This document shows positions 1 to 64,000 of a stretch of 64,000 nucleotides of DNA, piece after piece. Numbering within the stretch: the stretch's first letter is position 1; each line of letters starts with the position of its first letter. Origin of the DNA: Streptomyces sp. ATexAB-D23. Its GTDB lineage: Bacteria > Actinomycetota > Actinomycetes > Streptomycetales > Streptomycetaceae. Below the pieces are notes generated by a model. It worked only from the letters and a program-made list of their open reading frames with translations, was not told the DNA's origin and made no database searches. The DNA is taken from positions 252,441 to 316,440 of the forward strand of contig NZ_KB892001.1 in the NCBI RefSeq assembly GCF_000373645.1. The letters run 5' to 3'. The position numbers and the translations under genes were made by a program.

Positions 1-2
1 TC

Positions 3-1592
3 GTACCCGACCTGGCCCGGTTGAGCGTCCCGGGCATGCGCGCCGCCGTACGACTGCTCGGCGCGGACACCGTCGCGCACACGGGCACCCGGCACGACGG
101 CCGGCCCCGCACACGATGGCTGGCGTGCTGCCGCGCCGAGGACACCGAGCTGGTCTCACCCCACCTGCTGGACCGCTTCTCCGTGCGCCTCGCCGTCCCG
201 GGGCTGCGGCCGCACCCCGGCCCGGACCCGCTCGGCACACTCCCCGCAGACTGGGCGCGCGCCCTCGACCCCGAGACTCCCCGGCCCTGCCTCACGCTCA
301 CGGACGAGGCCGCGTCGACCGTGTTGGAACACCTGGACGAGCGGGAGAGCGGTGGTCACCGCCGCGAACTCGCCCTCGCCCGCATCGCCCGGGGCCTGGC
401 CCGGCTGGACGAGGCAGGGCCCACCGCGGCCGAGAGGCGCCCGTCCGACGGCGGACCGCTCCCGGTCACGGCCGGCCACGTGGACCGGGCGGCACGGCTG
501 ATCCGCCTCCGCACCGTCCACCGCCCCGGAACGCCGCCGCAACCGCCCCCGGAGCACGAGCTGCCCGGACCTCCCCGGCCCGGCAGCCGCCACCACAGCC
601 CCGAGCCGCCGCGGAGTCCGGACCGGGACGCGGAAACGGGCACCCCGGTGCACGGCCCGGACTCCGCAGTGCCGCTCGGCCTCGCACCGGCCGCCGGGGA
701 AGTGCCGCACGCGGATGTCCCGTACCCGGAGGACAGGGCGGGCCCGGGGCCGGGGGAGGCCACACTGCGGACACCCGCCCGCCGCACCACGGGTGGGCGC
801 GCCTCCCGCGGACCGGTCGTCGGGGTGCGGCGCGCCCGCGACCTGTGGGACCTGGCTCCGGTCCGCACCGCGATGGAAGCCGCCAAGTACCGGGCGGTAC
901 GGGGCGGTGCCGGCGATTCGCTGGTGATCGCCCCGCCCGATCTGCGGGGCTACATACGGGCGCCGGAACCGGTGCGGACCCTGACCCTGGTGCTCGACCA
1001 CACGTGCCGCGGCGACTGGGACTGGTACGCGACGCTCGAACCGTTCCTGCACTGGGCCTACGTCACCCGGGCCTCCGTCCAGATCGTGGAGGTCGGGGGC
1101 GAGGGGGAGCCGAACGAACTCCGCTCCCGCTCGTTCACCGCCCGGTCCACCCGCGACCCCAGGATCGCCGCCGCGCTGGCCCGGCGGCCAGGACGAGCCA
1201 CCCCGCTCGCGCACGGACTCGACCTGGCGGGACAGGCCCTGCGGCGCGCGTTCCGGCACCACAGCGCCGGACTGATCGAAGCGCTGCTGGTCGTCGTCAC
1301 CGACGGCCGCGGCAATGTGCCGCTCACCGCGAGCCGCAGCGGACGGCCGGGGCCGGGCCCGGTCCAACGGGCCGGCGTCGACGACGCGGTGGCGGTGGCC
1401 GGCCACATCCGTGCCCTGGGCCGCAGCCGGCTGCGCAGCGTGGTCGTCGACCCGGGCCGGCACCCGTACAGCCGCCTTGCGACCGCCCTGGCCGAGGCAC
1501 TCGGCGGCGGTGTCGTCGGACGGTGGGAGGCCGGGGACGCCAACGGCCCGCAGGAGCCCGAGGCCGTGGCCCCGGAGGCGCGTCATGGCTGA
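3..1592 (+). CDS. AAA+ (magnesium-chelatase-like) / vWA protein, 5' end outside the window
   Basis: The frame is open from the first bases, so the N-terminus is upstream. The visible part begins in the second half of an AAA+ ATPase of the ChlI/MoxR type, with the sensor/arginine-finger stretch SPHLLDRF at about residue 55 of the visible protein. A helical lid (ARGLARLDE) and a proline-rich linker follow. The C-terminal third resembles a vWA domain: LTLVLDHT in place of a clean DxSxS MIDAS, VVVTDGRGNVP, and SVVVDPGRHPYSRLATALA as in ChlD. The metal site looks degenerate. Its stop overlaps the start of the CHAT gene by 8 bp, so the two are translationally coupled. Mg-chelatase-type AAA+/vWA pairs act as NTP-driven remodelling machines. 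In this context, with CHAT and TIR-STAND genes, I infer the regulatory motor of a conflict system rather than a role in chlorophyll or cobalamin synthesis. Confidence 0.75.
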   Translation, partial: VPDLARLSVPGMRAAVRLLGADTVAHTGTRHDGRPRTRWLACCRAEDTELVSPHLLDRFSVRLAVPGLRPHPGPDPLGTLPADWARALDPETPRPCLTLTDEAASTVLEHLDERESGGHRRELALARIARGLARLDEAGPTAAERRPSDGGPLPVTAGHVDRAARLIRLRTVHRPGTPPQPPPEHELPGPPRPGSRHHSPEPPRSPDRDAETGTPVHGPDSAVPLGLAPAAGEVPHADVPYPEDRAGPGPGEATLRTPARRTTGGRASRGPVVGVRRARDLWDLAPVRTAMEAAKYRAVRGGAGDSLVIAPPDLRGYIRAPEPVRTLTLVLDHTCRGDWDWYATLEPFLHWAYVTRASVQIVEVGGEGEPNELRSRSFTARSTRDPRIAAALARRPGRATPLAHGLDLAGQALRRAFRHHSAGLIEALLVVVTDGRGNVPLTASRSGRPGPGPVQRAGVDDAVAVAGHIRALGRSRLRSVVVDPGRHPYSRLATALAEALGGGVVGRWEAGDANGPQEPEAVAPEARHG

Positions 1593-2886
1593 GGGCAGGG
1601 CCCGCCCGATCCGCGGCCCGGCCGTGTCGGCCGCGCAGGCCCCGCCCGTCCGGCGGACTCCGGCACCGGAAGGGGCACGGACTCCGGCACCGGAAGGGGC
1701 ACGGACGGCGCAGCCGCGCGGTCTGGGCGCCGCGCCCGTCGACGCCGCGCGGGCACCCGACACGACGTACGCCCGCATCCGCGTCGCGCGCCACCACACG
1801 GGTGCGGGTGCCGCGGAGGCATTCGGAGTCGAGGCGTGGTGCGACGGGGTGGACCACTTCCCGTACACCACGGGAAGCGGCCAACTACGACCCCGGGACA
1901 TCGGCCTCGGCCACGCACGCCGGAGTGGCACGCCGCCCTCCGAACTCTTCCGGTCCATTCGGCGCTGGTCGAAGTACCAGCAGGGGCTCACCAGTTGGAT
2001 CAACCGGTGCCGGCTCGCCCACGGCGACGGGCTGCAGATCGTCGTCCTCGACCAGACGGGCTTCGACCTGCCGTGGGAAGCACTCGACCTGCCCGCCGTA
2101 CCGGAGGCCGGGCTGCGCGGAGGCCCCTTGGGCGCGCTCGTGGACGTGGCGCGCTGGCTGGACGACTTCCCCGACAGGGCGGTCGCGCCCAACGGCGCGG
2201 TGCTGGGCTTCTTCCACCCCGACATGAGCCGTGACCAGGAGTTCTTCGAACAGTACGAACACCGGACGCACTTCGGCATCGAGAGCTTCCTGAACAACCT
2301 CGACGACGTCACCGAACAGCGGACCGGCCTCGTCTACATGGGCTGCCACGGCACCTTCGACCACGAGCTCAGCAGACTCACCCTGGCCGGCGGGACCTGG
2401 GCGGACTACGACGACCTCGACATGCGCCTGCTGAGCCGGGACGACACGCTGGTCTGCCTGAACGCATGCCACTCCGGGCGGTTCCTCGACTACGGCGGGG
2501 ACGGCAGACAGTATCTGCGTGGCTTCACACAGATATTCCTGCGCAACGGCGCCGGCGGCTGCATCGTCTCGGCCGGCGAGGTCGGTGACTCCGAGGCCCG
2601 GGTGATGATCCGCCGGATCGTCGACACCGTGACCGAGGACCCCGACCGGCCGGTGGCCGGCGCGCTGCGGGCGTTTCGCGCCGGGGTCCACGACACGTTC
2701 CTGATCGGCGGCGGCGTACCGATGATGGTCAGGGACGACGGCACCTTCGACACAAGGCGGCAGCGGAACGTGCTGCGGCTGCTGTACAGCCTGATGTTCC
2801 AGTACTACGGACACCCGCTCAGCACGCTGCGCCTCACCGGACGCCACCAGGGCACCCCGGCTCCGACGGAAGGGGGCGGGCTGTGA
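1585..2886 (+). CDS. CHAT-domain caspase-like peptidase
   Basis: 433 residues from the ATG that overlaps the previous stop. The first 60 residues are low complexity and include a tandem TPAPEGAR duplication. The remainder is a CHAT (caspase HetF associated with TPR) domain. The expected dyad is present, with His255 in YMGCHG and Cys295 in CLNACHSG, separated by the usual alternating strands. CHAT proteases are clan CD cysteine peptidases found in bacterial conflict and programmed-death modules, usually activated by a partner STAND or TPR protein. The gene lies between the AAA+/vWA gene and the TIR/NB-ARC gene, with 8-bp and 4-bp overlaps, so the three products are probably made in fixed ratio. 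Substrate unknown. I see no signal peptide, so it should be cytoplasmic. Confidence 0.88.
   Translation: MAEGRARPIRGPAVSAAQAPPVRRTPAPEGARTPAPEGARTAQPRGLGAAPVDAARAPDTTYARIRVARHHTGAGAAEAFGVEAWCDGVDHFPYTTGSGQLRPRDIGLGHARRSGTPPSELFRSIRRWSKYQQGLTSWINRCRLAHGDGLQIVVLDQTGFDLPWEALDLPAVPEAGLRGGPLGALVDVARWLDDFPDRAVAPNGAVLGFFHPDMSRDQEFFEQYEHRTHFGIESFLNNLDDVTEQRTGLVYMGCHGTFDHELSRLTLAGGTWADYDDLDMRLLSRDDTLVCLNACHSGRFLDYGGDGRQYLRGFTQIFLRNGAGGCIVSAGEVGDSEARVMIRRIVDTVTEDPDRPVAGALRAFRAGVHDTFLIGGGVPMMVRDDGTFDTRRQRNVLRLLYSLMFQYYGHPLSTLRLTGRHQGTPAPTEGGGL
1657..1704 (+). repeat. 24-bp perfect tandem duplication in the CHAT gene
   Basis: Two identical 24-bp copies (1657-1680 and 1681-1704) encode TPAPEGAR twice in the disordered N-terminus of the CHAT protein. 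The unit keeps frame, so copy number could vary by slippage without breaking the gene. Confidence 0.95.
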
Positions 2887-5800
2887 CCCGCGACGAACGT
2901 CCCCTGCTGATCGAACCCGTCGTGGGCTGGCTGCCCGAGGTGCGACCCGGACTCGTCCAGTGCGTCAGCGTCGACCTGCGCGGTCCGCTCGACGCCCGGG
3001 GCCGGACGGACATCGATGCCTGGCCGTACGACGACGAGGAGGAACTGGCGTTCAGCGTGGCCCTGGAGGGGGCGCCGTACTTCGTCTGCGAGGCACTCGA
3101 CGACCCCGGTGTCGTCCTGCACCGCTTCGGCGGTACGTACGGCCCGGCGACGTTCCTCGTCACCGCGGGGCCCTCCAGCGGCCCCGGCGTGCTGCGGCTG
3201 ACCGTCTTCAACCAGTGGGGCGCTTCGGTGCGCAAGGAAGAACTGGCCTGTGTCATCACGGAGTCGGCGCACTCCGGCGGGGCGCGGCCCGGCACCCTCG
3301 TCCGCGGGCCGGAGACGTCCCCCGCGCACCCCGGACCGCCGGTCGAAGCCGACCGCCCCGACCGGAGCATCACCATCAGCGCCGCCGGATCCAATCGGGC
3401 CTGGGCGGGGTGGATCGGCCACCGGCTGGAGCTGCGCGGAGTGCGCGTGTTCCACCGGACCTGGTCCCCACCGCCCGATCTGCCACTCGAAGAGGCCCTT
3501 CGGGACCTCGCTCGCGCCCCCGGCCGGGTCCTGCTCCTGCTCAGCGAGTACTACGTCCAGCCGGAACTCCGCAGCCACGAGGAGTGGAACCGCGCCCTGC
3601 GCGAGGTCGTCGTACCCGACCCCGACCGGTTCGCGGCGGTGCGCCTCACGGAGTCGGCGCTGCCCGGCGCCGCCTCGGCGCTGAGCGCGGTGGACTTCAT
3701 CCGCGTACACGCCGACGAGGCGGAGCGACGGCTGCTGGTGCTCCTGGGTCTGCCCACGCGGCCACTGCCCGGGGAACCGGCCGCACTGCCCGGCCCGCGC
3801 TTCCCCGCGGACCCGCCCGCCGTGTGGGGCGGGGTGCCTCGCCGCAACCCGCGCTTCACCGGCCGCGAAGAACTGCTGCCGGCCATGCACGAGATGTTCC
3901 ACACGGCCGAGCCGGGGCGGCACCGAGTGGTCCTGCACGGCATGCCCGGCATCGGCAAGACACAGCTGGCGGCGGAGTACGTCTACCGTTTCGGCTCCGA
4001 GTACGACGTCGTGTGGTGGGTGCCGGCCGACCGGCGCTCGGGCTACCGGCAGAAGCTCGCCGAACTCGCCCCGGTGCTGGGCCTGTCCACCGGTGTCGAG
4101 TACGGCGAGCGGCTGCGGGCCGTACGCGAGGCGCTGGGCAGGGGCGAGCCGTACGCCCAGTGGCTGCTGATCCTGGACGGGGCGGACGAACCCGAACAGT
4201 TGCGGGACCTGGTACCCCTCGGACCCGGGCACGTCCTGATCACCTCCCGCAACCCGGAGTGGGGGGAGTACGACGTCCGGGCCCTCGACGTACCTGCCTA
4301 CACGCACCAGGAGTCGGTCGCGTTCGTCCGCCGCCGGGCCCCGCGCCTCACCCCCACCGAAGCCGCCCGGCTGGCAGGGGCGCTGGAGGACCTCCCGCTG
4401 CTGCTCGACCAGACGGCGGGCTGGCTGAACGAATCGGTCATGTCCGTCGAGGAGTACATCGGGCTGCTCGGCCACGGCGCCGACCAGGACGTCGTCAAGG
4501 TGTCGGCCGACTTCCCGCTCACCTTCCGGACCGCATGGGCGATCCTGCTGAACAGGCTCCAGGACGCCGCCCCGGAAGCCGTCGACCTGCTGCGCCTGTG
4601 CGGCTTCTTCGCGCCGGGCTCCGTTTCCGTACGGCTGCTCAAGGCGGTTTCGCCGGACGGACTGCCCGAGCGGCTCGCGGGCGTGATCCGCGATCCGGCG
4701 CTGTGGAGCACGACGATCCGCCGGTTGCGCGAATACTCCGTGATCCGCGTGGAGCCGCACGGGGCCGAGGGCGGTGAGTCCGTCCACCTGCACCGCCTGG
4801 TCCACCGGATCATCCGCAAGGACGTGCCGGAGCACGACCGGCGGGCTCTCGCCACCGGAGCCCGCCGCGCGCTGGCCGCCGTCGATCCGGGCGATCCCTC
4901 GGACATCCGTCACTGGCCGGCGTACGCCGCCCTCACCACCCACCTCGAATGGGCCGGGGTCCTGGACAGCACGGACCAACAGGTGCACCAACTGGTCCTC
5001 AACTGCCTCCGCTACATGTACCTCTCCGGGGAGTACGGCAGCGGCATCCGGTTCGCCACGCCCGCGATGGAGTCCTGGGAGAGGCTGCTGGGCGCCGCCG
5101 ACCCCCGGATCTGGGACCTGCGTCACCACTACGCCAATCTGCTGCGGGCCCTCGGCGACTACCGGAGCAGCGAGAGGGTCGAGCGCGCCACCGCCGACTT
5201 CCTGGCCACCGAGCGCGGCGAACTGGACCTGGACCACCTGCGGGCCGCCGGCGGGCTGGCCGCCGATCTGCGCGGCCTCGGCCGTTACCAGGAGGCCCTG
5301 GAGCTCTCCGCGTCCATCCTGGAACGCGATCGAAGGCTGCTCGGACCGGAGGACCCCCGCACCCTCAACGCGGAGAACAACCTCGCCGTCTCGCTGCGAC
5401 TGCTCGGCCGGTACGCCCAAGCGCTGGAACAGGACGAACGCACGCTGGAACTGCGCCGGGCCGTGCTGTCCGCGGACGCGCCACCGGCCCTGTACTCGGA
5501 GATCAACCTCGCCACGGACCTCAGGCTCCTGGGCCGGCACCGCGAAGCGGGGCACGCCCTGCGGGAAACGGTCGAGCACCATCTGCGGGTGATGGGCGAC
5601 AACAACCCGCAGACGCTGCGTGGGCAGTACCAGCTGGCGCTGTGCCGGTACGCGCTGGAGGGGGCAGGGACCGCGCTCATGGACCTCGTCGGGGTCAGGG
5701 AGGACGCGCTGCGGATGCTGGGAGAGCACGCCCCCCTCACCCTTCTGATCACCGCAGGGGTCGCGGGCGCGCAGCGGGAGGCGGGTGCCCCAGGCCCGGC

Positions 5801-6200
5801 GCTGCGGCTCCACGAACAGGTCGTGGCCGGCTATCGGGGCATGCTGGGTGCCGATCACCCGTACACCATCGGCGCCGAGGGAAACCTGGGGCTGATGCTT
5901 TGGACGGCGGGGGACCGGGGCCGGGGAGCCGAGGAGGTCGAACTGGCCCGCGTCGCAATGGCGGAGGCGGTCGGGGATGACCATCCCTGGACCATCGGGT
6001 GCGCGCTGAACACGGTCCTGGTCCGGGCCGGGACCGAAGGGCTGCCGGACGTGCCGCTGCTGGGGCGGGAGAACAGCGCGCGGGCCGATGCCGTGCTGGG
6101 GCCCCGCCACCCGCTGGCAGCGGCCTGCCGGCAGGCGCTCACGGCGGCGTCGGCGGATACCGGGCCCGGGTTCTGGTCCTTCGAGCCGCTCGTCATCTGA
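2883..6200 (+). CDS. TIR / NB-ARC (STAND) / TPR protein
   Basis: 1105 residues starting at a GTG that overlaps the CHAT stop (GTGA). Residues 1-130 look like a beta-rich domain of unknown identity. A TIR-like domain follows at about 160-290 (ITISAAGSNRAWAGWIGHRL, then a VLLLLSEYY strand and an acidic HEEW). A NB-ARC NTPase then has Walker A GMPGIGKT at 353-360, Walker B WLLILDGAD and a winged-helix region. The last 450 residues are TPR-like helical pairs with repeated Y-x-x-A-L-E patterns. The C-terminus is aromatic/acidic (FWSFEPLVI). TIR domains commonly degrade NAD+ or make cyclic nucleotide signals. In STAND proteins the TPRs sense a trigger and the NB-ARC acts as an oligomerisation switch. 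I infer the sensor/effector of a three-gene conflict system with the AAA+/vWA and CHAT genes. Confidence 0.87.
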   Translation: MTRDERPLLIEPVVGWLPEVRPGLVQCVSVDLRGPLDARGRTDIDAWPYDDEEELAFSVALEGAPYFVCEALDDPGVVLHRFGGTYGPATFLVTAGPSSGPGVLRLTVFNQWGASVRKEELACVITESAHSGGARPGTLVRGPETSPAHPGPPVEADRPDRSITISAAGSNRAWAGWIGHRLELRGVRVFHRTWSPPPDLPLEEALRDLARAPGRVLLLLSEYYVQPELRSHEEWNRALREVVVPDPDRFAAVRLTESALPGAASALSAVDFIRVHADEAERRLLVLLGLPTRPLPGEPAALPGPRFPADPPAVWGGVPRRNPRFTGREELLPAMHEMFHTAEPGRHRVVLHGMPGIGKTQLAAEYVYRFGSEYDVVWWVPADRRSGYRQKLAELAPVLGLSTGVEYGERLRAVREALGRGEPYAQWLLILDGADEPEQLRDLVPLGPGHVLITSRNPEWGEYDVRALDVPAYTHQESVAFVRRRAPRLTPTEAARLAGALEDLPLLLDQTAGWLNESVMSVEEYIGLLGHGADQDVVKVSADFPLTFRTAWAILLNRLQDAAPEAVDLLRLCGFFAPGSVSVRLLKAVSPDGLPERLAGVIRDPALWSTTIRRLREYSVIRVEPHGAEGGESVHLHRLVHRIIRKDVPEHDRRALATGARRALAAVDPGDPSDIRHWPAYAALTTHLEWAGVLDSTDQQVHQLVLNCLRYMYLSGEYGSGIRFATPAMESWERLLGAADPRIWDLRHHYANLLRALGDYRSSERVERATADFLATERGELDLDHLRAAGGLAADLRGLGRYQEALELSASILERDRRLLGPEDPRTLNAENNLAVSLRLLGRYAQALEQDERTLELRRAVLSADAPPALYSEINLATDLRLLGRHREAGHALRETVEHHLRVMGDNNPQTLRGQYQLALCRYALEGAGTALMDLVGVREDALRMLGEHAPLTLLITAGVAGAQREAGAPGPALRLHEQVVAGYRGMLGADHPYTIGAEGNLGLMLWTAGDRGRGAEEVELARVAMAEAVGDDHPWTIGCALNTVLVRAGTEGLPDVPLLGRENSARADAVLGPRHPLAAACRQALTAASADTGPGFWSFEPLVI

Positions 6201-6202
6201 GA

Positions 6203-6259
6203 CACACACCAAGGGGCCTGCCCCGCGAAAAGATCGCGGGGCAGGCCCCTTGGTGTGTG
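6203..6259. terminator. Bidirectional terminator, 25-bp perfect stem
   Basis: Left arm 6203-6227 and right arm 6235-6259 pair perfectly around a 7-nt AT-containing loop. It sits exactly between two convergent genes (TIR/NB-ARC and kgd), so it should end transcription from both sides. Confidence 0.93.
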
Positions 6260-6268
6260 CGCTGCCGG

Positions 6269-10126
<3,858 letters not shown>

Positions 10127-10188
10127 GGCGGCAACCGCCCTCTTCCGCTTCACAAGGTGATGGACAGCGGGAATCAAGGCTACGCCTC

Positions 10189-10212
10189 CCCGGCCGTTCC
10201 CTGCAGGCCGGG
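10189..10212. other. Hairpin in the kgd upstream region
   Basis: CCCGGCC (10189-10195) pairs with GGCCGGG (10206-10212), about 65-85 bases upstream of the kgd start. The 257-base gap 10127-10383 holds no gene I can support. It should contain the kgd promoter, but no clear -10/-35 pair stands out. The hairpin may be a leader structure or chance in a GC-rich gap. Confidence 0.35.
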
Positions 10213-10383
10213 CCGGTCTTCGTCGTGCAAGTCACATCGAAAGTCGGGTTTCGGCGCAGGAAATGGCGGGAAACAAGCATGGTTCCGCTTCACTCCGGGT
10301 ACGCGAGGCCGCAACTACGGCCCCTTGGACCGTACCCCCTGAACAGAACACGCAGAACGTGCCCTTCCGGTTCGAACCCTACG

Positions 10384-11460
10384 TCAACCTCGCTGTTGAG
10401 GTATCCCCGGAAGAGTGACGCGGATGCGGCAGCCGCGAGCAGATTCGGCCACCCCGATACGGCCGCCGTGCAGATCCACCGCCCAGCGGGCGATCGCGAG
10501 CCCCAGCCCCGTACCGCCGTCGCTGCCCGGACCGTGCGGGGAGGCCACCTCGCCCCGGTTGAAACGCTCGAAGACGCGGTGGCGCTCGGGCTCCGGGATG
10601 CCGGGGCCCTCGTCCACCACCTCCAGGAGCAGGGACTCCGGCTGCGGGCCGCGCCGGGCGAGCACCGTGACCCGGCCGTGCGGCGGACTGTGCTTGACCG
10701 CGTTGTCGATCAGGTTGGCCACCACCTGGTGCAGCCGCTCCGCGTCCGCGTGCGCGGTCAGCTCGGGCGGCGAGACGTCCAGGTGCAGATGGACGTCGGT
10801 GCGCGAGTGGTTGCCGGAGCCCGAGGACAGCCGGCGGTGCGCGGCGGCGAGGTTCGCCTCCTTCAGCACCCCCGACAGATACGGCCACACCTCGAAGCGG
10901 CCGGCCCTCAGCGTGACCACGCCGTTGTCCAGCCGGGACAGGTCCAGCAGCGTTTCCACCAGCCGGCCGAGGCGCTCCGTCTGTTTGAGCGCCGTGCGCA
11001 TCGTCTCCGGATCGGCGGACGAGACCCCGTCCACGACGTTCTCCAGGACGGCTCTCAGCGCCGCGATGGGGGTGCGCAGCTCGTGCGAGACATTCGCCAC
11101 CAGCTCCTTGCGGTGCCGGTCCACCGCCGCCAGGTCGTCGGCCATCAGATTGATCGTCTGGGCCAGGTCGCCCAACTCGTCGCGCCGGCCCGCGCCGTTC
11201 ACCCTGCGCGTGTAGTCGCCGTGCGAGATGGAGCGGGCCACGGCACGCATCTCGTCCAGCGGTGCGGTCAGACCGTGCGCCACGAACTGGGTGATGAGCA
11301 GGGTCGCGATGACCGAGAACACGGTGATGAACCGCAGCTCGGTCCGCGTACGCAGGGCGACCATGAGCAGCCCCGTCGTGATGAAGACCGACACCACGAC
11401 CAGGGTGCCCAGCTTGGCCTTGATGGAGAACGGCCGCAGTCCCGGTCCGGGCGCGGTCAT
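10384..11460 (-). CDS. Membrane sensor histidine kinase (OmpR-system partner)
   Basis: 358 residues from an ATG overlapping the regulator's stop by 4 bp (ATGA). Hydrophobic segments at about 19-37 and 44-62 lie close together, leaving almost no extracellular loop, so any signal is likely sensed in the membrane or from within. A HAMP domain follows (about 62-115), then HisKA with the phospho-acceptor His126 in VANVSHELRTP, and a HATPase domain with N-box NLIDNAVKHSPP and G-box DEGPGIPEPE / GGTGLGLAIARWAV. It forms an operon with the upstream response regulator. The trigger and regulon cannot be read from the sequence. Confidence 0.94.
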   Translation of the reverse strand: MTAPGPGLRPFSIKAKLGTLVVVSVFITTGLLMVALRTRTELRFITVFSVIATLLITQFVAHGLTAPLDEMRAVARSISHGDYTRRVNGAGRRDELGDLAQTINLMADDLAAVDRHRKELVANVSHELRTPIAALRAVLENVVDGVSSADPETMRTALKQTERLGRLVETLLDLSRLDNGVVTLRAGRFEVWPYLSGVLKEANLAAAHRRLSSGSGNHSRTDVHLHLDVSPPELTAHADAERLHQVVANLIDNAVKHSPPHGRVTVLARRGPQPESLLLEVVDEGPGIPEPERHRVFERFNRGEVASPHGPGSDGGTGLGLAIARWAVDLHGGRIGVAESARGCRIRVTLPGIPQQRG

Positions 11461-12194
11461 GGAGCCGGGGTCTCCAGCGCGTAGCCGACGCCGTGCACGG
11501 TACGGATGCGCTCCGCGCCGATCTTCCGGCGCAGCGCCTTGATGTGGCTGTCGACGGTCCGGGTGCCCGAGGCGTCCGCCCAGTCCCAGACCTCGGCCAG
11601 CAGCTGCTCCCGGGAGAGGACCGCGCGCGGGGTGTTCGCCAGGCACACCAGCAGGTCGAACTCGGTCGGTGTCAGGTGGACGTCGTCGGCCCGGACCCGC
11701 ACCCGGCGCTGCGCGTGGTCGATCTCCAGCTCGCCGAGGCGGAGTATCCCGCTGCGCGGTGTCACGGCCGCCAGCGCCGCCCGCTCCACCCTGCGCAGCA
11801 GGACGTGGACCCGCGCGGCCAGCTCCCGCATGGAGAACGGCTTGGTCATGTAGTCGTCGGCGCCGACCCCGAGCCCGACGAGCATGTCGGTCTCGTCGTC
11901 CCGGGCGGTCAGCATCAGCACCGGCACCGGCCGCTGGGCCTGCACCCGGCGGCAGACCTCCAGGCCGTCGAAGCCGGGAAGCATGATGTCGAGCACCATC
12001 AGATCCGGCTGCCAGGCCTCGGCCGCGTCCACGGCCGCCGGGCCGTCGAGAGCGGTCTGCACCAGGAAGCCCTCCGCCCGCAGCCGGGCGGAAATGGCAT
12101 CGACGATCGTGGCGTCGTCCTCGACCACCAGCACGCGGCGCTGCGCGCCCGGGGTGGCCGCGACACCGTTGTGGGTGGTGTGTGTCTGTTCCAT
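11457..12194 (-). CDS. OmpR/PhoB-family response regulator
   Basis: 245 residues from the ATG at 12194, preceded by a G-rich stretch. An in-frame ATG 11 codons upstream is possible but less well placed. Receiver domain at about 20-135 with the acidic pair ED at 25-26, phospho-acceptor Asp69 (VLDIMLPGFDG), and Lys118 (TKPF). C-terminal winged-helix DNA-binding domain at about 150-245 with LTPTEFDLLVCLANTPRAV and the recognition region RTVDSHIKALRRKIG. The downstream kinase gene overlaps its stop, so the pair is co-translated. Confidence 0.95.
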   Translation of the reverse strand: MEQTHTTHNGVAATPGAQRRVLVVEDDATIVDAISARLRAEGFLVQTALDGPAAVDAAEAWQPDLMVLDIMLPGFDGLEVCRRVQAQRPVPVLMLTARDDETDMLVGLGVGADDYMTKPFSMRELAARVHVLLRRVERAALAAVTPRSGILRLGELEIDHAQRRVRVRADDVHLTPTEFDLLVCLANTPRAVLSREQLLAEVWDWADASGTRTVDSHIKALRRKIGAERIRTVHGVGYALETPAP

Positions 12195-12385
12195 CGCCCC
12201 GCCCCTGCCCGTTCTCACGGAGGCCATTCCCCCGGACGAACGGTTTTCGCTCGTGAATTTCGTGGGTGATCCCGCTACCGGTCAGCAGCGTAGAGGCAGC
12301 GGAGGGCTTCCGGCTACGCAGGGTGCAAGTCTGTGCGGACGGAACGGGTGTACGTGAAACGCGGAGTGTCGCGCTTGTCGGGCTT

Positions 12386-12407
12386 GGCCCCCGGGCGCCC
12401 GGGGGCC
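12386..12407 (-). terminator. GC-rich palindrome after the spermidine-synthase-like gene
   Basis: A perfect 22-bp palindrome (10-bp arms, 2-base centre) lies about 20 bases after the stop of the minus-strand gene at 12429 and upstream of the response regulator. It is a likely terminator or processing hairpin. There is no T-run, as is usual in Streptomyces. Confidence 0.7.
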
Positions 12408-12428
12408 GCGATACCCGCCGGGGGGATG

Positions 12429-13121
12429 TCAGCGTGCGCGAATGGCGAGATGGACCACGTCCGGAACACCTCGGGCAACGCCTACTTCTTCCGTCCTTAC
12501 CCCTTGGAACCCGGCATTCCGTAGGGCCTGCTCGAAGGCGGCGGAAGGTTGTGCGGACCACACCGCGAGCACACCGCCCGGGGTGAGCCGCGCGTGGCAG
12601 TCCGCGAGACCGGCGGGGGAGTAGAGGTTCCCGTTGTCCTCGGTGACGGTCCAGTCCGGCCCGTTGTCGATGTCCAGACACAAGGCGTCGTAACGGTCCG
12701 TAGTCGTGCGCAGGTATGCGACGAGGTCGGTCGTCAGCACTTCGGTACGGGGATCGGCGAGCGCGGGCCCCGAGATCCCGGCCAGCGGCCCGGCCAGGTG
12801 CCAGTCCACGATCGCCTGCTCCCGCTCGGCGACCGCGATCCTGCCCCAGCGCGGCTCGGCGGCCGCGCGGGCGAGCGAGAAACCGACACCCAGCCCGCCG
12901 ATGAGGACGGCGGGGCCGGTGCGGCCGGCCGGGAGCGCGGCGAGCGCGGCGTCGATCAGCAGCCGCTCGGAGCGTCCGTCGGAGGTGTCCATGAGGAAGC
13001 ACCCGTTGGCGATGATCTCGAAGTCCTCGCCCCGCCTGCGCAGGACGACCTCCCCGTACGGACCCTCGCGGCGGTCCAGGGTGACGGGGGCGTCGGTGTC
13101 GGGGCCGAACGTGTGGGACAT
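12429..13121 (-). CDS. Spermidine-synthase-like SAM-binding protein
   Basis: 230 residues from ATG (MSHTFGPDTD). Class-I methyltransferase/aminopropyltransferase fold: glycine-rich loop VLIGGLGVGFSLA (about 70-82), the acidic strand-2 end IAVAEREQAIVDWH, and LCLDIDNGPDW (about 140), a form common in PolyS-like proteins. It is shorter than true spermidine synthases (about 280) and lacks a clear N-terminal beta domain, so polyamine synthesis is not assured. It may be a methyltransferase-fold protein of unknown reaction. The gene is followed by a hairpin at 12386, and the isochorismatase-fold gene lies 37 bp upstream. Confidence 0.75.
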   Translation of the reverse strand: MSHTFGPDTDAPVTLDRREGPYGEVVLRRRGEDFEIIANGCFLMDTSDGRSERLLIDAALAALPAGRTGPAVLIGGLGVGFSLARAAAEPRWGRIAVAEREQAIVDWHLAGPLAGISGPALADPRTEVLTTDLVAYLRTTTDRYDALCLDIDNGPDWTVTEDNGNLYSPAGLADCHARLTPGGVLAVWSAQPSAAFEQALRNAGFQGVRTEEVGVARGVPDVVHLAIRAR

Positions 13122-13158
13122 GGCGCTGGTCTCCGGTGGGCGTGGGGCGGTGTCACGG

Positions 13159-13776
13159 TCATCCTGTCGCGCCGGGCGGGGCGGGGGCCAGCGGGTTGCC
13201 GGAGCCGGACGGCGCCGCGAACTCCACGGCCACGGCGGGCGTGGTGACGTCGGCGTCCGCGCTGATCGCCCAGGCGGCGACCCGGGACACCACGGCGGCG
13301 GGCACCGCACCACTGATTCCGGGGGCCGCCGGGATGTCGTGCGTGGCGTGGGCGTCGTGGGGGAGGACGACCCGGTAGCCCAGCTCCAGGGCGGTGCGGG
13401 CCGTCGCCTGGACGCACATCTCCGACATGACCCCGCAGACGGCCAGCGCCTCGACGCCCGCCTCGGCCAGCACGGCGCCCAGGGGCGTACCCGCGAAGCC
13501 GTCGTCCTCGGTCTTGCGGATCACGAACTCCGTGGGGCCCGCCTCGACGGGCAGGTGCAGCGCCCAGCCGGGCGTGTGCGGTTCGTCGCCCGTGCCGGGA
13601 CCGCCGTCGTTCTGGAGGTGGACGACGACCGCGCCCGCACGCCGCGCCCGCGCCAGCAGCCCGGCCGTACGGTCCAGCAGCACACCGGCCCCGGGCACGG
13701 CACGCTCACCGCTCACCCCGGCCTTCTGTACGTCCACGACGAGCAGGGCCTGCGAGGGGAGCGGGTGGGAGGTCAT
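13159..13776 (-). CDS. Isochorismatase-family cysteine hydrolase
   Basis: 205 residues from ATG. The complete family triad is visible: Asp15 (LLVVDVQ), Lys88 (VIRKTEDDGF) and Cys121 (GVMSEMCVQATA). The substrate is unknown. Family members hydrolyse isochorismate, nicotinamide, N-carbamoyl amides and similar compounds, and short stand-alone versions are usually nicotinamidase- or carbamoylsarcosinase-like. The protein has no signal peptide. It is likely co-transcribed with the spermidine-synthase-like gene 37 bp downstream. Confidence 0.88.
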   Translation of the reverse strand: MTSHPLPSQALLVVDVQKAGVSGERAVPGAGVLLDRTAGLLARARRAGAVVVHLQNDGGPGTGDEPHTPGWALHLPVEAGPTEFVIRKTEDDGFAGTPLGAVLAEAGVEALAVCGVMSEMCVQATARTALELGYRVVLPHDAHATHDIPAAPGISGAVPAAVVSRVAAWAISADADVTTPAVAVEFAAPSGSGNPLAPAPPGATG

Positions 13777-13907
13777 GGCGCCATCCTGTCCGCCGCGGCG
13801 CGCGCGTTCCACGGGGTTTCGGGGGCGGGCGAGTGAGTGGCGCCGGAAATCGGCGACGGCCTCCCGGTGTTGCACGGGATGCGGCGCGGTCGGCGTTCAC
13901 CCCTGAT

Positions 13908-13921
13908 CGCTCAGAGCGAAC
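13908..13921. promoter_or_regulatory. Candidate ClgR operator upstream of lon
   Basis: On the minus strand the sequence reads GTTCGC-N5-GCG (GTTCGC at 13916-13921, GCG complementing 13908-13910). This matches the consensus I recall for ClgR, the activator of clp and lon genes in Streptomyces. It lies about 80 bases before the lon start, a sensible place for an activator. Confidence 0.65.
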
Positions 13922-13952
13922 ACACCGGGGGGAACATTGAGGGGCTCACAAG

Positions 13953-13975
13953 CATTGAGTCTTCATAGCTCAACT
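13953..13975. promoter_or_regulatory. HAIR-like element (HspR operator) in the lon promoter
   Basis: TTGAG (13955-13959), nine bases, CTCAA (13969-13973). This is the core of the HAIR inverted repeat (CTTGAGT-N7-ACTCAAG) bound by the heat-shock repressor HspR. It ends about 20 bases before the lon ATG. HspR control of lon is known in Streptomyces lividans. A further CATTGAG copy at 13934-13940 gives an additional half-site. Confidence 0.75.
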
Positions 13976-13995
13976 TGACTGCCGAAGGGGAGATC

Positions 13996-16416
13996 ATGGC
14001 TACTGAGTCCAATGCCGTCACACCGCTCACCCTGCCCGTGCTGCCGCTCGATGACGAGGTCGTGCTGCCGGGGATGGTGGTGCCTCTCGACCTGTCCGAC
14101 ACCGAGGTGCGCGCCGCCGTGGAGGCCGCGCAGGCCGCTGCCCGGGAGGACGGGGGCAAGCCCGAGGTGCTGCTCGTCCCGCGTATCGACGGGACCTACA
14201 CCGGCATCGGTGTCCTCGGGATCGTCGAGCAGGTCGGACGGCTCTCCGACGGCGATCCGGGCGCCCTCATCCGGGGCCGCGACCGGATCAGGGTCGGCGC
14301 GGGCACCAGCGGGCCGGGCGCCGCGCTGTGGGTGGAAGGGGTCCGGGCCGACGCGTCCGTCCCCGACCCCCTGCCCGGGGCCGCCGCCGAGCTGGTCAAG
14401 GAGTACAAGGCGCTCGCCACCAGCTGGCTGAAGAAGCGCGGCGCCTGGCAGGTCGTGGACCGGGTCCAGCAGATCGAGGACGTCTCCGCGCTCGCCGACA
14501 ACTCCGGGTACTCGCCCTTCCTCACGACCGCCCAGAAGGTCCGGCTGCTGGAGACCACCGACCCGGTCGCCCGGCTGAGGCTCGCCATCCAGTGGCTCGG
14601 CGAACACCTCGCCGAGCAGGATGTCGCCGAGTCCATCGCCAAGGACGTCCAGGAGGGCGTCGACAAGCAGCAGCGCGAATTCCTGCTGCGGCGCCAGCTC
14701 GACGCCGTACGCAAGGAGCTCTCCCAGCTCAACGGCGACCCGGAGGACGAGTCCGACGACTACCGGGCCCGCGTCGAGGCCGCCGACCTGCCCGAGCACG
14801 TCCGCGAGGCCGCGCTCAAGGAGGTCGACAAGCTGGAGCGGTCCTCCGACCAGAGCCCCGAGGGCTCCTGGATCAGGACCTGGCTCGACACCGTCCTCGA
14901 ACTGCCCTGGACCGAGCGCACCGAGGACACCTACGACATCAGGGGCGCCCAGGAGATCCTGGACGCCGAGCACGCCGGACTCCAGGACGTGAAGGAGCGC
15001 ATCACCGAGTACCTCGCGGTGCGCAAGCGCCGTGCCGACCGGGGGCTGGGTGTGGTCGGCGGGCGGCGCGGCGGCGCCGTGCTGGCCCTCGTCGGCCCGC
15101 CCGGCGTCGGCAAGACCTCGCTCGGGGAGTCCGTGGCGCACGCCATGGGCCGCGAGTTCGTCCGCGTCGCGCTCGGCGGTGTCCGGGACGAGGCGGAGAT
15201 CCGCGGCCACCGGCGTACGTACGTGGGCGCGCTGCCCGGACGCATCGTCCGGGCCATCAAGGAGGCCGGTTCGATGAACCCGGTCGTCCTGCTGGACGAG
15301 ATCGACAAGGTCGGCTCCGACTTCCGGGGCGACCCGGCCGCGGCCCTCCTCGAAGTGCTCGACCCCGCGCAGAACCACACCTTCCGCGACCACTACCTGG
15401 AGGTCGAGCTCGACCTCAGCGACGTCGTCTTCCTGGCCACCGCCAACGTCCTGGAGGCCATCCCGGAGGCGCTGCTCGACCGGATGGAGCTGGTCAGGCT
15501 CGACGGCTACACCGAGGACGAGAAGGTCGTCATCGCCCGCGACCACCTGCTCCCGCGCCAGCTGGAGCGGGCCGGCCTGGAGAAGGACGAGGTCGCCCTC
15601 GACGAGCCGGCGCTGCGCAAGCTGGCCGGCGAGTACACCCGGGAGGCCGGTGTGCGGAACCTGGAGCGGTCCGTCGCCCGGCTGCTGCGGAAGGTCGCGG
15701 CCCAGCACGAACTGGGCGACCGCGAGCTGCCGTTCACGGTGACCGAGGACGACCTGCGCGGTCTGATCGGGCGCCCGCACCACGTCCCCGAGTCCGCCCA
15801 GGACCCGGCCGAGCGCCGCACCGCGGTGCCGGGTGTGGCCACCGGGCTCGCGGTGACCGGGGCCGGTGGTGACGTCCTGTTCGTGGAGGCGTCGCTCGCC
15901 GATCCGGAGACCGGGGCGTCCGGACTGACCCTGACCGGTCAGCTCGGCGACGTCATGAAGGAGTCCGCGCAGATCGCTCTGAGCTTCCTGCGGTCGCACG
16001 GCGCGGAACTGGAGCTGCCGGTCGCGGACCTCAAGGACCGCGGGGCGCACATCCACTTCCCGGCGGGCGCGGTCCCCAAGGACGGCCCGAGCGCGGGCAT
16101 CACCATGACGACCGCGCTGGCCTCGCTGCTCTCCGGCCGGCTGGTCCGCACGGATGTGGCGATGACCGGTGAGGTCTCGCTTACCGGGCGGGTGCTGCCG
16201 ATCGGCGGGCTGAAGCAGAAGCTGCTGGCCGCGCACCGCGCGGGCATCACCACCGTGGTGATCCCCAAGCGGAACGAGGCCGACCTGGACGACGTCCCGG
16301 CCGAGGTGCTGGAGACCCTGGAGGTCCACCCGGTCACCGACGTCCGCCAGGTGCTGGAGATCGCCCTCGCCCCGGCCTCGGCCGCGGCGGAGCTGAGGGT
16401 TCCGGCCGCGGCGTAG
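13996..16416 (+). CDS. lon: ATP-dependent Lon protease
   Basis: 806 residues, starting at the ATG with AGGGGAG seven bases upstream. An upstream in-frame ATG lacks a ribosome site. Domains: LON substrate-binding N-domain (about 10-210), coiled-coil linker (about 215-300), AAA+ core with Walker A GPPGVGKT at 367-374 and Walker B VVLLDEIDK, and the protease domain with the Ser-Lys dyad Ser699 (DGPSAG) and Lys742 (GGLKQK). Lon is a cytoplasmic homohexamer that degrades misfolded and regulatory proteins. It is monocistronic, with a HAIR-like and a ClgR-like site upstream and a terminator hairpin downstream, so both heat shock and ClgR probably control it. Confidence 0.98.
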   Translation: MATESNAVTPLTLPVLPLDDEVVLPGMVVPLDLSDTEVRAAVEAAQAAAREDGGKPEVLLVPRIDGTYTGIGVLGIVEQVGRLSDGDPGALIRGRDRIRVGAGTSGPGAALWVEGVRADASVPDPLPGAAAELVKEYKALATSWLKKRGAWQVVDRVQQIEDVSALADNSGYSPFLTTAQKVRLLETTDPVARLRLAIQWLGEHLAEQDVAESIAKDVQEGVDKQQREFLLRRQLDAVRKELSQLNGDPEDESDDYRARVEAADLPEHVREAALKEVDKLERSSDQSPEGSWIRTWLDTVLELPWTERTEDTYDIRGAQEILDAEHAGLQDVKERITEYLAVRKRRADRGLGVVGGRRGGAVLALVGPPGVGKTSLGESVAHAMGREFVRVALGGVRDEAEIRGHRRTYVGALPGRIVRAIKEAGSMNPVVLLDEIDKVGSDFRGDPAAALLEVLDPAQNHTFRDHYLEVELDLSDVVFLATANVLEAIPEALLDRMELVRLDGYTEDEKVVIARDHLLPRQLERAGLEKDEVALDEPALRKLAGEYTREAGVRNLERSVARLLRKVAAQHELGDRELPFTVTEDDLRGLIGRPHHVPESAQDPAERRTAVPGVATGLAVTGAGGDVLFVEASLADPETGASGLTLTGQLGDVMKESAQIALSFLRSHGAELELPVADLKDRGAHIHFPAGAVPKDGPSAGITMTTALASLLSGRLVRTDVAMTGEVSLTGRVLPIGGLKQKLLAAHRAGITTVVIPKRNEADLDDVPAEVLETLEVHPVTDVRQVLEIALAPASAAAELRVPAAA

Positions 16417-16463
16417 GTGCCACGGCGTGACGGGCGTGGCAGCACGGACACGGCCGGTACGGG

Positions 16464-16497
16464 CGGCCCGCCCTCCCCTCGCGGGGAAGGCGGGCCG
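16464..16497 (+). terminator. Terminator after lon
   Basis: Outer arms CGGCCCGCC/GGCGGGCCG and an inner CCCC/GGGG stem close a small loop. The hairpin lies 48 bases past the lon stop and 40 bases from the end of the convergent deacetylase gene, so it may serve both. Confidence 0.85.
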
Positions 16498-16536
16498 TTC
16501 CGCGTACGCGAGGCGGAACCCCGGCCGTTCCAGGTC

Positions 16537-17301
16537 CTAGGGGCGGTAGATCGTGCCCGGGACGGGCTCGGCGGGCGCCATCAGCTGGGGCACCGTCACA
16601 AAGGTGTAGCCCTGCTTCTTCAGCGCGTCGATGATGCCGGGCACGGCGGGCACGGTGCCCTTGTAGATGTCGTGCAGCAGGATGATGCCGTCCTTGCTCG
16701 CCTGGTCGAGTATCCGCTTCTTGATCAGCGCGGAGTCGTTCGTCGAGTAGTCCTTGGCGGTGGCGCTCCACAGGATCTGGGAGAGGCCGAGGTCCTTGCT
16801 GATCCCGGAGACGGTGTCGTCGGTGCGGCCCTGCGGCGGGCGCATCAGCCGCGGCTTCTTGCCGGTGATCGCCTCGATCGCGTCCTGCGTCTTCTCTAGC
16901 TCGGCCCGTATCTCGGCGGGCTTCTTGTCCGTGAGGATCTCGTGCGACCACGTGTGGTTGGCGACCTCGTGGCCCTCGGCCTCGATGCGGCGGACGGTCT
17001 CGGGGTGCTTCTTGACGTGGTTCTTGCCCAGCAGGAAGAAGGTCGCGTGGACCTTCTTCTCCTTGAGGATGTCCAGCAGATGGGGGGTGTCCTCGGCGGG
17101 GCCCGCGTCGAAGGTCAGGGCTATGCACTTGGCCTTGCGGCAGTCCACCGGGCCGAACGAGCCCTTGGCGTCCGAGTCGGCGTCGGCGCGCGCGGAGCCT
17201 GGCGCCGTGGTCTCCATCGAGCAGCCGCTCAACGTCAGCGTGAGCGCTGTCACAAGGGCGACGGCCAACCCCGTACCGATCGACTTCGTCCTACTGGGCA
17301 C
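16537..17301 (-). CDS. Polysaccharide deacetylase-like lipoprotein (NodB domain)
   Basis: 254 residues from a GTG with GAGGGAG upstream. N-terminal lipoprotein signal with lipobox LTLSGC (Cys27), so the protein is probably anchored on the outer face of the membrane. NodB (CE4) domain at about 58-250: motif 1 reads TFDAGP (Asp65, then Ala66 where the zinc-binding Asp normally is), motif 2 NHTWSH (His116, His120), motif 3 RPPQGRT, motif 5 LLHDIY. The metal site therefore keeps two His but lacks the usual Asp, which may change or weaken activity. Substrate unknown; family members de-N-acetylate chitin oligomers or peptidoglycan. A palindromic operator-like site lies just upstream. Confidence 0.9.
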   Translation of the reverse strand: MPSRTKSIGTGLAVALVTALTLTLSGCSMETTAPGSARADADSDAKGSFGPVDCRKAKCIALTFDAGPAEDTPHLLDILKEKKVHATFFLLGKNHVKKHPETVRRIEAEGHEVANHTWSHEILTDKKPAEIRAELEKTQDAIEAITGKKPRLMRPPQGRTDDTVSGISKDLGLSQILWSATAKDYSTNDSALIKKRILDQASKDGIILLHDIYKGTVPAVPGIIDALKKQGYTFVTVPQLMAPAEPVPGTIYRP

Positions 17302-17357
17302 GGCTCGCCACTCCCTCGCGTGAACAGCCGCACTGGTGTGCGACCTGGAGCGGCGAC

Positions 17358-17387
17358 TATACATGTGGCGTATACATCGAATGTATA
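17358..17387 (-). promoter_or_regulatory. Operator-like TATACAT repeats in the deacetylase promoter
   Basis: TATACAT (17358-17364), TATACAT (17371-17377), a 3-bp spacer, ATGTATA (17381-17387). The last two form a perfect 7-bp inverted repeat and the first is a direct copy 13 bp away. On the minus strand a TATAGT -10-like hexamer overlaps the first copy, so a protein bound here would block the promoter about 57-86 bases before the deacetylase start. The AT-richness stands out against the background. Confidence 0.6.
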
Positions 17388-17438
17388 GCGGGGGTGCCTC
17401 GTGAAAGGCCGGGCCGGCCGGGGTGTGAACGCGACGAG

Positions 17439-17465
17439 GCCCGGCGACGGGGTACGTCACCGGGC
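17439..17465 (-). terminator. Terminator after the GH25 gene
   Basis: GCCCGGCGACG (17439-17449) pairs with CGTCACCGGGC (17455-17465), with one G-U-type mismatch and a 5-base loop. It lies 27 bases past the minus-strand muramidase stop. Confidence 0.75.
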
Positions 17466-17491
17466 TCCGTGCGAGAAGGGTGCGGCTGGGT

Positions 17492-18334
17492 CTATCCGTT
17501 GGCCAGCGCCTGTACGCGGTCGAGGGCGCCGTTGAAGTGGTTGTGGTCGCCGACGGTCGGGCCGGACGACGTGTACTGCCAGATCGTGTAGAAGCCCCAG
17601 CCGGCCGGGAGTTCGCCGACCGCTGAGCTGTAACGAGCCACCCACAGCGGGTTGGTGGTGGCGAAGCCCGCGTTGTTGCCGGTGCAGTCCTTCCACCAGC
17701 TGGTCGCGGTGTAGATGACCGCGTCCCGCCCGGTGCGCGCCTTGTACGTGTTCACGAAGTCACGGATCCACGCGACCATCTGGGCCGCGGTCTTGCCGTA
17801 GCACTGCGCCCCGTACGGGTTCCACTCGATGTCGAGCACGCCCGGCAGGGTCTTGCCGTCCTTGGACCAGCCGCCCCCGTGGTCCACGAAGTAGTTGGCC
17901 TGGGCGGCGCCGCTCGTGGTGTCGGGCGTCGCGAAGTGGTACGCGCCGCGGATCATGCCCACGTTGTACGAGCCGTTGTACTGCTGGGCGAAGTAGGGGT
18001 TCGTGTAGTACGTGCCCTCGGTGGCCTTGGTGTAGGCCCACTTGACGCCGCTGTTCCAGAGAGTCGCCCAGGCGACGTTGCCCTGGTAGCTGGCGACGTC
18101 CACGCCCTCGGTCTGGACGGCGCGGGTGCCGATCGGCAGGCCGCCCTGGCCGTCGTGGGCGACGACGCCCATGCCCATGGTGGCGGTGCCGCGGGCCGGT
18201 CCGGCCGGGCTTCCGCCGGCGGCGTTCGAGGCACCCGGCAGGGCGATGAGGAGCGAGAGGGCTGCGAGCAGGGTGCCCGCGGCCGCGAAGCGGGAGCGGC
18301 GGGACTTCGTGGAGCCGGATCTGTGCACGGGCAT
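17492..18334 (-). CDS. Secreted GH25 N-acetylmuramidase (lysozyme)
   Basis: 280 residues. Basic N-terminus and hydrophobic signal peptide (about 1-39, cleavage near SNA-AG). The GH25 barrel starts at GVDVASYQGN (about 77), with Asp79 on the first strand and the catalytic pair Asp168/Glu170 in VLDIEW. It ends with the typical strand IWQYTSSG. GH25 enzymes cleave the beta-1,4 bond between MurNAc and GlcNAc. Likely roles are peptidoglycan turnover or attack on competitors. Transcribed alone, with a hairpin after it. The 290 bases before the divergent MarR gene hold the promoters, but I see no clear regulatory motif in them. Confidence 0.94.
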   Translation of the reverse strand: MPVHRSGSTKSRRSRFAAAGTLLAALSLLIALPGASNAAGGSPAGPARGTATMGMGVVAHDGQGGLPIGTRAVQTEGVDVASYQGNVAWATLWNSGVKWAYTKATEGTYYTNPYFAQQYNGSYNVGMIRGAYHFATPDTTSGAAQANYFVDHGGGWSKDGKTLPGVLDIEWNPYGAQCYGKTAAQMVAWIRDFVNTYKARTGRDAVIYTATSWWKDCTGNNAGFATTNPLWVARYSSAVGELPAGWGFYTIWQYTSSGPTVGDHNHFNGALDRVQALANG

Positions 18335-18626
18335 GTGCGTGCCTCCGAGGCCTCAGTGAGGGGATCTGCCGACCCGGGGAACGCGGCGTGGCGACCCCGG
18401 AGACATGCCATGGTGTGAACATGTCACGCATGACGCTACGCACGTAGACCCGTGTGACGGAAGAGGGCCTCGGCTGTGCCGTTGGTCTACTCCTGCGAAA
18501 TACTGACCGAGCTGCGGCGATGACCGGCGGCGGAGGAAACTTTCAGCGGCAGGAAAGCTCATGAGGGGTGTTGACGTGCACGGGAGCGAAAGCGGGCGTG
18601 AACCCGGCGCAACCGGAGGAAGTGGT

Positions 18627-19058
18627 GTGGACCACGAATTCCTCGCCCTGGAGCTGGAGTTGGCCGTCTTCCTGCGCCGCGCACGGGCCAATTCCGGCGA
18701 AATGGCGCGCGAGGTGCACCCCGAGCTGGAGGCCGCCGCCTACGGCCTGTTCGTACGCCTGGAATCCGCCGGGCGCCAGCGCGCCACCGATCTCGCCTCG
18801 TACTTCGGCGTCGGCAAGGCCACCATGAGCCGTCAACTCCGTGCCCTGGAAGCGCTCGGACTGGTGGCGCGGGAGCCCGATCCGGCCGACGGGCGCGCCT
18901 TCCTCGTCCACCTCACCGAGGAGGGCCTCGCCCGGTTCCGCAGCGTCCGCGACGCGCGCCGCGACCGCTATGTGCGCAAGCTCGCCGACTGGGACCGCGC
19001 CGAGGTGGCGGAACTGGCCCGGCTGCTCCACCACTTGAACGCCCGCGCCGAGGACTGA
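18627..19058 (+). CDS. MarR-family transcriptional regulator
   Basis: 143 residues from a GTG with a near-perfect GGAGGA six bases upstream. An in-frame ATG 66 bases earlier has no ribosome site. Winged-helix MarR core: RLESAGRQRATDLASYFGVGKATMSRQLRALEALGLV as helix-turn-helix (about 45-80), and the wing DPADGRAFLVHLTEEG. Dimerisation helices lie at both ends. It probably represses nearby genes or its own gene in response to a small molecule. No target is evident; the divergent neighbour is the GH25 lysozyme. Confidence 0.92.
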   Translation: MDHEFLALELELAVFLRRARANSGEMAREVHPELEAAAYGLFVRLESAGRQRATDLASYFGVGKATMSRQLRALEALGLVAREPDPADGRAFLVHLTEEGLARFRSVRDARRDRYVRKLADWDRAEVAELARLLHHLNARAED

Positions 19059-19095
19059 CGGTGGCGGGCGGCCGCCCCGCCGCCTTCGTGCCGCC

Positions 19096-19881
19096 TCACA
19101 GCCGGGCGTAGACCGCCGTCGCGTCGTCGTGCGTCTTGCCCCGCCGCAGGCGCCTGCGCTCCGTGTCCGCGTCCTCCAGGGCGCGGACACGGTCGATCAG
19201 CCCCTGCGGCCCCTCCTTCTCCAGGAGCGCGAGGCAGTCCGCCCAGTCGCCCTCGCCGAACATCTCCGTCCAGCGGCTCGCCCCGTCCGTCATCGCCACC
19301 AGGGCCCGCACCTCCGCGCGCGGCGTCCGCCCGGTCACCGCGCGGTCCGCCACGTCCGGATCGGCGGCGGCCGTGAAGAAGCCGCCCTCCTTGTTGCGCG
19401 CGCGGGCGTCGGCCACCGCCTCCGAGACCAGAAGCTCCGGCGGCAGCCGGTCGAGCCGGTCGTCCAGCACAGCGTGTACATCCCCGCCGGGCGACTCGAA
19501 CAGCAGCACCGAATCGGACAGCACCAGGTGCTCGACCCAGGTCTCGTCCCAACGCACCACGACGACGGTTGCCTGTGGCGTACGCACGTGAGAAAGGTCA
19601 CACAGGGAGCGATGGCTGTCCGCGGTGCGCCGGATGGACTCCGCCAGGACCTCGCGCAGGGTCAGATCCCGTCGCGAACCGGACAGTTCGACCAGGGCGC
19701 CGCCCAGTCTCGCGGTGAACCAGGGAACCGAGTGCACACAGCCGTCGTCGCCCTGCGGGGGCGTGACGCCGTCCAGCAGCACCAGTCCTCCGCCCTGGCC
19801 GGAAGCGGGAAGGACCGTGGCGGTCCAGTCCTCGTTCGGACGTCCGGGCGTGCCGGCGGCGGTGGCGAGTTCGATGCGCAT
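19096..19881 (-). CDS. PP2C-like protein phosphatase
   Basis: 261 residues from ATG. The PP2C motifs are divergent but recognisable: LVLLDGVTPP near residue 33 (in place of DGxGG), VEHLVLSDSVLLFESPGG (about 115), VAMTDGASRW (about 195) and a terminal KTHDDATAVYARL in place of DNxT. Metal-binding Asp residues are therefore present. Acts in the cytoplasm on an unknown phosphoprotein. It lies tail to tail with the MarR gene, only 37 bp apart, with no obvious terminator between them. Confidence 0.8.
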   Translation of the reverse strand: MRIELATAAGTPGRPNEDWTATVLPASGQGGGLVLLDGVTPPQGDDGCVHSVPWFTARLGGALVELSGSRRDLTLREVLAESIRRTADSHRSLCDLSHVRTPQATVVVVRWDETWVEHLVLSDSVLLFESPGGDVHAVLDDRLDRLPPELLVSEAVADARARNKEGGFFTAAADPDVADRAVTGRTPRAEVRALVAMTDGASRWTEMFGEGDWADCLALLEKEGPQGLIDRVRALEDADTERRRLRRGKTHDDATAVYARL

Positions 19882-20233
19882 GCGGCCAGTCTGCACGATG
19901 CCTTCACCGCACCTGCACGGCACCGGGATTGGTGCGTACCAGCAGGTCAGACGGGTGGGCGGGGCGGAAGGGTGTCCTCCGCCCCGGGATGCGGGCGGGC
20001 ATCCTGCCAAAGCCTGCCCGGAAGTTCCAGCCGGTGCCCGTGGGGCGCGCCGGCGCCCGGCGGCGTGACTTGTTCGCCAACTCGGGAGTGATGTTCACTC
20101 GTTCGAGTGGCGGAGCGGTTGATGCGCGCCCCCTGCGCAAAAGCACTGGAATGGTCGGAAGCCGTACCAGGGGGCGGGGCGCTCGTTCTTGTGACCGTGC
20201 GTCACCTCTGCTTCAAGGGCGGACGAGTCAAGA
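19882..20233 (+). promoter_or_regulatory. Region upstream of the conservon, with two small palindromes
   Basis: No gene is supported in this 352-base gap. It contains CACTCG-TT-CGAGTG (20096-20109) and GTGAC-N5-GTCAC (20191-20205). The second lies 30-45 bases before the cvnA start, where a promoter or operator would be. Its form (GTGAC...GTCAC) loosely recalls BldD-type half-sites, but the match is partial. Confidence 0.4.
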
Positions 20234-23200
20234 TTGCGAGCACCGGTGCAGAAGAAGCGGCCTCGGAGCAAGGGCGGCAGCAACAGCGGTTCCGAGGCGG
20301 CGCCGACTGCCGGGGCCGGGAGCGGCCGCACCGTACGCGTCCGCACCAGGCTGGTCGCGGGTGTCGCCGTCGTCGGGATCACCGTCATAGCCGCCGGGAC
20401 GCCCGCGGTGCTCGCCGCCTCGTCCGACCTCACCGACGCGCAGCAGCTGGTCACCCTCGCCGAGCTGAACCAGCAGGCCATCTCGCTCGCCCACTCCCTC
20501 GCCGACGAGCGCGACGAGGTCACCACCTACATCGCCGGCGGCCGTGAGGGCGAGCCGGGCAGCCGCAGCGCCCGTGTCGACCAGCAGGTGGACGAGATCA
20601 GGGACGCGGCCCCCGCCGACCTCCGCCGCGACCTGTCCACCATCCCCTCCCTGCGCCGCGACGCGGTCAGCGGCAAGGGCACGGCGCTGGAGGCCCACCA
20701 GGCGTACTCCGAGGTCATCGCCAAGCTCCACGGCCTCGCCGACGAGCTGGCCAGGGACACCCCGCCGCGCGCCGCGGAGGAGACCCGCACCCCGCAGGCC
20801 CTCGGCCGTGCCACCGAACAGGCCGCCGCCACCCGCGGGCTGCTGCTCGCCGCGCTCGCCGTGCCCCGCCCGGAGCCGGAGGCCCCCCGGATCGACCCGT
20901 TCACCGGTCTCCCCGTCCAGACCGAGGACGAGGGCGAGACCAAGGAGGACCGCACCCGCGACGCGCTGAGCGCCGCCGCCCAGCAGGCCCGGGTCGGCGA
21001 GCTGTCCGCGCTCGCCGAGTTCGACCAGTCCGCCGGCACGACCGCCCGCGACAAGCTGGCCTCCATTGTCACCGGCCCCGAGGTCAACAGCGCCGAGAAG
21101 TACCTCGCCGAACTCACCGACCGCCCCGAGCTGTCCGACAACGACCTGAAGGTGAGCACCAAGAAGGTCGCCGCTGCGCTCTCCGCCCGGGTCGACCGGA
21201 TGCGCTCGGTGGAGTCCGCCCTCGGCACCACACAGGTCCAGCGGCTCGGACAGCTCCGCGACGACGACGTCACGGCCCTCGAACTGCGCATCGCGCTCCT
21301 CGGCGGCTGTCTGCTCGTCGCCGTCGGCGTCTCCACCGCCGTCGCCCGCACCCTCACCCAGCCGCTGGCCGTACTGCGCATCGGCGCCGCCCGGCTCGCG
21401 GCGGAGCCCGCCACCGCCGAGCCGGTCCGCTACACCGGCCGCAACGACGAGTTCGCCCAGGTCGTCCGCTCCATCAACGCCCTGCACGGTCAGCTGCGCG
21501 AACTGCTGACGGAGTTCAACGGGCGCTTCGAGTCCCTGGAATCCGAGCGCGCCGAGCTGATCGCCGGACGCGAGGCCCTCACCGTCCAGCGCGCCGAACT
21601 CCAGGTCCGCACCGCCGACCTCACGGCCCAGCTGGAGAAGCTGAAGAACACCGTCCACCACACCTTCGTCAACCTCTCGCTGCGCACCCTGGGCCTGGTC
21701 GAGCGCCAGCTCGGCGTCATCGAGTCCCTGGAGGAGCGCGAGCAGGACCCGGAGCGGCTCGGCACGCTCTTCAAGCTCGACCACATGGCCACGGTCATGC
21801 GCCGCCACAGCGAGAACATGCTGGTCCTCGCGGGCGCCGAGCACGGCCACGGGCACCCGGGCCCGATCCCGCTGGTCGACGTCCTGCGCGCGGCCGTCAG
21901 CGAGATCGAGCGGTACGAGCGGGTCACCATCCAGTCCCTCCCGCCGCACGCCCAGGTCGCCGGGTTCGCCGCCGACGACCTCAGCCACCTGGTCGCGGAA
22001 CTCCTGGAGAACGCGACCTCCTTCTCCCCGCCCGACTCCCACGTCCAGCTCTCCGGCTGGCTGCTGGAGACCGGCGAGGTCATGCTCTCCGTCCAGGACG
22101 AGGGCATCGGCATGTCCTCGGTACGCATGGGCGAGCTGAACACCCGCCTCGCCGATCCGACGCTCTTCGAGGCCGGCGAGCAGAACGCGGACGGGGCAGG
22201 ACTCGGCCTCCAGGTGACCTCGCTGCTCGCCGCGCGCCACGGTGTGCGGGTGGAGCTGCGCGAGCAGAAGAGCAGCGGGGTGACGGCGGTCGTCGTGCTC
22301 CCCGAGGCCCTGCTGCCGAAGGCGCTCCCGGCCGCCACCCCGCCGCCCGTCACCACGGCCGGTGAGGCGCCCGCGCTGAACCTGCCGGGCTCGGTGGCCG
22401 AGGCCAACTCCAACACGCTGCCGGGGCGCGGCCCGTCGACGTCCGACGATCCGATGATCGCGGCGGCGGAACGCGCGATCGCCGCGTCGGGGGCGGCCGA
22501 GGTTACGGAGACCACGGCGGACGCCGAGGCCACGGCGGACGCCGGGGCCACGACGGACGCCGAGGCTCGGGAGGCCGCTGAGGCCCCCGCCGCCCTGGAG
22601 GCCGCCGCAGCCCCGGAGGCCCCTGAGGCCCCCGCAGCCCCGGAGCCCGCTGAGGCCCCGGAGGTCCCGCAGGCCGCTGAGGCCCCCGCCGCCCCGGAGC
22701 CCGAGTCCGACGAGCCCGACGAGTTCGACGAGCCCCACGAGTCCACGGAGACCCCCGACGAGTCCACGGAGACCCCGGAAGCGGCCTCCGCCTCCGAGCC
22801 CCTCCCGGCCGCGCAGTTCGCCTCCGAGCCCACCGCCTCCGAGCCCGCCGCTCCCGACCCCGCCCCCGAGAACGACCCCGAAGCCACCCTCCAGGTGCGC
22901 CTGCCGCGCCCGCCGCGCTCCGCCGAGGTCCCCGAGCCCACGACCGCCGGCGGCCCGTACGCCATCGGCCCCGACCGCCACGAGCGCGCCCCCGACGAGG
23001 GCCCGCACAGCGGCACTCCGACGGCGGAACCCGAGGCGGCCGAGGCCCGGGAAACCGCCGGCACCGTCCCCGGCCCCCGCGAGCCCGAGGCCGGACGGAT
23101 CACCGACAAGGGCCTCCCCAAGCGGACCCCCAAGATCGTCCGGCCCGCCGGGGCTCCCGCCGCCGAGCGCAGGGGGAGCGTCGACAAGGAGGCCCTGAGG

Positions 23201-23380
23201 CGCCGGCTCGGCGGCTTCCACCAGGGCGCGAAGGACGGCCGCCGCGACGTCGAGGCGGAGATCGCCGAGGGCACAGGACCGGCGGGAGGCACCACACGCA
23301 CCGAGCATGCCGAGCCGGCAGGCCGTAGCGACGGCCGGACCGGAGAGACGGGGGACACAGTCGAGGAGGCACGCAGTTGA
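20234..23380 (+). CDS. cvnA: Conservon sensor histidine-kinase-like protein CvnA
   Basis: About 1048 residues from a TTG. An in-frame GTG at 20246 (VQKKRPRSKG) is an equally likely start. Basic N-terminus, membrane helix at about 40-60, a 290-residue extracellular nitrate-sensing-like helical domain, a second helix at about 351-376, then HAMP and coiled coil, and a HATPase domain with N-box AELLENATSFSPP (about 585). The usual HisKA phospho-acceptor His is not obvious, as is typical of CvnA. The last 350 residues are an Ala/Glu/Pro/Thr-rich disordered tail ending in basic helices (KEALRRRLGGFHQGAKDGRR). Cvn systems resemble eukaryotic G-protein-coupled receptor complexes at the membrane. The gene overlaps cvnB by 4 bp. 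Confidence 0.93.
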   Translation: MRAPVQKKRPRSKGGSNSGSEAAPTAGAGSGRTVRVRTRLVAGVAVVGITVIAAGTPAVLAASSDLTDAQQLVTLAELNQQAISLAHSLADERDEVTTYIAGGREGEPGSRSARVDQQVDEIRDAAPADLRRDLSTIPSLRRDAVSGKGTALEAHQAYSEVIAKLHGLADELARDTPPRAAEETRTPQALGRATEQAAATRGLLLAALAVPRPEPEAPRIDPFTGLPVQTEDEGETKEDRTRDALSAAAQQARVGELSALAEFDQSAGTTARDKLASIVTGPEVNSAEKYLAELTDRPELSDNDLKVSTKKVAAALSARVDRMRSVESALGTTQVQRLGQLRDDDVTALELRIALLGGCLLVAVGVSTAVARTLTQPLAVLRIGAARLAAEPATAEPVRYTGRNDEFAQVVRSINALHGQLRELLTEFNGRFESLESERAELIAGREALTVQRAELQVRTADLTAQLEKLKNTVHHTFVNLSLRTLGLVERQLGVIESLEEREQDPERLGTLFKLDHMATVMRRHSENMLVLAGAEHGHGHPGPIPLVDVLRAAVSEIERYERVTIQSLPPHAQVAGFAADDLSHLVAELLENATSFSPPDSHVQLSGWLLETGEVMLSVQDEGIGMSSVRMGELNTRLADPTLFEAGEQNADGAGLGLQVTSLLAARHGVRVELREQKSSGVTAVVVLPEALLPKALPAATPPPVTTAGEAPALNLPGSVAEANSNTLPGRGPSTSDDPMIAAAERAIAASGAAEVTETTADAEATADAGATTDAEAREAAEAPAALEAAAAPEAPEAPAAPEPAEAPEVPQAAEAPAAPEPESDEPDEFDEPHESTETPDESTETPEAASASEPLPAAQFASEPTASEPAAPDPAPENDPEATLQVRLPRPPRSAEVPEPTTAGGPYAIGPDRHERAPDEGPHSGTPTAEPEAAEARETAGTVPGPREPEAGRITDKGLPKRTPKIVRPAGAPAAERRGSVDKEALRRRLGGFHQGAKDGRRDVEAEIAEGTGPAGGTTRTEHAEPAGRSDGRTGETGDTVEEARS

Positions 23381-23856
23381 CTGCGCCCAGCACATTCGGG
23401 CTGAGCACCGAGGCTCGCAACCTTCACTGGTTGCTGAGCAATCTCGTGGAGGAGGTGCCAGGGGTCCACTCGGTCACCGTCGTCTCGTCCGACGGGCTGA
23501 TGCTGCTCTCCTCCGACCCCGGCCACCTCAGCGCCCCCGAGCAGGGAAAGCCCAGCGGGCCGCGCGGCTCCAGCGCAGACCTGGCGACCATCGTCTCCGG
23601 CATCGGCAGCCTCACGGTCGGTGCCGCGAAGCTGATGGAGGGCGGCGGCGTCAAGCAGACCATGGTCGCGATGGAGGAGGGCAGCGTCTTCGTCATGTCG
23701 ATCAGCGACGGCTCGCTGCTCGGGGTGCATGCCGCACCCGACTGCGACATGAGCGTCATCGCGTACCACATGGCGCTGTTCGTCGGCCGGGCCGGACACG
23801 TACTCACCCCCGAACTCCGCAGTGAACTGCGCAAATCGATGGAGAGCGCCCAGTGA
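23377..23856 (+). CDS. cvnB: Roadblock/LC7 protein CvnB
   Basis: 159 residues from a TTG overlapping the cvnA stop (TTGA), with GAGGAGG upstream. A roadblock/LC7 fold covers most of the protein (LHWLLSNLVEEVPGVHSVTVVSSDGLML, then the central DLATIVSGIGSL helix and VFVMSISDGSLLGVHA). In conservons this dynein-light-chain-like protein binds the GTPase CvnD and is thought to act as its GAP-like regulator. Second gene of the four-gene operon. Confidence 0.95.
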   Translation: MTAPSTFGLSTEARNLHWLLSNLVEEVPGVHSVTVVSSDGLMLLSSDPGHLSAPEQGKPSGPRGSSADLATIVSGIGSLTVGAAKLMEGGGVKQTMVAMEEGSVFVMSISDGSLLGVHAAPDCDMSVIAYHMALFVGRAGHVLTPELRSELRKSMESAQ

Positions 23857-24269
23857 GCCATGCCGCCGCCGGACCGGCCCGCAATCTTCCCGTCCGGGGG
23901 GCCGGCAAACGGCCCGCGCGGGTCCGCCCGTACTCGCTGACCGGTGGCCGCACCCGCTTCGGGCACGTGCTGCTGGTCGAGACGTTCGTCGCCGCGCTGG
24001 AGGCGCCCGACGAGCGCCGCGAACTCACCGGCGGAAACCTGGCATCGCGGCTGATGCCGGAGCTCAGGGCCATTGTCGAGATCTGCCGGCGGATGCGTAC
24101 CGTCGCGGAGATCTCGGCCCTGCTGAAGATGCCGCTCGGTGTGGTCCGGGTGCTGCTCAGCGACTTGGCCGACCAGGGAAAGATCCGCGTGTACGGGACC
24201 GGTCACGGCACCGGCCAGCCCGACCGCGCACTGCTCGAAAGGGTGCTCGATGGACTCCGTCGTCTCTGA
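23853..24269 (+). CDS. cvnC: DUF742 protein CvnC
   Basis: 138 residues from a GTG overlapping cvnB (GTGA). The DUF742 core is VRPYSLTGGRTRFGHVLLVETFVAALE, then LMPELRAIVEICRRMRTVAEISALLKMPLGVVRVLLSDLADQGKIRV, a winged-helix-like segment. Its biochemical role in the Cvn complex is not established. It overlaps cvnD by 20 bp. Confidence 0.95.
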   Translation: MSHAAAGPARNLPVRGAGKRPARVRPYSLTGGRTRFGHVLLVETFVAALEAPDERRELTGGNLASRLMPELRAIVEICRRMRTVAEISALLKMPLGVVRVLLSDLADQGKIRVYGTGHGTGQPDRALLERVLDGLRRL

Positions 24270-24900
24270 GTCGCCGCTGTTCGCCCCGCGGCAGCCGGGG
24301 CCGGAGAGCCGGCCCGAGGAGAAGCTCCAGCCCTGGCAGCTGGACCGCACCAGGGCCCCGATCGCCACCAAGATCGTGGTCGCGGGCGGCTTCGGCGTCG
24401 GCAAGACCACCTTCGTGACCTCGGTCTCGGAGATCACCCCGCTCCAGACCGAGGCGATGATGACCCGGGCCAGCGAGGGCACCGACGACCTCGACGCCAC
24501 GCCCGACAAGACCACGACGACCGTCGCCATGGACTTCGGCCGGCTCACGCTGGACGACGACCTCGTGCTGTACGTCTTCGGCACCCCGGGCCAGCAGCGC
24601 TTCTGGTTCATGTGGGACGACCTGGTGCGCGGCGCGATCGGCGCGGTCGTCATGGCCGACACCCGGCGGCTCGCCGACTGCTTCCCCGCCCTCGACTACT
24701 TCGAGAGCTGCGGACTCCCGTACATCGTGGCCGTCAACCACTTCGAGGGCACGCCTGGGTTCGAGGCGGAGGACGTCCGGGAGGCCCTGACCGTCCCCGC
24801 GCACGTCCCCGTGGTGATCATGGACGCGCGCAGCAGGATCACCGTCGTCGAGTCGCTGCTGGCCCTGGTCGGCCACGCACTCGACGCCAGCCCCGGGTAG
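24250..24900 (+). CDS. cvnD: Small GTPase CvnD
   Basis: 216 residues from an ATG inside the end of cvnC. Ras/Arf-like G domain: P-loop GGFGVGKTTFV (about 41), switch II FGTPGQQRFWFMW with the Gln-Gln pair seen in this family, and VAVNHFEG in the NKxD position. It is the switch protein of the conservon, regulated by CvnA and CvnB. The monooxygenase gene follows after 28 bp, so it probably belongs to the same transcript. Confidence 0.95.
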   Translation: MDSVVSESPLFAPRQPGPESRPEEKLQPWQLDRTRAPIATKIVVAGGFGVGKTTFVTSVSEITPLQTEAMMTRASEGTDDLDATPDKTTTTVAMDFGRLTLDDDLVLYVFGTPGQQRFWFMWDDLVRGAIGAVVMADTRRLADCFPALDYFESCGLPYIVAVNHFEGTPGFEAEDVREALTVPAHVPVVIMDARSRITVVESLLALVGHALDASPG

Positions 24901-24928
24901 CCCCAGCCACACACAACGGAGAACCGCG

Positions 24929-26170
24929 ATGCGGAAGATACTCATAGTCGGAGCCGGTCAGTCCGGGCTCCAGCTCGCCCTCGGACTTCAGTCCAAGGGG
25001 TACGAAGTCACCCTCATGTCCAACCGCACGGCCGACGAGATCCGCTCCGGCCGGGTCATGTCGACGCAGTGCATGTTCCACACCGCGCTCCAGCACGAGC
25101 GGGACTACCAGCTGAACTTCTGGGAGTCGCAGGCCCCGCGCATCGAGGGCCTCGGCGTCTCGGTCGCCGCCCCCGACTCCTCGCGGGCCGTCGACTGGGT
25201 CGGCAAGCTGGACGGCTACGCCCAGTCCGTGGACCAGCGGGTCAAGATGGCCGGCTGGATGGAGACCTTCGCCCAGCGCGGCGGCCAGCTCGTCATCCAC
25301 GGCGCTGCCGTCTCGGACCTCGACTACTTCTCCCGCGCCTACGACCTGGTGATGGTCGCGGCCGGCAAGGGCGAGCTGGTCTCGATGTTCGGCCGGGACG
25401 CGTCCCGCTCGCCGTACGACGCCCCGCAGCGCGCGCTGTCCGTGGCGTACGTCCACGGCATGGGCCCGCGCCCCGAGCACCCCGACTTCGACGCGGTCCG
25501 CTGCAACCTGGTCCCCGGCGTCGGCGAACTCTTCGTGATGCCGACCCTGACCACATCGGGCCGCGCGGACATCCTGTTCTGGGAAGGCGTCCCGGGCGGG
25601 CCGCTCGACGCGTTCCAGGGCATCAAGGACCCCTCCGAGCACCTGGCCAAGACGCTGGAGCTGATGGAGCGGTTCACCCCCTGGGAGTACGCCCGCGCCA
25701 CCAAGGTCGAGCTGACCGACGCCAACGGCACCCTCGCGGGCCGCTACGCCCCGACCGTCCGCAAGCCTGTCGGCCGGCTGCCCGGCGGCGGCCTGGTCCT
25801 CGGAGTGGCGGACGTCGTCGTCGCCAACGACCCGATCACAGGCCAGGGCTCCAACTCGGCCTCCAAGTGCGCCAACGCCTACCTGGACGCGATCGTCGAG
25901 CACGGCGACCGGGAGTTCGACGAGACCTGGATGCAGGCCACCTTCGACCGCTACTGGGACACCGCCCAGCACGTCACGAAGTGGACGAACGCCATGCTCG
26001 GGGTCCCGCCGGAGCACGTCCTGAACCTCATCGGTGCGGGCGGACAGCTCCAGCCGGTCGCGGACCGCTTCGCCAACGGCTTCAACGACCCGGCGGACTT
26101 CGAGAACTTCTTCTACGAGCCGGAGAAGACGAACGCCTACCTGGCCTCGGTCACGGGACCCGCCGCCTGA
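24929..26170 (+). CDS. Styrene/indole monooxygenase-like FAD flavoprotein (StyA type)
   Basis: 413 residues with GGAGA upstream. N-terminal Rossmann FAD site GAGQSG at 8-13 (MRKILIVGAGQSGLQLALGL). The NRTADEIRSGRVMSTQCMFH stretch and GRLPGGGLVLGVADVVVANDPITGQGSN (second FAD motif) match StyA-type two-component monooxygenases. These need reduced FAD from a separate reductase (StyB), and no reductase gene is adjacent, so a distant flavin reductase must serve. Conservons often end with an oxidative enzyme, usually a P450. Here a flavin monooxygenase takes that place. Substrate unknown. Confidence 0.88.
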   Translation: MRKILIVGAGQSGLQLALGLQSKGYEVTLMSNRTADEIRSGRVMSTQCMFHTALQHERDYQLNFWESQAPRIEGLGVSVAAPDSSRAVDWVGKLDGYAQSVDQRVKMAGWMETFAQRGGQLVIHGAAVSDLDYFSRAYDLVMVAAGKGELVSMFGRDASRSPYDAPQRALSVAYVHGMGPRPEHPDFDAVRCNLVPGVGELFVMPTLTTSGRADILFWEGVPGGPLDAFQGIKDPSEHLAKTLELMERFTPWEYARATKVELTDANGTLAGRYAPTVRKPVGRLPGGGLVLGVADVVVANDPITGQGSNSASKCANAYLDAIVEHGDREFDETWMQATFDRYWDTAQHVTKWTNAMLGVPPEHVLNLIGAGGQLQPVADRFANGFNDPADFENFFYEPEKTNAYLASVTGPAA

Positions 26171-26191
26171 GCAGGCCCTGCGGACTCCCGA

Positions 26192-26216
26192 GCCCCGGCC
26201 GCTACGAGGCCGGGGC
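26192..26216. terminator. Hairpin between convergent genes
   Basis: GCCCCGGCC (26192-26200) and GGCCGGGGC (26208-26216), 9-bp arms and a 7-base loop. It follows the monooxygenase stop and covers the last codons of the convergent NlpC/P60 gene. Confidence 0.8.
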
Positions 26217-27359
26217 CGAGGAGGAGGCGTATCCCTCGTCGGAGCCGGCGGACGAGCCTGCGGGCAGCTCGGGCGCCCGGTACGTGGCCAGCGCGGCGCT
26301 CTCCGGGTCCGGCCGCACCGCGCCCAGGACCGGGTTGGACGCCACGGGGGAGACCTTCACCCGTGAGCCCGGCCGGGGCGCCTGCACCACCTGGCCGTTG
26401 CCGATGTACAGCGCCACATGGGTCGCCTTCGGGAAGTAGACCACCAGGTCGCCGGGGCGCAGCGCGTTCATCGGTACCCGGGGCAGCTGCCGCCACTGCT
26501 CCTGCGAAGTGCGCGCAATGGCACGTCCGGCGTTCGCCCAGGCCTGCGAGGTCAGCCCGGAGCAGTCGAACGAATCCGGTCCCTGGGCGCCCCACACGTA
26601 CGGCTTGCCGATCTGCCGGACCGCGTACCGGACGGCCGCGGCGCCCTGTGCGGACGGCGGGCGGGCCGAGGAGAGCGCGCCGGAGGCGACCAGGGCGCTC
26701 TGCGCCTGGTCGGTGGTCTTCTGTTCGAGACCGGAGACCTCGGCGAGCTGGTCCGCGGAGAGGGTGGCGAGCTTGGCCTCCACCTCCTTCAGCCGGGTCC
26801 GCACAGTGTCGCGTTCCTTCTTCTGCCGGGTGGCGAGCACCTGCTGCTCGTCCAGCACCTTGCGGGACTCCTCCGCCAGCTCGTCGGCCCGCTTCTCGGC
26901 CGTACCGAGCCGCCGGACGGTCGCCGCCCGCCCGGCGGCCAGCCGCTGGATGACCTGCCCCTGGTCCAGGGCGTGTTCGGGGTCGCGCATCAGCAGCAGC
27001 CGCAGATACGCGGAGAGGTCGGACCGGCCCTGGTACTGCTCGCGGGCCAGCCGGCCGGCGGCGTCACGGCTGCGGGAGAGCGCGAGCCGGGCGGTGACGA
27101 GTGCGGCGTCGAGCTTCTTCGCCTTCGCGGCCCGCTTCTTCAGCTCGGCCGCCGTGCCGTTGTAGGCCTCGGTGGCCTCCTCCGCCTGCTGGTACAGCCG
27201 CTGCAACTCGCTCAGCAGCCCGGCGGCCCCGGAGGCCGACGCCGCACCGGACGGCTCCCCGGGACCGGGCGAGGGCGCCGCGACGGCGGTGCCCGGGGAG
27301 GTCACGACGACGGCGGCCAGCGCCGCCGTGCCGAGGGAACGCAGCCAAGTGCCCGACAC
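26202..27359 (-). CDS. Secreted NlpC/P60 peptidoglycan endopeptidase
   Basis: 385 residues from a GTG with GGAGGTG upstream. Signal peptide at about 1-28 (ending AVA-AP), then a coiled-coil region at about 45-225 with many Lys/Glu/Arg heptads, then the NlpC/P60 domain with catalytic Cys266 (DSFDCSGL) and His314 (THVALYIGNG). The architecture is that of RipA/RipC-type hydrolases, which cut peptide stems between D-Glu and the diamino acid during septation or germination. The coiled coil normally restrains activity or binds FtsX/FtsEX. Monocistronic; a Ser/Gly/Ala tail follows the catalytic domain. Confidence 0.93.
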   Translation of the reverse strand: MSGTWLRSLGTAALAAVVVTSPGTAVAAPSPGPGEPSGAASASGAAGLLSELQRLYQQAEEATEAYNGTAAELKKRAAKAKKLDAALVTARLALSRSRDAAGRLAREQYQGRSDLSAYLRLLLMRDPEHALDQGQVIQRLAAGRAATVRRLGTAEKRADELAEESRKVLDEQQVLATRQKKERDTVRTRLKEVEAKLATLSADQLAEVSGLEQKTTDQAQSALVASGALSSARPPSAQGAAAVRYAVRQIGKPYVWGAQGPDSFDCSGLTSQAWANAGRAIARTSQEQWRQLPRVPMNALRPGDLVVYFPKATHVALYIGNGQVVQAPRPGSRVKVSPVASNPVLGAVRPDPESAALATYRAPELPAGSSAGSDEGYASSSAPAS

Positions 27360-27528
27360 GACTTCACCTCCACGACCGGGGCGAATCGTGCGACTACCCC
27401 ATGAGTGAGCGCAATCCATCCATACGCTCACCCGGCGCCGGGCGATGCAAGAACCCGGGGGGCGTGGCGGCGGGCCCGCGCCCCCGGATTCCCCCGGAAG
27501 GCGGCGGCCCGCCCTCCGGCCGGCGCGG

Positions 27529-30231
27529 TCAGGCCACCGGGAACGCGTAGACCGTGCGCCCGCGCCGCACGATCGCCGTCTTCCCGTACGTCAGCACCTG
27601 GTAGCCGGCCTTCACCGTCTCGCCGTCCGGATCCTGGTTGCCGATGTCCTGGAACTTCCACAGCCGCCGCCCGTCGGCCCCCGAGAACGCGGTGACCTGG
27701 CCGTAGCCCGCCGCGAACACGGTGTCGCCGCTCCTGGTGACGGTGACCGCGGGTGCCTTGGTCTCCGTCGACTCCGTTGACCGGCGCCACTTCAGCTTGC
27801 CGTTCCTGCGGTCGACGGCCCCCACCTCCTGGTTGCTGTTGGTGGTGTGCAGCAGGTCGCCCGTCACGACCGAGGGCCCGAAGACCGTCTTGCCGGTGCC
27901 CTTCAGCGTCCACTTCGCCTTGCCCGCGGGCGTCTCGAAGGCGCGCAGGCCGGTGCCGTTCGCCGCGTACAGCACGCCTTCCGCGTCGCCCACGGCCGCC
28001 CCGTCGAGGGTGACGCTGCCGAACCTGCGGCTCCACTGGGCCTTGCCGGTCTCCCGGTCGAAGCTGCGGAAGATGCCCTTCTTCTTGGCCGCCTTCAGGG
28101 CCGCGGGGGTGAGCGTCAGATGGTCCTGCCGCACGATGACGGCGTCCGGCCGGACCGCGATCAGCCGGAAGACGGGCGCGATCGGGCCGCGGCCGTTGGG
28201 CACCGGCGTCCGCCACAGCTCCTTGCGCCCCACGATGTCGTACGCGAACAGGTACGACCTCACCACCTGCTTGTCCTTGCCCCGCTTCTCGCCCTTCTTG
28301 GGCGCGGGCGCCTTCACGGTGGCCTTGTGCGAGCCGGTGAACCAGATGGTCGTCCCGGCCGATCCGACGAGCGTGCGCACCGACAGGTCCGGCGCGTCCT
28401 CGAAGCCGTCGGCGTACGCCACCCGGTGGGCCACCCGGCCGTCCTTCGCCGAGAGCCACAGGAATTCCGAGGGGCCCGCCACGAAGCAGTGCTCCTCGCC
28501 CGCCGCGAGGGCGGCCTGCCCCTTGGCGCCGTCCGCGTTCTCCCAGAGCCGGCGTCCGGTGCGCAGATCGACGGCGCTCACATGGCTCTGGTCCGTCAGC
28601 ACCAGCAGCCGGTCGTTCCAGAGCGCGGCGGTCAGCGGCGGCGGCTCGTCCGCCGGATGGGTGTGGATCCAGAGCGGCTGCGGGGCGACTCCGGAGAGGC
28701 TGGGCCCGGCGGTGGTGGGCGCGGGCTTGGGGTCGTCCTTCGGCTTGTCGTCGTCGCCGGACGTGAGCGCGTACAGGGTCCCGCCCCCGGCCAGCAGTCC
28801 GGCCACACCCGCGGCGGCCCCGATCAGCAGGCCCCGCCGGCCCATGCCGCCCCGGCGGGGCTCGGCGGGCGGGGCGATGTTGGGGATGGGCGCCGGAGGC
28901 AGGGGCACGGGCAGCGGCTGCGGGGGCGGCGCGGCCTGGGCGTACGGCTGCTGCTCGTACGTCCCCGGGTTCGGCCAGGGGGCGGCGGGGCCGCCGATGG
29001 CCTTGAGCTGCGTGGTGTGGGTGTCGGGCGGCGGCGCCGGGGTGGAGGGGATGGGGCCCGGCGCGGCGACGGTCGGCTGCTGCCGGGCGGGCGGGGGCGG
29101 CGCCTGGTGGTGCGGGGGTACGGCATCAAAGACGCCGGGCACCGCGTCCTGTATGGGGGGCGGCGCGGGGGCCACGGCGTCCCAGACGTCACCGTAGGAC
29201 TTCGGGGCGTTCGCGCCCTGGGCACCCGAGGGGTTCTCTTCGGACGCCGGAAGTTGATCGGGCACGGGGTTCTCCACAGACACGTTCTTGACGGAAACGG
29301 ATTCATTCACGGGCGCGGGGACGGGCCCGCCCGGCTCGGCCCCGGCCGCCAGGCGGCCGGCCCTGACACCCTGCGTGGCCACGGCGGCCGACAGCCGGCC
29401 CGGCAGCCAGCCGCCCGCAGCGAGACCGGCGGCGCCCTCCAGCGCCAGTTCGGCGGCCACGGTCCCCGCGCCGGGGCGGGCGGCCGGGTCCTTCGCCAGG
29501 CACCGGGCGATCAGGTCGCGCAACGCCTCCGGGACGTCCCCGAGTTCGGGTTCGCCCCGGGCGATGCGCTCGGCGTCCGCCAGTGGGGTGGTCCCGGTCG
29601 CCGCGTAGGCGAGCAGCAGACCGAGCACGAAGAGGTCGGAGGCCGGGCCCGCCGCCTGGCCCGCGAGCTGTTCCGGGGTCAGATGGCCGAGCCGTACGGA
29701 GAGCCCGCCGCCCGGACCGGCCTCGGCCTCGGCCGCCGCGCCCAGCGGGCCGAACGCGGTGAGCCAGGGGCCGTCCTCGGCGAGCAGCACGGTCCGGGGG
29801 GAGAGGCCCTGGAACACCGTCCCGGTGGCGTGCACGCGGGAGAGGGTCTCGGCGATGCCGGCGCCCAGTATCCGCACGGCCCGCTCGGGCAGCGGGCCCA
29901 CGGTCCCGATCGCCTCGGTCAGGGTCAGCGCGGGCACGTACGCCGACGCGGTCCACGGGCGGTCGTCCTCGCCGGAGCCGTCCGCGGGGGCGTCGAGCAC
30001 CTCGGCGACCCAGCCGCCGGCCAGCCGGTCGGCGATGCGCGCCTCCGCGTCGAAGCGGTGCCGGAAGGCGGGCAGCGCGGCGAGCTCGGGCCGGGCCGCG
30101 GTGACGACGACGAGGTCCTGCGCCGTCTCGCCGCGCGCGAGGTACAGCACCGAAGCGGCCGTCTCCCGCAGGCGGGCCAGCACGGTGTACGGCCCGAAGC
30201 GCCCCGGATCGTCCTGACGCAGCGCCTCCAT
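27529..30231 (-). CDS. Membrane pseudokinase with extracytoplasmic PQQ-type beta propeller
   Basis: 900 residues from an ATG with AAGGGGGGT upstream. The N-terminal 280 residues follow the Ser/Thr kinase plan (FGPYTVLARL start, SDLFVLGLLLAYAATG, DLIARCLAKDPAARPGA), but each catalytic motif is lost: no glycine loop, VVVTAARPEL has no catalytic Lys, FQGLSPRTVLL replaces HRDxKxxN, and LTAFGPL replaces DFG. A proline-rich linker leads to one membrane helix at about residue 480 (RRGLLIGAAAGVAGLLAGGG). About 380 residues of PQQ/WD-like propeller repeats follow (LWENADG, RLWKFQD, WRTPVPNG). Known PknD-like kinases have the same plan with active kinases. This one likely senses an extracellular ligand and signals by binding, not phosphorylation. 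Confidence 0.88.
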   Translation of the reverse strand: MEALRQDDPGRFGPYTVLARLRETAASVLYLARGETAQDLVVVTAARPELAALPAFRHRFDAEARIADRLAGGWVAEVLDAPADGSGEDDRPWTASAYVPALTLTEAIGTVGPLPERAVRILGAGIAETLSRVHATGTVFQGLSPRTVLLAEDGPWLTAFGPLGAAAEAEAGPGGGLSVRLGHLTPEQLAGQAAGPASDLFVLGLLLAYAATGTTPLADAERIARGEPELGDVPEALRDLIARCLAKDPAARPGAGTVAAELALEGAAGLAAGGWLPGRLSAAVATQGVRAGRLAAGAEPGGPVPAPVNESVSVKNVSVENPVPDQLPASEENPSGAQGANAPKSYGDVWDAVAPAPPPIQDAVPGVFDAVPPHHQAPPPPARQQPTVAAPGPIPSTPAPPPDTHTTQLKAIGGPAAPWPNPGTYEQQPYAQAAPPPQPLPVPLPPAPIPNIAPPAEPRRGGMGRRGLLIGAAAGVAGLLAGGGTLYALTSGDDDKPKDDPKPAPTTAGPSLSGVAPQPLWIHTHPADEPPPLTAALWNDRLLVLTDQSHVSAVDLRTGRRLWENADGAKGQAALAAGEEHCFVAGPSEFLWLSAKDGRVAHRVAYADGFEDAPDLSVRTLVGSAGTTIWFTGSHKATVKAPAPKKGEKRGKDKQVVRSYLFAYDIVGRKELWRTPVPNGRGPIAPVFRLIAVRPDAVIVRQDHLTLTPAALKAAKKKGIFRSFDRETGKAQWSRRFGSVTLDGAAVGDAEGVLYAANGTGLRAFETPAGKAKWTLKGTGKTVFGPSVVTGDLLHTTNSNQEVGAVDRRNGKLKWRRSTESTETKAPAVTVTRSGDTVFAAGYGQVTAFSGADGRRLWKFQDIGNQDPDGETVKAGYQVLTYGKTAIVRRGRTVYAFPVA

Positions 30232-30283
30232 GGCGACCCCCCTTTTGTGACCGTCCGGCCGTCCCTGGACCAGACGGCCGATC

Positions 30284-30586
30284 CTAGTCGGGCAGTTCCC
30301 GCTGCCCCTTTCCGCCATCGTTCCCCGGTTTAGACCAGGGCCACCGGGGCTTGTGGCGTTCGCGGCCCTCGGGGACGTACTCGTACACCCAGCCCCGCTG
30401 GATGCCCAGCCGTTTCGTGTATCCGGCCGGGGCCCTGCGGTACGCGTACACGGTGGCGGGCCCGCCGGCGGCGTCCGGGACGGGGACCTCGTACCACTTG
30501 GGCGGGTGGCCGGTCGCGCCCGTGAGGACGGGCAGGACCCGGCCGTCCAGCGGGCCGCCGACGAAGGCGGTGTTCTCGCTTCTCAC
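30284..30586 (-). CDS. Conserved hypothetical protein, 100 aa
   Basis: Starts at a GTG ([20 protein letters not shown]). It contains a GGPLDGRVL motif near the N-terminus and a [29 protein letters not shown] segment, ending in a basic, Trp-rich tail. No signal peptide or membrane helix. I recognise the type as a small cytoplasmic protein conserved in streptomycetes but know no function. It lies between the TetR gene (18 bp upstream) and the pseudokinase gene on the same strand, probably in one transcript. Confidence 0.72.
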
Positions 30587-30603
30587 CCGGCCAGTCTGAC
30601 CGA

Positions 30604-31353
30604 TCAGTCCGGCGGCAGCAGATGCGCGGCCACCCCGACGAGCGGGGCGAGCCGGTCCGCCAGCCGGCCGGCCGGGCCCGTGATGTTCTCCAGGGGCAGC
30701 AGCGCGGCCACGGCGGAGGCGGTCTGCGGGTCGGAGGCCGAGGTGACGGCGAGGAGGCCGATGAACTGGTCGACCAGCCAGTCGCGCAGCTCGGACGCGT
30801 CCGGCCGCTTGCCCTCGTCGAGCCAGATCAGCGAGGCCGCCTCGACCGCCGCGATCCAGGTGCGCACCATCATGCTCAGCCGGGGCGCGGGCTCGCTCCG
30901 CCCGTCGTGGCCCAGGTGCAGGAGGATCTGCTCGGCCGCCGCCCGCCGGACCTCGTCCACGATGGTGCCCGTCCGGGACGTCTCGGCGACGCTGCCGCCC
31001 CGCAGCAGGGCGCTGAAGCCGGCGTCGTGCTCGTCCACGAAGGCCAGATAGCGGTCCAGGACGCGCATCACCCGCTCGGTCGGCGGGCCCTCGGCCGGCT
31101 CGGCGAAGCACAGCTTCAGCTGCTCCGCCGCCGACCTGAGCGCCGCCTCGTACAACTGCTGCCGTCCGCCGGGGAAGTAGCGGTAGACCAGCGGGCGGGA
31201 CACCCCGGCCACCGTCGCGACCTCGTCGAGCGAGACCTCGTCGGGGGCCCGGTGGGCGAAGAGGGTGAGCGCCGCACCGAGCAGCTGGGTGCGGCGCTCC
31301 TCGACGCTGAGCCTTCGGTACGCGCGCGCGGGCGGCGCGGCTGCGGCAGTCAT
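30604..31353 (-). CDS. TetR/AcrR-family repressor
   Basis: 249 residues from ATG. N-terminal [21 protein letters not shown], then [33 protein letters not shown] (about 40-75), the classic TetR DNA-binding pattern. A large helical ligand domain follows. It starts 26 bp after the diiron gene on the same strand, so the two are co-transcribed and the repressor probably controls its own operon through the inverted repeat at 32335-32357. Confidence 0.93.
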
Positions 31354-31379
31354 ACCGGCAAGCGTAAGGGCTGTCGCCC

Positions 31380-32315
31380 TCAGGCCAGCAGTCCCGAGCT
31401 CTTCCACAGCCTGCGTCCCACGCCGTTGAGGACCCCGATGTCCTCGAAGAAGTCGGTCAGCCGCTTGGCACCCGTCTGCATGACCTCGGCCCGGTGGCCG
31501 CTGGCCCGTACCTGGGCGACCGCCTCGTGGCGGTCCAGCCCGACGTTCTCGTACACCCGCGGGTTGACGAAGCAGACGGAGAAGACGCGGGCCGCCTCGC
31601 CGCAGCTCAGCCGGGCCAGTTCGCGTTCCCAGCGCGGGGCGGTCACCATCTGGCGGCGCAGCTCCTCGCGGGCGTAGCGCACATGCCGGGCCTCCTCGAT
31701 CACATGGATGCGGGTCACCCCGCGCACCAGGGGCTGGACGCGCTCGTCGGGGAAGGTGAGCCGCTGCATCCAGTCGAGGATCTCCTCGCCGAGGAGCGTG
31801 CCGGCGAACGAACCGGGCGTCGTGGAGACGCTCTTCAGGACGCGGGCCATGTTGTGGTACCTGCGCGGTACGGAGTAGGTGGGCCCGTCGCCCCAGGTGA
31901 TCATCCGGCCGAACATCATCGAGTGCCGGCACTCGTCGGCTATCTCGGTGAGCGCGTAGCGGACGTGGTTGCTGGTCGCGGGCTTGTCGTAGATGTGCCG
32001 GACCAGCAGCTGCATGAGGATGATCTCGAACCAGATGCCCAGCGAGGCCAGCGACGCGGCCTCGTGCCGGGCCAGTTCGAGCCGCTGGTCGTGCCCCATG
32101 CGCTTCCACAGCGGGGTGTCGTAGAGGGAGACCAGCTCCGGCGGCCAGAACCACTTGCCGTCCTCGGGCGGCGAGTCCCAGTCGAGCTCCTTGTCCGGGT
32201 CGAAGGAGTGCTTGGCCGACGCCTCCAGCAGTCGTTCCGCGATCTGTTCCCGGCCGCGCAGCGGGCCGAGCGCGTCACGGAGGGTCTGCAGATCGCTTTC
32301 GGTCACGGTCGTCAT
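31380..32315 (-). CDS. AurF-like diiron N-oxygenase
   Basis: 311 residues from ATG (MTTVTESDL), with AGGTG upstream. Helical diiron protein of the p-aminobenzoate N-oxygenase family. Iron-ligand motifs visible are [13 protein letters not shown] (E..ExxH) and [16 protein letters not shown] (EExxH), with LARHEAASL and [11 protein letters not shown] contributing carboxylates. AurF converts aryl-amines to nitro compounds. Members without a cluster are often annotated simply as diiron oxygenase. Divergent to another ferritin-like gene and followed by the TetR gene. No aromatic-amine biosynthesis genes are nearby. Confidence 0.85.
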
Positions 32316-32334
32316 GGCTGGGGGCACCTCACAC

Positions 32335-32357
32335 ATGGGTTACCGACGGTCACCCAT
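32335..32357. promoter_or_regulatory. Candidate TetR operator between the two diiron genes
   Basis: ATGGGTTACC (32335-32344), 3-bp centre, GGTCACCCAT (32348-32357): a 10-bp inverted repeat with one mismatch, 20 bases upstream of the AurF-like start. Its place in front of the operon that includes the TetR gene fits autoregulation. A second weaker inverted repeat, GTAAC-N7-GTTAC at 32450-32466, lies nearer the divergent gene. Confidence 0.7.
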
Positions 32358-32492
32358 TATGAGACTGCGTGTCAGCAAGGCAGTCAATCCCCTGCGCACG
32401 ACTTGTTGACCCCGCGTCTACCAACGTGTGAACCTGCCAACTGAGCCGGTAACGCGCTGTGTTACGACGTACGCGAGGCGAAGGAGCCGTCC

Positions 32493-33611
32493 GTGTCGAC
32501 CCACGACCTCTACACCACCGCCCCCGAACAGCCGCTGTGGGCGGTGCCCGCCTCCGGCGCCGCACGCTTCAGCTGGGACTACGACGACGGCCGCGAGCGC
32601 CTCCTCGCCCTGTACCAGAAGGGCAAGGACAAGCAGTGGGACGGCAACAAGCGCATCGACTGGAGTCTGGAGGTCGACCCGGCGGACCCGCTCGGCACCC
32701 CCGACGAGGCGCTGACCCTGTACGGCACCCCGCACTGGACGAAGATGACCGAGAGGGACCGGGGCGAGCTGCGCAAGCACTACACCGCCTGGCAGTTCAG
32801 CCAGTTCCTGCACGGTGAGCAGGGCGCGATGATCTGCGCCGCCCGGATCACCGAGTCCGTCCCCGACCTGGACGCCAAGTTCTACTCCGCGACCCAGGCC
32901 ATGGACGAGGCCCGGCACGCGGAGATCTACAGCCGGTTCCTGCACGAGAAGATCGGGATGCTCTACCCGGTCAACGACAACCTCCAGGGGCTGCTCGGCG
33001 ACACCCTGCGCGACTCCCGCTGGGACATGCCCTACCTCGGCATGCAGGTCCTCATCGAGGGCCTGGCCCTGGCCGCGTTCGGCATGATCCGCGACACCAC
33101 GACCAAGCCGCTGCCCAAGCAGATCCTCGCGTACGTCATGCAGGACGAGGCCCGGCACGTCGCCTTCGGGCGGATGGCGCTGCGCGACTACTACCGGCAG
33201 CTCAGCGACGCGGAACTGCGCGAGCGCGAGGAGTTCGTCATCGAGGGCTGCTACCTGATGCGCGACCGGCTCAGCGGGGTGGAGGTCCTGGAGAACTTCG
33301 GCATCGGCAAGCAGGAGGCGAAGGATCTCTCCGAGCACTCCGAATACCTCCAGCTCTTCCGTAAGCTGCTGTTCAGCCGGATAGTCCCGTGCGTCAAGGA
33401 CATCGGCCTGTGGGGCGAGCGGCTGCAGAAGGCCTATGTCGACATGGGCGTCCTCGAACTCGGCGACTCCGACCTGGACCTCCTCATGGCGAGGGACGAG
33501 GAAATAGCCGAGCAGCTGGACAAGGACCGCTTCGAGGCGGAGGAGCGGGCACGGGTGGCGGAAGTGGCCGAGGCGATCAGCCAGGGCGGGGTGGATGCGG
33601 CAGGAGTCTGA
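32493..33611 (+). CDS. Ferritin-like diiron protein
   Basis: 372 residues from a GTG with AAGGAG upstream. All-helical, with two EARH-type ligand motifs: AMDEARHAEIYSRF and MQDEARHVAFGRMAL, plus WQFSQFLHGEQGAM and LIEGLALAAFGM supplying carboxylates. This is the ribonucleotide-reductase-small-subunit/ferritin-like superfamily. The R2-type radical Tyr and C-terminus are not evident, so it is more likely an oxidase or N-oxygenase-like protein than NrdB. Followed by an overlapping kinase-fold gene (17-bp overlap). Confidence 0.82.
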   Translation: MSTHDLYTTAPEQPLWAVPASGAARFSWDYDDGRERLLALYQKGKDKQWDGNKRIDWSLEVDPADPLGTPDEALTLYGTPHWTKMTERDRGELRKHYTAWQFSQFLHGEQGAMICAARITESVPDLDAKFYSATQAMDEARHAEIYSRFLHEKIGMLYPVNDNLQGLLGDTLRDSRWDMPYLGMQVLIEGLALAAFGMIRDTTTKPLPKQILAYVMQDEARHVAFGRMALRDYYRQLSDAELREREEFVIEGCYLMRDRLSGVEVLENFGIGKQEAKDLSEHSEYLQLFRKLLFSRIVPCVKDIGLWGERLQKAYVDMGVLELGDSDLDLLMARDEEIAEQLDKDRFEAEERARVAEVAEAISQGGVDAAGV

Positions 33612-34644
33612 ACGCCATCGCGCACGCCTGGCCGCCCACGACCGGGCCTCGGCCCGGCTCTCCCGGATGAGCGACCGCCGGATCGGCGAGGCCGTCGCCT
33701 CGGCCGCCCCGCTGGGCTCCGGTCTTGGCGGCAGGTCGGCGCAGCTGGACGTGGGCGGCACCCGGGTCTTCGTCAAGCGGGTGCCCCTGACCGAACTCGA
33801 ACTGCGCCCGAGCAACGTACGCTCGACCGCCAACCTCTTCGGGCTGCCGGTCTTCTACCAGTACGGGATCGGCTCGGCCGGCTTCGGAGCCTGGCGGGAG
33901 CTGGCCGCGCACGTCCTCACCACCGACTGGGTCCGCACCGGCGCGTACCCGGACTTCCCGCTGATGTACCACTGGCGGGTCCTGCCCGACTCCCCGCCCG
34001 AGGGCTTCACCGACGAATTCGGCGGCATCGAAGGAGCGGTGGCCCACTGGGAGGGCCACCCGGCCGTCCGCGAACGGCTGGAGGCCATCGGCCGGTCCGC
34101 GGCGAGCCTGGTGCTCTTCCTGGAACACGTGCCGCACACCCTCGCCGCCTGGCTCGGCGAGCGCCGCGAGGCCGCCGCGAAGGGCGGCGAGGACCCGCCG
34201 TACGCCCGGCTGGACGCGGCCCTCGCGCGCGGCGCCGGCTTCATGGGCGCGCACGGGTTCGTCCACTTCGACGCGCACTTCCACAACGTCCTGACCGACG
34301 GGCACGCGATCCGCTTCGCCGACTTCGGCCTCGCCCTGAGCTCCACGTTCGACCTCTCCGACGAGGAGTCCGCGTTCCTGGCCGGTCACCTCGCCTACGA
34401 CCGGCACTACGTCGCCGGCCACCTGCTGCGCCACCACCTCTTCGACGGGGTGCGCGACGCGGCCTTCCTGCGCGACTGGATCGCGGGCGACCGGCCCGGC
34501 GGCGTACCGCCCGAGGTGGCCGCGCTCGTCGACCGGCATGCCGCGCCCGCCGTCGTCCTGGACGGATTCCACCGCGGCCTGCTGACGGTGAGCAGGCGTA
34601 CGCCCTACCCGTCCGCCGCCATCGACAGCGCGGCCGGACACTGA
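33595..34644 (+). CDS. Protein-kinase-like / phosphotransferase-fold protein
   Basis: 349 residues from an ATG inside the end of the ferritin-like gene. Kinase-fold landmarks are visible: TRVFVKRVPLTELEL (beta-3 Lys), FVHFDAHFHNVLTDG (catalytic loop HxDxHxxN at about 220) and IRFADFGLALSS (DFG). The large lobe resembles aminoglycoside phosphotransferases more than Ser/Thr kinases. All key residues look intact, so it should be active, on an unknown small molecule or protein. Coupling to the ferritin-like gene suggests joint function. Confidence 0.72.
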   Translation: MRQESERHRARLAAHDRASARLSRMSDRRIGEAVASAAPLGSGLGGRSAQLDVGGTRVFVKRVPLTELELRPSNVRSTANLFGLPVFYQYGIGSAGFGAWRELAAHVLTTDWVRTGAYPDFPLMYHWRVLPDSPPEGFTDEFGGIEGAVAHWEGHPAVRERLEAIGRSAASLVLFLEHVPHTLAAWLGERREAAAKGGEDPPYARLDAALARGAGFMGAHGFVHFDAHFHNVLTDGHAIRFADFGLALSSTFDLSDEESAFLAGHLAYDRHYVAGHLLRHHLFDGVRDAAFLRDWIAGDRPGGVPPEVAALVDRHAAPAVVLDGFHRGLLTVSRRTPYPSAAIDSAAGH

Positions 34645-34677
34645 CCGGGCCTCGAAATCGTGTTCGCCCCGATGCCG

Positions 34678-34683
34678 TAGCTT
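34678..34683 (+). promoter_or_regulatory. TAGCTT -10 element for a leaderless start
   Basis: TAGCTT lies seven bases before the ATG at 34691. A TAnnnT hexamer at this distance puts transcription start at or next to the ATG, the usual leaderless arrangement in actinobacteria. No Shine-Dalgarno sequence is present. Confidence 0.6.
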
Positions 34684-34690
34684 GGGCGCC

Positions 34691-35566
34691 ATGACCACGC
34701 CCCCGCCCCCGCCGCCGCAGGGCCCGTACGGCGCGCCCCAGGGCCCCTACGGCCCGCCGCGGCCCCAGCAGAATCCGTACGCCCAGCAGCCGCTGCCCGG
34801 ACAGCAGCCGCCCCCGTACGGATATCCGCAGGGCGCCCCGACGCCGCCCTCGCCCTGGGGCGCGGTGCCCGGCGGGCCCGGGTTCCCGGGGATGCCGCCG
34901 CCCCGGCGGAACAGGGCCGGCCTGATCGCCGCGGCCGTCGCGGGGGCGCTCGTGGTGGCCGGCGGCGTCGCCTTCGGGGTCGTGCGGCTGATGGACGGGG
35001 CGGACGACGGCAAGCTGCCGACGGCCGGGAGCTTCCCCCCGGCCGAATACCGGCTGACCGTGCCGAAGACCCTGCTGGACGACGAGTACACCCTGTTCGA
35101 GGACACCTCGGCCACGGACGGGAAGGACATCGAGGACACCTACGACCCGACCATCCGCAACCCGAAGGCGGTGGTCACCCAGTACACCTCCGAGAGCGGC
35201 GGCACCCTGGTCGTCTCCGGGATGTGGGGACGCATCAAGTCACCGGAGTTCTCCCGCGACAAGATCCTTGAGGGGGCCGCCGAGGCGGACGGGATGACCA
35301 TGGCCGTGCCCGCCCGGGAGTTCACCCCCGAGGGCTACGACATCACCGTCTCCTGCCAGGTCGTCAGTTCGAAGGAGGGGGCCGTCACCACCACGCTCCC
35401 GATGTGCGCGTGGGGCGACAGCAACACCGCCTCCTTCGTCGCCGTCGTCACCGCCGAGAGCGCCTCGCAGGACCCGGAGAAGGTCGACCTCGACCGGGCG
35501 GCGCTCGAAACGGCCCGGGTGCGCGAGGAGATGCGCAAGCCGATCGAGGCCGCGCGGGCGGGCTGA
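34691..35566 (+). CDS. Proline-rich single-pass membrane protein
   Basis: 291 residues. About 75 residues of Pro/Gly/Gln/Tyr repeats (PPPPPQGPYGAPQGPYGPP) form a cytoplasmic tail, then a basic RRNR and one membrane helix (AGLIAAAVAGALVVAGGVAFGVV, about 80-102), then an external domain (YRLTVPKTLLDDEYTLF...) with two Cys (SCQV, MCAW). The plan is common among Streptomyces membrane proteins of unknown function. The start chosen is the ATG with the leaderless -10. The TTG three codons earlier overlaps that element. Confidence 0.82.
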   Translation: MTTPPPPPPQGPYGAPQGPYGPPRPQQNPYAQQPLPGQQPPPYGYPQGAPTPPSPWGAVPGGPGFPGMPPPRRNRAGLIAAAVAGALVVAGGVAFGVVRLMDGADDGKLPTAGSFPPAEYRLTVPKTLLDDEYTLFEDTSATDGKDIEDTYDPTIRNPKAVVTQYTSESGGTLVVSGMWGRIKSPEFSRDKILEGAAEADGMTMAVPAREFTPEGYDITVSCQVVSSKEGAVTTTLPMCAWGDSNTASFVAVVTAESASQDPEKVDLDRAALETARVREEMRKPIEAARAG

Positions 35567-35574
35567 CGTCCGGC

Positions 35575-35598
35575 AGCCGGTCAGCCGGTCAGCCGGTC
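35575..35598. repeat. Three tandem AGCCGGTC octamers
   Basis: AGCCGGTC occurs three times head to tail between the ends of two convergent genes, running into the stop codon of the lipoprotein gene. A slippage-prone short repeat that could change the C-terminus of that protein. Confidence 0.9.
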
Positions 35599-35905
35599 AG
35601 TCCGAGACTTCGATGATGTTCCCGTCGGCGTCCAGGGTGTGGGTGTTCCAGTACGTCCACCACTTGTCGTCCACGTGCTCCGGAACCTTGCCCTCCGGGT
35701 AGCGCGCGTACCCCTTGGGCGGCTCCTGGCCGTCCGGCACACAGGCGCTTCCGGTACTGCCCACGTACAGCACCGGGTACTCGCCGCCGGAACACACCGC
35801 GTCCGCCGTGGAACAGGCGGACGTGAGCACGGCCAGGGCCGCGCCCGTGACGGCGAGGGCGGCGGTGGCGGTCCGGAGGCGGCGGGGGCGACGGGCTGTG
35901 CGCAC
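35597..35905 (-). CDS. Small lipoprotein of the SCO0607 type
   Basis: 102 residues from a GTG with AAGGAG upstream. Twin-Arg-rich start, hydrophobic segment and lipobox LTSAC (Cys31). The exported part is CSGGEYPVLYVGSTGSACVPDG then GYARYPEGKVPEHVDDKWWTYWNTHTLD, a pattern I associate with a Streptomyces lipoprotein family (SCO0607 family). Four cysteines in total, two likely disulphide-bonded. Function unknown. Confidence 0.85.
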   Translation of the reverse strand: MRTARRPRRLRTATAALAVTGAALAVLTSACSTADAVCSGGEYPVLYVGSTGSACVPDGQEPPKGYARYPEGKVPEHVDDKWWTYWNTHTLDADGNIIEVSD

Positions 35906-35969
35906 GGTGGGGCTCCTTCTGGGGGTGGCTGTCGGTGTCCAGGCTGCTGCCTCGGTCCGGCGCGGTCCT

Positions 35970-36007
35970 GAGTACCCGTACTCGGGTGCGGTACTCGGGT
36001 ACGAGTA
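35970..36007. promoter_or_regulatory. Iterated GTACTCGGGT repeats upstream of the lipoprotein gene
   Basis: GTACTCGGGT occurs at 35978-35987 and 35991-36000 in direct repeat. The flanking GAGTACCCG (35970-35978) and GTACGAGTAC turn it into nested inverted repeats. It lies about 70-100 bases upstream of the lipoprotein start on the minus strand, a good place for a multi-site operator. Confidence 0.6.
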
Positions 36008-36024
36008 CGGGCCATTCGTCTCCC

Positions 36025-37269
36025 TCACCCCGCGACCGGCGGCAGAACACGCTCCACCGCCCCGGCCGCGCCCAGCAGCTCCGCGTCCCGGCCCCGGTCG
36101 GCCACCAGCTGGAGCCCGACCGGGCAGCCGTCCCCGGTGAACCCGGCGGGGACGCTCGCCGCCGGATGTCCGCTCAGGTTGAACGCCCAGGTCAGCGACG
36201 TGGAGTAGGTATCGCCCGGACCCTCGTGGCCGTGCGGGCGGTTCGGGGTGACGGGGGTCAGGAGCAGCGGGGTGCGGGCGAAGAAGGCGTCCAGCCGGCG
36301 GTCGTTCTCCCCGCGCAGCTCCGCCTCCGGCGGCGGCACGTCCCCGCCGCGTACCGCCTGCCAGGCCGCCGCCGGGTCCAGCAGCTCGCACCCGCCCCCG
36401 GTGAGCCGCACCACCCCGGCCGCCACCAGCCGCCGCACCGCGCCCCGCACCACGGCCGCCACCTCCGGGTCGGTCTCCGCGAACCCCAGGTCCGGGCTGT
36501 AGGCGGCGGACAGGGGCAGCACGGGGGCCACCGGCGCGTAGCCGTCCAGGACGTGGCGCAGATACGTCTGCGCACCGGCCGCCGATGCCGCCAGCACCCC
36601 GGCCGACGCGAGCCCCGACCGGTCCGGCGAGGGCAGCAGCCCGTTCGTCGTCTTCAGCCCGAACACCCCGCACCAGGCGGCCGGGATGCGCACCGACCCC
36701 GCCCCGTCGCTGCCGGTCGCCAGCGGGACCAGGCCCGCCGCGACCGCCACCGCCGAGCCGGCCGACGAACCGCCCGGGGTCCGGTCCGGCCGCCACGGGT
36801 TGACGGTGCGCCCGTGCGCGCCGAGCCCCCAGGTCTGCCAGTGAGTCCCCGGGCCGGGCACGGAGGCCGAGCCGACCGGGACGCCACCGGCCGCGATCAG
36901 CCGCCGGGCCGCGTACCCGCGGATACCGGCCGGGCCCTTCACCGCGAACGGGAGCCCGGCCAGGGGGAGGCGGGACGCGGCCGGGAGCCGGGCGAGCGCC
37001 TCCTCGGGCCTGTCGTCACATTCCCGTCTGCCGGCCGACGCCATGCACGCACTCTCGCCGCACCGGCCCCAGACCCAAGTACATCCAGTACGAGGGTCTG
37101 GGGCCGGCACGCCGAGAGCACGCACCTGACGCCGGCCGGCCCGCCCTCCGGGCGAACGACGGGAATGTGACGACAGGCCCTCGGGCCAGACGTCGAGGAA
37201 CGCGCACAGCCGCGGGTCCTCGCGCCCGATCGCGGCCAGCGCCCCGCGCACGTCCCAGGATTCCGTCAC
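36025..37269 (-). CDS. Amidase-signature enzyme with a 59-residue in-frame insertion
   Basis: 414 residues. The Ser-cisSer-Lys triad of the amidase signature family is present: Lys111 ([10 protein letters not shown]), Ser168 (PGGSSAGSA) and nucleophile Ser192 ([11 protein letters not shown]). Amidase-signature enzymes hydrolyse amides. Substrate unknown. At about 355 residues without the insert it is slightly short for the family. Residues 31-89 do not belong. They are the translation of a MITE-like hairpin element plus its target duplication (177 bp, 59 codons), which splits an original DVWPEEALAR. No stop or frameshift results. The insert lies in the N-terminal helical cap, before Lys111, so activity might survive, but folding could be affected. 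Confidence 0.85.
37008..37178. mobile_element. MITE-like hairpin element inserted in the amidase gene
   Basis: 171 bp bounded by perfect 21-bp terminal inverted repeats (37008-37028 and 37158-37178). CCTCGG is present on both sides (37002-37007 and 37179-37184), consistent with a 6-bp target duplication. Because the ends are palindromic, 4-bp or 2-bp duplications are also possible. The whole element is a near-continuous imperfect hairpin with an inner 14-bp perfect stem (37063-37076 / 37094-37107) around a 17-base loop that itself contains GTAC...GTAC. It encodes no transposase. I recall very similar intergenic elements in other Streptomyces genomes. Confidence 0.88.
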
Positions 37270-37273
37270 CGGC

Positions 37274-38731
37274 TCAGTCTTCCAGGGCCGCTTCCATCAC
37301 GGCCCGCGCGATCGGCGCCGCGCTGCCGCCGCCGCTGATGTCGGCCCGGTCGGCCTCGGCGTCCTCGACGACCACGGCGACCGCCACCGCCGGGCGGGCC
37401 GCGCCGTCGGCCTGCGCCCAGGAGATGAACCAGGCGTACGGCAGGTCCGAGTTGTCCACGCCGTGCTGGGCGGTGCCGGTCTTGCCGCCGACCGTCGCCC
37501 CGTCGATCGCCGCGTTCGTGCCCGTACCGTCCTCCACCACGTCGACCATCATCTGCCGCAGCCGCATCGCCGTCGTCGGTTCCATCGCCCGGTGGTAGGT
37601 GCGCGGACCGGTCGTCCGCACCGTCGCGCCGCTGTGCTTGGTCGTCCGCTCCACCAGGTGCGGGTACATCAGCTCCCCGCCGTTGGCGACGGCCGCCGCC
37701 ACCATCGCCATCTGGAGCGGGGTCGCCGTGGTGTCGAACTGCCCGATCGAGGACTGCGCCAGCTGGTCGTCGCTCATCTTGCGGTCGAAGTTGCTCTTCG
37801 CCACCCCCGACGGGATCTTCAGGTCCGTGTCGTTGAAGCCGAACCGGCCGGCCGCCGCCACCATCCCGTCGAGCCCGACCTCCACCCCCAGATGCGCCAT
37901 CACGGTGTTGCACGAGACCCGGATCGCGTCCGCCAGCGACGCCTTGGCGCAGCCGCGCGACTCGTTGGGCAGGACGGTGGAGGTGCCCGGCAGCACATAG
38001 GGCGACGGGGTGTCGGTCGCCGCGTCCGGATCGGTGACGACCTCCGCGTCCAGGGCCGCGGCCGCTGTCACGATCTTGAACGTGGAGCCGGGCGGATAGG
38101 TCTGCCGGATCGCCCGGTTGAGCATGGGCCGGCTGTCCGCCGCGTTCAGCTCCCGCCAGGCTTCGGTGACCGACGAGCCGGTGCCGGACAGCCGCCCGGG
38201 GTCGTACGACGGGGTCGAGACCAGCGCGAGGACGCGGCCCGTCGACGGCTCGATGGCCGCGACCGCGCCCCGCCGGTTGCCGAGCCCCCGGTAGGCGGCC
38301 CGCTGCATCGCGTCCTTGACGGTGGTGACGACGTCACCGCCCGGCTGCCGGTCCCGGGTGACCTCGTTCCACAGGGGGAGTGGGGCGAGCAGCGGGTCCG
38401 TGCCGGAGAGGACCGCGTCCTCGGCGTTCTCGATGAGCGTGGTGCCGTACGTCTGCGAGGCGTATCCGGTCACCGGGGCGTACAGCGGGCCGTAGCGGTA
38501 GGTCCGCTCGTGGGCGAGCTGCTCGCCGGTGTCCTTCGAGCCGGTGACGGGCCGGCCGTCGACCAGGATGTTCCCGCGCGGCTGGTCGTAACGGGCGATG
38601 GTGTTACGGCGGTTGGCGGGGTTGTCGTCCAGCTCGTCGGCCTCGAAGACCTGGACGCGGGCGGCGTTCACCAGCAGCGCGACGAGCAGCAGCAGGCAGA
38701 ACGCGGCGGCGTGCCGGATGTGGCGGATCAC
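37274..38731 (-). CDS. pbpA: Penicillin-binding protein 2 (class B transpeptidase)
   Basis: 485 residues from a GTG overlapping the upstream FtsW-like stop (GTGA). One N-terminal membrane helix (about 8-24), a dimerisation/pedestal domain, and the transpeptidase domain with Ser216-x-x-Lys219 (PPGSTFK), SCN at 273-275 and KTG at 417-419. It cross-links peptidoglycan outside the membrane with its partner glycosyltransferase, the SEDS protein encoded immediately upstream. The short form (under 500 residues) is typical of actinobacterial PbpA. It ends 4 bp before the amidase start. Confidence 0.95.
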
Positions 38732-40116
38732 CGCTCGCCCTCCGGGAGGGACGGGGCCGGGGCGACGACCCCGGCCTCCACCTCGTCCGGCGGCGGCCGG
38801 CGGGCGACATCGCTGACCCGGATCAGCAGCGCCACGATGATCCAGTTGGTGACCACGGACGAACCGCCCTGCGCGAGGAACGGCATCGCCATCCCCGTCA
38901 GCGGGATCAGCCCCATCACCCCGCCCGCGATCACGAACACCTGGAGCGCCAGGATCGAGGCGAGCCCGATCGACAGCAGCCGCCCGAACGCGTCGCGCAG
39001 CGCCAGCCCGGCCCGGAAACCGCGCGCCACCAGCAGCGCGTACAGCAGGAAGACGGCGGTCAGCCCGGCGAGGCCCAGCTCCTCGCCGGCCGTCGCCAGG
39101 ATGAAGTCGGACTTGGCGGCGAACCCGATGAGGACCGAGTGGCCGAGCCCGAGGCCGGTGCCGAGCATCCCGCCGGCGGCGAAGGCGAACAGCGACTGGG
39201 CGAGCTGGCCCGGTCCCCGGCCGGCGTCGATCGAGGCGAACGGGTCGAGCCAGTCCTGCACCCGGCTGTGCACATGCGGTTCGAAGGAGCCCACGACGAA
39301 CGCGCCGACCGCCGCGAGCAGCAGCCCGACCGCGATCCAGCCGGTCCGCCCGGTCGCCACGTACAGCAGGATCACGAACAGCCCGAAGAACAGCAGCGAG
39401 GTGCCGAGATCGCGTTCCAGGACCAGGACGCCGACGCTGAGCAGCCAGATCGCCACGATCGGCCCGAGCACCCGCCCGGTGGGCAGCTGGAGCTTCCAGA
39501 TCCTGCGGCCGGTGTACGCGAGGGCGTTGTGGTTCGCCGCGAGGTAGGCGGCGAAGAACACCGCGAGCAGGATCTTGGCGAACTCGCCGGGCTGGAAGGA
39601 GAATCCGGCGACCCTGATCCAGATCTTCGCCCCGTTCACCGCCGGGAAGAAGATCGGCACGATCATCAGGACGAGCGCGGCGGCGACCGAGAGGTACGCG
39701 TAGCGCTGGAGTACCCGGTGGTCGCGCAGGAACACCACCACCGCGATGAAGAACGCGACGCCGAGCGTGGACCAGATCAGCTGGGTCGTCGCCGCCCGGT
39801 CGCCCGGCGTCTCCAGGTCCAGCCGGTAGATCAGCACCAGGCCGAGGCCGTTGAGCAGGACGGCGATGGGCAGCAGCAGCGGATCGGCGTACGGGGCGCG
39901 GAAGCGGACCGCGAGATGGGCGAGCAGCGCGAGCAGCCCGAGGCCGCCGCCGTATCCGGCGACGTCGGGCGGGACCGCGTCGTCGTGGGCCAGCCCGACC
40001 GCGGCGTAGCCGTAGACGGAGATGAGGACGGCCCCGATGAGGAGCGAGAGTTCCACGCCGCGCCGCTTGGGCAGGCGCAGCACGGGCGGGGGTGCGTCCG
40101 CCGTCGATGCGGTCAT
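38728..40116 (-). CDS. SEDS-family glycan polymerase (FtsW/RodA/SpoVE type)
   Basis: 462 residues from ATG (MTASTADAPP). About ten to twelve hydrophobic helices. SEDS landmarks: GEFAKILLAVFFAAYL, ERDLGTSLLFFGLF, and the terminal GMAMPFLAQGGSSVVTNWIIVALLI. SEDS proteins polymerise lipid II at the membrane and pair with a class B PBP, here the overlapping downstream gene. The copy is probably one of several SEDS/PBP pairs in the genome and may act in sporulation or elongation. Confidence 0.95.
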   Translation of the reverse strand: MTASTADAPPPVLRLPKRRGVELSLLIGAVLISVYGYAAVGLAHDDAVPPDVAGYGGGLGLLALLAHLAVRFRAPYADPLLLPIAVLLNGLGLVLIYRLDLETPGDRAATTQLIWSTLGVAFFIAVVVFLRDHRVLQRYAYLSVAAALVLMIVPIFFPAVNGAKIWIRVAGFSFQPGEFAKILLAVFFAAYLAANHNALAYTGRRIWKLQLPTGRVLGPIVAIWLLSVGVLVLERDLGTSLLFFGLFVILLYVATGRTGWIAVGLLLAAVGAFVVGSFEPHVHSRVQDWLDPFASIDAGRGPGQLAQSLFAFAAGGMLGTGLGLGHSVLIGFAAKSDFILATAGEELGLAGLTAVFLLYALLVARGFRAGLALRDAFGRLLSIGLASILALQVFVIAGGVMGLIPLTGMAMPFLAQGGSSVVTNWIIVALLIRVSDVARRPPPDEVEAGVVAPAPSLPEGER

Positions 40117-40186
40117 GCCCCGCAACGTAGCAAGAGGCGGGTGGTATTTCCCTTATGTTCCGGTGTGGAGGTTTGCGGGGGAGCCC

Positions 40187-41500
40187 TCAGGCGGAGCCCG
40201 GGGACTCCTCCTCGTCGAGGCGTACGTAGTGCGGCAGCGTCAGCCGGGCCACCGCCCCGCCGTCCGGCGCGTTCCCGAAGGACAGCGCGGCGCCCATCAC
40301 CTCGGCCTGCCCGGCCGCGATGGTCAGCCCGAGGCCGTGCCCCTTGCCGCCGCCCTCGGTGCGGAAGCGCTGCGGGCCGCCCGCCGTCAGGTACTCGGGG
40401 AAGCCGTCGCCGTGGTCGCGTACGGTCACCACCGGCCCGTCGACGGTCACCACCACGGGCGGCCCGCCGTGCCGGTGCGCGTTGCTGATCAGGTTGCCCA
40501 GCACCCGTTCCAGGCGCCGCCGGTCCGTCTCGACGCGCACCGGATCCCCGGTGACGACGACCTCGGTGTCCGTGCCCGAGGCCCGCACCACGCCCGTGAC
40601 GAGCGGGGCCAGTTCGTGCACATCGAGATCGACGTGTTCGGTACGGGCGTCGAGGCGTGAGATCTCCAGCAGGTCCTCGGTCAGGGCGCGCAGGGCTCGG
40701 GCCCGGTCCTGCACCAGCTCGGAAGGGCGGCCCGGCGGCAGCAGTTCGGCGGCGGCCGAGAGACCGGTCAGCGGGGTGCGCAGCTCGTGTGCCACGTCGG
40801 CGGTGAAGCGCTGCTCGGCCTGGAGCTTGCGCTGGAGCGCCGACGCCATCGTGTCGAGCGCCCCGGCGACGACGGCGACCTCGTCCTGCCGGCGCGCGGG
40901 GTCCGCCGTACGCGGGTCGTTGACGCGGGCGTCCAGATCGCCCGCCCCGATCCGCCGGGCCACCCGCGCGGTCTGGTGCAGCCGCCGGGTGACCCGGGTG
41001 ACGGCGAACGCGCCGACCAGCAGGGTGGCGCCGATCGCCAGCAGCGAGGAGCCGAGGATCGCCCCGTCCAGGCCGTTGATCGTGCGGGCGCTCTGGCTGT
41101 AGTCGGTCCAGGCGGCCAGCGCCCGTCCGTCGTCCGCCGGGGTGGCCGCCCACATCGCCGGGCGCCCCAGGTGCCCGGCGACCATGGTGCCGCGCCGCCC
41201 GCCCGCCGCCAGGGCCCGAAGCTGCGCGGGCAGCCCCGGCGGGTCCACCCCGGAGCGCGGCGGGAGCGCCTCGCCCCCCTCGTAGGCGCGGGACACCTCG
41301 GTGAGCCGGGCGAGCGCCTTCTCGCGGGCGTGGCCGACCGTCTGGCGGGTGACCGCGGTGTGGACCAGCACGCCGAGGAGGGCGGCCAGCACGCAGCACA
41401 TCACGGTGATGAAGACCGCCGACTTCCAGGTGAGCGTCGCGGTCCAGGCGGGCAGCCGCAGCCGGCGCCGGAGCCTCGGCGTCCCCACCCGGCGGCTCAC
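40187..41500 (-). CDS. Sensor histidine kinase without an adjacent response regulator
   Basis: 437 residues from a GTG overlapping the upstream lipoprotein stop (GTGA). Membrane helices at about 26-48 and 148-168 enclose a 100-residue external domain. HAMP follows, then HisKA with His238 (FTADVAHELRTP) and HATPase with NLISNAHRHGGPP and GGGKGHGLGLTIAAGQAEVM. The partner lipoprotein is co-translated. No receiver gene lies nearby, so the cognate regulator must be elsewhere. A lipoprotein/kinase pair recalls the CseA/CseC arrangement. Confidence 0.92.
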   Translation of the reverse strand: MSRRVGTPRLRRRLRLPAWTATLTWKSAVFITVMCCVLAALLGVLVHTAVTRQTVGHAREKALARLTEVSRAYEGGEALPPRSGVDPPGLPAQLRALAAGGRRGTMVAGHLGRPAMWAATPADDGRALAAWTDYSQSARTINGLDGAILGSSLLAIGATLLVGAFAVTRVTRRLHQTARVARRIGAGDLDARVNDPRTADPARRQDEVAVVAGALDTMASALQRKLQAEQRFTADVAHELRTPLTGLSAAAELLPPGRPSELVQDRARALRALTEDLLEISRLDARTEHVDLDVHELAPLVTGVVRASGTDTEVVVTGDPVRVETDRRRLERVLGNLISNAHRHGGPPVVVTVDGPVVTVRDHGDGFPEYLTAGGPQRFRTEGGGKGHGLGLTIAAGQAEVMGAALSFGNAPDGGAVARLTLPHYVRLDEEESPGSA

Positions 41501-42234
41501 CGGCGCTCCGCCGGGACGGAAGCCGTGGGCCGGGGTGTGCGCGGGGCGGAGGGGCGCGGGCTCGGCGGGTGCCCCCTGTCCTGCCCGATGCGCAGGATCT
41601 CGTCCTGCGTGGGCAGCATCGCGCGCTGCCGGTCGTCCCAGGACCACGCCGTGCGGTACTCGTAGCCCGTGATCGCCGATGGCGCCCGCATGATCAGGTC
41701 CCGGCCGGCCAGCTCCACGCTGATCACCGCGTCCGACGTGGACATGATGCGGATCAGCGCGCCCGCGTCCGGCATGTAGACCCGGACCGAGAGCTGACGG
41801 CCGGCCAGCCGGATCGCGAGGACCATCTCGTCCTTGCCGTCCCCGGTGAGGTCCCGGAAGTAGGGCGGCAGCACCGGGCAGGAACGGGGCGCGTCGCGGC
41901 AGGCGTTGATCTGCTCCACCGTCCGGTCCGGCAGCTCGTCGACCCCGCTGGACCGGTCGGGCAGCGCCTTCAGCCCGGCCCGCACCACCGCCACCGGGTC
42001 CAGCCGGCGCACATCGCCGCCCGGGACCCGGATGCCGGGGATGCGCGCGGTCTCGCCCTCGCCGTAGTCGTACGGGGCGGCGGACGCCGGGGGCAGCGTC
42101 GGCCACAGGCGCACCGGACCGACCGCGGCCGGCGCCCGGCCGGCGCTCCGCAGTTCCCCGCCCGTGCCGCAGCCGGCCAGCAGCGCGGCACCGGCGACGG
42201 CCACGAGGGCGGGCAGCAGCCGCGGGCGCCGCAT
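41497..42234 (-). CDS. Lipoprotein paired with the sensor kinase
   Basis: 245 residues from ATG. Lipobox ALLAGC (Cys22). The external part contains RDLTGDGKDEMVLAI, a short FG-GAP/EF-hand-like DxTGDGxxE loop that may bind calcium, and ends in a Pro/Arg-rich tail. Probably tethered outside the membrane, where it could modulate the co-encoded kinase as CseA does for CseC. That role is inferred from the 4-bp overlap only. Confidence 0.8.
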   Translation of the reverse strand: MRRPRLLPALVAVAGAALLAGCGTGGELRSAGRAPAAVGPVRLWPTLPPASAAPYDYGEGETARIPGIRVPGGDVRRLDPVAVVRAGLKALPDRSSGVDELPDRTVEQINACRDAPRSCPVLPPYFRDLTGDGKDEMVLAIRLAGRQLSVRVYMPDAGALIRIMSTSDAVISVELAGRDLIMRAPSAITGYEYRTAWSWDDRQRAMLPTQDEILRIGQDRGHPPSPRPSAPRTPRPTASVPAERR

Positions 42235-42260
42235 GACTTCCTCCGATCCGGGTGTCCGGG

Positions 42261-42290
42261 GGGGCGGACCAGGGAAGGCCCGTCCGCCCC
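42261..42290 (-). terminator. Terminator-like hairpin after the zinc-ribbon gene
   Basis: GGGGCGGAC (42261-42269) pairs with GTCCGCCCC (42282-42290), 9-bp arms with a 12-base loop, about 70 bases past the minus-strand stop at 42362 and just before the lipoprotein start. Confidence 0.65.
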
Positions 42291-42361
42291 GTCGACCCTA
42301 TTCGGAAGGAAGTCTCTTATGTGTATTTAGTGCTGATGCGCAGCCAGGCAGCCTGCCGCGG

Positions 42362-42694
42362 TCAGTGCTGGTACGGGTTCTGGCCCTGGCCCTGCCCCGG
42401 CGCGCCCGGTGCGTAACCCGGCTGCTGGGCCTGTCCGTACGGGTTGCCGCCCTGCGCCGCCATGTGCTGGGCCAGCAGCTGGTCGGCCTGCTCCTTGGGT
42501 ATCTGCTGCTCACCGCCGCAGAACGTGCACTGCGTGGCGAACTTGGTGGAGAAGGGGAACAGCGGCACGAAGAACAGCGTGAACTTCGTGACCCGCTTGC
42601 GCAGCGTGTGCGCGGCCGGATTCCCGCACCAGCCGCAGACCAGTGTCAGGACGGCCAACTGGTAGAGATAGCCTCGCGTGCCAAAGATGATCAT
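42362..42694 (-). CDS. Zinc-ribbon protein with Gln/Gly/Pro-rich tail
   Basis: 110 residues from an ATG overlapping the HEAT gene stop (ATGA). Two CxxC pairs (CGWCGN and CTFCGG) separated by about 30 residues form a zinc ribbon that contains a hydrophobic FTLFFVPLFPFSTKF. A disordered GGNPYGQAQQPGYAPGAP tail follows. Small zinc-ribbon proteins of this kind occur next to many unrelated genes in Streptomyces. Role unknown, perhaps partner of the HEAT-repeat protein. Confidence 0.85.
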   Translation of the reverse strand: MIIFGTRGYLYQLAVLTLVCGWCGNPAAHTLRKRVTKFTLFFVPLFPFSTKFATQCTFCGGEQQIPKEQADQLLAQHMAAQGGNPYGQAQQPGYAPGAPGQGQGQNPYQH

Positions 42695-44805
42695 GTGGGT
42701 TCCTTCCCCGTGTTCCCCAGGAGCGCCCGGCGGCAGAGCGCCAGCAGCTTTTCGTCGGTGTACGTGTCGTGGCTGCCGTACCCGCCGTCCATCGCGTTGT
42801 GCCGGCGTACGGAGGTGAGCTCGGCGAAGAGCACGTGCGCCGCGTCCGACCCTGCGTCAGCGGGCCCCATCCGCGCCAGGCATTCCGCCACCCGGACCCG
42901 GACGTGACGATTCTGCTCCCAGGCCGCCAGCAGCACCGGGACGGACTCCCCGGCCCGCCCGGAAACCTCCCACAGCGCGCTCGCCGCGTCCACCCGCAGC
43001 CACAGCTCCTCGTGGCGCAGCAGCGCCCGGAGCCCCGGCGCGGTCGCCGCCGCCCGCCCGCCCAGCCGCCCCAGCGCGCTCGCCGCCGCACGCGCCACGT
43101 ACACGTTCTGGGTCGCGAGCCCCTCGACGAGCACCGGGAGCACCGCGCCGGCGTCCCCCTCCACCGCCCACAGCGCCTCGGCCGCCTCGACCGACTCCGT
43201 CGTCCCGGTGTGCCGCACCAGCGCCCGCAGCTCGGGCACCGCGCAGCCGGCGGCCGGCCCGAAGGAGGCCAGCGCCCGCAGCGCCGCCGTACGCAGCCAC
43301 TCACCCCGGAACGCCTCGGTGCCGCGCAGCACCCGCAGCACCTCCGGCGCGGCCTCGCCCACCCGCAGCGCGGTCAGCCCGGTCAGCAGCGGGCCCGCCC
43401 GGTCGTACGCCTGCTCGTCGAGCACCACCTCGCCCAGCCGGTTCCGCAGCGCGCCGGCCAGCGGCCGGGCCGCCTCGCCCAGGAAGCCGATGCCGGGCCC
43501 CACGTCGTACGGCACGTCCGGGCGGTCGAGCGCCGCGGCCAGGGCGGGCAGTGCGCGGGCGTCGCCCAGCCGGGCCAGGGCCCTCACCGCGCTGCCGAGC
43601 GTCGGCCGCCCGCCCGCCCACTCCCGCACCCATGCCCCGGGGTCCGCCGCGACCCGCGCCGCCAGCGCGTCCGCCGCGGGCGCGGCCAGGCCGAACAGGC
43701 CCTCCAACAGGTGCGAAGCGGCCTCCGCGAGCTTCGGGTCGGGCGAGGCGAGCTGCTCGCCCACCAGCCCGACCAGCTCCGCGTAGGAACCCCGCCAGTC
43801 GCCTATGAGCCCGCCGCTCATGCGCACGGCGTCGACGCGCTGCCAGGGGTCGGGGCTGCGCAGCTGATCGGTCAGCAGCTCCGTGCGTTCGGTGACGCGG
43901 TCGTCGAGCCCGACGTGCAGGGTGCGCAGCAGATCGGCCGTCCAGGGCGCGGTCCGCCCCGCGCTCTCCTCGGCGGCCGGCGCCCGCAGCTGCCCCAGCA
44001 GCGCCACCGGGGCGGCCTCGGGGGCGGCGGGCTTGGCCGGCTCGGCACCGCAGGGCCGGGCGCCCGCCGGGTCCGGGAGCGTACGCAGCTGCCGCAGCAG
44101 CCCCGTCACCAGCGGCACCACATCGCCCGGCAGCGAGCGCGGCGCGCAGCGCGCCAGCTGGGCCAGGGCCGCCAGCCGCAGCCCCGGCGGATTGGCCTCG
44201 GCGGCCAGCCGGCTCAGCCAGTCGGCGACCGGCCCGGCCAGCGGCCGGTGGCGCAGCGCGAGCCGCCCGGCCGCCTCGACCAGCGCGAGCCGCACCTCCT
44301 CGTCCGCCTCCACCGCCAGCCGCTCCCGCAGCAGGGCCAGCACCCGGGCCGGGTCGTCGTGCAGGGTGGCCAGGGCGAGCGGGGAGGAGAGCCGCAGGCC
44401 CTGGTCCGGGTCGGCCATCAGCGGGAAGAAGACCCCGGCGCCGGCGGAGACGGCGGCCGCCGCCATCGCGTAGTTCGCCGCGCCCTCCGCCTCGTCCTCG
44501 TCGATCTCCTCCTCGTCGTCCTCGCCCAGGTCGATGCCGCCGATGCTGGTGAGCAGCTCGACTATGTCGCCCCGGTCCGGGACCGCCGGATCGGCCACCA
44601 GCTCGAAGAGGAAGGGAATGCAGGCGAGCGTGCACGCGTAGACGTCGCCCTGGTGGTGCACCGCGCCGTACATCCCGTCCAGGGCGCCTTCACGCTCCGC
44701 CGGATCGGGGGACGCCAGGCCCCGCAGCAGCGCCGGCACGTCGTCGGCCGGCCCGTAGGCATGCTCCATCGAGGCCCAGTCGACCTCTTCGATCCCCGCG
44801 AACAC
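42691..44805 (-). CDS. HEAT-repeat protein
   Basis: 704 residues from a GTG preceded by GGGAGG. A longer frame upstream has no ribosome site. The whole protein is built from helical repeats with a roughly 30-40-residue period (ALAALARLGDARALPALAAAL; AARAAASALGRLGGRAAATAPGLRALL; RVDAASALWEVSGRAGESVPVLL), matching HEAT/PBS-lyase-like repeats. One very acidic stretch (DLGEDDEEEIDEDEAEG, about 107-123) interrupts them. Likely a scaffold or adaptor. No catalytic residues, signal peptide or membrane segment. Confidence 0.88.
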   Translation of the reverse strand: MFAGIEEVDWASMEHAYGPADDVPALLRGLASPDPAEREGALDGMYGAVHHQGDVYACTLACIPFLFELVADPAVPDRGDIVELLTSIGGIDLGEDDEEEIDEDEAEGAANYAMAAAAVSAGAGVFFPLMADPDQGLRLSSPLALATLHDDPARVLALLRERLAVEADEEVRLALVEAAGRLALRHRPLAGPVADWLSRLAAEANPPGLRLAALAQLARCAPRSLPGDVVPLVTGLLRQLRTLPDPAGARPCGAEPAKPAAPEAAPVALLGQLRAPAAEESAGRTAPWTADLLRTLHVGLDDRVTERTELLTDQLRSPDPWQRVDAVRMSGGLIGDWRGSYAELVGLVGEQLASPDPKLAEAASHLLEGLFGLAAPAADALAARVAADPGAWVREWAGGRPTLGSAVRALARLGDARALPALAAALDRPDVPYDVGPGIGFLGEAARPLAGALRNRLGEVVLDEQAYDRAGPLLTGLTALRVGEAAPEVLRVLRGTEAFRGEWLRTAALRALASFGPAAGCAVPELRALVRHTGTTESVEAAEALWAVEGDAGAVLPVLVEGLATQNVYVARAAASALGRLGGRAAATAPGLRALLRHEELWLRVDAASALWEVSGRAGESVPVLLAAWEQNRHVRVRVAECLARMGPADAGSDAAHVLFAELTSVRRHNAMDGGYGSHDTYTDEKLLALCRRALLGNTGKEPT

Positions 44806-44953
44806 GCCATCGCCTCCCCACCGACGTCCACGAAAGCAGTGTCTGCGCAGAGTGTGCACCACGGCTCGGACAATCCGACCACCCCCCGTACCCATTTGCC
44901 CTTGGACATGACAAAACTCGCGTCTGTGAGGTAGGGGTGCCCGGCGCGTACGG

Positions 44954-45850
44954 CTACGCGGTATCCGGAATCGGCCGGCCCCGGCCGGGTTCGTTCAGCG
45001 GGGCGAGCAGATCGCCGTGCCGGTGCAGCCGCCCGGCCATGTCGCCCGCCAGGAAGACCAGCTCACCGGGGCTGCGGCACTGCTCGATCTCCGTCCAGGT
45101 GACCGGCGCCGAGACGGACGGCTCGGCCCGCGCGCGCAGGGTGTAGGGCGTGGCGGTGGTCTTGGCGGCGGCGTTCTGGCTGAAGTCGACGAACACCTTG
45201 CCCGGCCGCAGCGCCCGCCGCATCCGGTGCACCACCAGGTCCGCGAGCTCCCGCTCCGCCCGGACGGCCAGCCCCTTCGCGTACGCGGAGACCGCCGCCG
45301 AGTCCGTGGGGGCGATTGGCACCAGCAGATGCAGGCCCTTGGACCCCGAGGTCTTCCCGTACGCGTCGAGCCCGTCGTCGGCCAGCCGCTCGCGCAGCCA
45401 CAGCGCGACCCGGCAGCACTCCACGACCGTGGCGGGCGCCCCCGGGTCCAGGTCGAACACCAGCCGGTCGGCCACCGCGGGCGTCCTCGCCCGCCACTGC
45501 GGGGTGTGGAACTCCACCACCAGGTTCGCGGCCCACATCAGGGACGCCAGATCCTGGACGACCACCTGCTCGGACGGCTCGCTCTCGCGGTGCGGCACCG
45601 GGGTCCTGTGTACCCAGGACGGAGTACCGGGCGGCGGGTTCTTCGTGAAGAACAGCTGCCCGTCCGGCCCGTCCGGGTAGCGCAGGAACGACACCGGCCG
45701 GTCCCGCAGCTGCGGGAGCAGCACCTCGGACGCCGTGGCCGCGTAGTAGTGCAGTACCTCGCCCTTGGTGGTGCCGGTGGCCGGGTAGAGCACCTTGTCC
45801 AGATTGCTCAGCGACAGCCGTCGCCCCTCCACCTCCGTGATCGGCGTCAT
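44954..45850 (-). CDS. ligD: LigD-type polymerase/primase domain protein (NHEJ)
   Basis: 298 residues from ATG. A stand-alone archaeo-eukaryotic primase-like polymerase as in the LigD POL domain: RPVSFLRYPDGPDGQLFFTKNPP, DRLVFDLDPG (metal-binding DxD), and SGSKGLHLLVPI (SxH). It fills ends during non-homologous end joining. The ligase and nuclease domains of full LigD are absent here and must be encoded elsewhere, a split arrangement common in streptomycetes. Divergent from ku with only 61 bp between starts, so the two are controlled together. Confidence 0.92.
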   Translation of the reverse strand: MTPITEVEGRRLSLSNLDKVLYPATGTTKGEVLHYYAATASEVLLPQLRDRPVSFLRYPDGPDGQLFFTKNPPPGTPSWVHRTPVPHRESEPSEQVVVQDLASLMWAANLVVEFHTPQWRARTPAVADRLVFDLDPGAPATVVECCRVALWLRERLADDGLDAYGKTSGSKGLHLLVPIAPTDSAAVSAYAKGLAVRAERELADLVVHRMRRALRPGKVFVDFSQNAAAKTTATPYTLRARAEPSVSAPVTWTEIEQCRSPGELVFLAGDMAGRLHRHGDLLAPLNEPGRGRPIPDTA

Positions 45851-45911
45851 ACGATAAGAATCACACGCAAAAGCGATTTCTACGGATATTGCGGATGTAA
45901 GGGGTGAAGCG
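45851..45911. promoter_or_regulatory. Shared ligD-pol/ku promoter region
   Basis: 61 AT-rich bases between divergent starts must carry both promoters. TACGGATAT-type -10-like sequences occur, but I cannot assign them. Ku has AAGGGGTG as ribosome site. Confidence 0.5.
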
Positions 45912-47069
45912 GTGAGGTCCATCTGGAACGGCGCCATCTCCTTCGGGCTGGTCAGCATCCCGATCAAGCTGGTCAACGCCACGGAGAACCACTCGGTCTC
46001 CTTCCGGCAGATCCACGTCGAGGACGGCGGCCGCATCCGCTACCGCAAGGTGTGCGAGCTGGACGGGGAGGAGGTGACCCCGGCCGAGATCGGCAAGGCG
46101 TACGAGGACGCCGACGGCACGATGATCCCGATCACCGACGAGGACCTGGGCAAGCTGCCGCTGCCCACCGCCAAGACGATCGAGATCGTCGCCTTCGTGC
46201 CGGCCGACGCGATCGACCCGCTCCAGATGGACGCGGCGTACTACCTCTCCGCCAACGGGGTCCCGGCCGCGAAGCCGTACACCCTGCTGCGCGAGGCCCT
46301 GAAGCGGAGCCGGAAGGTGGCGCTGGCCAAGTACGCGCTGCGCGGGCGCGAGCGGCTGGGCATGCTGCGGGTGGTCGACGACGTGATCGCCATGCACGGC
46401 CTGCTCTGGCCGGACGAGATCCGGGCCCCCGAGGGCGTCGCGCCGGAGTCCGACGTGACGGTGCGCGACGCCGAGCTCGACCTCGCGGACGCCCTGATGG
46501 ACACCCTCGGCGAGGTCGACATGGACTCGCTGCACGACGACTACCGCGAGGCGGTCGAGGAGATGATCGCCGCCAAGGCGTCCGGTGAGGTCCCGGAGCC
46601 GGCCGAGAAGGGCGCCTCCGGCGGCGGCAAGGTCATCGACCTGATCGCCGCCCTGGAGAGCAGCGTCCGGGCCGCGAAGGAGGCCCGGGGCGAGGGCGAC
46701 GAGGGCGGGGAGGGGAACGGCGGGGAGGACGACGAGGGTGAGCGGCCCGTCGCCGGCGTCACCTCGATCTCGGACCGCAAGGCGTCGGGCGGCTCCCGCA
46801 AGAAGGCGGCGTCCGGCTCGGGCTCCGGCGGCTCCGGCTCGGGCGGTTCGGGCTCGGGCGGCTCCGGTTCGGGTTCCGGCGGCTCCGGCTCCGGCTCCGG
46901 CTCCGGCGCGGCCAAGAAGTCCGCCGCCAAGAGCACGGCCAAGAAGGCGTCCGCGAAGAAGGCGGCCTCCAACAAGGGAACGGCCAAGAAGACGGCCGCC
47001 AAGAAGTCGCCGGCCAAGAAGCAGTCCGCCGCCAAGAGCGGCACCTCGCGCAAGCGCGCCTCGGCCTGA
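45912..47069 (+). CDS. ku: Ku, NHEJ end-binding protein, with long basic tail
   Basis: 385 residues from a GTG. The Ku core (1-250; MRSIWNGAISFGLVSIPIKL, then MDAAYYL and LHDDYREAVEEMI) forms the homodimeric ring that loads on DNA ends. The C-terminus is extended: an acidic GEGDEGGEGNGGEDDEG block, a Gly-Ser repeat linker (about 301-332) and a Lys/Ala/Ser-rich histone-H1-like tail. Basic tails of Streptomyces and mycobacterial Ku aid DNA binding and sliding. Partner of the divergent polymerase gene. Confidence 0.95.
   Translation: MRSIWNGAISFGLVSIPIKLVNATENHSVSFRQIHVEDGGRIRYRKVCELDGEEVTPAEIGKAYEDADGTMIPITDEDLGKLPLPTAKTIEIVAFVPADAIDPLQMDAAYYLSANGVPAAKPYTLLREALKRSRKVALAKYALRGRERLGMLRVVDDVIAMHGLLWPDEIRAPEGVAPESDVTVRDAELDLADALMDTLGEVDMDSLHDDYREAVEEMIAAKASGEVPEPAEKGASGGGKVIDLIAALESSVRAAKEARGEGDEGGEGNGGEDDEGERPVAGVTSISDRKASGGSRKKAASGSGSGGSGSGGSGSGGSGSGSGGSGSGSGSGAAKKSAAKSTAKKASAKKAASNKGTAKKTAAKKSPAKKQSAAKSGTSRKRASA
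46812..46907 (+). repeat. Gly-Ser codon repeat in ku
   Basis: About 96 bases of alternating GGC/GGT and TCC/TCG codons give a (GS/SGG)n linker between the acidic segment and the basic tail. Prone to slippage by multiples of three. Confidence 0.92.
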
Positions 47070-47191
47070 CCGGGCAGGCGCGGGGGCCGGTCGTCCGCCC
47101 CGGGTTGTTAGCTGTTGCGACCGTATCGAATGTATCAGGCGAATCCGCGGTTTTGGCGGTGAAAGTGCCTGTCTGTCGGGGGAGTTCCGGG

Positions 47192-47224
47192 GGTGATTCC
47201 GCAGAAATCACTCAAACGAGTGAT
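47192..47224. promoter_or_regulatory. Overlapping GTGAT/ATCAC palindromes
   Basis: ATCACTC-AAAC-GAGTGAT (47207-47224) is a perfect 7-bp inverted repeat. It overlaps a second one, GTGATT (47192-) with AATCAC (to 47211). A TGATCA follows near 47250. The cluster lies in a 253-base relatively AT-rich gap (47070-47322), otherwise empty of genes, about 100 bases upstream of a micro-ORF. It looks like a regulated promoter rather than spacer. Confidence 0.5.
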
Positions 47225-47322
47225 CAAGTACGGATATTTTCGGGGTGAGTTCGTGTCATGATCACTGCGTCGGTCCACCGGCATCGAAATAACGCCCAAC
47301 TAAGTTCAGAGCAAAGGAAGTT

Positions 47323-47361
47323 GTGCCCTCAATGCTGAAACTGCTCCAGTGGATGTGGTGA
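47323..47361 (+). CDS. Candidate 12-codon micro-ORF (MPSMLKLLQWMW)
   Basis: GTG preceded by AAAGGAAG with a short spacing. An internal ATG at 47332 would give MLKLLQWMW. The peptide is amphipathic-hydrophobic with two Trp near the C-terminus. A 10-bp hairpin starts four bases after the stop. Upstream are inverted repeats, and downstream, in the opposite sense, the AfsR-like SARP with a TPR domain. It could be a signalling peptide, a leader peptide controlling the hairpin, or a chance frame. No known family is recognised. Confidence 0.35.
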   Translation: MPSMLKLLQWMW

Positions 47362-47364
47362 CCG

Positions 47365-47387
47365 CGCCTGCCTCGACGAGGCAGGCG
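47365..47387 (+). terminator. Hairpin directly after the micro-ORF
   Basis: CGCCTGCCTC (47365-47374), GAC loop, GAGGCAGGCG (47378-47387): 10-bp perfect stem, starting four bases after the micro-ORF stop. Terminator or attenuator. Confidence 0.75.
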
Positions 47388-47417
47388 GCCGGCGGTTGAC
47401 CCGCCTCACGGCTGAAC

Positions 47418-47452
47418 GGGCCGGCGCCTGAGCGAGGCTCAGTCACCGGCCC
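47418..47452. terminator. Terminator at the end of the SARP gene
   Basis: Outer stem GGGCCGG/CCGGCCC and inner CTGAGC/GCTCAG around a GAG loop. It covers the last codons of the minus-strand SARP and faces transcription from the micro-ORF side as well. Confidence 0.8.
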
Positions 47453-50400
47453 TCTTCTCGTCCTCCTGGAGCAGTCGCCGAAGGCTCTCCGCCTCGGCCT
47501 CGGCGCCCAGGCTCCGGTACACCTCCTCCGCCCTTCCCGCGTACTCCAGGGCCAGGCGGTCGCGGCGCGTGCTCAGGGCCGCGCGCGCGAGACCGGCCAG
47601 CGCCCGCGCCGCGGCGGGGCGGGCGCCGGTGTGTTCGGCCAGGGCGAGCGCCTGTCCGTAGACCTCCAGGGCCACCTCCGGCCGGCCCGTCGAGCGATGT
47701 ATATCGGCCACCCCGAGCAGGGCCCTGGTGCGTTCGTAGGCGCTGCCGATCCTGCACGCGACCTGCTCCGCCCAGGTGAAGTGGAGCAGCGCTTCCTCGC
47801 TGTCACCATTCGTGGTGAGCGCGGCACCCATGCTGATCAGGGCGTTCGCCTCGCCCAGCGCGTCCCCCCGGGCCCGGTGGCTCTCCAGCGCCCGACGGAA
47901 GCCCGCCAGCGCCTGCTGGGTGTCTCCCATGGCCTGGTGCACCGCGCCCATGTTGGTGTCCAGGATGGCCAGTTCTTGCGCCCCGCTGTGCAGGTGGGCC
48001 AGTATCCGCGACCGTTCGAGGTGGTCGCGGGCCTGCTCGATGCGTCCCTGGAGCTGGTGGATCTCGCCGATGTTGTTGTGCGCGCGGATCTGCCCCAGCA
48101 GGTCCCCCGTGCCCTCGTGGATCCGGAGCGTGACGCGCGCCCGGGTGAGTGCCTCGTCGTACCGGCCCTCGTAATACAGCGCTGCCCCCTCGACGTTGAG
48201 GCAGTCCGCCTCGCCGTACACGTCCCCCAGCCCGCGGTAGAGCGCCAGCGCCCGGTCCACCATGTGCAGCGCCGGACCGGTGTGGCCGGCGCCCAGGTGG
48301 GCGCGGCTCGCCTGGAAGGAGCTGTCGGCGCACCCCGCGAGGTCGTTCAGGCCCTGGAACAGCGTCAGCGCCTCCGAGGCGCAGCTCAGCGCCTCCCCGG
48401 GCCCTGTCTGAGCCAGCACGTCCGCCGCCTCAACCAGTGTCTGCGCCAGCAGTACCGGGTTCCCCCGGGGGCGCAGCGCTTCCACGGCCGCGCCGTACAG
48501 CTCGTTGGTGACCGCCCAGCTGCCCCAGATCCGTAAGGAGGGGGCCAGCGCGTGCGGGAAGAGCGGCGCGTGGTCCGTGCCCTCGGCGGCGGCGGTACGG
48601 GCGGCGGCCAGCAGGTTGGCCCGCTCGGCGTTCAGCCAGACCGTCGCCTGCGCGTCGTCGTCGAACTCGGCCGCGTACACCGACGGGTGCTCGGGCTCCA
48701 GCGTCCGCCGGCGCGGGTGGGTGAGGCGGTGGGCCCGGTGCGCGGAAGTGAGGTAGTACCCGAGGAGCCTGTCGACGGCCGCGCCGCGCGCGTTCTGAGA
48801 GTCCGTGGCCGTGGACATGCGGAGCGCGAAAGCCCGGGTGAGGTCGTGGAGCTGATAGCGGCCGAGCGCCGGCTCGGTGAGGAGGTGGCAGTCCAGTAGC
48901 TCCTCTATGCTGCGCCGCGCGCCCCCGGCTCCGCCGCCGGGCCGGGGACCGGACTGGTCTCCCGCCAGCGCGGCTGCCGCCGCCGCCGTGATGTCGGGGC
49001 CGGGGTGCAGCGCCAGCAGGCGCAGCAGCCGGCGGGTGCCGGGAGCCAGCTCCGCGTAGGAGAACCGGAACGCGGAGACGAACACCTCCTCGTCGAGTTC
49101 GTCCAGCGGATCGCTCGACTGCGCCAGACGGTCCAGGAGGTGGCGCAAGTCCCAGATCTCCCGGTGCCGGAACCGTCCGGCCAGCAGAGTCGTGGCCAGC
49201 GGATGGCGGCCGCACGCCTCCACGAGCAGCCGCAGCGCCTCCGGATCACGCGCCGTACGGGCGGTGCCCGCCACGCGGGTGAACAGGGCCGCCGCCTCCC
49301 GGGCCGGCAGCGCGTCCACGAGCAGGGAGGTCGCCCCGTCCAGCGCGGAGAGACGGTTGCGGCTCGTCACGATCGCCATGCAGCCGGCCGAGCCGGGCAA
49401 CAGCGCTCCGACCTGGGCGGCGTCCCTCGCGTTGTCGAGGACCACCAGCACCCGGTGGCGTGCCGTCCACTCCCGCCACTTGGCCGCCCGCTCATCGAGC
49501 GTGGCCGGTATCGCGGCGCCCGCGCCGGCCGCGTGCAGCAGGAGCGCCAGGGCCTCCGCCGGGTCGAAGGGCCGCCGCCCGCTGAACCCGTGCAGATCCA
49601 CGTACAGCTGACCGTCGGGATACGCGTCGGCCAGCCGGTGCGCCGCGTGCACCGCCAGCGCGGTCTTGCCGATGCCGGGCATTCCGTGCAGCACCGTGAG
49701 CGGCAGCGCGTACTCGTCGGCGCCGGCGAGCCCGTCGCGCAGGAGCGCCAGCTCCCGGGTGCGGCCGGTGAAGTCCCGGGTGTCACGGGGGAGGTTGTTA
49801 CGTACCGGGGGGCCGGCCGCAGGACGCGCGGGCGGGGCAGAGGATGGCTCGGGCGGGGGAGGGGGCGGCTCGGGCGGGGGCCCGGCGGTGGCGGCGACCA
49901 CCTCGGGCCGCGTCAGGGCCCGGTCCTGTTCCAGAATCCGCTGATGGAGTGTCCGAAGGCCGGGCCCGGGTTCCATGCCCAGCGCCTCGCGCAGCCGGGC
50001 GTGCGTCGTCCGGTACAGCTCCAGCGCCTCGCTGTGCCTTCCGCTGCGGTGGAGCGCCAGCATCAGGGAGCCGATGATCCCCTCGGCCAGCGGGCTCTCC
50101 GCCGCCAGTTCCCGCAGCTCACCGATGAGATCGGCATGGTGCCCGAGCTCCAGTTCCAGCCGGATGCGCTCCTCGCGTACATGGCGGTGGTCCTCCAGCA
50201 GGCGGGCGCGCACCGACGCCGCCCACTCTCCGGAGTTCTCCGCCAGCGGCTCGCCCCGCCACATGCTCTCGGCGGTACGCAGCAGACCGATCGCCCAGTC
50301 CGTCCGGCCCTCTTCCGCCGCCGCTGCGGCCTCGGTGCGAAACCGCTGGAAGCGGATCAGGTCCAGGTCGTCCGGTTCGCTCATCCGGAGCCGGTAGAGC

Positions 50401-50666
50401 CGGGGCGGCACGTGGTCCACCTGCACGAGCGGCCCCACCGCGTCGCGCAGACAGCCGCGCAGTTTGGAGAGGTAGGTCTGGAGCGTGGTGGGGCCCTTGA
50501 GCGGCGGCTCGTCGCCCCAGACCCGCTCCATCAACGTGTCCACGGCGACGGGTTCCCCGCGCGCGTGTACCAGAACCGCGAGCACGGCGCGGTGTTTCAC
50601 CGAACCGAGCATGTGCTGCTGTTCTCCGTGCCACAGTTCGAGAGGTCCCAGAGCAAGAAGATCCAT
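47439..50666 (-). CDS. AfsR-like SARP regulator (BTAD / NB-ARC / TPR)
   Basis: 1075 residues, starting at the ATG MDLLALGPLELW. OmpR-like winged helix (about 1-95; GSVKHRAVLAVLVHARGEPVAVDTLMERVW), BTAD helical domain (about 100-250), NB-ARC with Walker A GMPGIGKTALA (about 330) and a HRVLVVLDNA Walker B, a winged-helix linker, then TPRs to the end (DVYGEADCLNVEGAALYYEGRYDEAL repeats). AfsR-type SARPs activate secondary metabolism and are tuned by ATP and phosphorylation. Transcribed alone from the 272-bp gap shared with the GT-B gene. No biosynthetic cluster is adjacent, so a global role is likelier. Confidence 0.93.
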   Translation of the reverse strand: MDLLALGPLELWHGEQQHMLGSVKHRAVLAVLVHARGEPVAVDTLMERVWGDEPPLKGPTTLQTYLSKLRGCLRDAVGPLVQVDHVPPRLYRLRMSEPDDLDLIRFQRFRTEAAAAAEEGRTDWAIGLLRTAESMWRGEPLAENSGEWAASVRARLLEDHRHVREERIRLELELGHHADLIGELRELAAESPLAEGIIGSLMLALHRSGRHSEALELYRTTHARLREALGMEPGPGLRTLHQRILEQDRALTRPEVVAATAGPPPEPPPPPPEPSSAPPARPAAGPPVRNNLPRDTRDFTGRTRELALLRDGLAGADEYALPLTVLHGMPGIGKTALAVHAAHRLADAYPDGQLYVDLHGFSGRRPFDPAEALALLLHAAGAGAAIPATLDERAAKWREWTARHRVLVVLDNARDAAQVGALLPGSAGCMAIVTSRNRLSALDGATSLLVDALPAREAAALFTRVAGTARTARDPEALRLLVEACGRHPLATTLLAGRFRHREIWDLRHLLDRLAQSSDPLDELDEEVFVSAFRFSYAELAPGTRRLLRLLALHPGPDITAAAAAALAGDQSGPRPGGGAGGARRSIEELLDCHLLTEPALGRYQLHDLTRAFALRMSTATDSQNARGAAVDRLLGYYLTSAHRAHRLTHPRRRTLEPEHPSVYAAEFDDDAQATVWLNAERANLLAAARTAAAEGTDHAPLFPHALAPSLRIWGSWAVTNELYGAAVEALRPRGNPVLLAQTLVEAADVLAQTGPGEALSCASEALTLFQGLNDLAGCADSSFQASRAHLGAGHTGPALHMVDRALALYRGLGDVYGEADCLNVEGAALYYEGRYDEALTRARVTLRIHEGTGDLLGQIRAHNNIGEIHQLQGRIEQARDHLERSRILAHLHSGAQELAILDTNMGAVHQAMGDTQQALAGFRRALESHRARGDALGEANALISMGAALTTNGDSEEALLHFTWAEQVACRIGSAYERTRALLGVADIHRSTGRPEVALEVYGQALALAEHTGARPAAARALAGLARAALSTRRDRLALEYAGRAEEVYRSLGAEAEAESLRRLLQEDEKRAGD

Positions 50667-50938
50667 ATCGCCCCCGATGGGTGCGCCACTTCCTGCCGCC
50701 GTCGGCAGCGTCCGCACGTCTGTGCGGAACAGTCCACTCTTCCCTGACCCACCGACCCGGACCAGAGCGCACAGGGGCGTGTCCGGGGCGCATGACGCGG
50801 CGCATTTCTTCGTACAGCTGGAACGCAGGATTCCTGCAAGCCGTCCGTCCACGTCCATGGGCAGAAGCGTGCCGGGCCGCCACCAGTCGCGGCCCTCGCG
50901 GGCCGCCGGTCCGCGGCGACGAAACGGGGACTGATCAG

Positions 50939-52186
50939 ATGAGCTTGACCATGCCGGACGCGCACCGGCCTCTCGTGCCTGTGCGCCTGGACGTCGACCG
51001 CTGGGCCACCCGGCGGACCCGCAGGAGAGTGCTGGCCGTGGTGCACACGGTCACCGCGGGGCAGCGACTGCTCGAAGCCGTACGTCTGCTGGAGGGCGAC
51101 GCGCGGTTGCAGGTGTTCTTCACTCAGGCGCCCGACGTGTTCAGCCACGGGGTGGCCCACTTCCTGGAACAGCTGGGCGGCCTCGTGCTGCCCTGGCACC
51201 AGGCGGTGCAGACGCCGTTCGATCTGGCACTGGCCGCGGCCCATGGCGGACTGGGCGAACTGCACGCCCCGGTGATCGTGCTGCCGCACGGCGCCGGGCA
51301 CAACAAGCTGATCCCCGCCGGCCAACGCGGCCGCCGGGTCGCCGGACGCGGGATCTACGGACTCGACAGGCAGTGGCTGATCCAGGACGGCCGGCTGGTG
51401 CCCGAATCGATCGTGCTCGCCCACCACGAGGACATGACGCGGCTCGGCCGTGAATGCCCCGAGGCCCTGCCCGCGGCCGAGGTGGTCGGCGACCCCTGCT
51501 TCGACCGGATCACGGCGAGCCTGCCCCAACGGGCCCTCTACCGCGACGCCCTGGGCGTCGGGCCGCGGCAGCGACTGGTCACGGCCTGCTCCACCTGGGG
51601 GCCGGGTTCCCTCCTCGGCCGGCAGTGGGAACTGCTGGAACGACTGGTCGCGGAGCTGCCCCGGGAAGGCTTCCGGGTCGCGCTCCTGCTCCACCCGCAC
51701 GTCTGGAACGCCCACGGCGCCTGGCAGATACGCAGCTGGCTCGCGGGGTTCGGACGCTCCGGGCTGTTGCTGATCAGCCAGTACGCCGACTGGGTCGGGG
51801 CGCTGGTGGCCGCCGACCACATCGTCGGGGACCACGGTTCGCTCACCCTCTACGGGGCCATGACGGGCGTTCCCGTCTTCATGGGCAGTGACCCGGAGGG
51901 TGATCTGGACCCCGCCTCGCCCGCCGCCGAACTGGCCTCCTTCGCCCCCAGACTGCACACCGGCCGCCCCCTGGACCGCCAGCTCGCCCGCGCCGCCTCG
52001 GCCCACCGTGCCGAGCGCTACGAACAGGTGGCGGCCCGGATCACCTCGGAGCCGGGGCGGTTCGCCGTCAGGATGCGCGCCCTGATCTACCGCAAGCTCC
52101 GACTGCGCGCCCCCGCGGCCCGGCCGCATACGGACCACGCCCCACTGCCGGTGACCGTGCGGCCCGACGAACGCGGGCCGGCCTGA
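50939..52186 (+). CDS. GT-B-fold protein resembling CDP-glycerol glycerophosphotransferases
   Basis: 415 residues from ATG. Features of a GT-B enzyme of the CDP-glycerol/UDP-sugar type: VIVLPHGAGHNKLIPAG in the middle, PHVWNAHGAWQIRSWL, and the signature-like ADHIVGDHGSLTLYGAMTGVPVFMGS near the C-terminus. The family transfers polyol-phosphate or sugar groups. The donor here cannot be told. Overlaps the next gene by one base (TGATG), so the two are coupled. No signal peptide or membrane helix. Often misannotated; function uncertain. Confidence 0.6.
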   Translation: MSLTMPDAHRPLVPVRLDVDRWATRRTRRRVLAVVHTVTAGQRLLEAVRLLEGDARLQVFFTQAPDVFSHGVAHFLEQLGGLVLPWHQAVQTPFDLALAAAHGGLGELHAPVIVLPHGAGHNKLIPAGQRGRRVAGRGIYGLDRQWLIQDGRLVPESIVLAHHEDMTRLGRECPEALPAAEVVGDPCFDRITASLPQRALYRDALGVGPRQRLVTACSTWGPGSLLGRQWELLERLVAELPREGFRVALLLHPHVWNAHGAWQIRSWLAGFGRSGLLLISQYADWVGALVAADHIVGDHGSLTLYGAMTGVPVFMGSDPEGDLDPASPAAELASFAPRLHTGRPLDRQLARAASAHRAERYEQVAARITSEPGRFAVRMRALIYRKLRLRAPAARPHTDHAPLPVTVRPDERGPA

Positions 52187-52833
52187 TGAGCGCGACGACG
52201 GTGCGTCTCACCGAGGACGTCCAGCAGCGGGGTGTCCGCCGCACCGGAGCCACCCTGCTGCATGCCGGCCGCGCGCTGCGGGACGTCGACGAGCATCTGC
52301 GCGTCCGGTTCGCCGCGCCGCCCCCGATGCCCCTGCTGGCCGACGTCCTGGTCGCGGAACTCCCCTCCAGCGCCGGCCTTCTGACGGGGTGTGCGCGGCA
52401 CGAGGGCCCCGTCCGGTACGCGGCCGGACTCGCCGACCGCCACCCCGGCGCCCTGGTGGTGGCCGTGTACCGGGGGACGCACTGCTGGCTGCGGTGCGGC
52501 GGCCGGCCACGGCTGCTCGTCCACGGCCGGGGGTGGCCGGCGCAGTCCTGGGCGGTCTGGGCCTCGGTCGCACACGTCTGGCTGGTGGCGGGCCTGGACC
52601 CGGACGGATTCGACCCGGCCGCCATCCGGGTCGTCAGGACCGTACGCGGCTACGGGCCGGCGTCCCCGCCGTCCCGCAGGTCCTCGGGGCCGGCCGCACC
52701 CGGGGCCTCGGCGTCCGGAGCCCCGGGCTCCGTCTCCGCCGGCTCCAGGGCGCCGAGCCGTGCCCGCGCCTCGTCCGCCTCCGCCGACCGTGACCGGCCG
52801 GCGGAGGCGTACAGGGACAGCGCCCTGCGGTAG
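52186..52833 (+). CDS. Hypothetical protein coupled to the GT-B gene
   Basis: 215 residues from an ATG in TGATG. Residues 1-150 are a defined domain (LVAELPSSAGLLTGCARHEGPVRYAAGLADRHPGALVVAVYRGTHCWLRCGGRP) containing three Cys. The last 60 are Ser/Pro/Arg-rich. The 3' end overlaps the convergent NB-ARC gene by 184 bp, the tails being antisense to each other. I do not recognise the family. The coupling suggests a partner of the GT-B protein. Confidence 0.65.
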   Translation: MSATTVRLTEDVQQRGVRRTGATLLHAGRALRDVDEHLRVRFAAPPPMPLLADVLVAELPSSAGLLTGCARHEGPVRYAAGLADRHPGALVVAVYRGTHCWLRCGGRPRLLVHGRGWPAQSWAVWASVAHVWLVAGLDPDGFDPAAIRVVRTVRGYGPASPPSRRSSGPAAPGASASGAPGSVSAGSRAPSRARASSASADRDRPAEAYRDSALR

Positions 52834-54884
52834 TACCGCCGGGCCTGCTGGGGCTGCCCGCGCCGCTCGGAGAGCCGGGCCAGGGCTCCGAGCACGTGGG
52901 CGGCCTCGAATCCGGCCCCCTCCGCCCGGAGCGCGGACAGTGCCGTCGACAGCTCCGACTCCGCTCGGGCGAGCCTGCCCAGCCCCACGCAGGCCCGCCC
53001 GGTCAGACCGGCGGCCCGCGCCGCGTTGTACGTGTCGCCGGCCGCCTCCAGAGCGAGGCGGGCGGCCTCGGCGTTGACGACGGCGTCCTCGTACCGCTCC
53101 TCGGCCAGGGCGACATCGGCCAGATTGAACCGGGCCAGCGCGCCGGCCCGGAGGTCCCCGCAGACGGGAAGCTCGGCCGCGGCCAGGGCGAACAGCTCGG
53201 CCGCGCGGTCGAGCCGCCCGAGCCGCCGATGGGCCAGTCCCCGGTAGTTCAGCGTCCGGGCGTGCCCGAGGGCGTTGCCGCGCGCCAGGAAGGAGGTGGA
53301 GGCCCGCTCGAACATGGCGAGCCCCTCGGCGTGGTCCCCCGTGGCGAGCTTCCCCAGGGCCCCGGAGGTGAGCATCCGGCAGACGGCCTCCTCGTTCCCC
53401 GCCTCCTCGGCGGCGAGCAGCCCCTCCTCGTGCGACTCGCGCCACTCCCCGTAGAGCTTGCGGCGCGGGAACAGCGGCCACAGCGCGTCGGTGAGCCCCC
53501 AGGCGAGTTCCGGGGCGCCCATCGGGCGCGCGAGGCGGATCACCGCCATCAGGTTGGGCAGTTCCCGCTCCAGCCAGTCCAGCGCGGCCTCCGGCTCCGT
53601 CTGCCCGCCCACCGGGCCGAGGTCCTCCCGGACGCCGGGCTCCGGCTCGCAGTCCGGCGCGGGCCGCGAGCGTCCCGGCTCGATGATCTCCTCGGCCCGG
53701 CGGGTATTGGCGAGATAGTGGTGACCGATGCGGAGCAGGGCGGCGGCCCGTTCCTCACCGCTCTCCTCCTGCGCCGCCCGTGCGGCGGCGTGCAGCCGCA
53801 CCAGGTCGTGGAACCGGTAGCGCTCGCCGCCCGACGACCCGGCGATGTCGACGAGCAGATTCGCGTCGTGCAGCGCGTCGAGCGCCTCGACGGCATCCCC
53901 GCCCAGCAGCGCGTGTGCCACCGGGGCGCCGAACTCCCGGCCCGGGTGGAGCCCCAGCAGCCGGTAGAGGCGGGCGGCCGTGGTGGGCAGGCTCTGGTAG
54001 GAGAGGTCCAGCGCCGCCCGGACGTCGTGGTCGCCCTCTATCGCCAGGCCCCTCAGCCGCTCGTGCTCCTCGGACAGGGCGCGGACCATCGCGGTGATGC
54101 CCTGCCGGGGGCGGGCCGCCAGCCGCGCCCCGGCGATGCGTACCGCGAGCGGCAGGCCCGCGCAGAGCAGGACGAGAGCCCGCGCCTCCTCGGGCTGGGC
54201 GGCGACCCGGCCGTCGGCGAGGGTCGCGTCGAGCAGTTCCACCGCGGCCTCGGTGGAGAGGGGTTCCAGATGGAGCACATGGCCCCCGTCGAGGCTCAGC
54301 CCCGACATCCGCCGACGGCTGGTCACCGCCGTCACACACCGCCCCGCCGGCAACAGGGGCCGCACCTGGGCCGCGGTCGCGGCGTCGTCGAGCAGGACCA
54401 CGAGCCGCCGGTCGGCGGTCAACGACCGGTAGAGCGCGACCCGTTCGCCCAGCGTCGGCGGCACCTGGCCGGTGGGGACGCCGAGCGCCCGCAGGAACCG
54501 CCCCACCACCTCGCCGGGGTCGACGGGCCCGCCCGGAGCCTGGGCGCCCAGGTCGGCGTACAGCTGACCACCGGGGAAGTCCGGGCGCAGGGCGTGCAGC
54601 CAGGCCAGCGCGACGGCGGTCTTCCCCACCCCGCCCAGCCCGCTCACCGCCGCCAGCGTGGAGTGGCCACCCTCCGCGGCCCGGCAGCGGTGCGCCTCAA
54701 GGGTGCGGAGTTCGTCCGTCCGGTCCGTGATGCGGACCGAGGGCGGTAACTGCCAGGGCGGCGGCACCTCTTCCCGAGGAGCGGCGCCCGACACATGGAT
54801 GCCGCCGTCCACGTTTCTCGCCTGCACCACGAAGCCGTGCACCGTACCGCTCAGATCGTTGTTGGTGTGCTCGTGCCCCCGCAT
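52650..54884 (-). CDS. NB-ARC (STAND) / TPR protein
   Basis: 744 residues from ATG with GGAGGGGG upstream. Begins TNNDLSGTVHGFVVQARNVDGGIHV, a beta-strand-like N-terminal motif shared by many Streptomyces STAND proteins. NB-ARC: Walker A GLGGVGKTAVA (about 87), Walker B RLVVLLDDA, then ARAL...GLPLAVRIAGARLA. A winged-helix segment and TPRs follow (ARTLNYRGLAHRRLGRLDRAAELFALA). No effector domain (TIR, protease) is visible, so it is a regulator or adaptor, or acts with an unseen partner. The divergent side holds a palindrome at 55003-55040. Confidence 0.88.
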   Translation of the reverse strand: MRGHEHTNNDLSGTVHGFVVQARNVDGGIHVSGAAPREEVPPPWQLPPSVRITDRTDELRTLEAHRCRAAEGGHSTLAAVSGLGGVGKTAVALAWLHALRPDFPGGQLYADLGAQAPGGPVDPGEVVGRFLRALGVPTGQVPPTLGERVALYRSLTADRRLVVLLDDAATAAQVRPLLPAGRCVTAVTSRRRMSGLSLDGGHVLHLEPLSTEAAVELLDATLADGRVAAQPEEARALVLLCAGLPLAVRIAGARLAARPRQGITAMVRALSEEHERLRGLAIEGDHDVRAALDLSYQSLPTTAARLYRLLGLHPGREFGAPVAHALLGGDAVEALDALHDANLLVDIAGSSGGERYRFHDLVRLHAAARAAQEESGEERAAALLRIGHHYLANTRRAEEIIEPGRSRPAPDCEPEPGVREDLGPVGGQTEPEAALDWLERELPNLMAVIRLARPMGAPELAWGLTDALWPLFPRRKLYGEWRESHEEGLLAAEEAGNEEAVCRMLTSGALGKLATGDHAEGLAMFERASTSFLARGNALGHARTLNYRGLAHRRLGRLDRAAELFALAAAELPVCGDLRAGALARFNLADVALAEERYEDAVVNAEAARLALEAAGDTYNAARAAGLTGRACVGLGRLARAESELSTALSALRAEGAGFEAAHVLGALARLSERRGQPQQARRYYRRALSLYASAGRSRSAEADEARARLGALEPAETEPGAPDAEAPGAAGPEDLRDGGDAGP

Positions 54885-55002
54885 GCGTCCCCCTCCGGAC
54901 AGCCGAGTGCCGACTTCCACAGACATCCTTTCCGTACGTGCGCTCGATACCCGGGCCCGCGCCGGCCGACTGCGGCCGATTGCCGAATCCCGCGTCGCGT
55001 CA

Positions 55003-55040
55003 AGGCGTTTCGCATATGCCGGAGGCATATGCGCACGCCT
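55003..55040. promoter_or_regulatory. Long palindrome between the NB-ARC gene and glyA
   Basis: CGCATATGCC (55011-55020), GGA, GGCATATGCG (55024-55033): perfect 10-bp arms. AGGCGT (55003-55008) and ACGCCT (55035-55040) extend this to 16 bp with small bulges. It lies about 120 bases before the NB-ARC start and about 80 bases before the glyA riboswitch. A strong candidate operator, type unknown. Confidence 0.7.
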
Positions 55041-55119
55041 GAGTGACCATAGTGCCGCGAGAGGCCGCCGGTACCGGGAATCGGGCCTTGGTCCGTGTAC
55101 GTCCGCCCGGTAAAGTGCG

Positions 55120-55242
55120 AGACGCCGCGACTGGCGCGCATCCCCTCGCGGGGTGCTCAGTGGAATCGACCACGAGGGAGCGGCACACCCCGGGCACGCC
55201 CGGGGGCGTCATGCCGGAGAGCCGTCCGCCTGGGCATCCGGG
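55120..55242 (+). promoter_or_regulatory. ZTP (pfl-type) riboswitch upstream of glyA
   Basis: Conserved pfl-motif blocks are in order: GCGACTGGCG at 55127-55136, TGGAAT...CCACGAGGGAGCG at 55161-55182, a variable stem (CCCGGGC...GCCCGGGG), and CCGCCTGGGCA at about 55225-55236 before the closing stem. ZTP riboswitches sense the purine intermediate ZMP/ZTP, which rises when 10-formyl-folate is short, and turn on folate one-carbon genes such as glyA. The aptamer ends about 40 bases before the ribosome site. Confidence 0.88.
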
Positions 55243-55281
55243 TCCACGCCGCAGCCATGCGACCGACCCGGGAGGAACCCC

Positions 55282-56565
55282 GTGACCGCGTCCGTACCCG
55301 TACAGCCCCGCCACCCCGCCCTGGCGGCAGCCGATCCGGAGCTCGCCGCACTCGTGGCCGCCGAGGAACAGCTCCAGGCCGACACCCTGCGCCTGATCCC
55401 CAGCGAGAACTACGTCTCCGCCGCCGTGCTCGAAGCCTCCGGCACGGTGCTCCAGAACAAGTACTCCGAGGGGTACCCCGGCAAGCGCTACTACGAGGGC
55501 CAGCAGGTCATCGACCAGGTCGAGACCCTCACCGCCGAGCGCGCCCGCGCCCTGTTCGGCATGGACCACGCCAACGTCCAGCCGTACTCCGGCTCACCCG
55601 CCAACCTCGCCGTCTACCTGGCCTTCCTCAAGCCCGGCGACACCGTGCTCGGGATGTCCCTGCCGATGGGCGGCCACCTCACGCACGGCTGGGGCGTCTC
55701 CGCCACCGGCACCTGGTTCAACGGCGTCCAGTACGGCGTGCGCCGCGACACCGGCCGCGTCGACCTGGACGAGGTCCGCGATCTGGCCCTCGCCGAGCGG
55801 CCGAAGCTGATCTTCTGCGGCGGTACGGCCGTGCCCCGCGAGATCGACTTCGCGGGCTTCGCGGAGATCGCCCGTGAGGTGGGCGCGGTCCTGGTGGCCG
55901 ATATCGCCCACATCGCGGGCCTGATCGCGGGCGGCGCCCACCCCTCGCCCGCCCCGTACGTGGACGTCGTCTCCACCACCACCCACAAGACCCTGCGCGG
56001 CCCGCGCGGCGCGATGCTGCTCAGCCGCGTCGAGCACGCCCGCGCCCTGGACCGCGCCGTCTTCCCCGGCCTCCAGGGCGGCCCGCACAACCAGACCACG
56101 GCCGCGATCGGCGTCGCCCTGAACGAGGCGGCCACCCCGGCGTTCTGCTCCTACGCCCACAGGGTGGTCGCCAACGCCCGCGCGCTGGGCGAGGAGTTGG
56201 CCGCCAGGGGCTTCGACCTGGTCTCCGGCGGCACCGACAACCACCTGCTCCTGGTGGACCTCACCAGCAAGGACATCCCCGGTAAGACCGCCGCCAAGGC
56301 CCTCGACCGCGCCGGCATCGTCGTCAACTACAACGCCGTTCCCTACGACCCCCGCAAGCCCTTCGACCCGTCGGGCATCCGCATCGGCACCCCGGCGCTC
56401 ACGTCCCGGGGCGTCCCGACGTCGGAGATGGCCACGGTCGCGGCCTGGATCGACCGCGTGATCACGGCCGCCCGCGCGGGCGACGAGTCCACGATTGTCG
56501 CGGTGCGGGCGGAGGTGAAGGAGCTGATGGCCGGATACCCGGCGCCGGGGCTGCCGGTCGCCTGA
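55282..56565 (+). CDS. glyA: Serine hydroxymethyltransferase
   Basis: 427 residues from a GTG with GGAGG seven bases upstream. PLP enzyme that interconverts serine and glycine with tetrahydrofolate, feeding one-carbon units to purine and thymidylate synthesis. Landmarks: LIPSENYVSAAVLEA, NKYSEGYPGKRYYEG, VVSTTTHKTLRGPRG with the PLP Lys236, and FPGLQGGPHNQTTAAIG. Full length and intact. It is controlled by the upstream ZTP riboswitch and ended by a 14-bp hairpin. Many Streptomyces carry two glyA genes; this is one of them. Confidence 0.97.
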   Translation: MTASVPVQPRHPALAAADPELAALVAAEEQLQADTLRLIPSENYVSAAVLEASGTVLQNKYSEGYPGKRYYEGQQVIDQVETLTAERARALFGMDHANVQPYSGSPANLAVYLAFLKPGDTVLGMSLPMGGHLTHGWGVSATGTWFNGVQYGVRRDTGRVDLDEVRDLALAERPKLIFCGGTAVPREIDFAGFAEIAREVGAVLVADIAHIAGLIAGGAHPSPAPYVDVVSTTTHKTLRGPRGAMLLSRVEHARALDRAVFPGLQGGPHNQTTAAIGVALNEAATPAFCSYAHRVVANARALGEELAARGFDLVSGGTDNHLLLVDLTSKDIPGKTAAKALDRAGIVVNYNAVPYDPRKPFDPSGIRIGTPALTSRGVPTSEMATVAAWIDRVITAARAGDESTIVAVRAEVKELMAGYPAPGLPVA

Positions 56566-56581
56566 CGCGGCGCGCATGACT

Positions 56582-56615
56582 GTGCCCCGCACCGGAGTCG
56601 ACCGGTGCGGGGCAC
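56582..56615. terminator. Terminator after glyA, 14-bp perfect stem
   Basis: Left arm 56582-56595 and right arm 56602-56615 pair perfectly around a 6-base loop, 16 bases after the glyA stop and next to the convergent DUF397 stop. Acts for both genes. Confidence 0.93.
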
Positions 56616-56625
56616 GGTTCGGGGC

Positions 56626-56931
56626 TCAGCCCCGGGCGGCGTACGTGATGAACTCGCCCCACGCGGCGGGGGAGAGGGCGAGTTCGGGGCTGCGCTGGTC
56701 CTTGGAGTCCCGGACGTGAACGGCGGCGGGGCAGGCGGCGACCTCGACGCAGTCGTCGCCCTGGGAGCCGCTGTAGCTGGACTTGTGCCAGCCCGCCGCT
56801 ACCTCGACGCAGGCGTCGCCGTCGGAACCGCTGTAGCTCGACTTGCGCCAGTCCATCGCCACCTCGACGCAGTTGTCTCCCGCAGAGCCGCTGTAACTGC
56901 TCTTGAACCAGGTCAGGCCGGACGTGCTCAT
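56626..56931 (-). CDS. DUF397 protein with a triplicated core motif
   Basis: 101 residues from an ATG overlapped by the XRE gene stop (ATGA). Ordinary DUF397 proteins (60-75 residues) have one WxKSSYSGSxGDxCVEVA block followed by VHVRDSKD...LxFSPAAWxxF. Here the block occurs three times (W8, W28, W48), with period 20 residues, before one normal C-terminus. DUF397 proteins pair with XRE/DUF5753 regulators (WhiJ-type) and control development. Three Cys-Val-Glu blocks could bind three partners or tune dosage. Confidence 0.9.
   Translation of the reverse strand: MSTSGLTWFKSSYSGSAGDNCVEVAMDWRKSSYSGSDGDACVEVAAGWHKSSYSGSQGDDCVEVAACPAAVHVRDSKDQRSPELALSPAAWGEFITYAARG
56731..56910 (-). repeat. Three 60-bp tandem repeats in the DUF397 gene
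   Basis: Three in-frame 60-bp units (56910-56851, 56850-56791, 56790-56731), each encoding one WxKSSYSGSxGDxCVEVAxx block. They have diverged by several bases each, so the expansion is not the most recent event, but the reading frame and motif are kept in all. Confidence 0.93.
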
Positions 56932-57791
56932 AGCGCTCCTCGCAATCGCTTCAGCAGGCTCAGCGAGTCCTCGGGGGTCAGAGCCTGTGAGCGCAGTTTC
57001 GCATACCGCTGCTGGAGGACGCTGATCTCTTTCGGGTCGGAGATCAGCCGCCCGTTCTCTTGGCCCTCCGAGTAGGCGAACCAGCGGTGTTCGGGCGTCT
57101 CGGCCAGCACGATGGGGCCGTCAGTGCCCGCATGCGTCACCCGTCGCGTCGGCATGACCTGAAACTCCACGTTCCAGTTCCCCTCGATCAACTCGATCAG
57201 ATGATCGAGGAGTTCACGCGTGACGTCGTCCCCGCCCGTGTGCCGCTCCAGCACCGACTGCTCCACGATGAAGCTGAACGTTGTCGGCGGTTTCCGGTTG
57301 ACGGACAGCACCTCCTGGCGAGCCATCCGGGCCGCGACCCGCTCCTCCACCTCTTCCGGGTCCAGCAAGGGCGGAACGTTCAGGATGACGGCCCGTGCGT
57401 ACGCCTCGGTCTGCAACAGGCCCGGGATCAACCGGCATTCGTACGTGTAGAGGCTGATCGCCGTCGCCTCCAGGCGTGCCCACTGCACGAACCAACTCGC
57501 GAGACCGGCCTGCCGGGTCAGATGCGGTGCGGCCTTGCGGAGGGCACCCGTGTCACCGAGCACAGGCTCCGCGCTCTCCACGAAGCCTCGGTCTGGCATG
57601 CGGCGGCCCTGCTCGATGGAGGCGATCGTGTGCTTCGAGTAGCCGACGAGGGCGCCGAACTCCTCGCGGCTCAGGCCCGCGTGTTCGCGTAGGGCATGGA
57701 CGACCGCGCCGAACGTGCGCAGACTGTCCGAAGCCCCCGGCTCCGTACCGCCCGCAGATCCCGTACCGCCGTCCGTGTTTCCGTAGGCCAT
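56928..57791 (-). CDS. XRE-family regulator with DUF5753 (WhiJ/Scr1 type)
   Basis: 287 residues from the ATG at 57791 with AAAGGTGG upstream. A GTG three codons earlier is possible. N-terminal helix-turn-helix: FGAVVHALREHAGLSREEFGALVGYSKHTIASIEQGRRMP (about 25-65). The remaining 220 residues are DUF5753 (YECRLIPGLLQTEAYARAV; RMARQEVL; YSEGQENGRLI). WhiJ-like proteins act with an adjacent DUF397 protein and often an RsbW-like ATPase as developmental regulators. It forms an operon with the DUF397 gene. Confidence 0.94.
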   Translation of the reverse strand: MAYGNTDGGTGSAGGTEPGASDSLRTFGAVVHALREHAGLSREEFGALVGYSKHTIASIEQGRRMPDRGFVESAEPVLGDTGALRKAAPHLTRQAGLASWFVQWARLEATAISLYTYECRLIPGLLQTEAYARAVILNVPPLLDPEEVEERVAARMARQEVLSVNRKPPTTFSFIVEQSVLERHTGGDDVTRELLDHLIELIEGNWNVEFQVMPTRRVTHAGTDGPIVLAETPEHRWFAYSEGQENGRLISDPKEISVLQQRYAKLRSQALTPEDSLSLLKRLRGAL

Positions 57792-57882
57792 CGTGGCCAC
57801 CTTTCGCGCCGCACCCCGTCGTACCGCTTCTGACTCGGTGTCATGGTCCAGGCGAGGGTTACGTACTGTCCACCAGGCGTGT

Positions 57883-57905
57883 GCGTACGCTGACGCAGCG
57901 TACGC
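57883..57905. promoter_or_regulatory. Palindrome between divergent XRE and EcsC-like genes
   Basis: GCGTACGCTG, ACG, CAGCGTACGC: perfect 10-bp arms and a 3-base centre, lying between the divergent starts (57791 and 57989). Probably the operator of the XRE regulator. The 11-mer GTGCGTACGCT recurs at 60096-60106. Confidence 0.68.
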
Positions 57906-57988
57906 GCTGCGAGCCTGGCGTGAACGGGGATTTCGGCGTTGCGTGCGAAGTGCCGTGCCGGGGCATCGACCACCTGTACGTTCCCGTC

Positions 57989-58840
57989 ATGGACATGGAC
58001 AAATCGAGCGAGAGCGCGGAGTCGCGGTTCTCCGCTCTCCTGGCCGGTGCGGCGCGGCTTCCGGGCGTGCGGATCGACCGGCAGGCGTACCTCCGGACGG
58101 CATTGCGCCGTCACTGCTCGGAGGAGGACGTACGCAAGGCGGTGGAGGAGACCCCGGCGGCGGCGGGCGTCTCTGTGGACGTTCTGGAACGGGTGGCGAA
58201 CGAGGCGATCCGCTACGAAACCGCCAAGGTGAGCGCGCTCTCGGCGGCCACCGGGCTTCCTGGTGCCCTCGCCATGCCCGCCACGGTGCCCGCCGATCTC
58301 GCCCAGTACGTCGGTCACATGCTGCGCATCGCGCAGAAGCTCGCCTACCTCTACAGCTGGCCCGATCTGTTCTCGGGTGAAGACGACGTCGATGACGCGA
58401 CCAGGAGTGTGCTCACGCTCTTCTTCGGGGTGATGTTTGGGACCCAGTCCGCGAACATGGCCGTGGGGAAGGTGGCCGAGGCGATATCCAAGGAGGTCGC
58501 CAAGAAGTTGCCGCAGAAGGCGCTGACCAAGGGTGTCGTCTATCCGGTCGTGAAGAAGATCGCCGCACACCTCGGCGTCAAGATGACGAAGCAGACGTTC
58601 GCCAAGTCCGTCTCGAAGGCCGTTCCCGTCGTCGGGGCCGTGGTGTCCGGCGGGTTCACCCTGGCGACCTTCCTCCCCATGGCGAAGAGACTCAAGAAGC
58701 ATCTTTCCAGCCTGGAACTCGCAGTGCCGACCGGGCAGGTCATCGTGGGTGAAACCGTGCCGGCCACGGACGAGGTGAACATCCCGAAGCAGGCCCGCGA
58801 CTGGCGGCTGGTGCGCCGCCGGAAGGAAGTCGAGGGGTGA
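57989..58840 (+). CDS. EcsC-like protein
   Basis: 283 residues from ATG (MDMDKSSESAES). TACGTT six bases before the ATG suggests a leaderless transcript. Helical; the C-terminal third carries the EcsC-type pattern KSVSKAVPVVGAVVSGGFTLATFLPMAKRLKKHL, with small-residue helices that may associate with membranes. EcsC proteins are of unknown biochemical function. The divergent WhiJ-type gene and the shared palindrome suggest common regulation. Confidence 0.68.
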   Translation: MDMDKSSESAESRFSALLAGAARLPGVRIDRQAYLRTALRRHCSEEDVRKAVEETPAAAGVSVDVLERVANEAIRYETAKVSALSAATGLPGALAMPATVPADLAQYVGHMLRIAQKLAYLYSWPDLFSGEDDVDDATRSVLTLFFGVMFGTQSANMAVGKVAEAISKEVAKKLPQKALTKGVVYPVVKKIAAHLGVKMTKQTFAKSVSKAVPVVGAVVSGGFTLATFLPMAKRLKKHLSSLELAVPTGQVIVGETVPATDEVNIPKQARDWRLVRRRKEVEG

Positions 58841-58844
58841 TCGC

Positions 58845-58948
58845 CGCTCGGGTCTCGGATCTTGGCTCTCGGGTCTCGGGTCTCGACTCTTGGGTCCCGG
58901 GCGGCGTGTTCGGGGTGCCCTTGGGCTTCGAGATCCAAGACCCGAGCG
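58845..58948. repeat. Long inverted repeat after the EcsC-like gene
   Basis: CGCTCGGGTCTCGGATC (58845-58861) and GATCCAAGACCCGAGCG (58932-58948) are 17-bp arms with one mismatch. Between them are further CTCGGGTCT copies, a simple-sequence tract of unit TCTCGGG. It starts five bases after the stop. It may act as a terminator or a small repeat element. Confidence 0.75.
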
Positions 58949-59156
58949 GTGTTTTCCATCCGGCGGGGAGGGCGGGAAGGGGAAACCCTGCCACCCTCCC
59001 GACCCCGTCACGGCCAGCAAGTATGACTAATAGTGAGCGAGTTGCAGCGGAAAGTCGCGACTGCTTACGGTGCCCCCAACGAAACGACCCCGACGCGGTG
59101 TTCTCGCACCGGCCGGGGTCTGACCCAAGATCGACACCCAATGAAAGACCGATCTC
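58949..59156 (+). promoter_or_regulatory. Leader of the HTH/zinc-ribbon gene, with hairpin
   Basis: The second part of the 316-base gap between the EcsC-like and HTH/zinc-ribbon genes; no other gene is supported. GACTAATAGTGAGC (about 59026) is -10-like. A hairpin at 59086-59120 (GACCCCG...CGGTG / CACCG...CGGGGTC) sits 37 bases before the ATG, where it could regulate translation or act as an attenuator. I recall similar hairpin leaders ahead of paralogues of this gene family. Confidence 0.5.
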
Positions 59157-60095
59157 ATGGCTGCCCAGCACTTTAGCCCCGCCCCCTCCGCGCCCGAAGC
59201 CTCGCGCCCGCACCGCACGGCCAACTCCGGCTACGGCAAGCAGGCCGTCCCCGGTCAAGGCCCCTCCCAACCCGCCGACTTCGCCGCCCTGCCCGAGCGT
59301 GAGCGGTACGTCGCGGCTTACGTCGACCGCCTGCCCGACGGTGCCGCCATGGACATCAAGTCGCTGGCCAAGGACCTCCCCCTGTACGGCCAGATGGCCA
59401 TCGGCACCGCCCTGCGCGCCCTCGCCGTGGCCGGACACCTGCGCCGCGTACGGCGGCGGGTCGACGGGGAAGGCACGTGCCGGTGGGTGACGTACACCTA
59501 CTGGTCCCGGACCGCCCGCGACAACGAGTGGTGGATCACCGCGCTCTCCGGCACGGCCGCCGCCCCGGACGCGGACCCGGTGGACGTGCCCCCGCAGCGC
59601 CCCGCCCCCGAGCGCCCCGCCGAGCGCCCCGCCCCCGAGCCGCCGCCCGCGCGGCCGGACCCGGCCGCCCCGCTCTCCGTCGCCTACCTCGCCCTCGCCG
59701 GGCTCGGCCGCCGTGAACCCCGGCTGGCGCTCTCCGCCGCCGATTGTGCCGCCCTGGAACCGCTCGCCGCCGCCTGGTTCGCACGCGGTGTCGGCGTCGA
59801 GCACCTGACGTCGGCGCTCACCGCCGGGCTGCCGGAGGCCGTCAGGCACCCGCTCGGCCTGGTGCGCCGCCGCCTCGCCGACAAGATGCCGCCGCACCTG
59901 CCGGACGCGACGGGCCCCGCGAGCGGGCTCCGGGTGGAGTGCGTCGAATGCGGCCGCCCCGGCCGGGCGGACGCCCTCCCGGACGGCCTCTGCCGCCCGT
60001 GCCGGATCTCGCACACACCGTCCGTGACCCCGGACGGCGCCCATGGGGTCTCGGCCCGGGTCGACGGGCTCCGGGAACTGCTGCGGACACCCTGA
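59157..60095 (+). CDS. HTH and zinc-ribbon protein of a Streptomyces-specific family
   Basis: 312 residues from ATG. Residues 45-110 form a winged-helix-like domain (ALPERERYVAAYVDRLPDGAAMDIKSLAKDLPLYGQMAIGTALRALAVAGHLRRV). A Pro/Ala/Glu/Arg linker follows, then a helical domain (LTSALTAGLPEAVRHPLGLVRRRLADKMPP) and a CxxC...CxxC zinc ribbon (CVECGRPGRADALPDGLCRPC). Family members are numerous in Streptomyces and probably DNA-binding. Target unknown. It has no ribosome site of note; a hairpin leader precedes it. Confidence 0.72.
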   Translation: MAAQHFSPAPSAPEASRPHRTANSGYGKQAVPGQGPSQPADFAALPERERYVAAYVDRLPDGAAMDIKSLAKDLPLYGQMAIGTALRALAVAGHLRRVRRRVDGEGTCRWVTYTYWSRTARDNEWWITALSGTAAAPDADPVDVPPQRPAPERPAERPAPEPPPARPDPAAPLSVAYLALAGLGRREPRLALSAADCAALEPLAAAWFARGVGVEHLTSALTAGLPEAVRHPLGLVRRRLADKMPPHLPDATGPASGLRVECVECGRPGRADALPDGLCRPCRISHTPSVTPDGAHGVSARVDGLRELLRTP

Positions 60096-60120
60096 GTGCG
60101 TACGCTCACTCTGAGTACGC
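60096..60120. promoter_or_regulatory. GTGCGTACGCT site upstream of the ATPase gene
   Basis: GTGCGTACGCT (60096-60106), with a nearby GAGTACGC in inverted sense, shares 11 bases with the palindrome at 57881-57905. The same XRE regulator may bind both, linking the two promoters. Confidence 0.4.
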
Positions 60121-60166
60121 GGCTGATTACTGGTGCGCGGTGTGGGCGTACCGCCAGATTGGTGGC

Positions 60167-60619
60167 ATGACACCACTGCCCATCGCGGTCGCCCCCCAAG
60201 CTCCGGCCACCGCAAGCGTGTTCACCCAGCGCTTCAGCTCCACCCCGCGCGGTGCCCGGCTCGCCCGGCGGCTCGCCCTGCACCAGCTCGACGCCTGGGG
60301 CGTGCCGCACGGCACCACGGCATCCGACACCGTCGCCGTGCTCGTTGCCGAACTCGCCGCCAACGCCGTCACGCACGGCCGCGTCCCCGGCCGCGACTTC
60401 GAGCTGGTCGTCCGGCTCACCGGCCGCACCCTCCGCATCGAGGTCTCCGACGCCCGGGGCGAACGCCGCCCGCCCGCCGGGGGCGTGACCGAGCCCGCCC
60501 CGCTCGCCGAGGAGGGCCGGGGGCTGCTCCTGGTGGGCGCGCTCGCCGACCGGTGGGAGGTGCTGGACCGCGCCTGCGTCGGCAAGACGGTCGTGGCCGA
60601 ACTGGACCTGCCGCTCTGA
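60167..60619 (+). CDS. RsbW/AbaA-like HATPase regulatory protein
   Basis: 150 residues from ATG. GHKL ATPase of the anti-sigma type: N-box AVLVAELAANAVTHGRV (about 62-78), G1-box IEVSDARGERRPP, G2-box EEGRGLLLVGALADRWEV. Such stand-alone ATPases often act as anti-sigma or anti-regulator kinases beside WhiJ/DUF397 genes. Here the XRE/DUF397 pair lies 3 kb away, so the three WhiJ-cluster components are present but dispersed. Partner unknown. Confidence 0.85.
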   Translation: MTPLPIAVAPQAPATASVFTQRFSSTPRGARLARRLALHQLDAWGVPHGTTASDTVAVLVAELAANAVTHGRVPGRDFELVVRLTGRTLRIEVSDARGERRPPAGGVTEPAPLAEEGRGLLLVGALADRWEVLDRACVGKTVVAELDLPL

Positions 60620-60731
60620 CGGTGGACTGCGTGACAGAGGGCCGCACGCGGCGAGGTGGGGCCCTGTGCTCGCGGATTCCCGACCCGTCGTCTCGGCGGG
60701 GCTGCCGACGACGGCGGTAGAAGCGGGCTAG

Positions 60732-60766
60732 TCTAAGTAAGATTCAATCTACGTAATATCGAATCT
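60732..60766. repeat. Degenerate 16-bp tandem repeats and palindrome in the DUF234 ATPase promoter
   Basis: TCTAAGTAAGATTCAA (60732-60747), TCTACGTAATATCGAA (60748-60763), then TCTATGT: a 16-bp unit with 12/16 matches between the first two copies. The same bases contain AGATTC (60740-60745) and GAATCT (60761-60766) as an inverted repeat around TACGTA. Strikingly AT-rich for this genome and next to the gene start, so likely an operator and possibly of foreign origin. Confidence 0.75.
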
Positions 60767-60796
60767 ATGTTTCATGGAGATCGGGTTGGGGCTCTG

Positions 60797-62230
60797 ATGG
60801 AGTTCAAGGGCAGGTCCGTCGACCTGGATCAGCTGGCTCGGCAGCTGGGCCTGGTGGTCGGCGGTACGGGCGCCACCCGTGGCCAGGCTGTGATCGTGAC
60901 GGGCCGGCGCCGGGTGGGCAAGTCTCGTCTGGTCCAGGAGTTCTGCGACCGTTCAGGGCTTCCCTACGTGCTCTTCCAAGCGACCCGGGGACGCAATGCC
61001 GTGGCCGAGCGGGCGGACTTCGCCGCGACGCTGGCGCATTCCCCTCTTCCCGGGGCCGATCTGGTGGCCGGGCTGCAGGCTTCCGACTGGAACCAGGCGC
61101 TGCGCTCCCTGGCGGTCGCGGTTCCGGACGATGTCCCGAGCATCGCGGTGCTCGACGAGGTGCCGTGGCTGGTGGAGCAGGACGGGGAGTTCGAGGGGGC
61201 GCTGCAGACGGTCTGGGACCGGCACCTGTCCGCCAAGCCCGTCCTGTTGATCCTGGTCGGCAGTGACATGTCGGTGATGGAGGCGCTGCAGTCCTATGGG
61301 CGCCCGTTTTTCGGCCGGGCGGCGAAGATGACCGTACAGCCGCTGCATCTGGCCGATGTGCAGGCGATGACCGGGCTTGACGCGGCGGAAGCGGTGGACG
61401 CGCTGCTGATCACCGGAGGGTTCCCGGAGATCGTTCAGTCCTGGCGTCCGGGGACGGGCCCCGGAGACTTCCTGCGCGAGGCTGTGTCCAACCCGCTTTC
61501 GCCGCTGTTGGTGGCGGGCGAACTGTCGCTGCTGGGGGAGTTTCCCGAGGCATCCCACTCGCGCGCGATCCTGGAAGCGGTCGGCAGTGGCGAGCGGACC
61601 TTTTCCACCATCGCCGCACAGGCCGGCGGTGTGGGCGCGCTGCCCTCGGGCACGCTGTCCCCGTTGTTGAACACGCTGCTGGCCAAACGCGTCCTGGCCG
61701 CTGACCTGCCGCTCTCCGTCAAGGCGGACAGCAAGAACAAGCGCTACCGGATCGCCGATCCGTATCTCCGGTTCTGGCTGGCCTTCCTGCGGCGCGGGAT
61801 CCCGCTCATCGAGCGTGGCCGTGGTGATCTGGCGCTGGAGCGCATCGAGCGGTCGTGGACGACCTGGAGGGGCCGGGCCGTCGAGCCGGTCGTCCGCGAG
61901 TCGCTGCTGCGGTTGCTGCCCGATGAGAGGTGGCCGCAGACGGAGGCGGTCGGGGGCTGGTGGAACCGGCAGAACAACCCGGAGATCGACCTGATCGGAG
62001 CCGACCGTGAACCCGTGGCGGGGCAGGTCCACTTCATCGGCTCGGTGAAGTGGCTGGAGTCGCAGCCGTTCGGCCGTCGTGAGTACGACGCCCTGGTACG
62101 GGACATGCTCGCCGTGCCCGGTGCCGGGCCGGACACGGCGCTGGTCGCGGTGTCCCGTTGCGGTGTCGAGGGTGATCTGCCTCTGGCGGCGCACTGGGGC
62201 CCGGAGGACCTTGTCCGTGCCTGGCGGTAG
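60797..62230 (+). CDS. Archaeal-type AAA ATPase with DUF234 (nuclease-fold) domain
   Basis: 477 residues from the ATG at 60797, with GGTTGGGG upstream. An ATG at 60767 directly abuts the palindrome and lacks a ribosome site. P-loop GRRRVGKSRLVQEF (about 40), Walker B SIAVLDEVPWL, sensor LLILVGSDMSVM. The C-terminal 150 residues are DUF234, of PD-(D/E)xK nuclease descent (NPEIDLIGAD...FIGSVKW). The usual E/C before the K is Ser, so nuclease activity may be lost. Often found with toxin-like or mobile genes. Function unknown. The AT-rich promoter suggests transfer. Confidence 0.85.
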   Translation: MEFKGRSVDLDQLARQLGLVVGGTGATRGQAVIVTGRRRVGKSRLVQEFCDRSGLPYVLFQATRGRNAVAERADFAATLAHSPLPGADLVAGLQASDWNQALRSLAVAVPDDVPSIAVLDEVPWLVEQDGEFEGALQTVWDRHLSAKPVLLILVGSDMSVMEALQSYGRPFFGRAAKMTVQPLHLADVQAMTGLDAAEAVDALLITGGFPEIVQSWRPGTGPGDFLREAVSNPLSPLLVAGELSLLGEFPEASHSRAILEAVGSGERTFSTIAAQAGGVGALPSGTLSPLLNTLLAKRVLAADLPLSVKADSKNKRYRIADPYLRFWLAFLRRGIPLIERGRGDLALERIERSWTTWRGRAVEPVVRESLLRLLPDERWPQTEAVGGWWNRQNNPEIDLIGADREPVAGQVHFIGSVKWLESQPFGRREYDALVRDMLAVPGAGPDTALVAVSRCGVEGDLPLAAHWGPEDLVRAWR

Positions 62231-62276
62231 CCGGGGAAAAGGCCGGGGACCACGGATTCTCCGGCATGGAACAAGA

Positions 62277-62312
62277 AAGCCTCTGACTTGCATTTCTGCA
62301 GGTCAGAGGCTT
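62277..62312. terminator. Terminator between the DUF234 gene and tRNA-Arg
   Basis: AAGCCTCTGAC (62277-62287) pairs with GTCAGAGGCTT (62302-62312), and TGCA/TGCA in the loop extends it. A TTCTTT follows. It lies between convergent units and serves the ATPase gene and the tRNA. Confidence 0.85.
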
Positions 62313-62332
62313 CTTTAGCACTTCTCGCGAAG

Positions 62333-62404
62333 TGCCCCCGGCAGGATTCGAACCTGCGCACCCGGCTCCGGAGGCCGATGCTCTATCCCCTGAGCTACGG
62401 GGGC
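62333..62404 (-). tRNA. tRNA-Arg (CCG)
   Basis: A complete cloverleaf on the minus strand. The acceptor GCCCCCG pairs with CGGGGGC, the D arm is GCTCAGGGGATAGAGC, the anticodon loop CTCCGGA gives CCG (reads CGG), and the T arm is GCAGGTTCGAATCCTGC. CCA is not encoded. A terminator follows it at 62277-62312. Confidence 0.97.
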
Positions 62405-62587
62405 GTATCGCTGTGCTGCTCTGCGACGGGTGAAACACTACCAGCTTCGTCGGGGTGCCCGTGAACAGGTATTCCGCGTCATCGCGCGGGGGTCGACCGC
62501 CCGTCGCACACACATCCAGCCAACCTCGCCGCCCCGTGTCCGGGGACGGAAGTGGGCAAAACCCGGACGCAGCCCCTCCGCCACGCC

Positions 62588-62593
62588 TACTCT
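62588..62593 (+). promoter_or_regulatory. TACTCT -10 element for a leaderless start
   Basis: TACTCT then six bases then the GTG at 62600. No Shine-Dalgarno sequence, so transcription probably starts at the GTG. Confidence 0.6.
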
Positions 62594-62599
62594 CGAAGG

Positions 62600-63034
62600 G
62601 TGTCAGGGGCATGCGGCCGCGTGCTTGTTGTCGACGACAACAAGGTCATCCGGCAGTTGATCAGGGTCAACCTTGAGCTTGAGGGCTTCGAGGTCGTGAC
62701 CGCGGGCGATGGTGTCGAGTGTCTGGATCTGGTGCACCGGGTGCATCCCGATGTGATCACGCTCGATGTCGTCATGCCGCGGCTGGACGGTCTCCAGACG
62801 GCCACCAGACTCCGGTCCGATCCGCGCACGGGCCATCTGCCCCTCGCGATCATCAGCGCCTGCACGCCGTACGAGGTGGACAACGGGGTCGCGGCCGGTG
62901 TCGACGCGTTCCTGGCGAAGCCGTTCGAACCGAGCGAGCTGGTGCGGCTCGTGCGGCGGCTGATGGAGCGCGGGCGGCCGCCCGTCCTGGACGGTGGGCC
63001 GGGTGCCGGGCGGGCGGAGAGCGCCGCGGGCTGA
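62600..63034 (+). CDS. Stand-alone receiver-domain response regulator
   Basis: 144 residues from a GTG with a leaderless -10. Only a CheY-like receiver: acidic pair Asp12/Asp13, phospho-acceptor Asp56 (ITLDVVMP) and Lys107 (LAKPF). No DNA-binding domain. A 25-residue Gly/Ala/Arg tail follows. It may take phosphate from an unlinked kinase, such as the orphan kinase at 40187-41500, or act through protein contacts. It precedes nrtL by 98 bp. Confidence 0.92.
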   Translation: MSGACGRVLVVDDNKVIRQLIRVNLELEGFEVVTAGDGVECLDLVHRVHPDVITLDVVMPRLDGLQTATRLRSDPRTGHLPLAIISACTPYEVDNGVAAGVDAFLAKPFEPSELVRLVRRLMERGRPPVLDGGPGAGRAESAAG

Positions 63035-63120
63035 CCGTGCGGCGGGATCGTGGCCGCCGGACGGGCCCGATGGCTGACCGCATGGCGAAACCGGTTCGCG
63101 AAAGGCCCCCCTTCCTCCCA

Positions 63121-63126
63121 TACGCT
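63121..63126 (+). promoter_or_regulatory. TACGCT -10 element for nrtL
   Basis: TACGCT, six bases, GTG at 63133. The third leaderless-type arrangement in this window with the same geometry, and no ribosome site. Confidence 0.6.
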
Positions 63127-63132
63127 GGTCCC

Positions 63133-64000
63133 GTGACCCCCGTCGACCTCTCCACGACCGTGCTGCGCGCCGTGCGCCGCGCGGTCGGCGAGAACGCCTT
63201 GCGCGCGCCCGTGCCCGCGCGCGTACGGGTGGAGAGGACCCGGCCCGGCGGTCGCGGAGACTACGCGAGCGCCGTCGCGCTCCAACTTGCCGGGCCCGCC
63301 GCACTGCCCGCCCGCGAGGTCGCCGAGATCCTCCGCGACCGGCTCACCGGAGTGCCCGGCGTCTCGCGCGTCGAGATCACCGGCCCCGGCTTCCTGAACT
63401 TCACGCTCGACGCCTCGGCCGGCGCCGCCGCCCTCCGGGACATCGTGCGTCGGGTGCGGGAGGAGGGGGAGCGGTACGGGTACGGGGGCGACCTCGCCGG
63501 ACAGCGGCTGGGCGTCGTCCACGCCCGCGAGGTCCGGGCCGCCGTCACCGCCGACGCGGTCCGCCGGCTGCTGACCGCCCAGGGGGCCGTCGTACGCCTC
63601 AGCTGCGAGGGGGAGCCGGACGCGGACTGGGCTCGGCTCGGGGTCGCCACCGACGCGTACGGGAAGCCGCCGGCCGAGCCCGGCGCGGACCGGCCGGCGT
63701 CCGGCGTCGCCGCCGACGGGCCCGCCGCCGACGGGCCCGACGCCCCCGGGACGCCGCTCGTCCCGGTGCGCCCCGTCCCCGCAGGGGACACCGCCGCGAC
63801 CCTGCTCACCCGGCTCGGCCCCGACGCCGCCCGCTGGGGGCTGCTCCGGCCCGCCGGGCACGACCACGCGCCCCTCGGTCCCGAGCTGATCGTGCAGACC
63901 GAGGCCAACGCCCTCTTCCGGGTCCGCTACGCGTACGCCCGCACCCGTGCCGTGGTCCGGGAGGCGGGACGGCTCGGTGTCGTCGTCCCGGGAGACGGCG
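63133..64000 (+). CDS. nrtL: ArgS-related anticodon-binding protein NrtL, 3' end outside the window
   Basis: 289 codons are visible, open to the end of the window. It begins VTPVDLSTTVLRAVRRAVGENALRAPVPARV and carries the arginyl-tRNA-synthetase N-terminal (Add-1-like) domain (GDYASAVALQLAGPAALPAREVAEILRDRL, then GPGFLNFTLD). The HIGH and KMSKS class-I catalytic motifs are not seen, and a Pro/Ala/Gly-rich linker replaces part of the catalytic domain. That fits the family described as ArgS-related rather than a true synthetase. It may bind tRNA; function uncertain. I recall it upstream of lysA-hom-thrC in Streptomyces. Confidence 0.85.
   Translation, partial: MTPVDLSTTVLRAVRRAVGENALRAPVPARVRVERTRPGGRGDYASAVALQLAGPAALPAREVAEILRDRLTGVPGVSRVEITGPGFLNFTLDASAGAAALRDIVRRVREEGERYGYGGDLAGQRLGVVHAREVRAAVTADAVRRLLTAQGAVVRLSCEGEPDADWARLGVATDAYGKPPAEPGADRPASGVAADGPAADGPDAPGTPLVPVRPVPAGDTAATLLTRLGPDAARWGLLRPAGHDHAPLGPELIVQTEANALFRVRYAYARTRAVVREAGRLGVVVPGDG

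Follow-up and report, generated by a model that had tools for sequence, protein, structure and literature searches.

In-frame insertion of a MITE-like hairpin element in an amidase gene of Streptomyces sp. ATexAB-D23, and related elements in Streptomyces genomes

Results

A MITE-like hairpin element of 175 bp (37006-37180) has been identified inside an amidase gene (minus strand, 36025-37269) of Streptomyces sp. ATexAB-D23. All positions refer to the window, that is, the whole stretch of 64,000 nucleotides analyzed here. With a probability of about three in four, we consider it a non-autonomous MITE of the IS5 type, which would have been mobilized in trans and inserted in frame, the insertion being recent and tolerated. 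Related elements are found at many other loci of Streptomyces genomes, and the evidence from the amidase gene itself is presented below together with that from the family.

The Amidase Gene

The gene starts with GTG at 37269, encodes 414 aa and matches the Pfam Amidase profile (E 8.7e-46). As had been claimed in the preliminary description of this locus, its minus-strand frame is open throughout despite the insert, with a single, terminal stop. Residues K111, S168, and S192 (numbering of the window protein), which we take to be the catalytic Lys-Ser-Ser of the amidase signature family, are invariant in 37 aligned sequences, and both the Pfam match and these conserved residues place the protein among the amidase signature enzymes. 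The insert is located past a short conserved N-terminal part and before the catalytic Lys. The coding segment ahead of it (minus strand, 37185-37269; 28 codons and one base) has the natural sequence up to DVWPE, while the remainder of the gene past it (minus strand, 36025-37001) contains all three residues. A penicillin-binding protein gene lies upstream (minus strand, 37274-38731); the amidase start is 4 nt past its stop, and this spacing suggests coupled translation.

Lineage-specific substitutions in the amidase (18 synonymous and 8 non-synonymous) are inside the range of six relatives. Judging by this comparison, the gene shows neither a mark of decay nor an excess of amino-acid changes in its own lineage. 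In the AlphaFold2 model of the 414-aa protein (37 sequences; mean pLDDT 74), residues 32-92 are below 50 and most of the rest is confident, with further short weak stretches at 141-144, 211-215, and 348-354; the 59-residue insert is predicted to be disordered. The best Foldseek matches of the model are amidases.

The linker hosting the insert varies naturally in length; of the 80 orthologues, 4 have it extended by 28-42 residues. We considered these four cases as possible old MITEs and rejected this, as the corresponding 150-nt stretches fold only to -72 to -91 kcal/mol; the comparison with -167 kcal/mol for the 183-nt window element is only indicative, the lengths being unequal.

The Hairpin Element

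The element is bounded by perfect 23-bp terminal inverted repeats, the left one, GGGCCTGTCGTCACATTCCCGTC, at 37006-37028 (plus strand) and the right one at 37158-37180 (minus strand). It had been described previously as a hairpin of 171 bp with 21-bp repeats; the hairpin stands, and the sizes are corrected here, the earlier boundaries (37008-37178) starting 2 bp further in. Similarly, the flanking duplication, given before as CCTCGG, is real, but the direct repeat is 9 bp long, CCTCGGGCC, with the left copy at 37002-37010 and the right copy at 37179-37187. It reaches this length because the site and the element ends share letters. The actual target duplication lies somewhere inside it, the likeliest candidate being CTCG, given the CTAG/TA flanks of the family. 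Wherever the boundary is drawn, the element plus duplication has a period of 177 bp, that is, 59 codons, in agreement with the initial calculation.

Positions 37036-37134 (minus strand) constitute a hairpin core common to elements with other terminal repeats, and a side hairpin, GCCCGGAGGGC on the minus strand, bulges from the right arm at 37141-37155. RNA folding of the element yields z = -15 for both strands, with none of 200 shuffles being as stable. Through the element, the amidase sense strand folds to -167 kcal/mol with a stem of approximately 75 pairs, which begins about 90 nt after the start codon; in the core, the minus strand, corresponding to the sense of the amidase mRNA, is the stable, G-U-paired one. 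No terminator-like site was found in the region 36900-37400, and the element had no match in phage records. An Rfam search of six loci at the gathering threshold produced no match to the element, the single match being a cobalamin riboswitch beside one copy.

A Probably Recent Insertion

The insert segment, residues 31-89, is absent in all 80 named Streptomyces orthologues spanning the site (the best 80 of 445 relatives), as well as in all 14 best-match orthologues of an earlier set. This is the outcome by which the preliminary description proposed to confirm the insertion, and the contrary case named there, orthologues having the 59 residues with no DNA hairpin, was not encountered (0 of 80 carry the segment). 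Moreover, an exact empty site is seen in Streptomyces sp. AC1-42W: across the 36 bases compared, its uninterrupted gene is identical to the window flanks once these are joined. In translation, the junction reads DVWPE followed directly by EALAR, and the earlier statement that this is the natural sequence holds. The window element thus combines the features of a MITE: it is short and non-coding, has perfect terminal inverted repeats and a target-site duplication, its site is empty in relatives, and multiple copies are present in the genome. The earlier suggestion of a MITE-like, non-coding element inserted in frame is supported by all of these.

Elsewhere in the genome, the copy most similar to the window element (L002) has 4 differences in 175 bases. 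Two of these differences form one compensated base pair, one breaks a terminal-repeat pair in L002, and one is in the side hairpin. Since a near-identical copy exists and the insert is found in none of the orthologues inspected, the insertion is probably recent.

Of 74 full-size elements, 43 have a length, duplication included, that is a multiple of 3 bp. Stops are absent from 263 of the 432 frames provided by 72 elements, at six frames each; hence, an in-frame, open insertion is not improbable. When the bases of the window element are shuffled, a given frame stays open in 41% of 5000 trials. We estimate that an insertion in a coding region is in frame and open by chance in about one case in three (~0.35), and the openness of the window frame, taken alone, is unremarkable. 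If the insertion is very young, the open frame and the normal substitution pattern say nothing on function.

The Family in Streptomyces Genomes

In the genome of the strain itself, at least 59 BLAST matches to the element are observed (40 of 148 candidates scored; pieces and both strands of one copy are counted), one of them a full copy with 97% identity. Thirty of the 36 repeat-bounded elements detected there were retained, the other six being discarded as chance pairs; two of those retained (L012 and L014) have other ends and an unverified core. Sixty-six other loci were scanned for ends: one had no arms and six fell below the arm threshold, which left 59 (L131 was left out), and removal of L159, L185, and L189 yielded 56. 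The resulting 86 elements (30 + 56) are related by descent, so that counts over them are not independent. Strand analyses were done with 72 elements of at least 140 bp, excluding those at L012 and L014.

The BLAST search of other genomes, also proposed in the preliminary description, finds matches to the element in 30 of the 61 genomes examined, counting that of the strain itself; in two of them, which do not belong to the genus, the matches are close to the threshold. The covariance model of the core (R1) has matches in 15 of 246 genomes of the class; these are 14 of 22 listed genomes of the genus plus one from outside it, again near the threshold. Per relative genome, at most 13 BLAST candidates and at most 16 candidates of the covariance-model scan were scored, and the copy numbers are therefore lower bounds. 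One genome (G017, approximately 1140 contigs) has family copies at contig ends, with many short contigs, and some of its elements are cut by contig ends; this suggests many near-identical copies there.

The elements are 52-212 bp long and are bounded by GGGCCTGTC-type repeats. The core hairpin is also present inside elements with other ends, of the types GTGCCG..GCAGGC, GGGCCCTTCTGATGG, and GGGGGTGTTTCG. Automatic grouping of 72 elements by their ends produced 12 clusters, several singletons resulting from uncertain boundaries and the largest cluster lumping several types. Tiny elements of 52-62 bp are found at L012 (716-777), L074 (1501-1562), L105 (1471-1522), and L111 (1471-1522). They have no core, consist of nearly just two terminal repeats, and might be deletion derivatives or a core-less form. 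At L134, a different small hairpin with GGGCGCGTTTCGAAAG ends, situated just before 1501, adjoins a GGGCCTGTC end, CTAG being common to both, and neighboring hairpins are also present in L003 and L014. One copy (L133; G142:C1, ~6275071) flanks a cobalamin riboswitch aptamer (Rfam RF00174, 1410-1516) on its 3' side.

Landing Sites and Stop Codons

TA flanks are observed on both sides of 34 elements out of 86, on one side of 31, and on neither side of 21; the choice of boundaries included a bonus for TA flanks, and this favors both these counts and stops at the exact boundary. The window copy, having the target CTCG in sense codons, is an exception to the CTAG of the family. According to the codon-usage model, 64 element ends have a gene reading towards the element, and in 35 of them, from 30 of the 86 elements, a stop codon is placed exactly at the boundary, compared to 0-2 for each of six other offsets tested. 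These stops are predominantly TAG (31 cases; 3 are TAA and 1 is TGA), with TA contributed by the flank and G by the element. In annotated plasmid records, genes for WrbA, EboA, and one hypothetical protein end at the edges of copies. CTAG is rare in high-GC coding DNA. A stop codon is a harmless place for a CTAG target, and selection on the survivors is enough to explain the pattern.

We considered a terminator or 3'-UTR role on the basis of orientation and rejected it. Of 44 gene ends, 20 have the stable strand in the sense and 24 in the antisense orientation, but 22 of these ends belong to elements with genes reading in from both sides and mostly cancel by construction. The single ends, 9 sense and 13 antisense, show no clear bias and point to no role for host genes that would depend on orientation.

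Strand Asymmetry of the Core

As RNA, one strand, the same in all 72 elements, forms the more stable fold, with a mean gap of 36 kcal/mol. A symmetric pairing score gives 725 G-T and 70 C-A oppositions for the stable strand. In the column count, which took 52 elements with 75-79 pair columns, G-T is a minority pair in 44 of 75 columns, compared with 15 for C-A, and at least two Watson-Crick types are seen in 63. The alignment of 28 cores (A2; reduced from 43 by removal of near-duplicates) has 97.9% of cells pairing, 17 of 39 pairs changing on both sides, a covariation score reached by none of 500 shuffles, and three tandem U-G/G-U motifs kept in 26-28 of the 28 cores, all these counts being inflated by shared descent.

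That the two arms are complementary would be expected of any palindrome; the one-strand G-U preference would not. Its simplest reading would be selection on the RNA or on one DNA strand. As there is no clear orientation bias towards genes ending at the elements, host transcripts do not explain the asymmetry. We tentatively suggest, as a reading that may well prove wrong, that the conserved core, maintained through strong covariation of base pairs and three tandem G-U motifs confined to one strand, could be a structured RNA or single-strand DNA module. Re-equipped with varied ends, it would be moved by different IS5-type transposases, frequently landing in stop codons (mostly TAG) and occasionally in proteins in frame, among them the TrpE that is the sole strong match of its genome.

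Other Copies Inside Genes

Four further copies appear to be in frame, with frames open through the element according to the codon-model analysis (L102, L150, L179, and L167). One of them, from the same genome as the window (L102; G000:C13:249987-250190), has 204 bp, or 68 codons, and is inserted in a phosphotransferase-family kinase before the HGD motif; the insert is absent in eight orthologues (L321-L328). The gene carrying L150 in G009 has no Pfam match and probably encodes an acetyltransferase. The third (L179 in G032) is in a gene for a fumarylacetoacetate-hydrolase-family enzyme, where PDB 6v77 aligns in two blocks, one on either side of the insert. The fourth (L167/L315; G002:C223, ~24550-24740), a copy of 190 bp, or 192 bp with the duplication, which adds 64 residues, is in frame inside trpE, the neighbors of which, recognized from translation, are presumably hisF and trpC. 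This insert falls between aligned blocks of PDB 7bvd, and the frame is open to the natural end. The protein with the insert is the sole strong TrpE match of its genome, the next match being only 36% identical, and from this it may be functional.

Clear frameshifting insertions, as seen by codon-usage analysis, are two (L142 and L183). In a plasmid of Streptomyces sp. SAT1 (L317, 1118-1928), a copy resides in a DUF6309 gene whose annotation consists of two overlapping pieces, and this, too, may be a frameshifting insertion. We looked for enrichment of in-frame insertions and did not retain it, as five of them (the window copy, L102, L150, L167, and L179) against two frameshifts and the DUF6309 case are not significant at a chance of ~0.35; the calls for L150, L142, and L183 are those of the codon-usage analysis. 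The stable strand coincides with the sense of the gene in the window amidase and with the antisense in the other four in-frame copies.

Candidate Transposase Partners

Insertion sequences encoding DUF4096 transposases, which we take to be of the IS5 type, are candidate partners of the elements. Among 32 DUF4096 loci inspected, one insertion sequence (L219) has ends that agree with those of one MITE class in 19 of 20 bases; for two more (L206 and L225), the agreement is 18. Members of the IS5 family have a YTAR-type target and a 4-bp duplication. Several DUF4096 insertion sequences of Streptomyces share CTAG/TTAG-like flanks with the elements, which, in contrast, do not themselves encode a transposase.

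No GGGCCTGTC-type terminal pair was found at the DUF4096 (three matches) and DDE_Tnp_1 (five matches) loci of the own genome. A search for the exact ends in 150 genus genomes produced matches in eight, own included. The matches in the remaining seven genomes comprise seven loci. With up to 6 mismatches allowed, none of these has a second end at an IS-like distance within ~3 kb; four have one within 170 bp, and three lack one. Hence, neither these own-genome loci nor the exact-end search in 150 genomes yielded an autonomous insertion sequence with the exact ends of the window copy.

Discussion

Our preferred scenario is that a MITE of the CTAG/TA-targeting family, moved in trans by a transposase recognizing its terminal repeats, whose family we infer to be IS5, entered the amidase gene at codons 29-31, using CTCG as an atypical target. 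The gene would have stayed open because the element plus duplication comprises 177 bp and one frame is stop-free. The 414-aa protein would then be made with a floppy surface loop of 59 residues, probably at a reduced level, because the mRNA carries a hairpin of ~75 bp near its 5' end. No new function of the inserted segment is indicated.

The hairpin might have a stronger effect, namely silencing or strongly reducing the amidase, with the RNA duplex cut by RNase III or blocking ribosomes, and with the frame still open only because the event is recent. The strength of the fold in the sense strand and the closeness of the stem to the start codon agree with this, as does the young appearance of the copy, and cutting of the pnp mRNA by RNase III is described for S. 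coelicolor (PMC4681348). Moreover, only in the window copy is the stabler hairpin strand in the mRNA, the other four in-frame copies having the weaker one there, and translation through the window copy may be the hardest of the five. Still, a terminator-like site is lacking in the region searched, the substitutions in the lineage resemble those of intact relatives, and the sole strong TrpE match of G002 has a similar insert, albeit one whose weaker strand is in the mRNA; we regard silencing as rather unlikely. Another way around the hairpin would be translation restart inside or after the element, e.g., at the ATG of codon 76, which is preceded by GGCGAGAG, producing an amidase without its first ~75 residues. 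The purine-rich stretch upstream of this ATG on the minus strand and the start of the catalytic core past the insert fit such a restart, which we nevertheless consider improbable, as the N-terminal part ahead of the insert is conserved in orthologues and modeled with mostly good confidence, and the distance of the start from the stop of the penicillin-binding protein gene suggests coupling.

The preliminary description went further than the preferred scenario of a tolerated insertion, calling the element domesticated and exonised. Retention of the 59-residue segment for protein function would be in line with the open frame of a gene that is not decayed, but it is very improbable: none of the orthologues inspected has the segment, a DNA copy with just four differences exists elsewhere in the genome, and chance alone gives an open in-frame insertion in about one case of three. 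For the same reasons we do not adopt the term domesticated, and an insert that is predicted to be disordered (pLDDT below 50) and is kept by no orthologue inspected is not an established exonised product. Finally, long palindromes are a known source of assembly artifacts, and a hairpin chimera could in principle mimic an insertion; the probability of this is negligible, related elements with TA/CTAG flanks being present at many loci of many independent assemblies, including complete plasmid records.

Palindromic elements of Rickettsia (RPEs), reportedly introduced by Ogata et al. in 2000, resemble the window copy in being palindromes in frame in protein genes, and here, too, the relatives of the gene are without it (80 of 80); the likeness is drawn from published descriptions of RPEs. 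The Streptomyces elements differ in the host phylum, in having clear terminal repeats, target duplications, and links to DUF4096 (IS5-type) transposases, and in that more copies in our sample are at gene ends than in frame inside genes. REP elements are short GTAG-headed palindromes associated with the RAYT transposase; the Streptomyces elements are likewise short palindromic repeats, but longer ones, with terminal inverted repeats and a target duplication. According to the RPE literature (PMC2229807, PMC10969869), RPEs have 105-146 bp and are found in frame in protein genes, and for one such fusion, in guanylate kinase, both translation and activity were demonstrated. In-frame palindromes being well known there, and four other apparent in-frame insertions of the same family being present in our sample, the window insertion is not the rare case in a bacterial protein that it was initially thought to be. 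Enterobacterial RU/ERIC and Coxiella QMITE elements are MITE-sized hairpins as well, described (PMC2229807, PMC5896051) as intergenic or at gene ends, with occasional in-frame fusions. Unlike them, the Streptomyces core hairpin recurs with different terminal repeats and has strand-specific G-U pairs. Among the titles listed in a search of open-licence literature, there was no report of in-frame palindromes or of such a MITE family for Streptomyces or actinobacteria, and the main text of a 2024 MITE review mentions neither "Streptomyces" nor "Actino."

In-frame palindromic inserts have been discussed above all for Rickettsia, an intracellular parasite, and are seen here in the large genomes of free-living Streptomyces. 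What makes the observation valuable is the family behind it, which repeatedly supplies Streptomyces genes with in-frame inserts and combines a conserved one-strand hairpin with ends that change. By landing at stop codons, it shows how a mobile hairpin can avoid damage. Its core, with G-U pairs on one strand and exchangeable ends, prompts the question of which role the hairpin plays in single-stranded form. As the sole apparent TrpE of one genome bears an insert, it is directly testable whether a working enzyme can carry a mobile insert of 55-68 residues.
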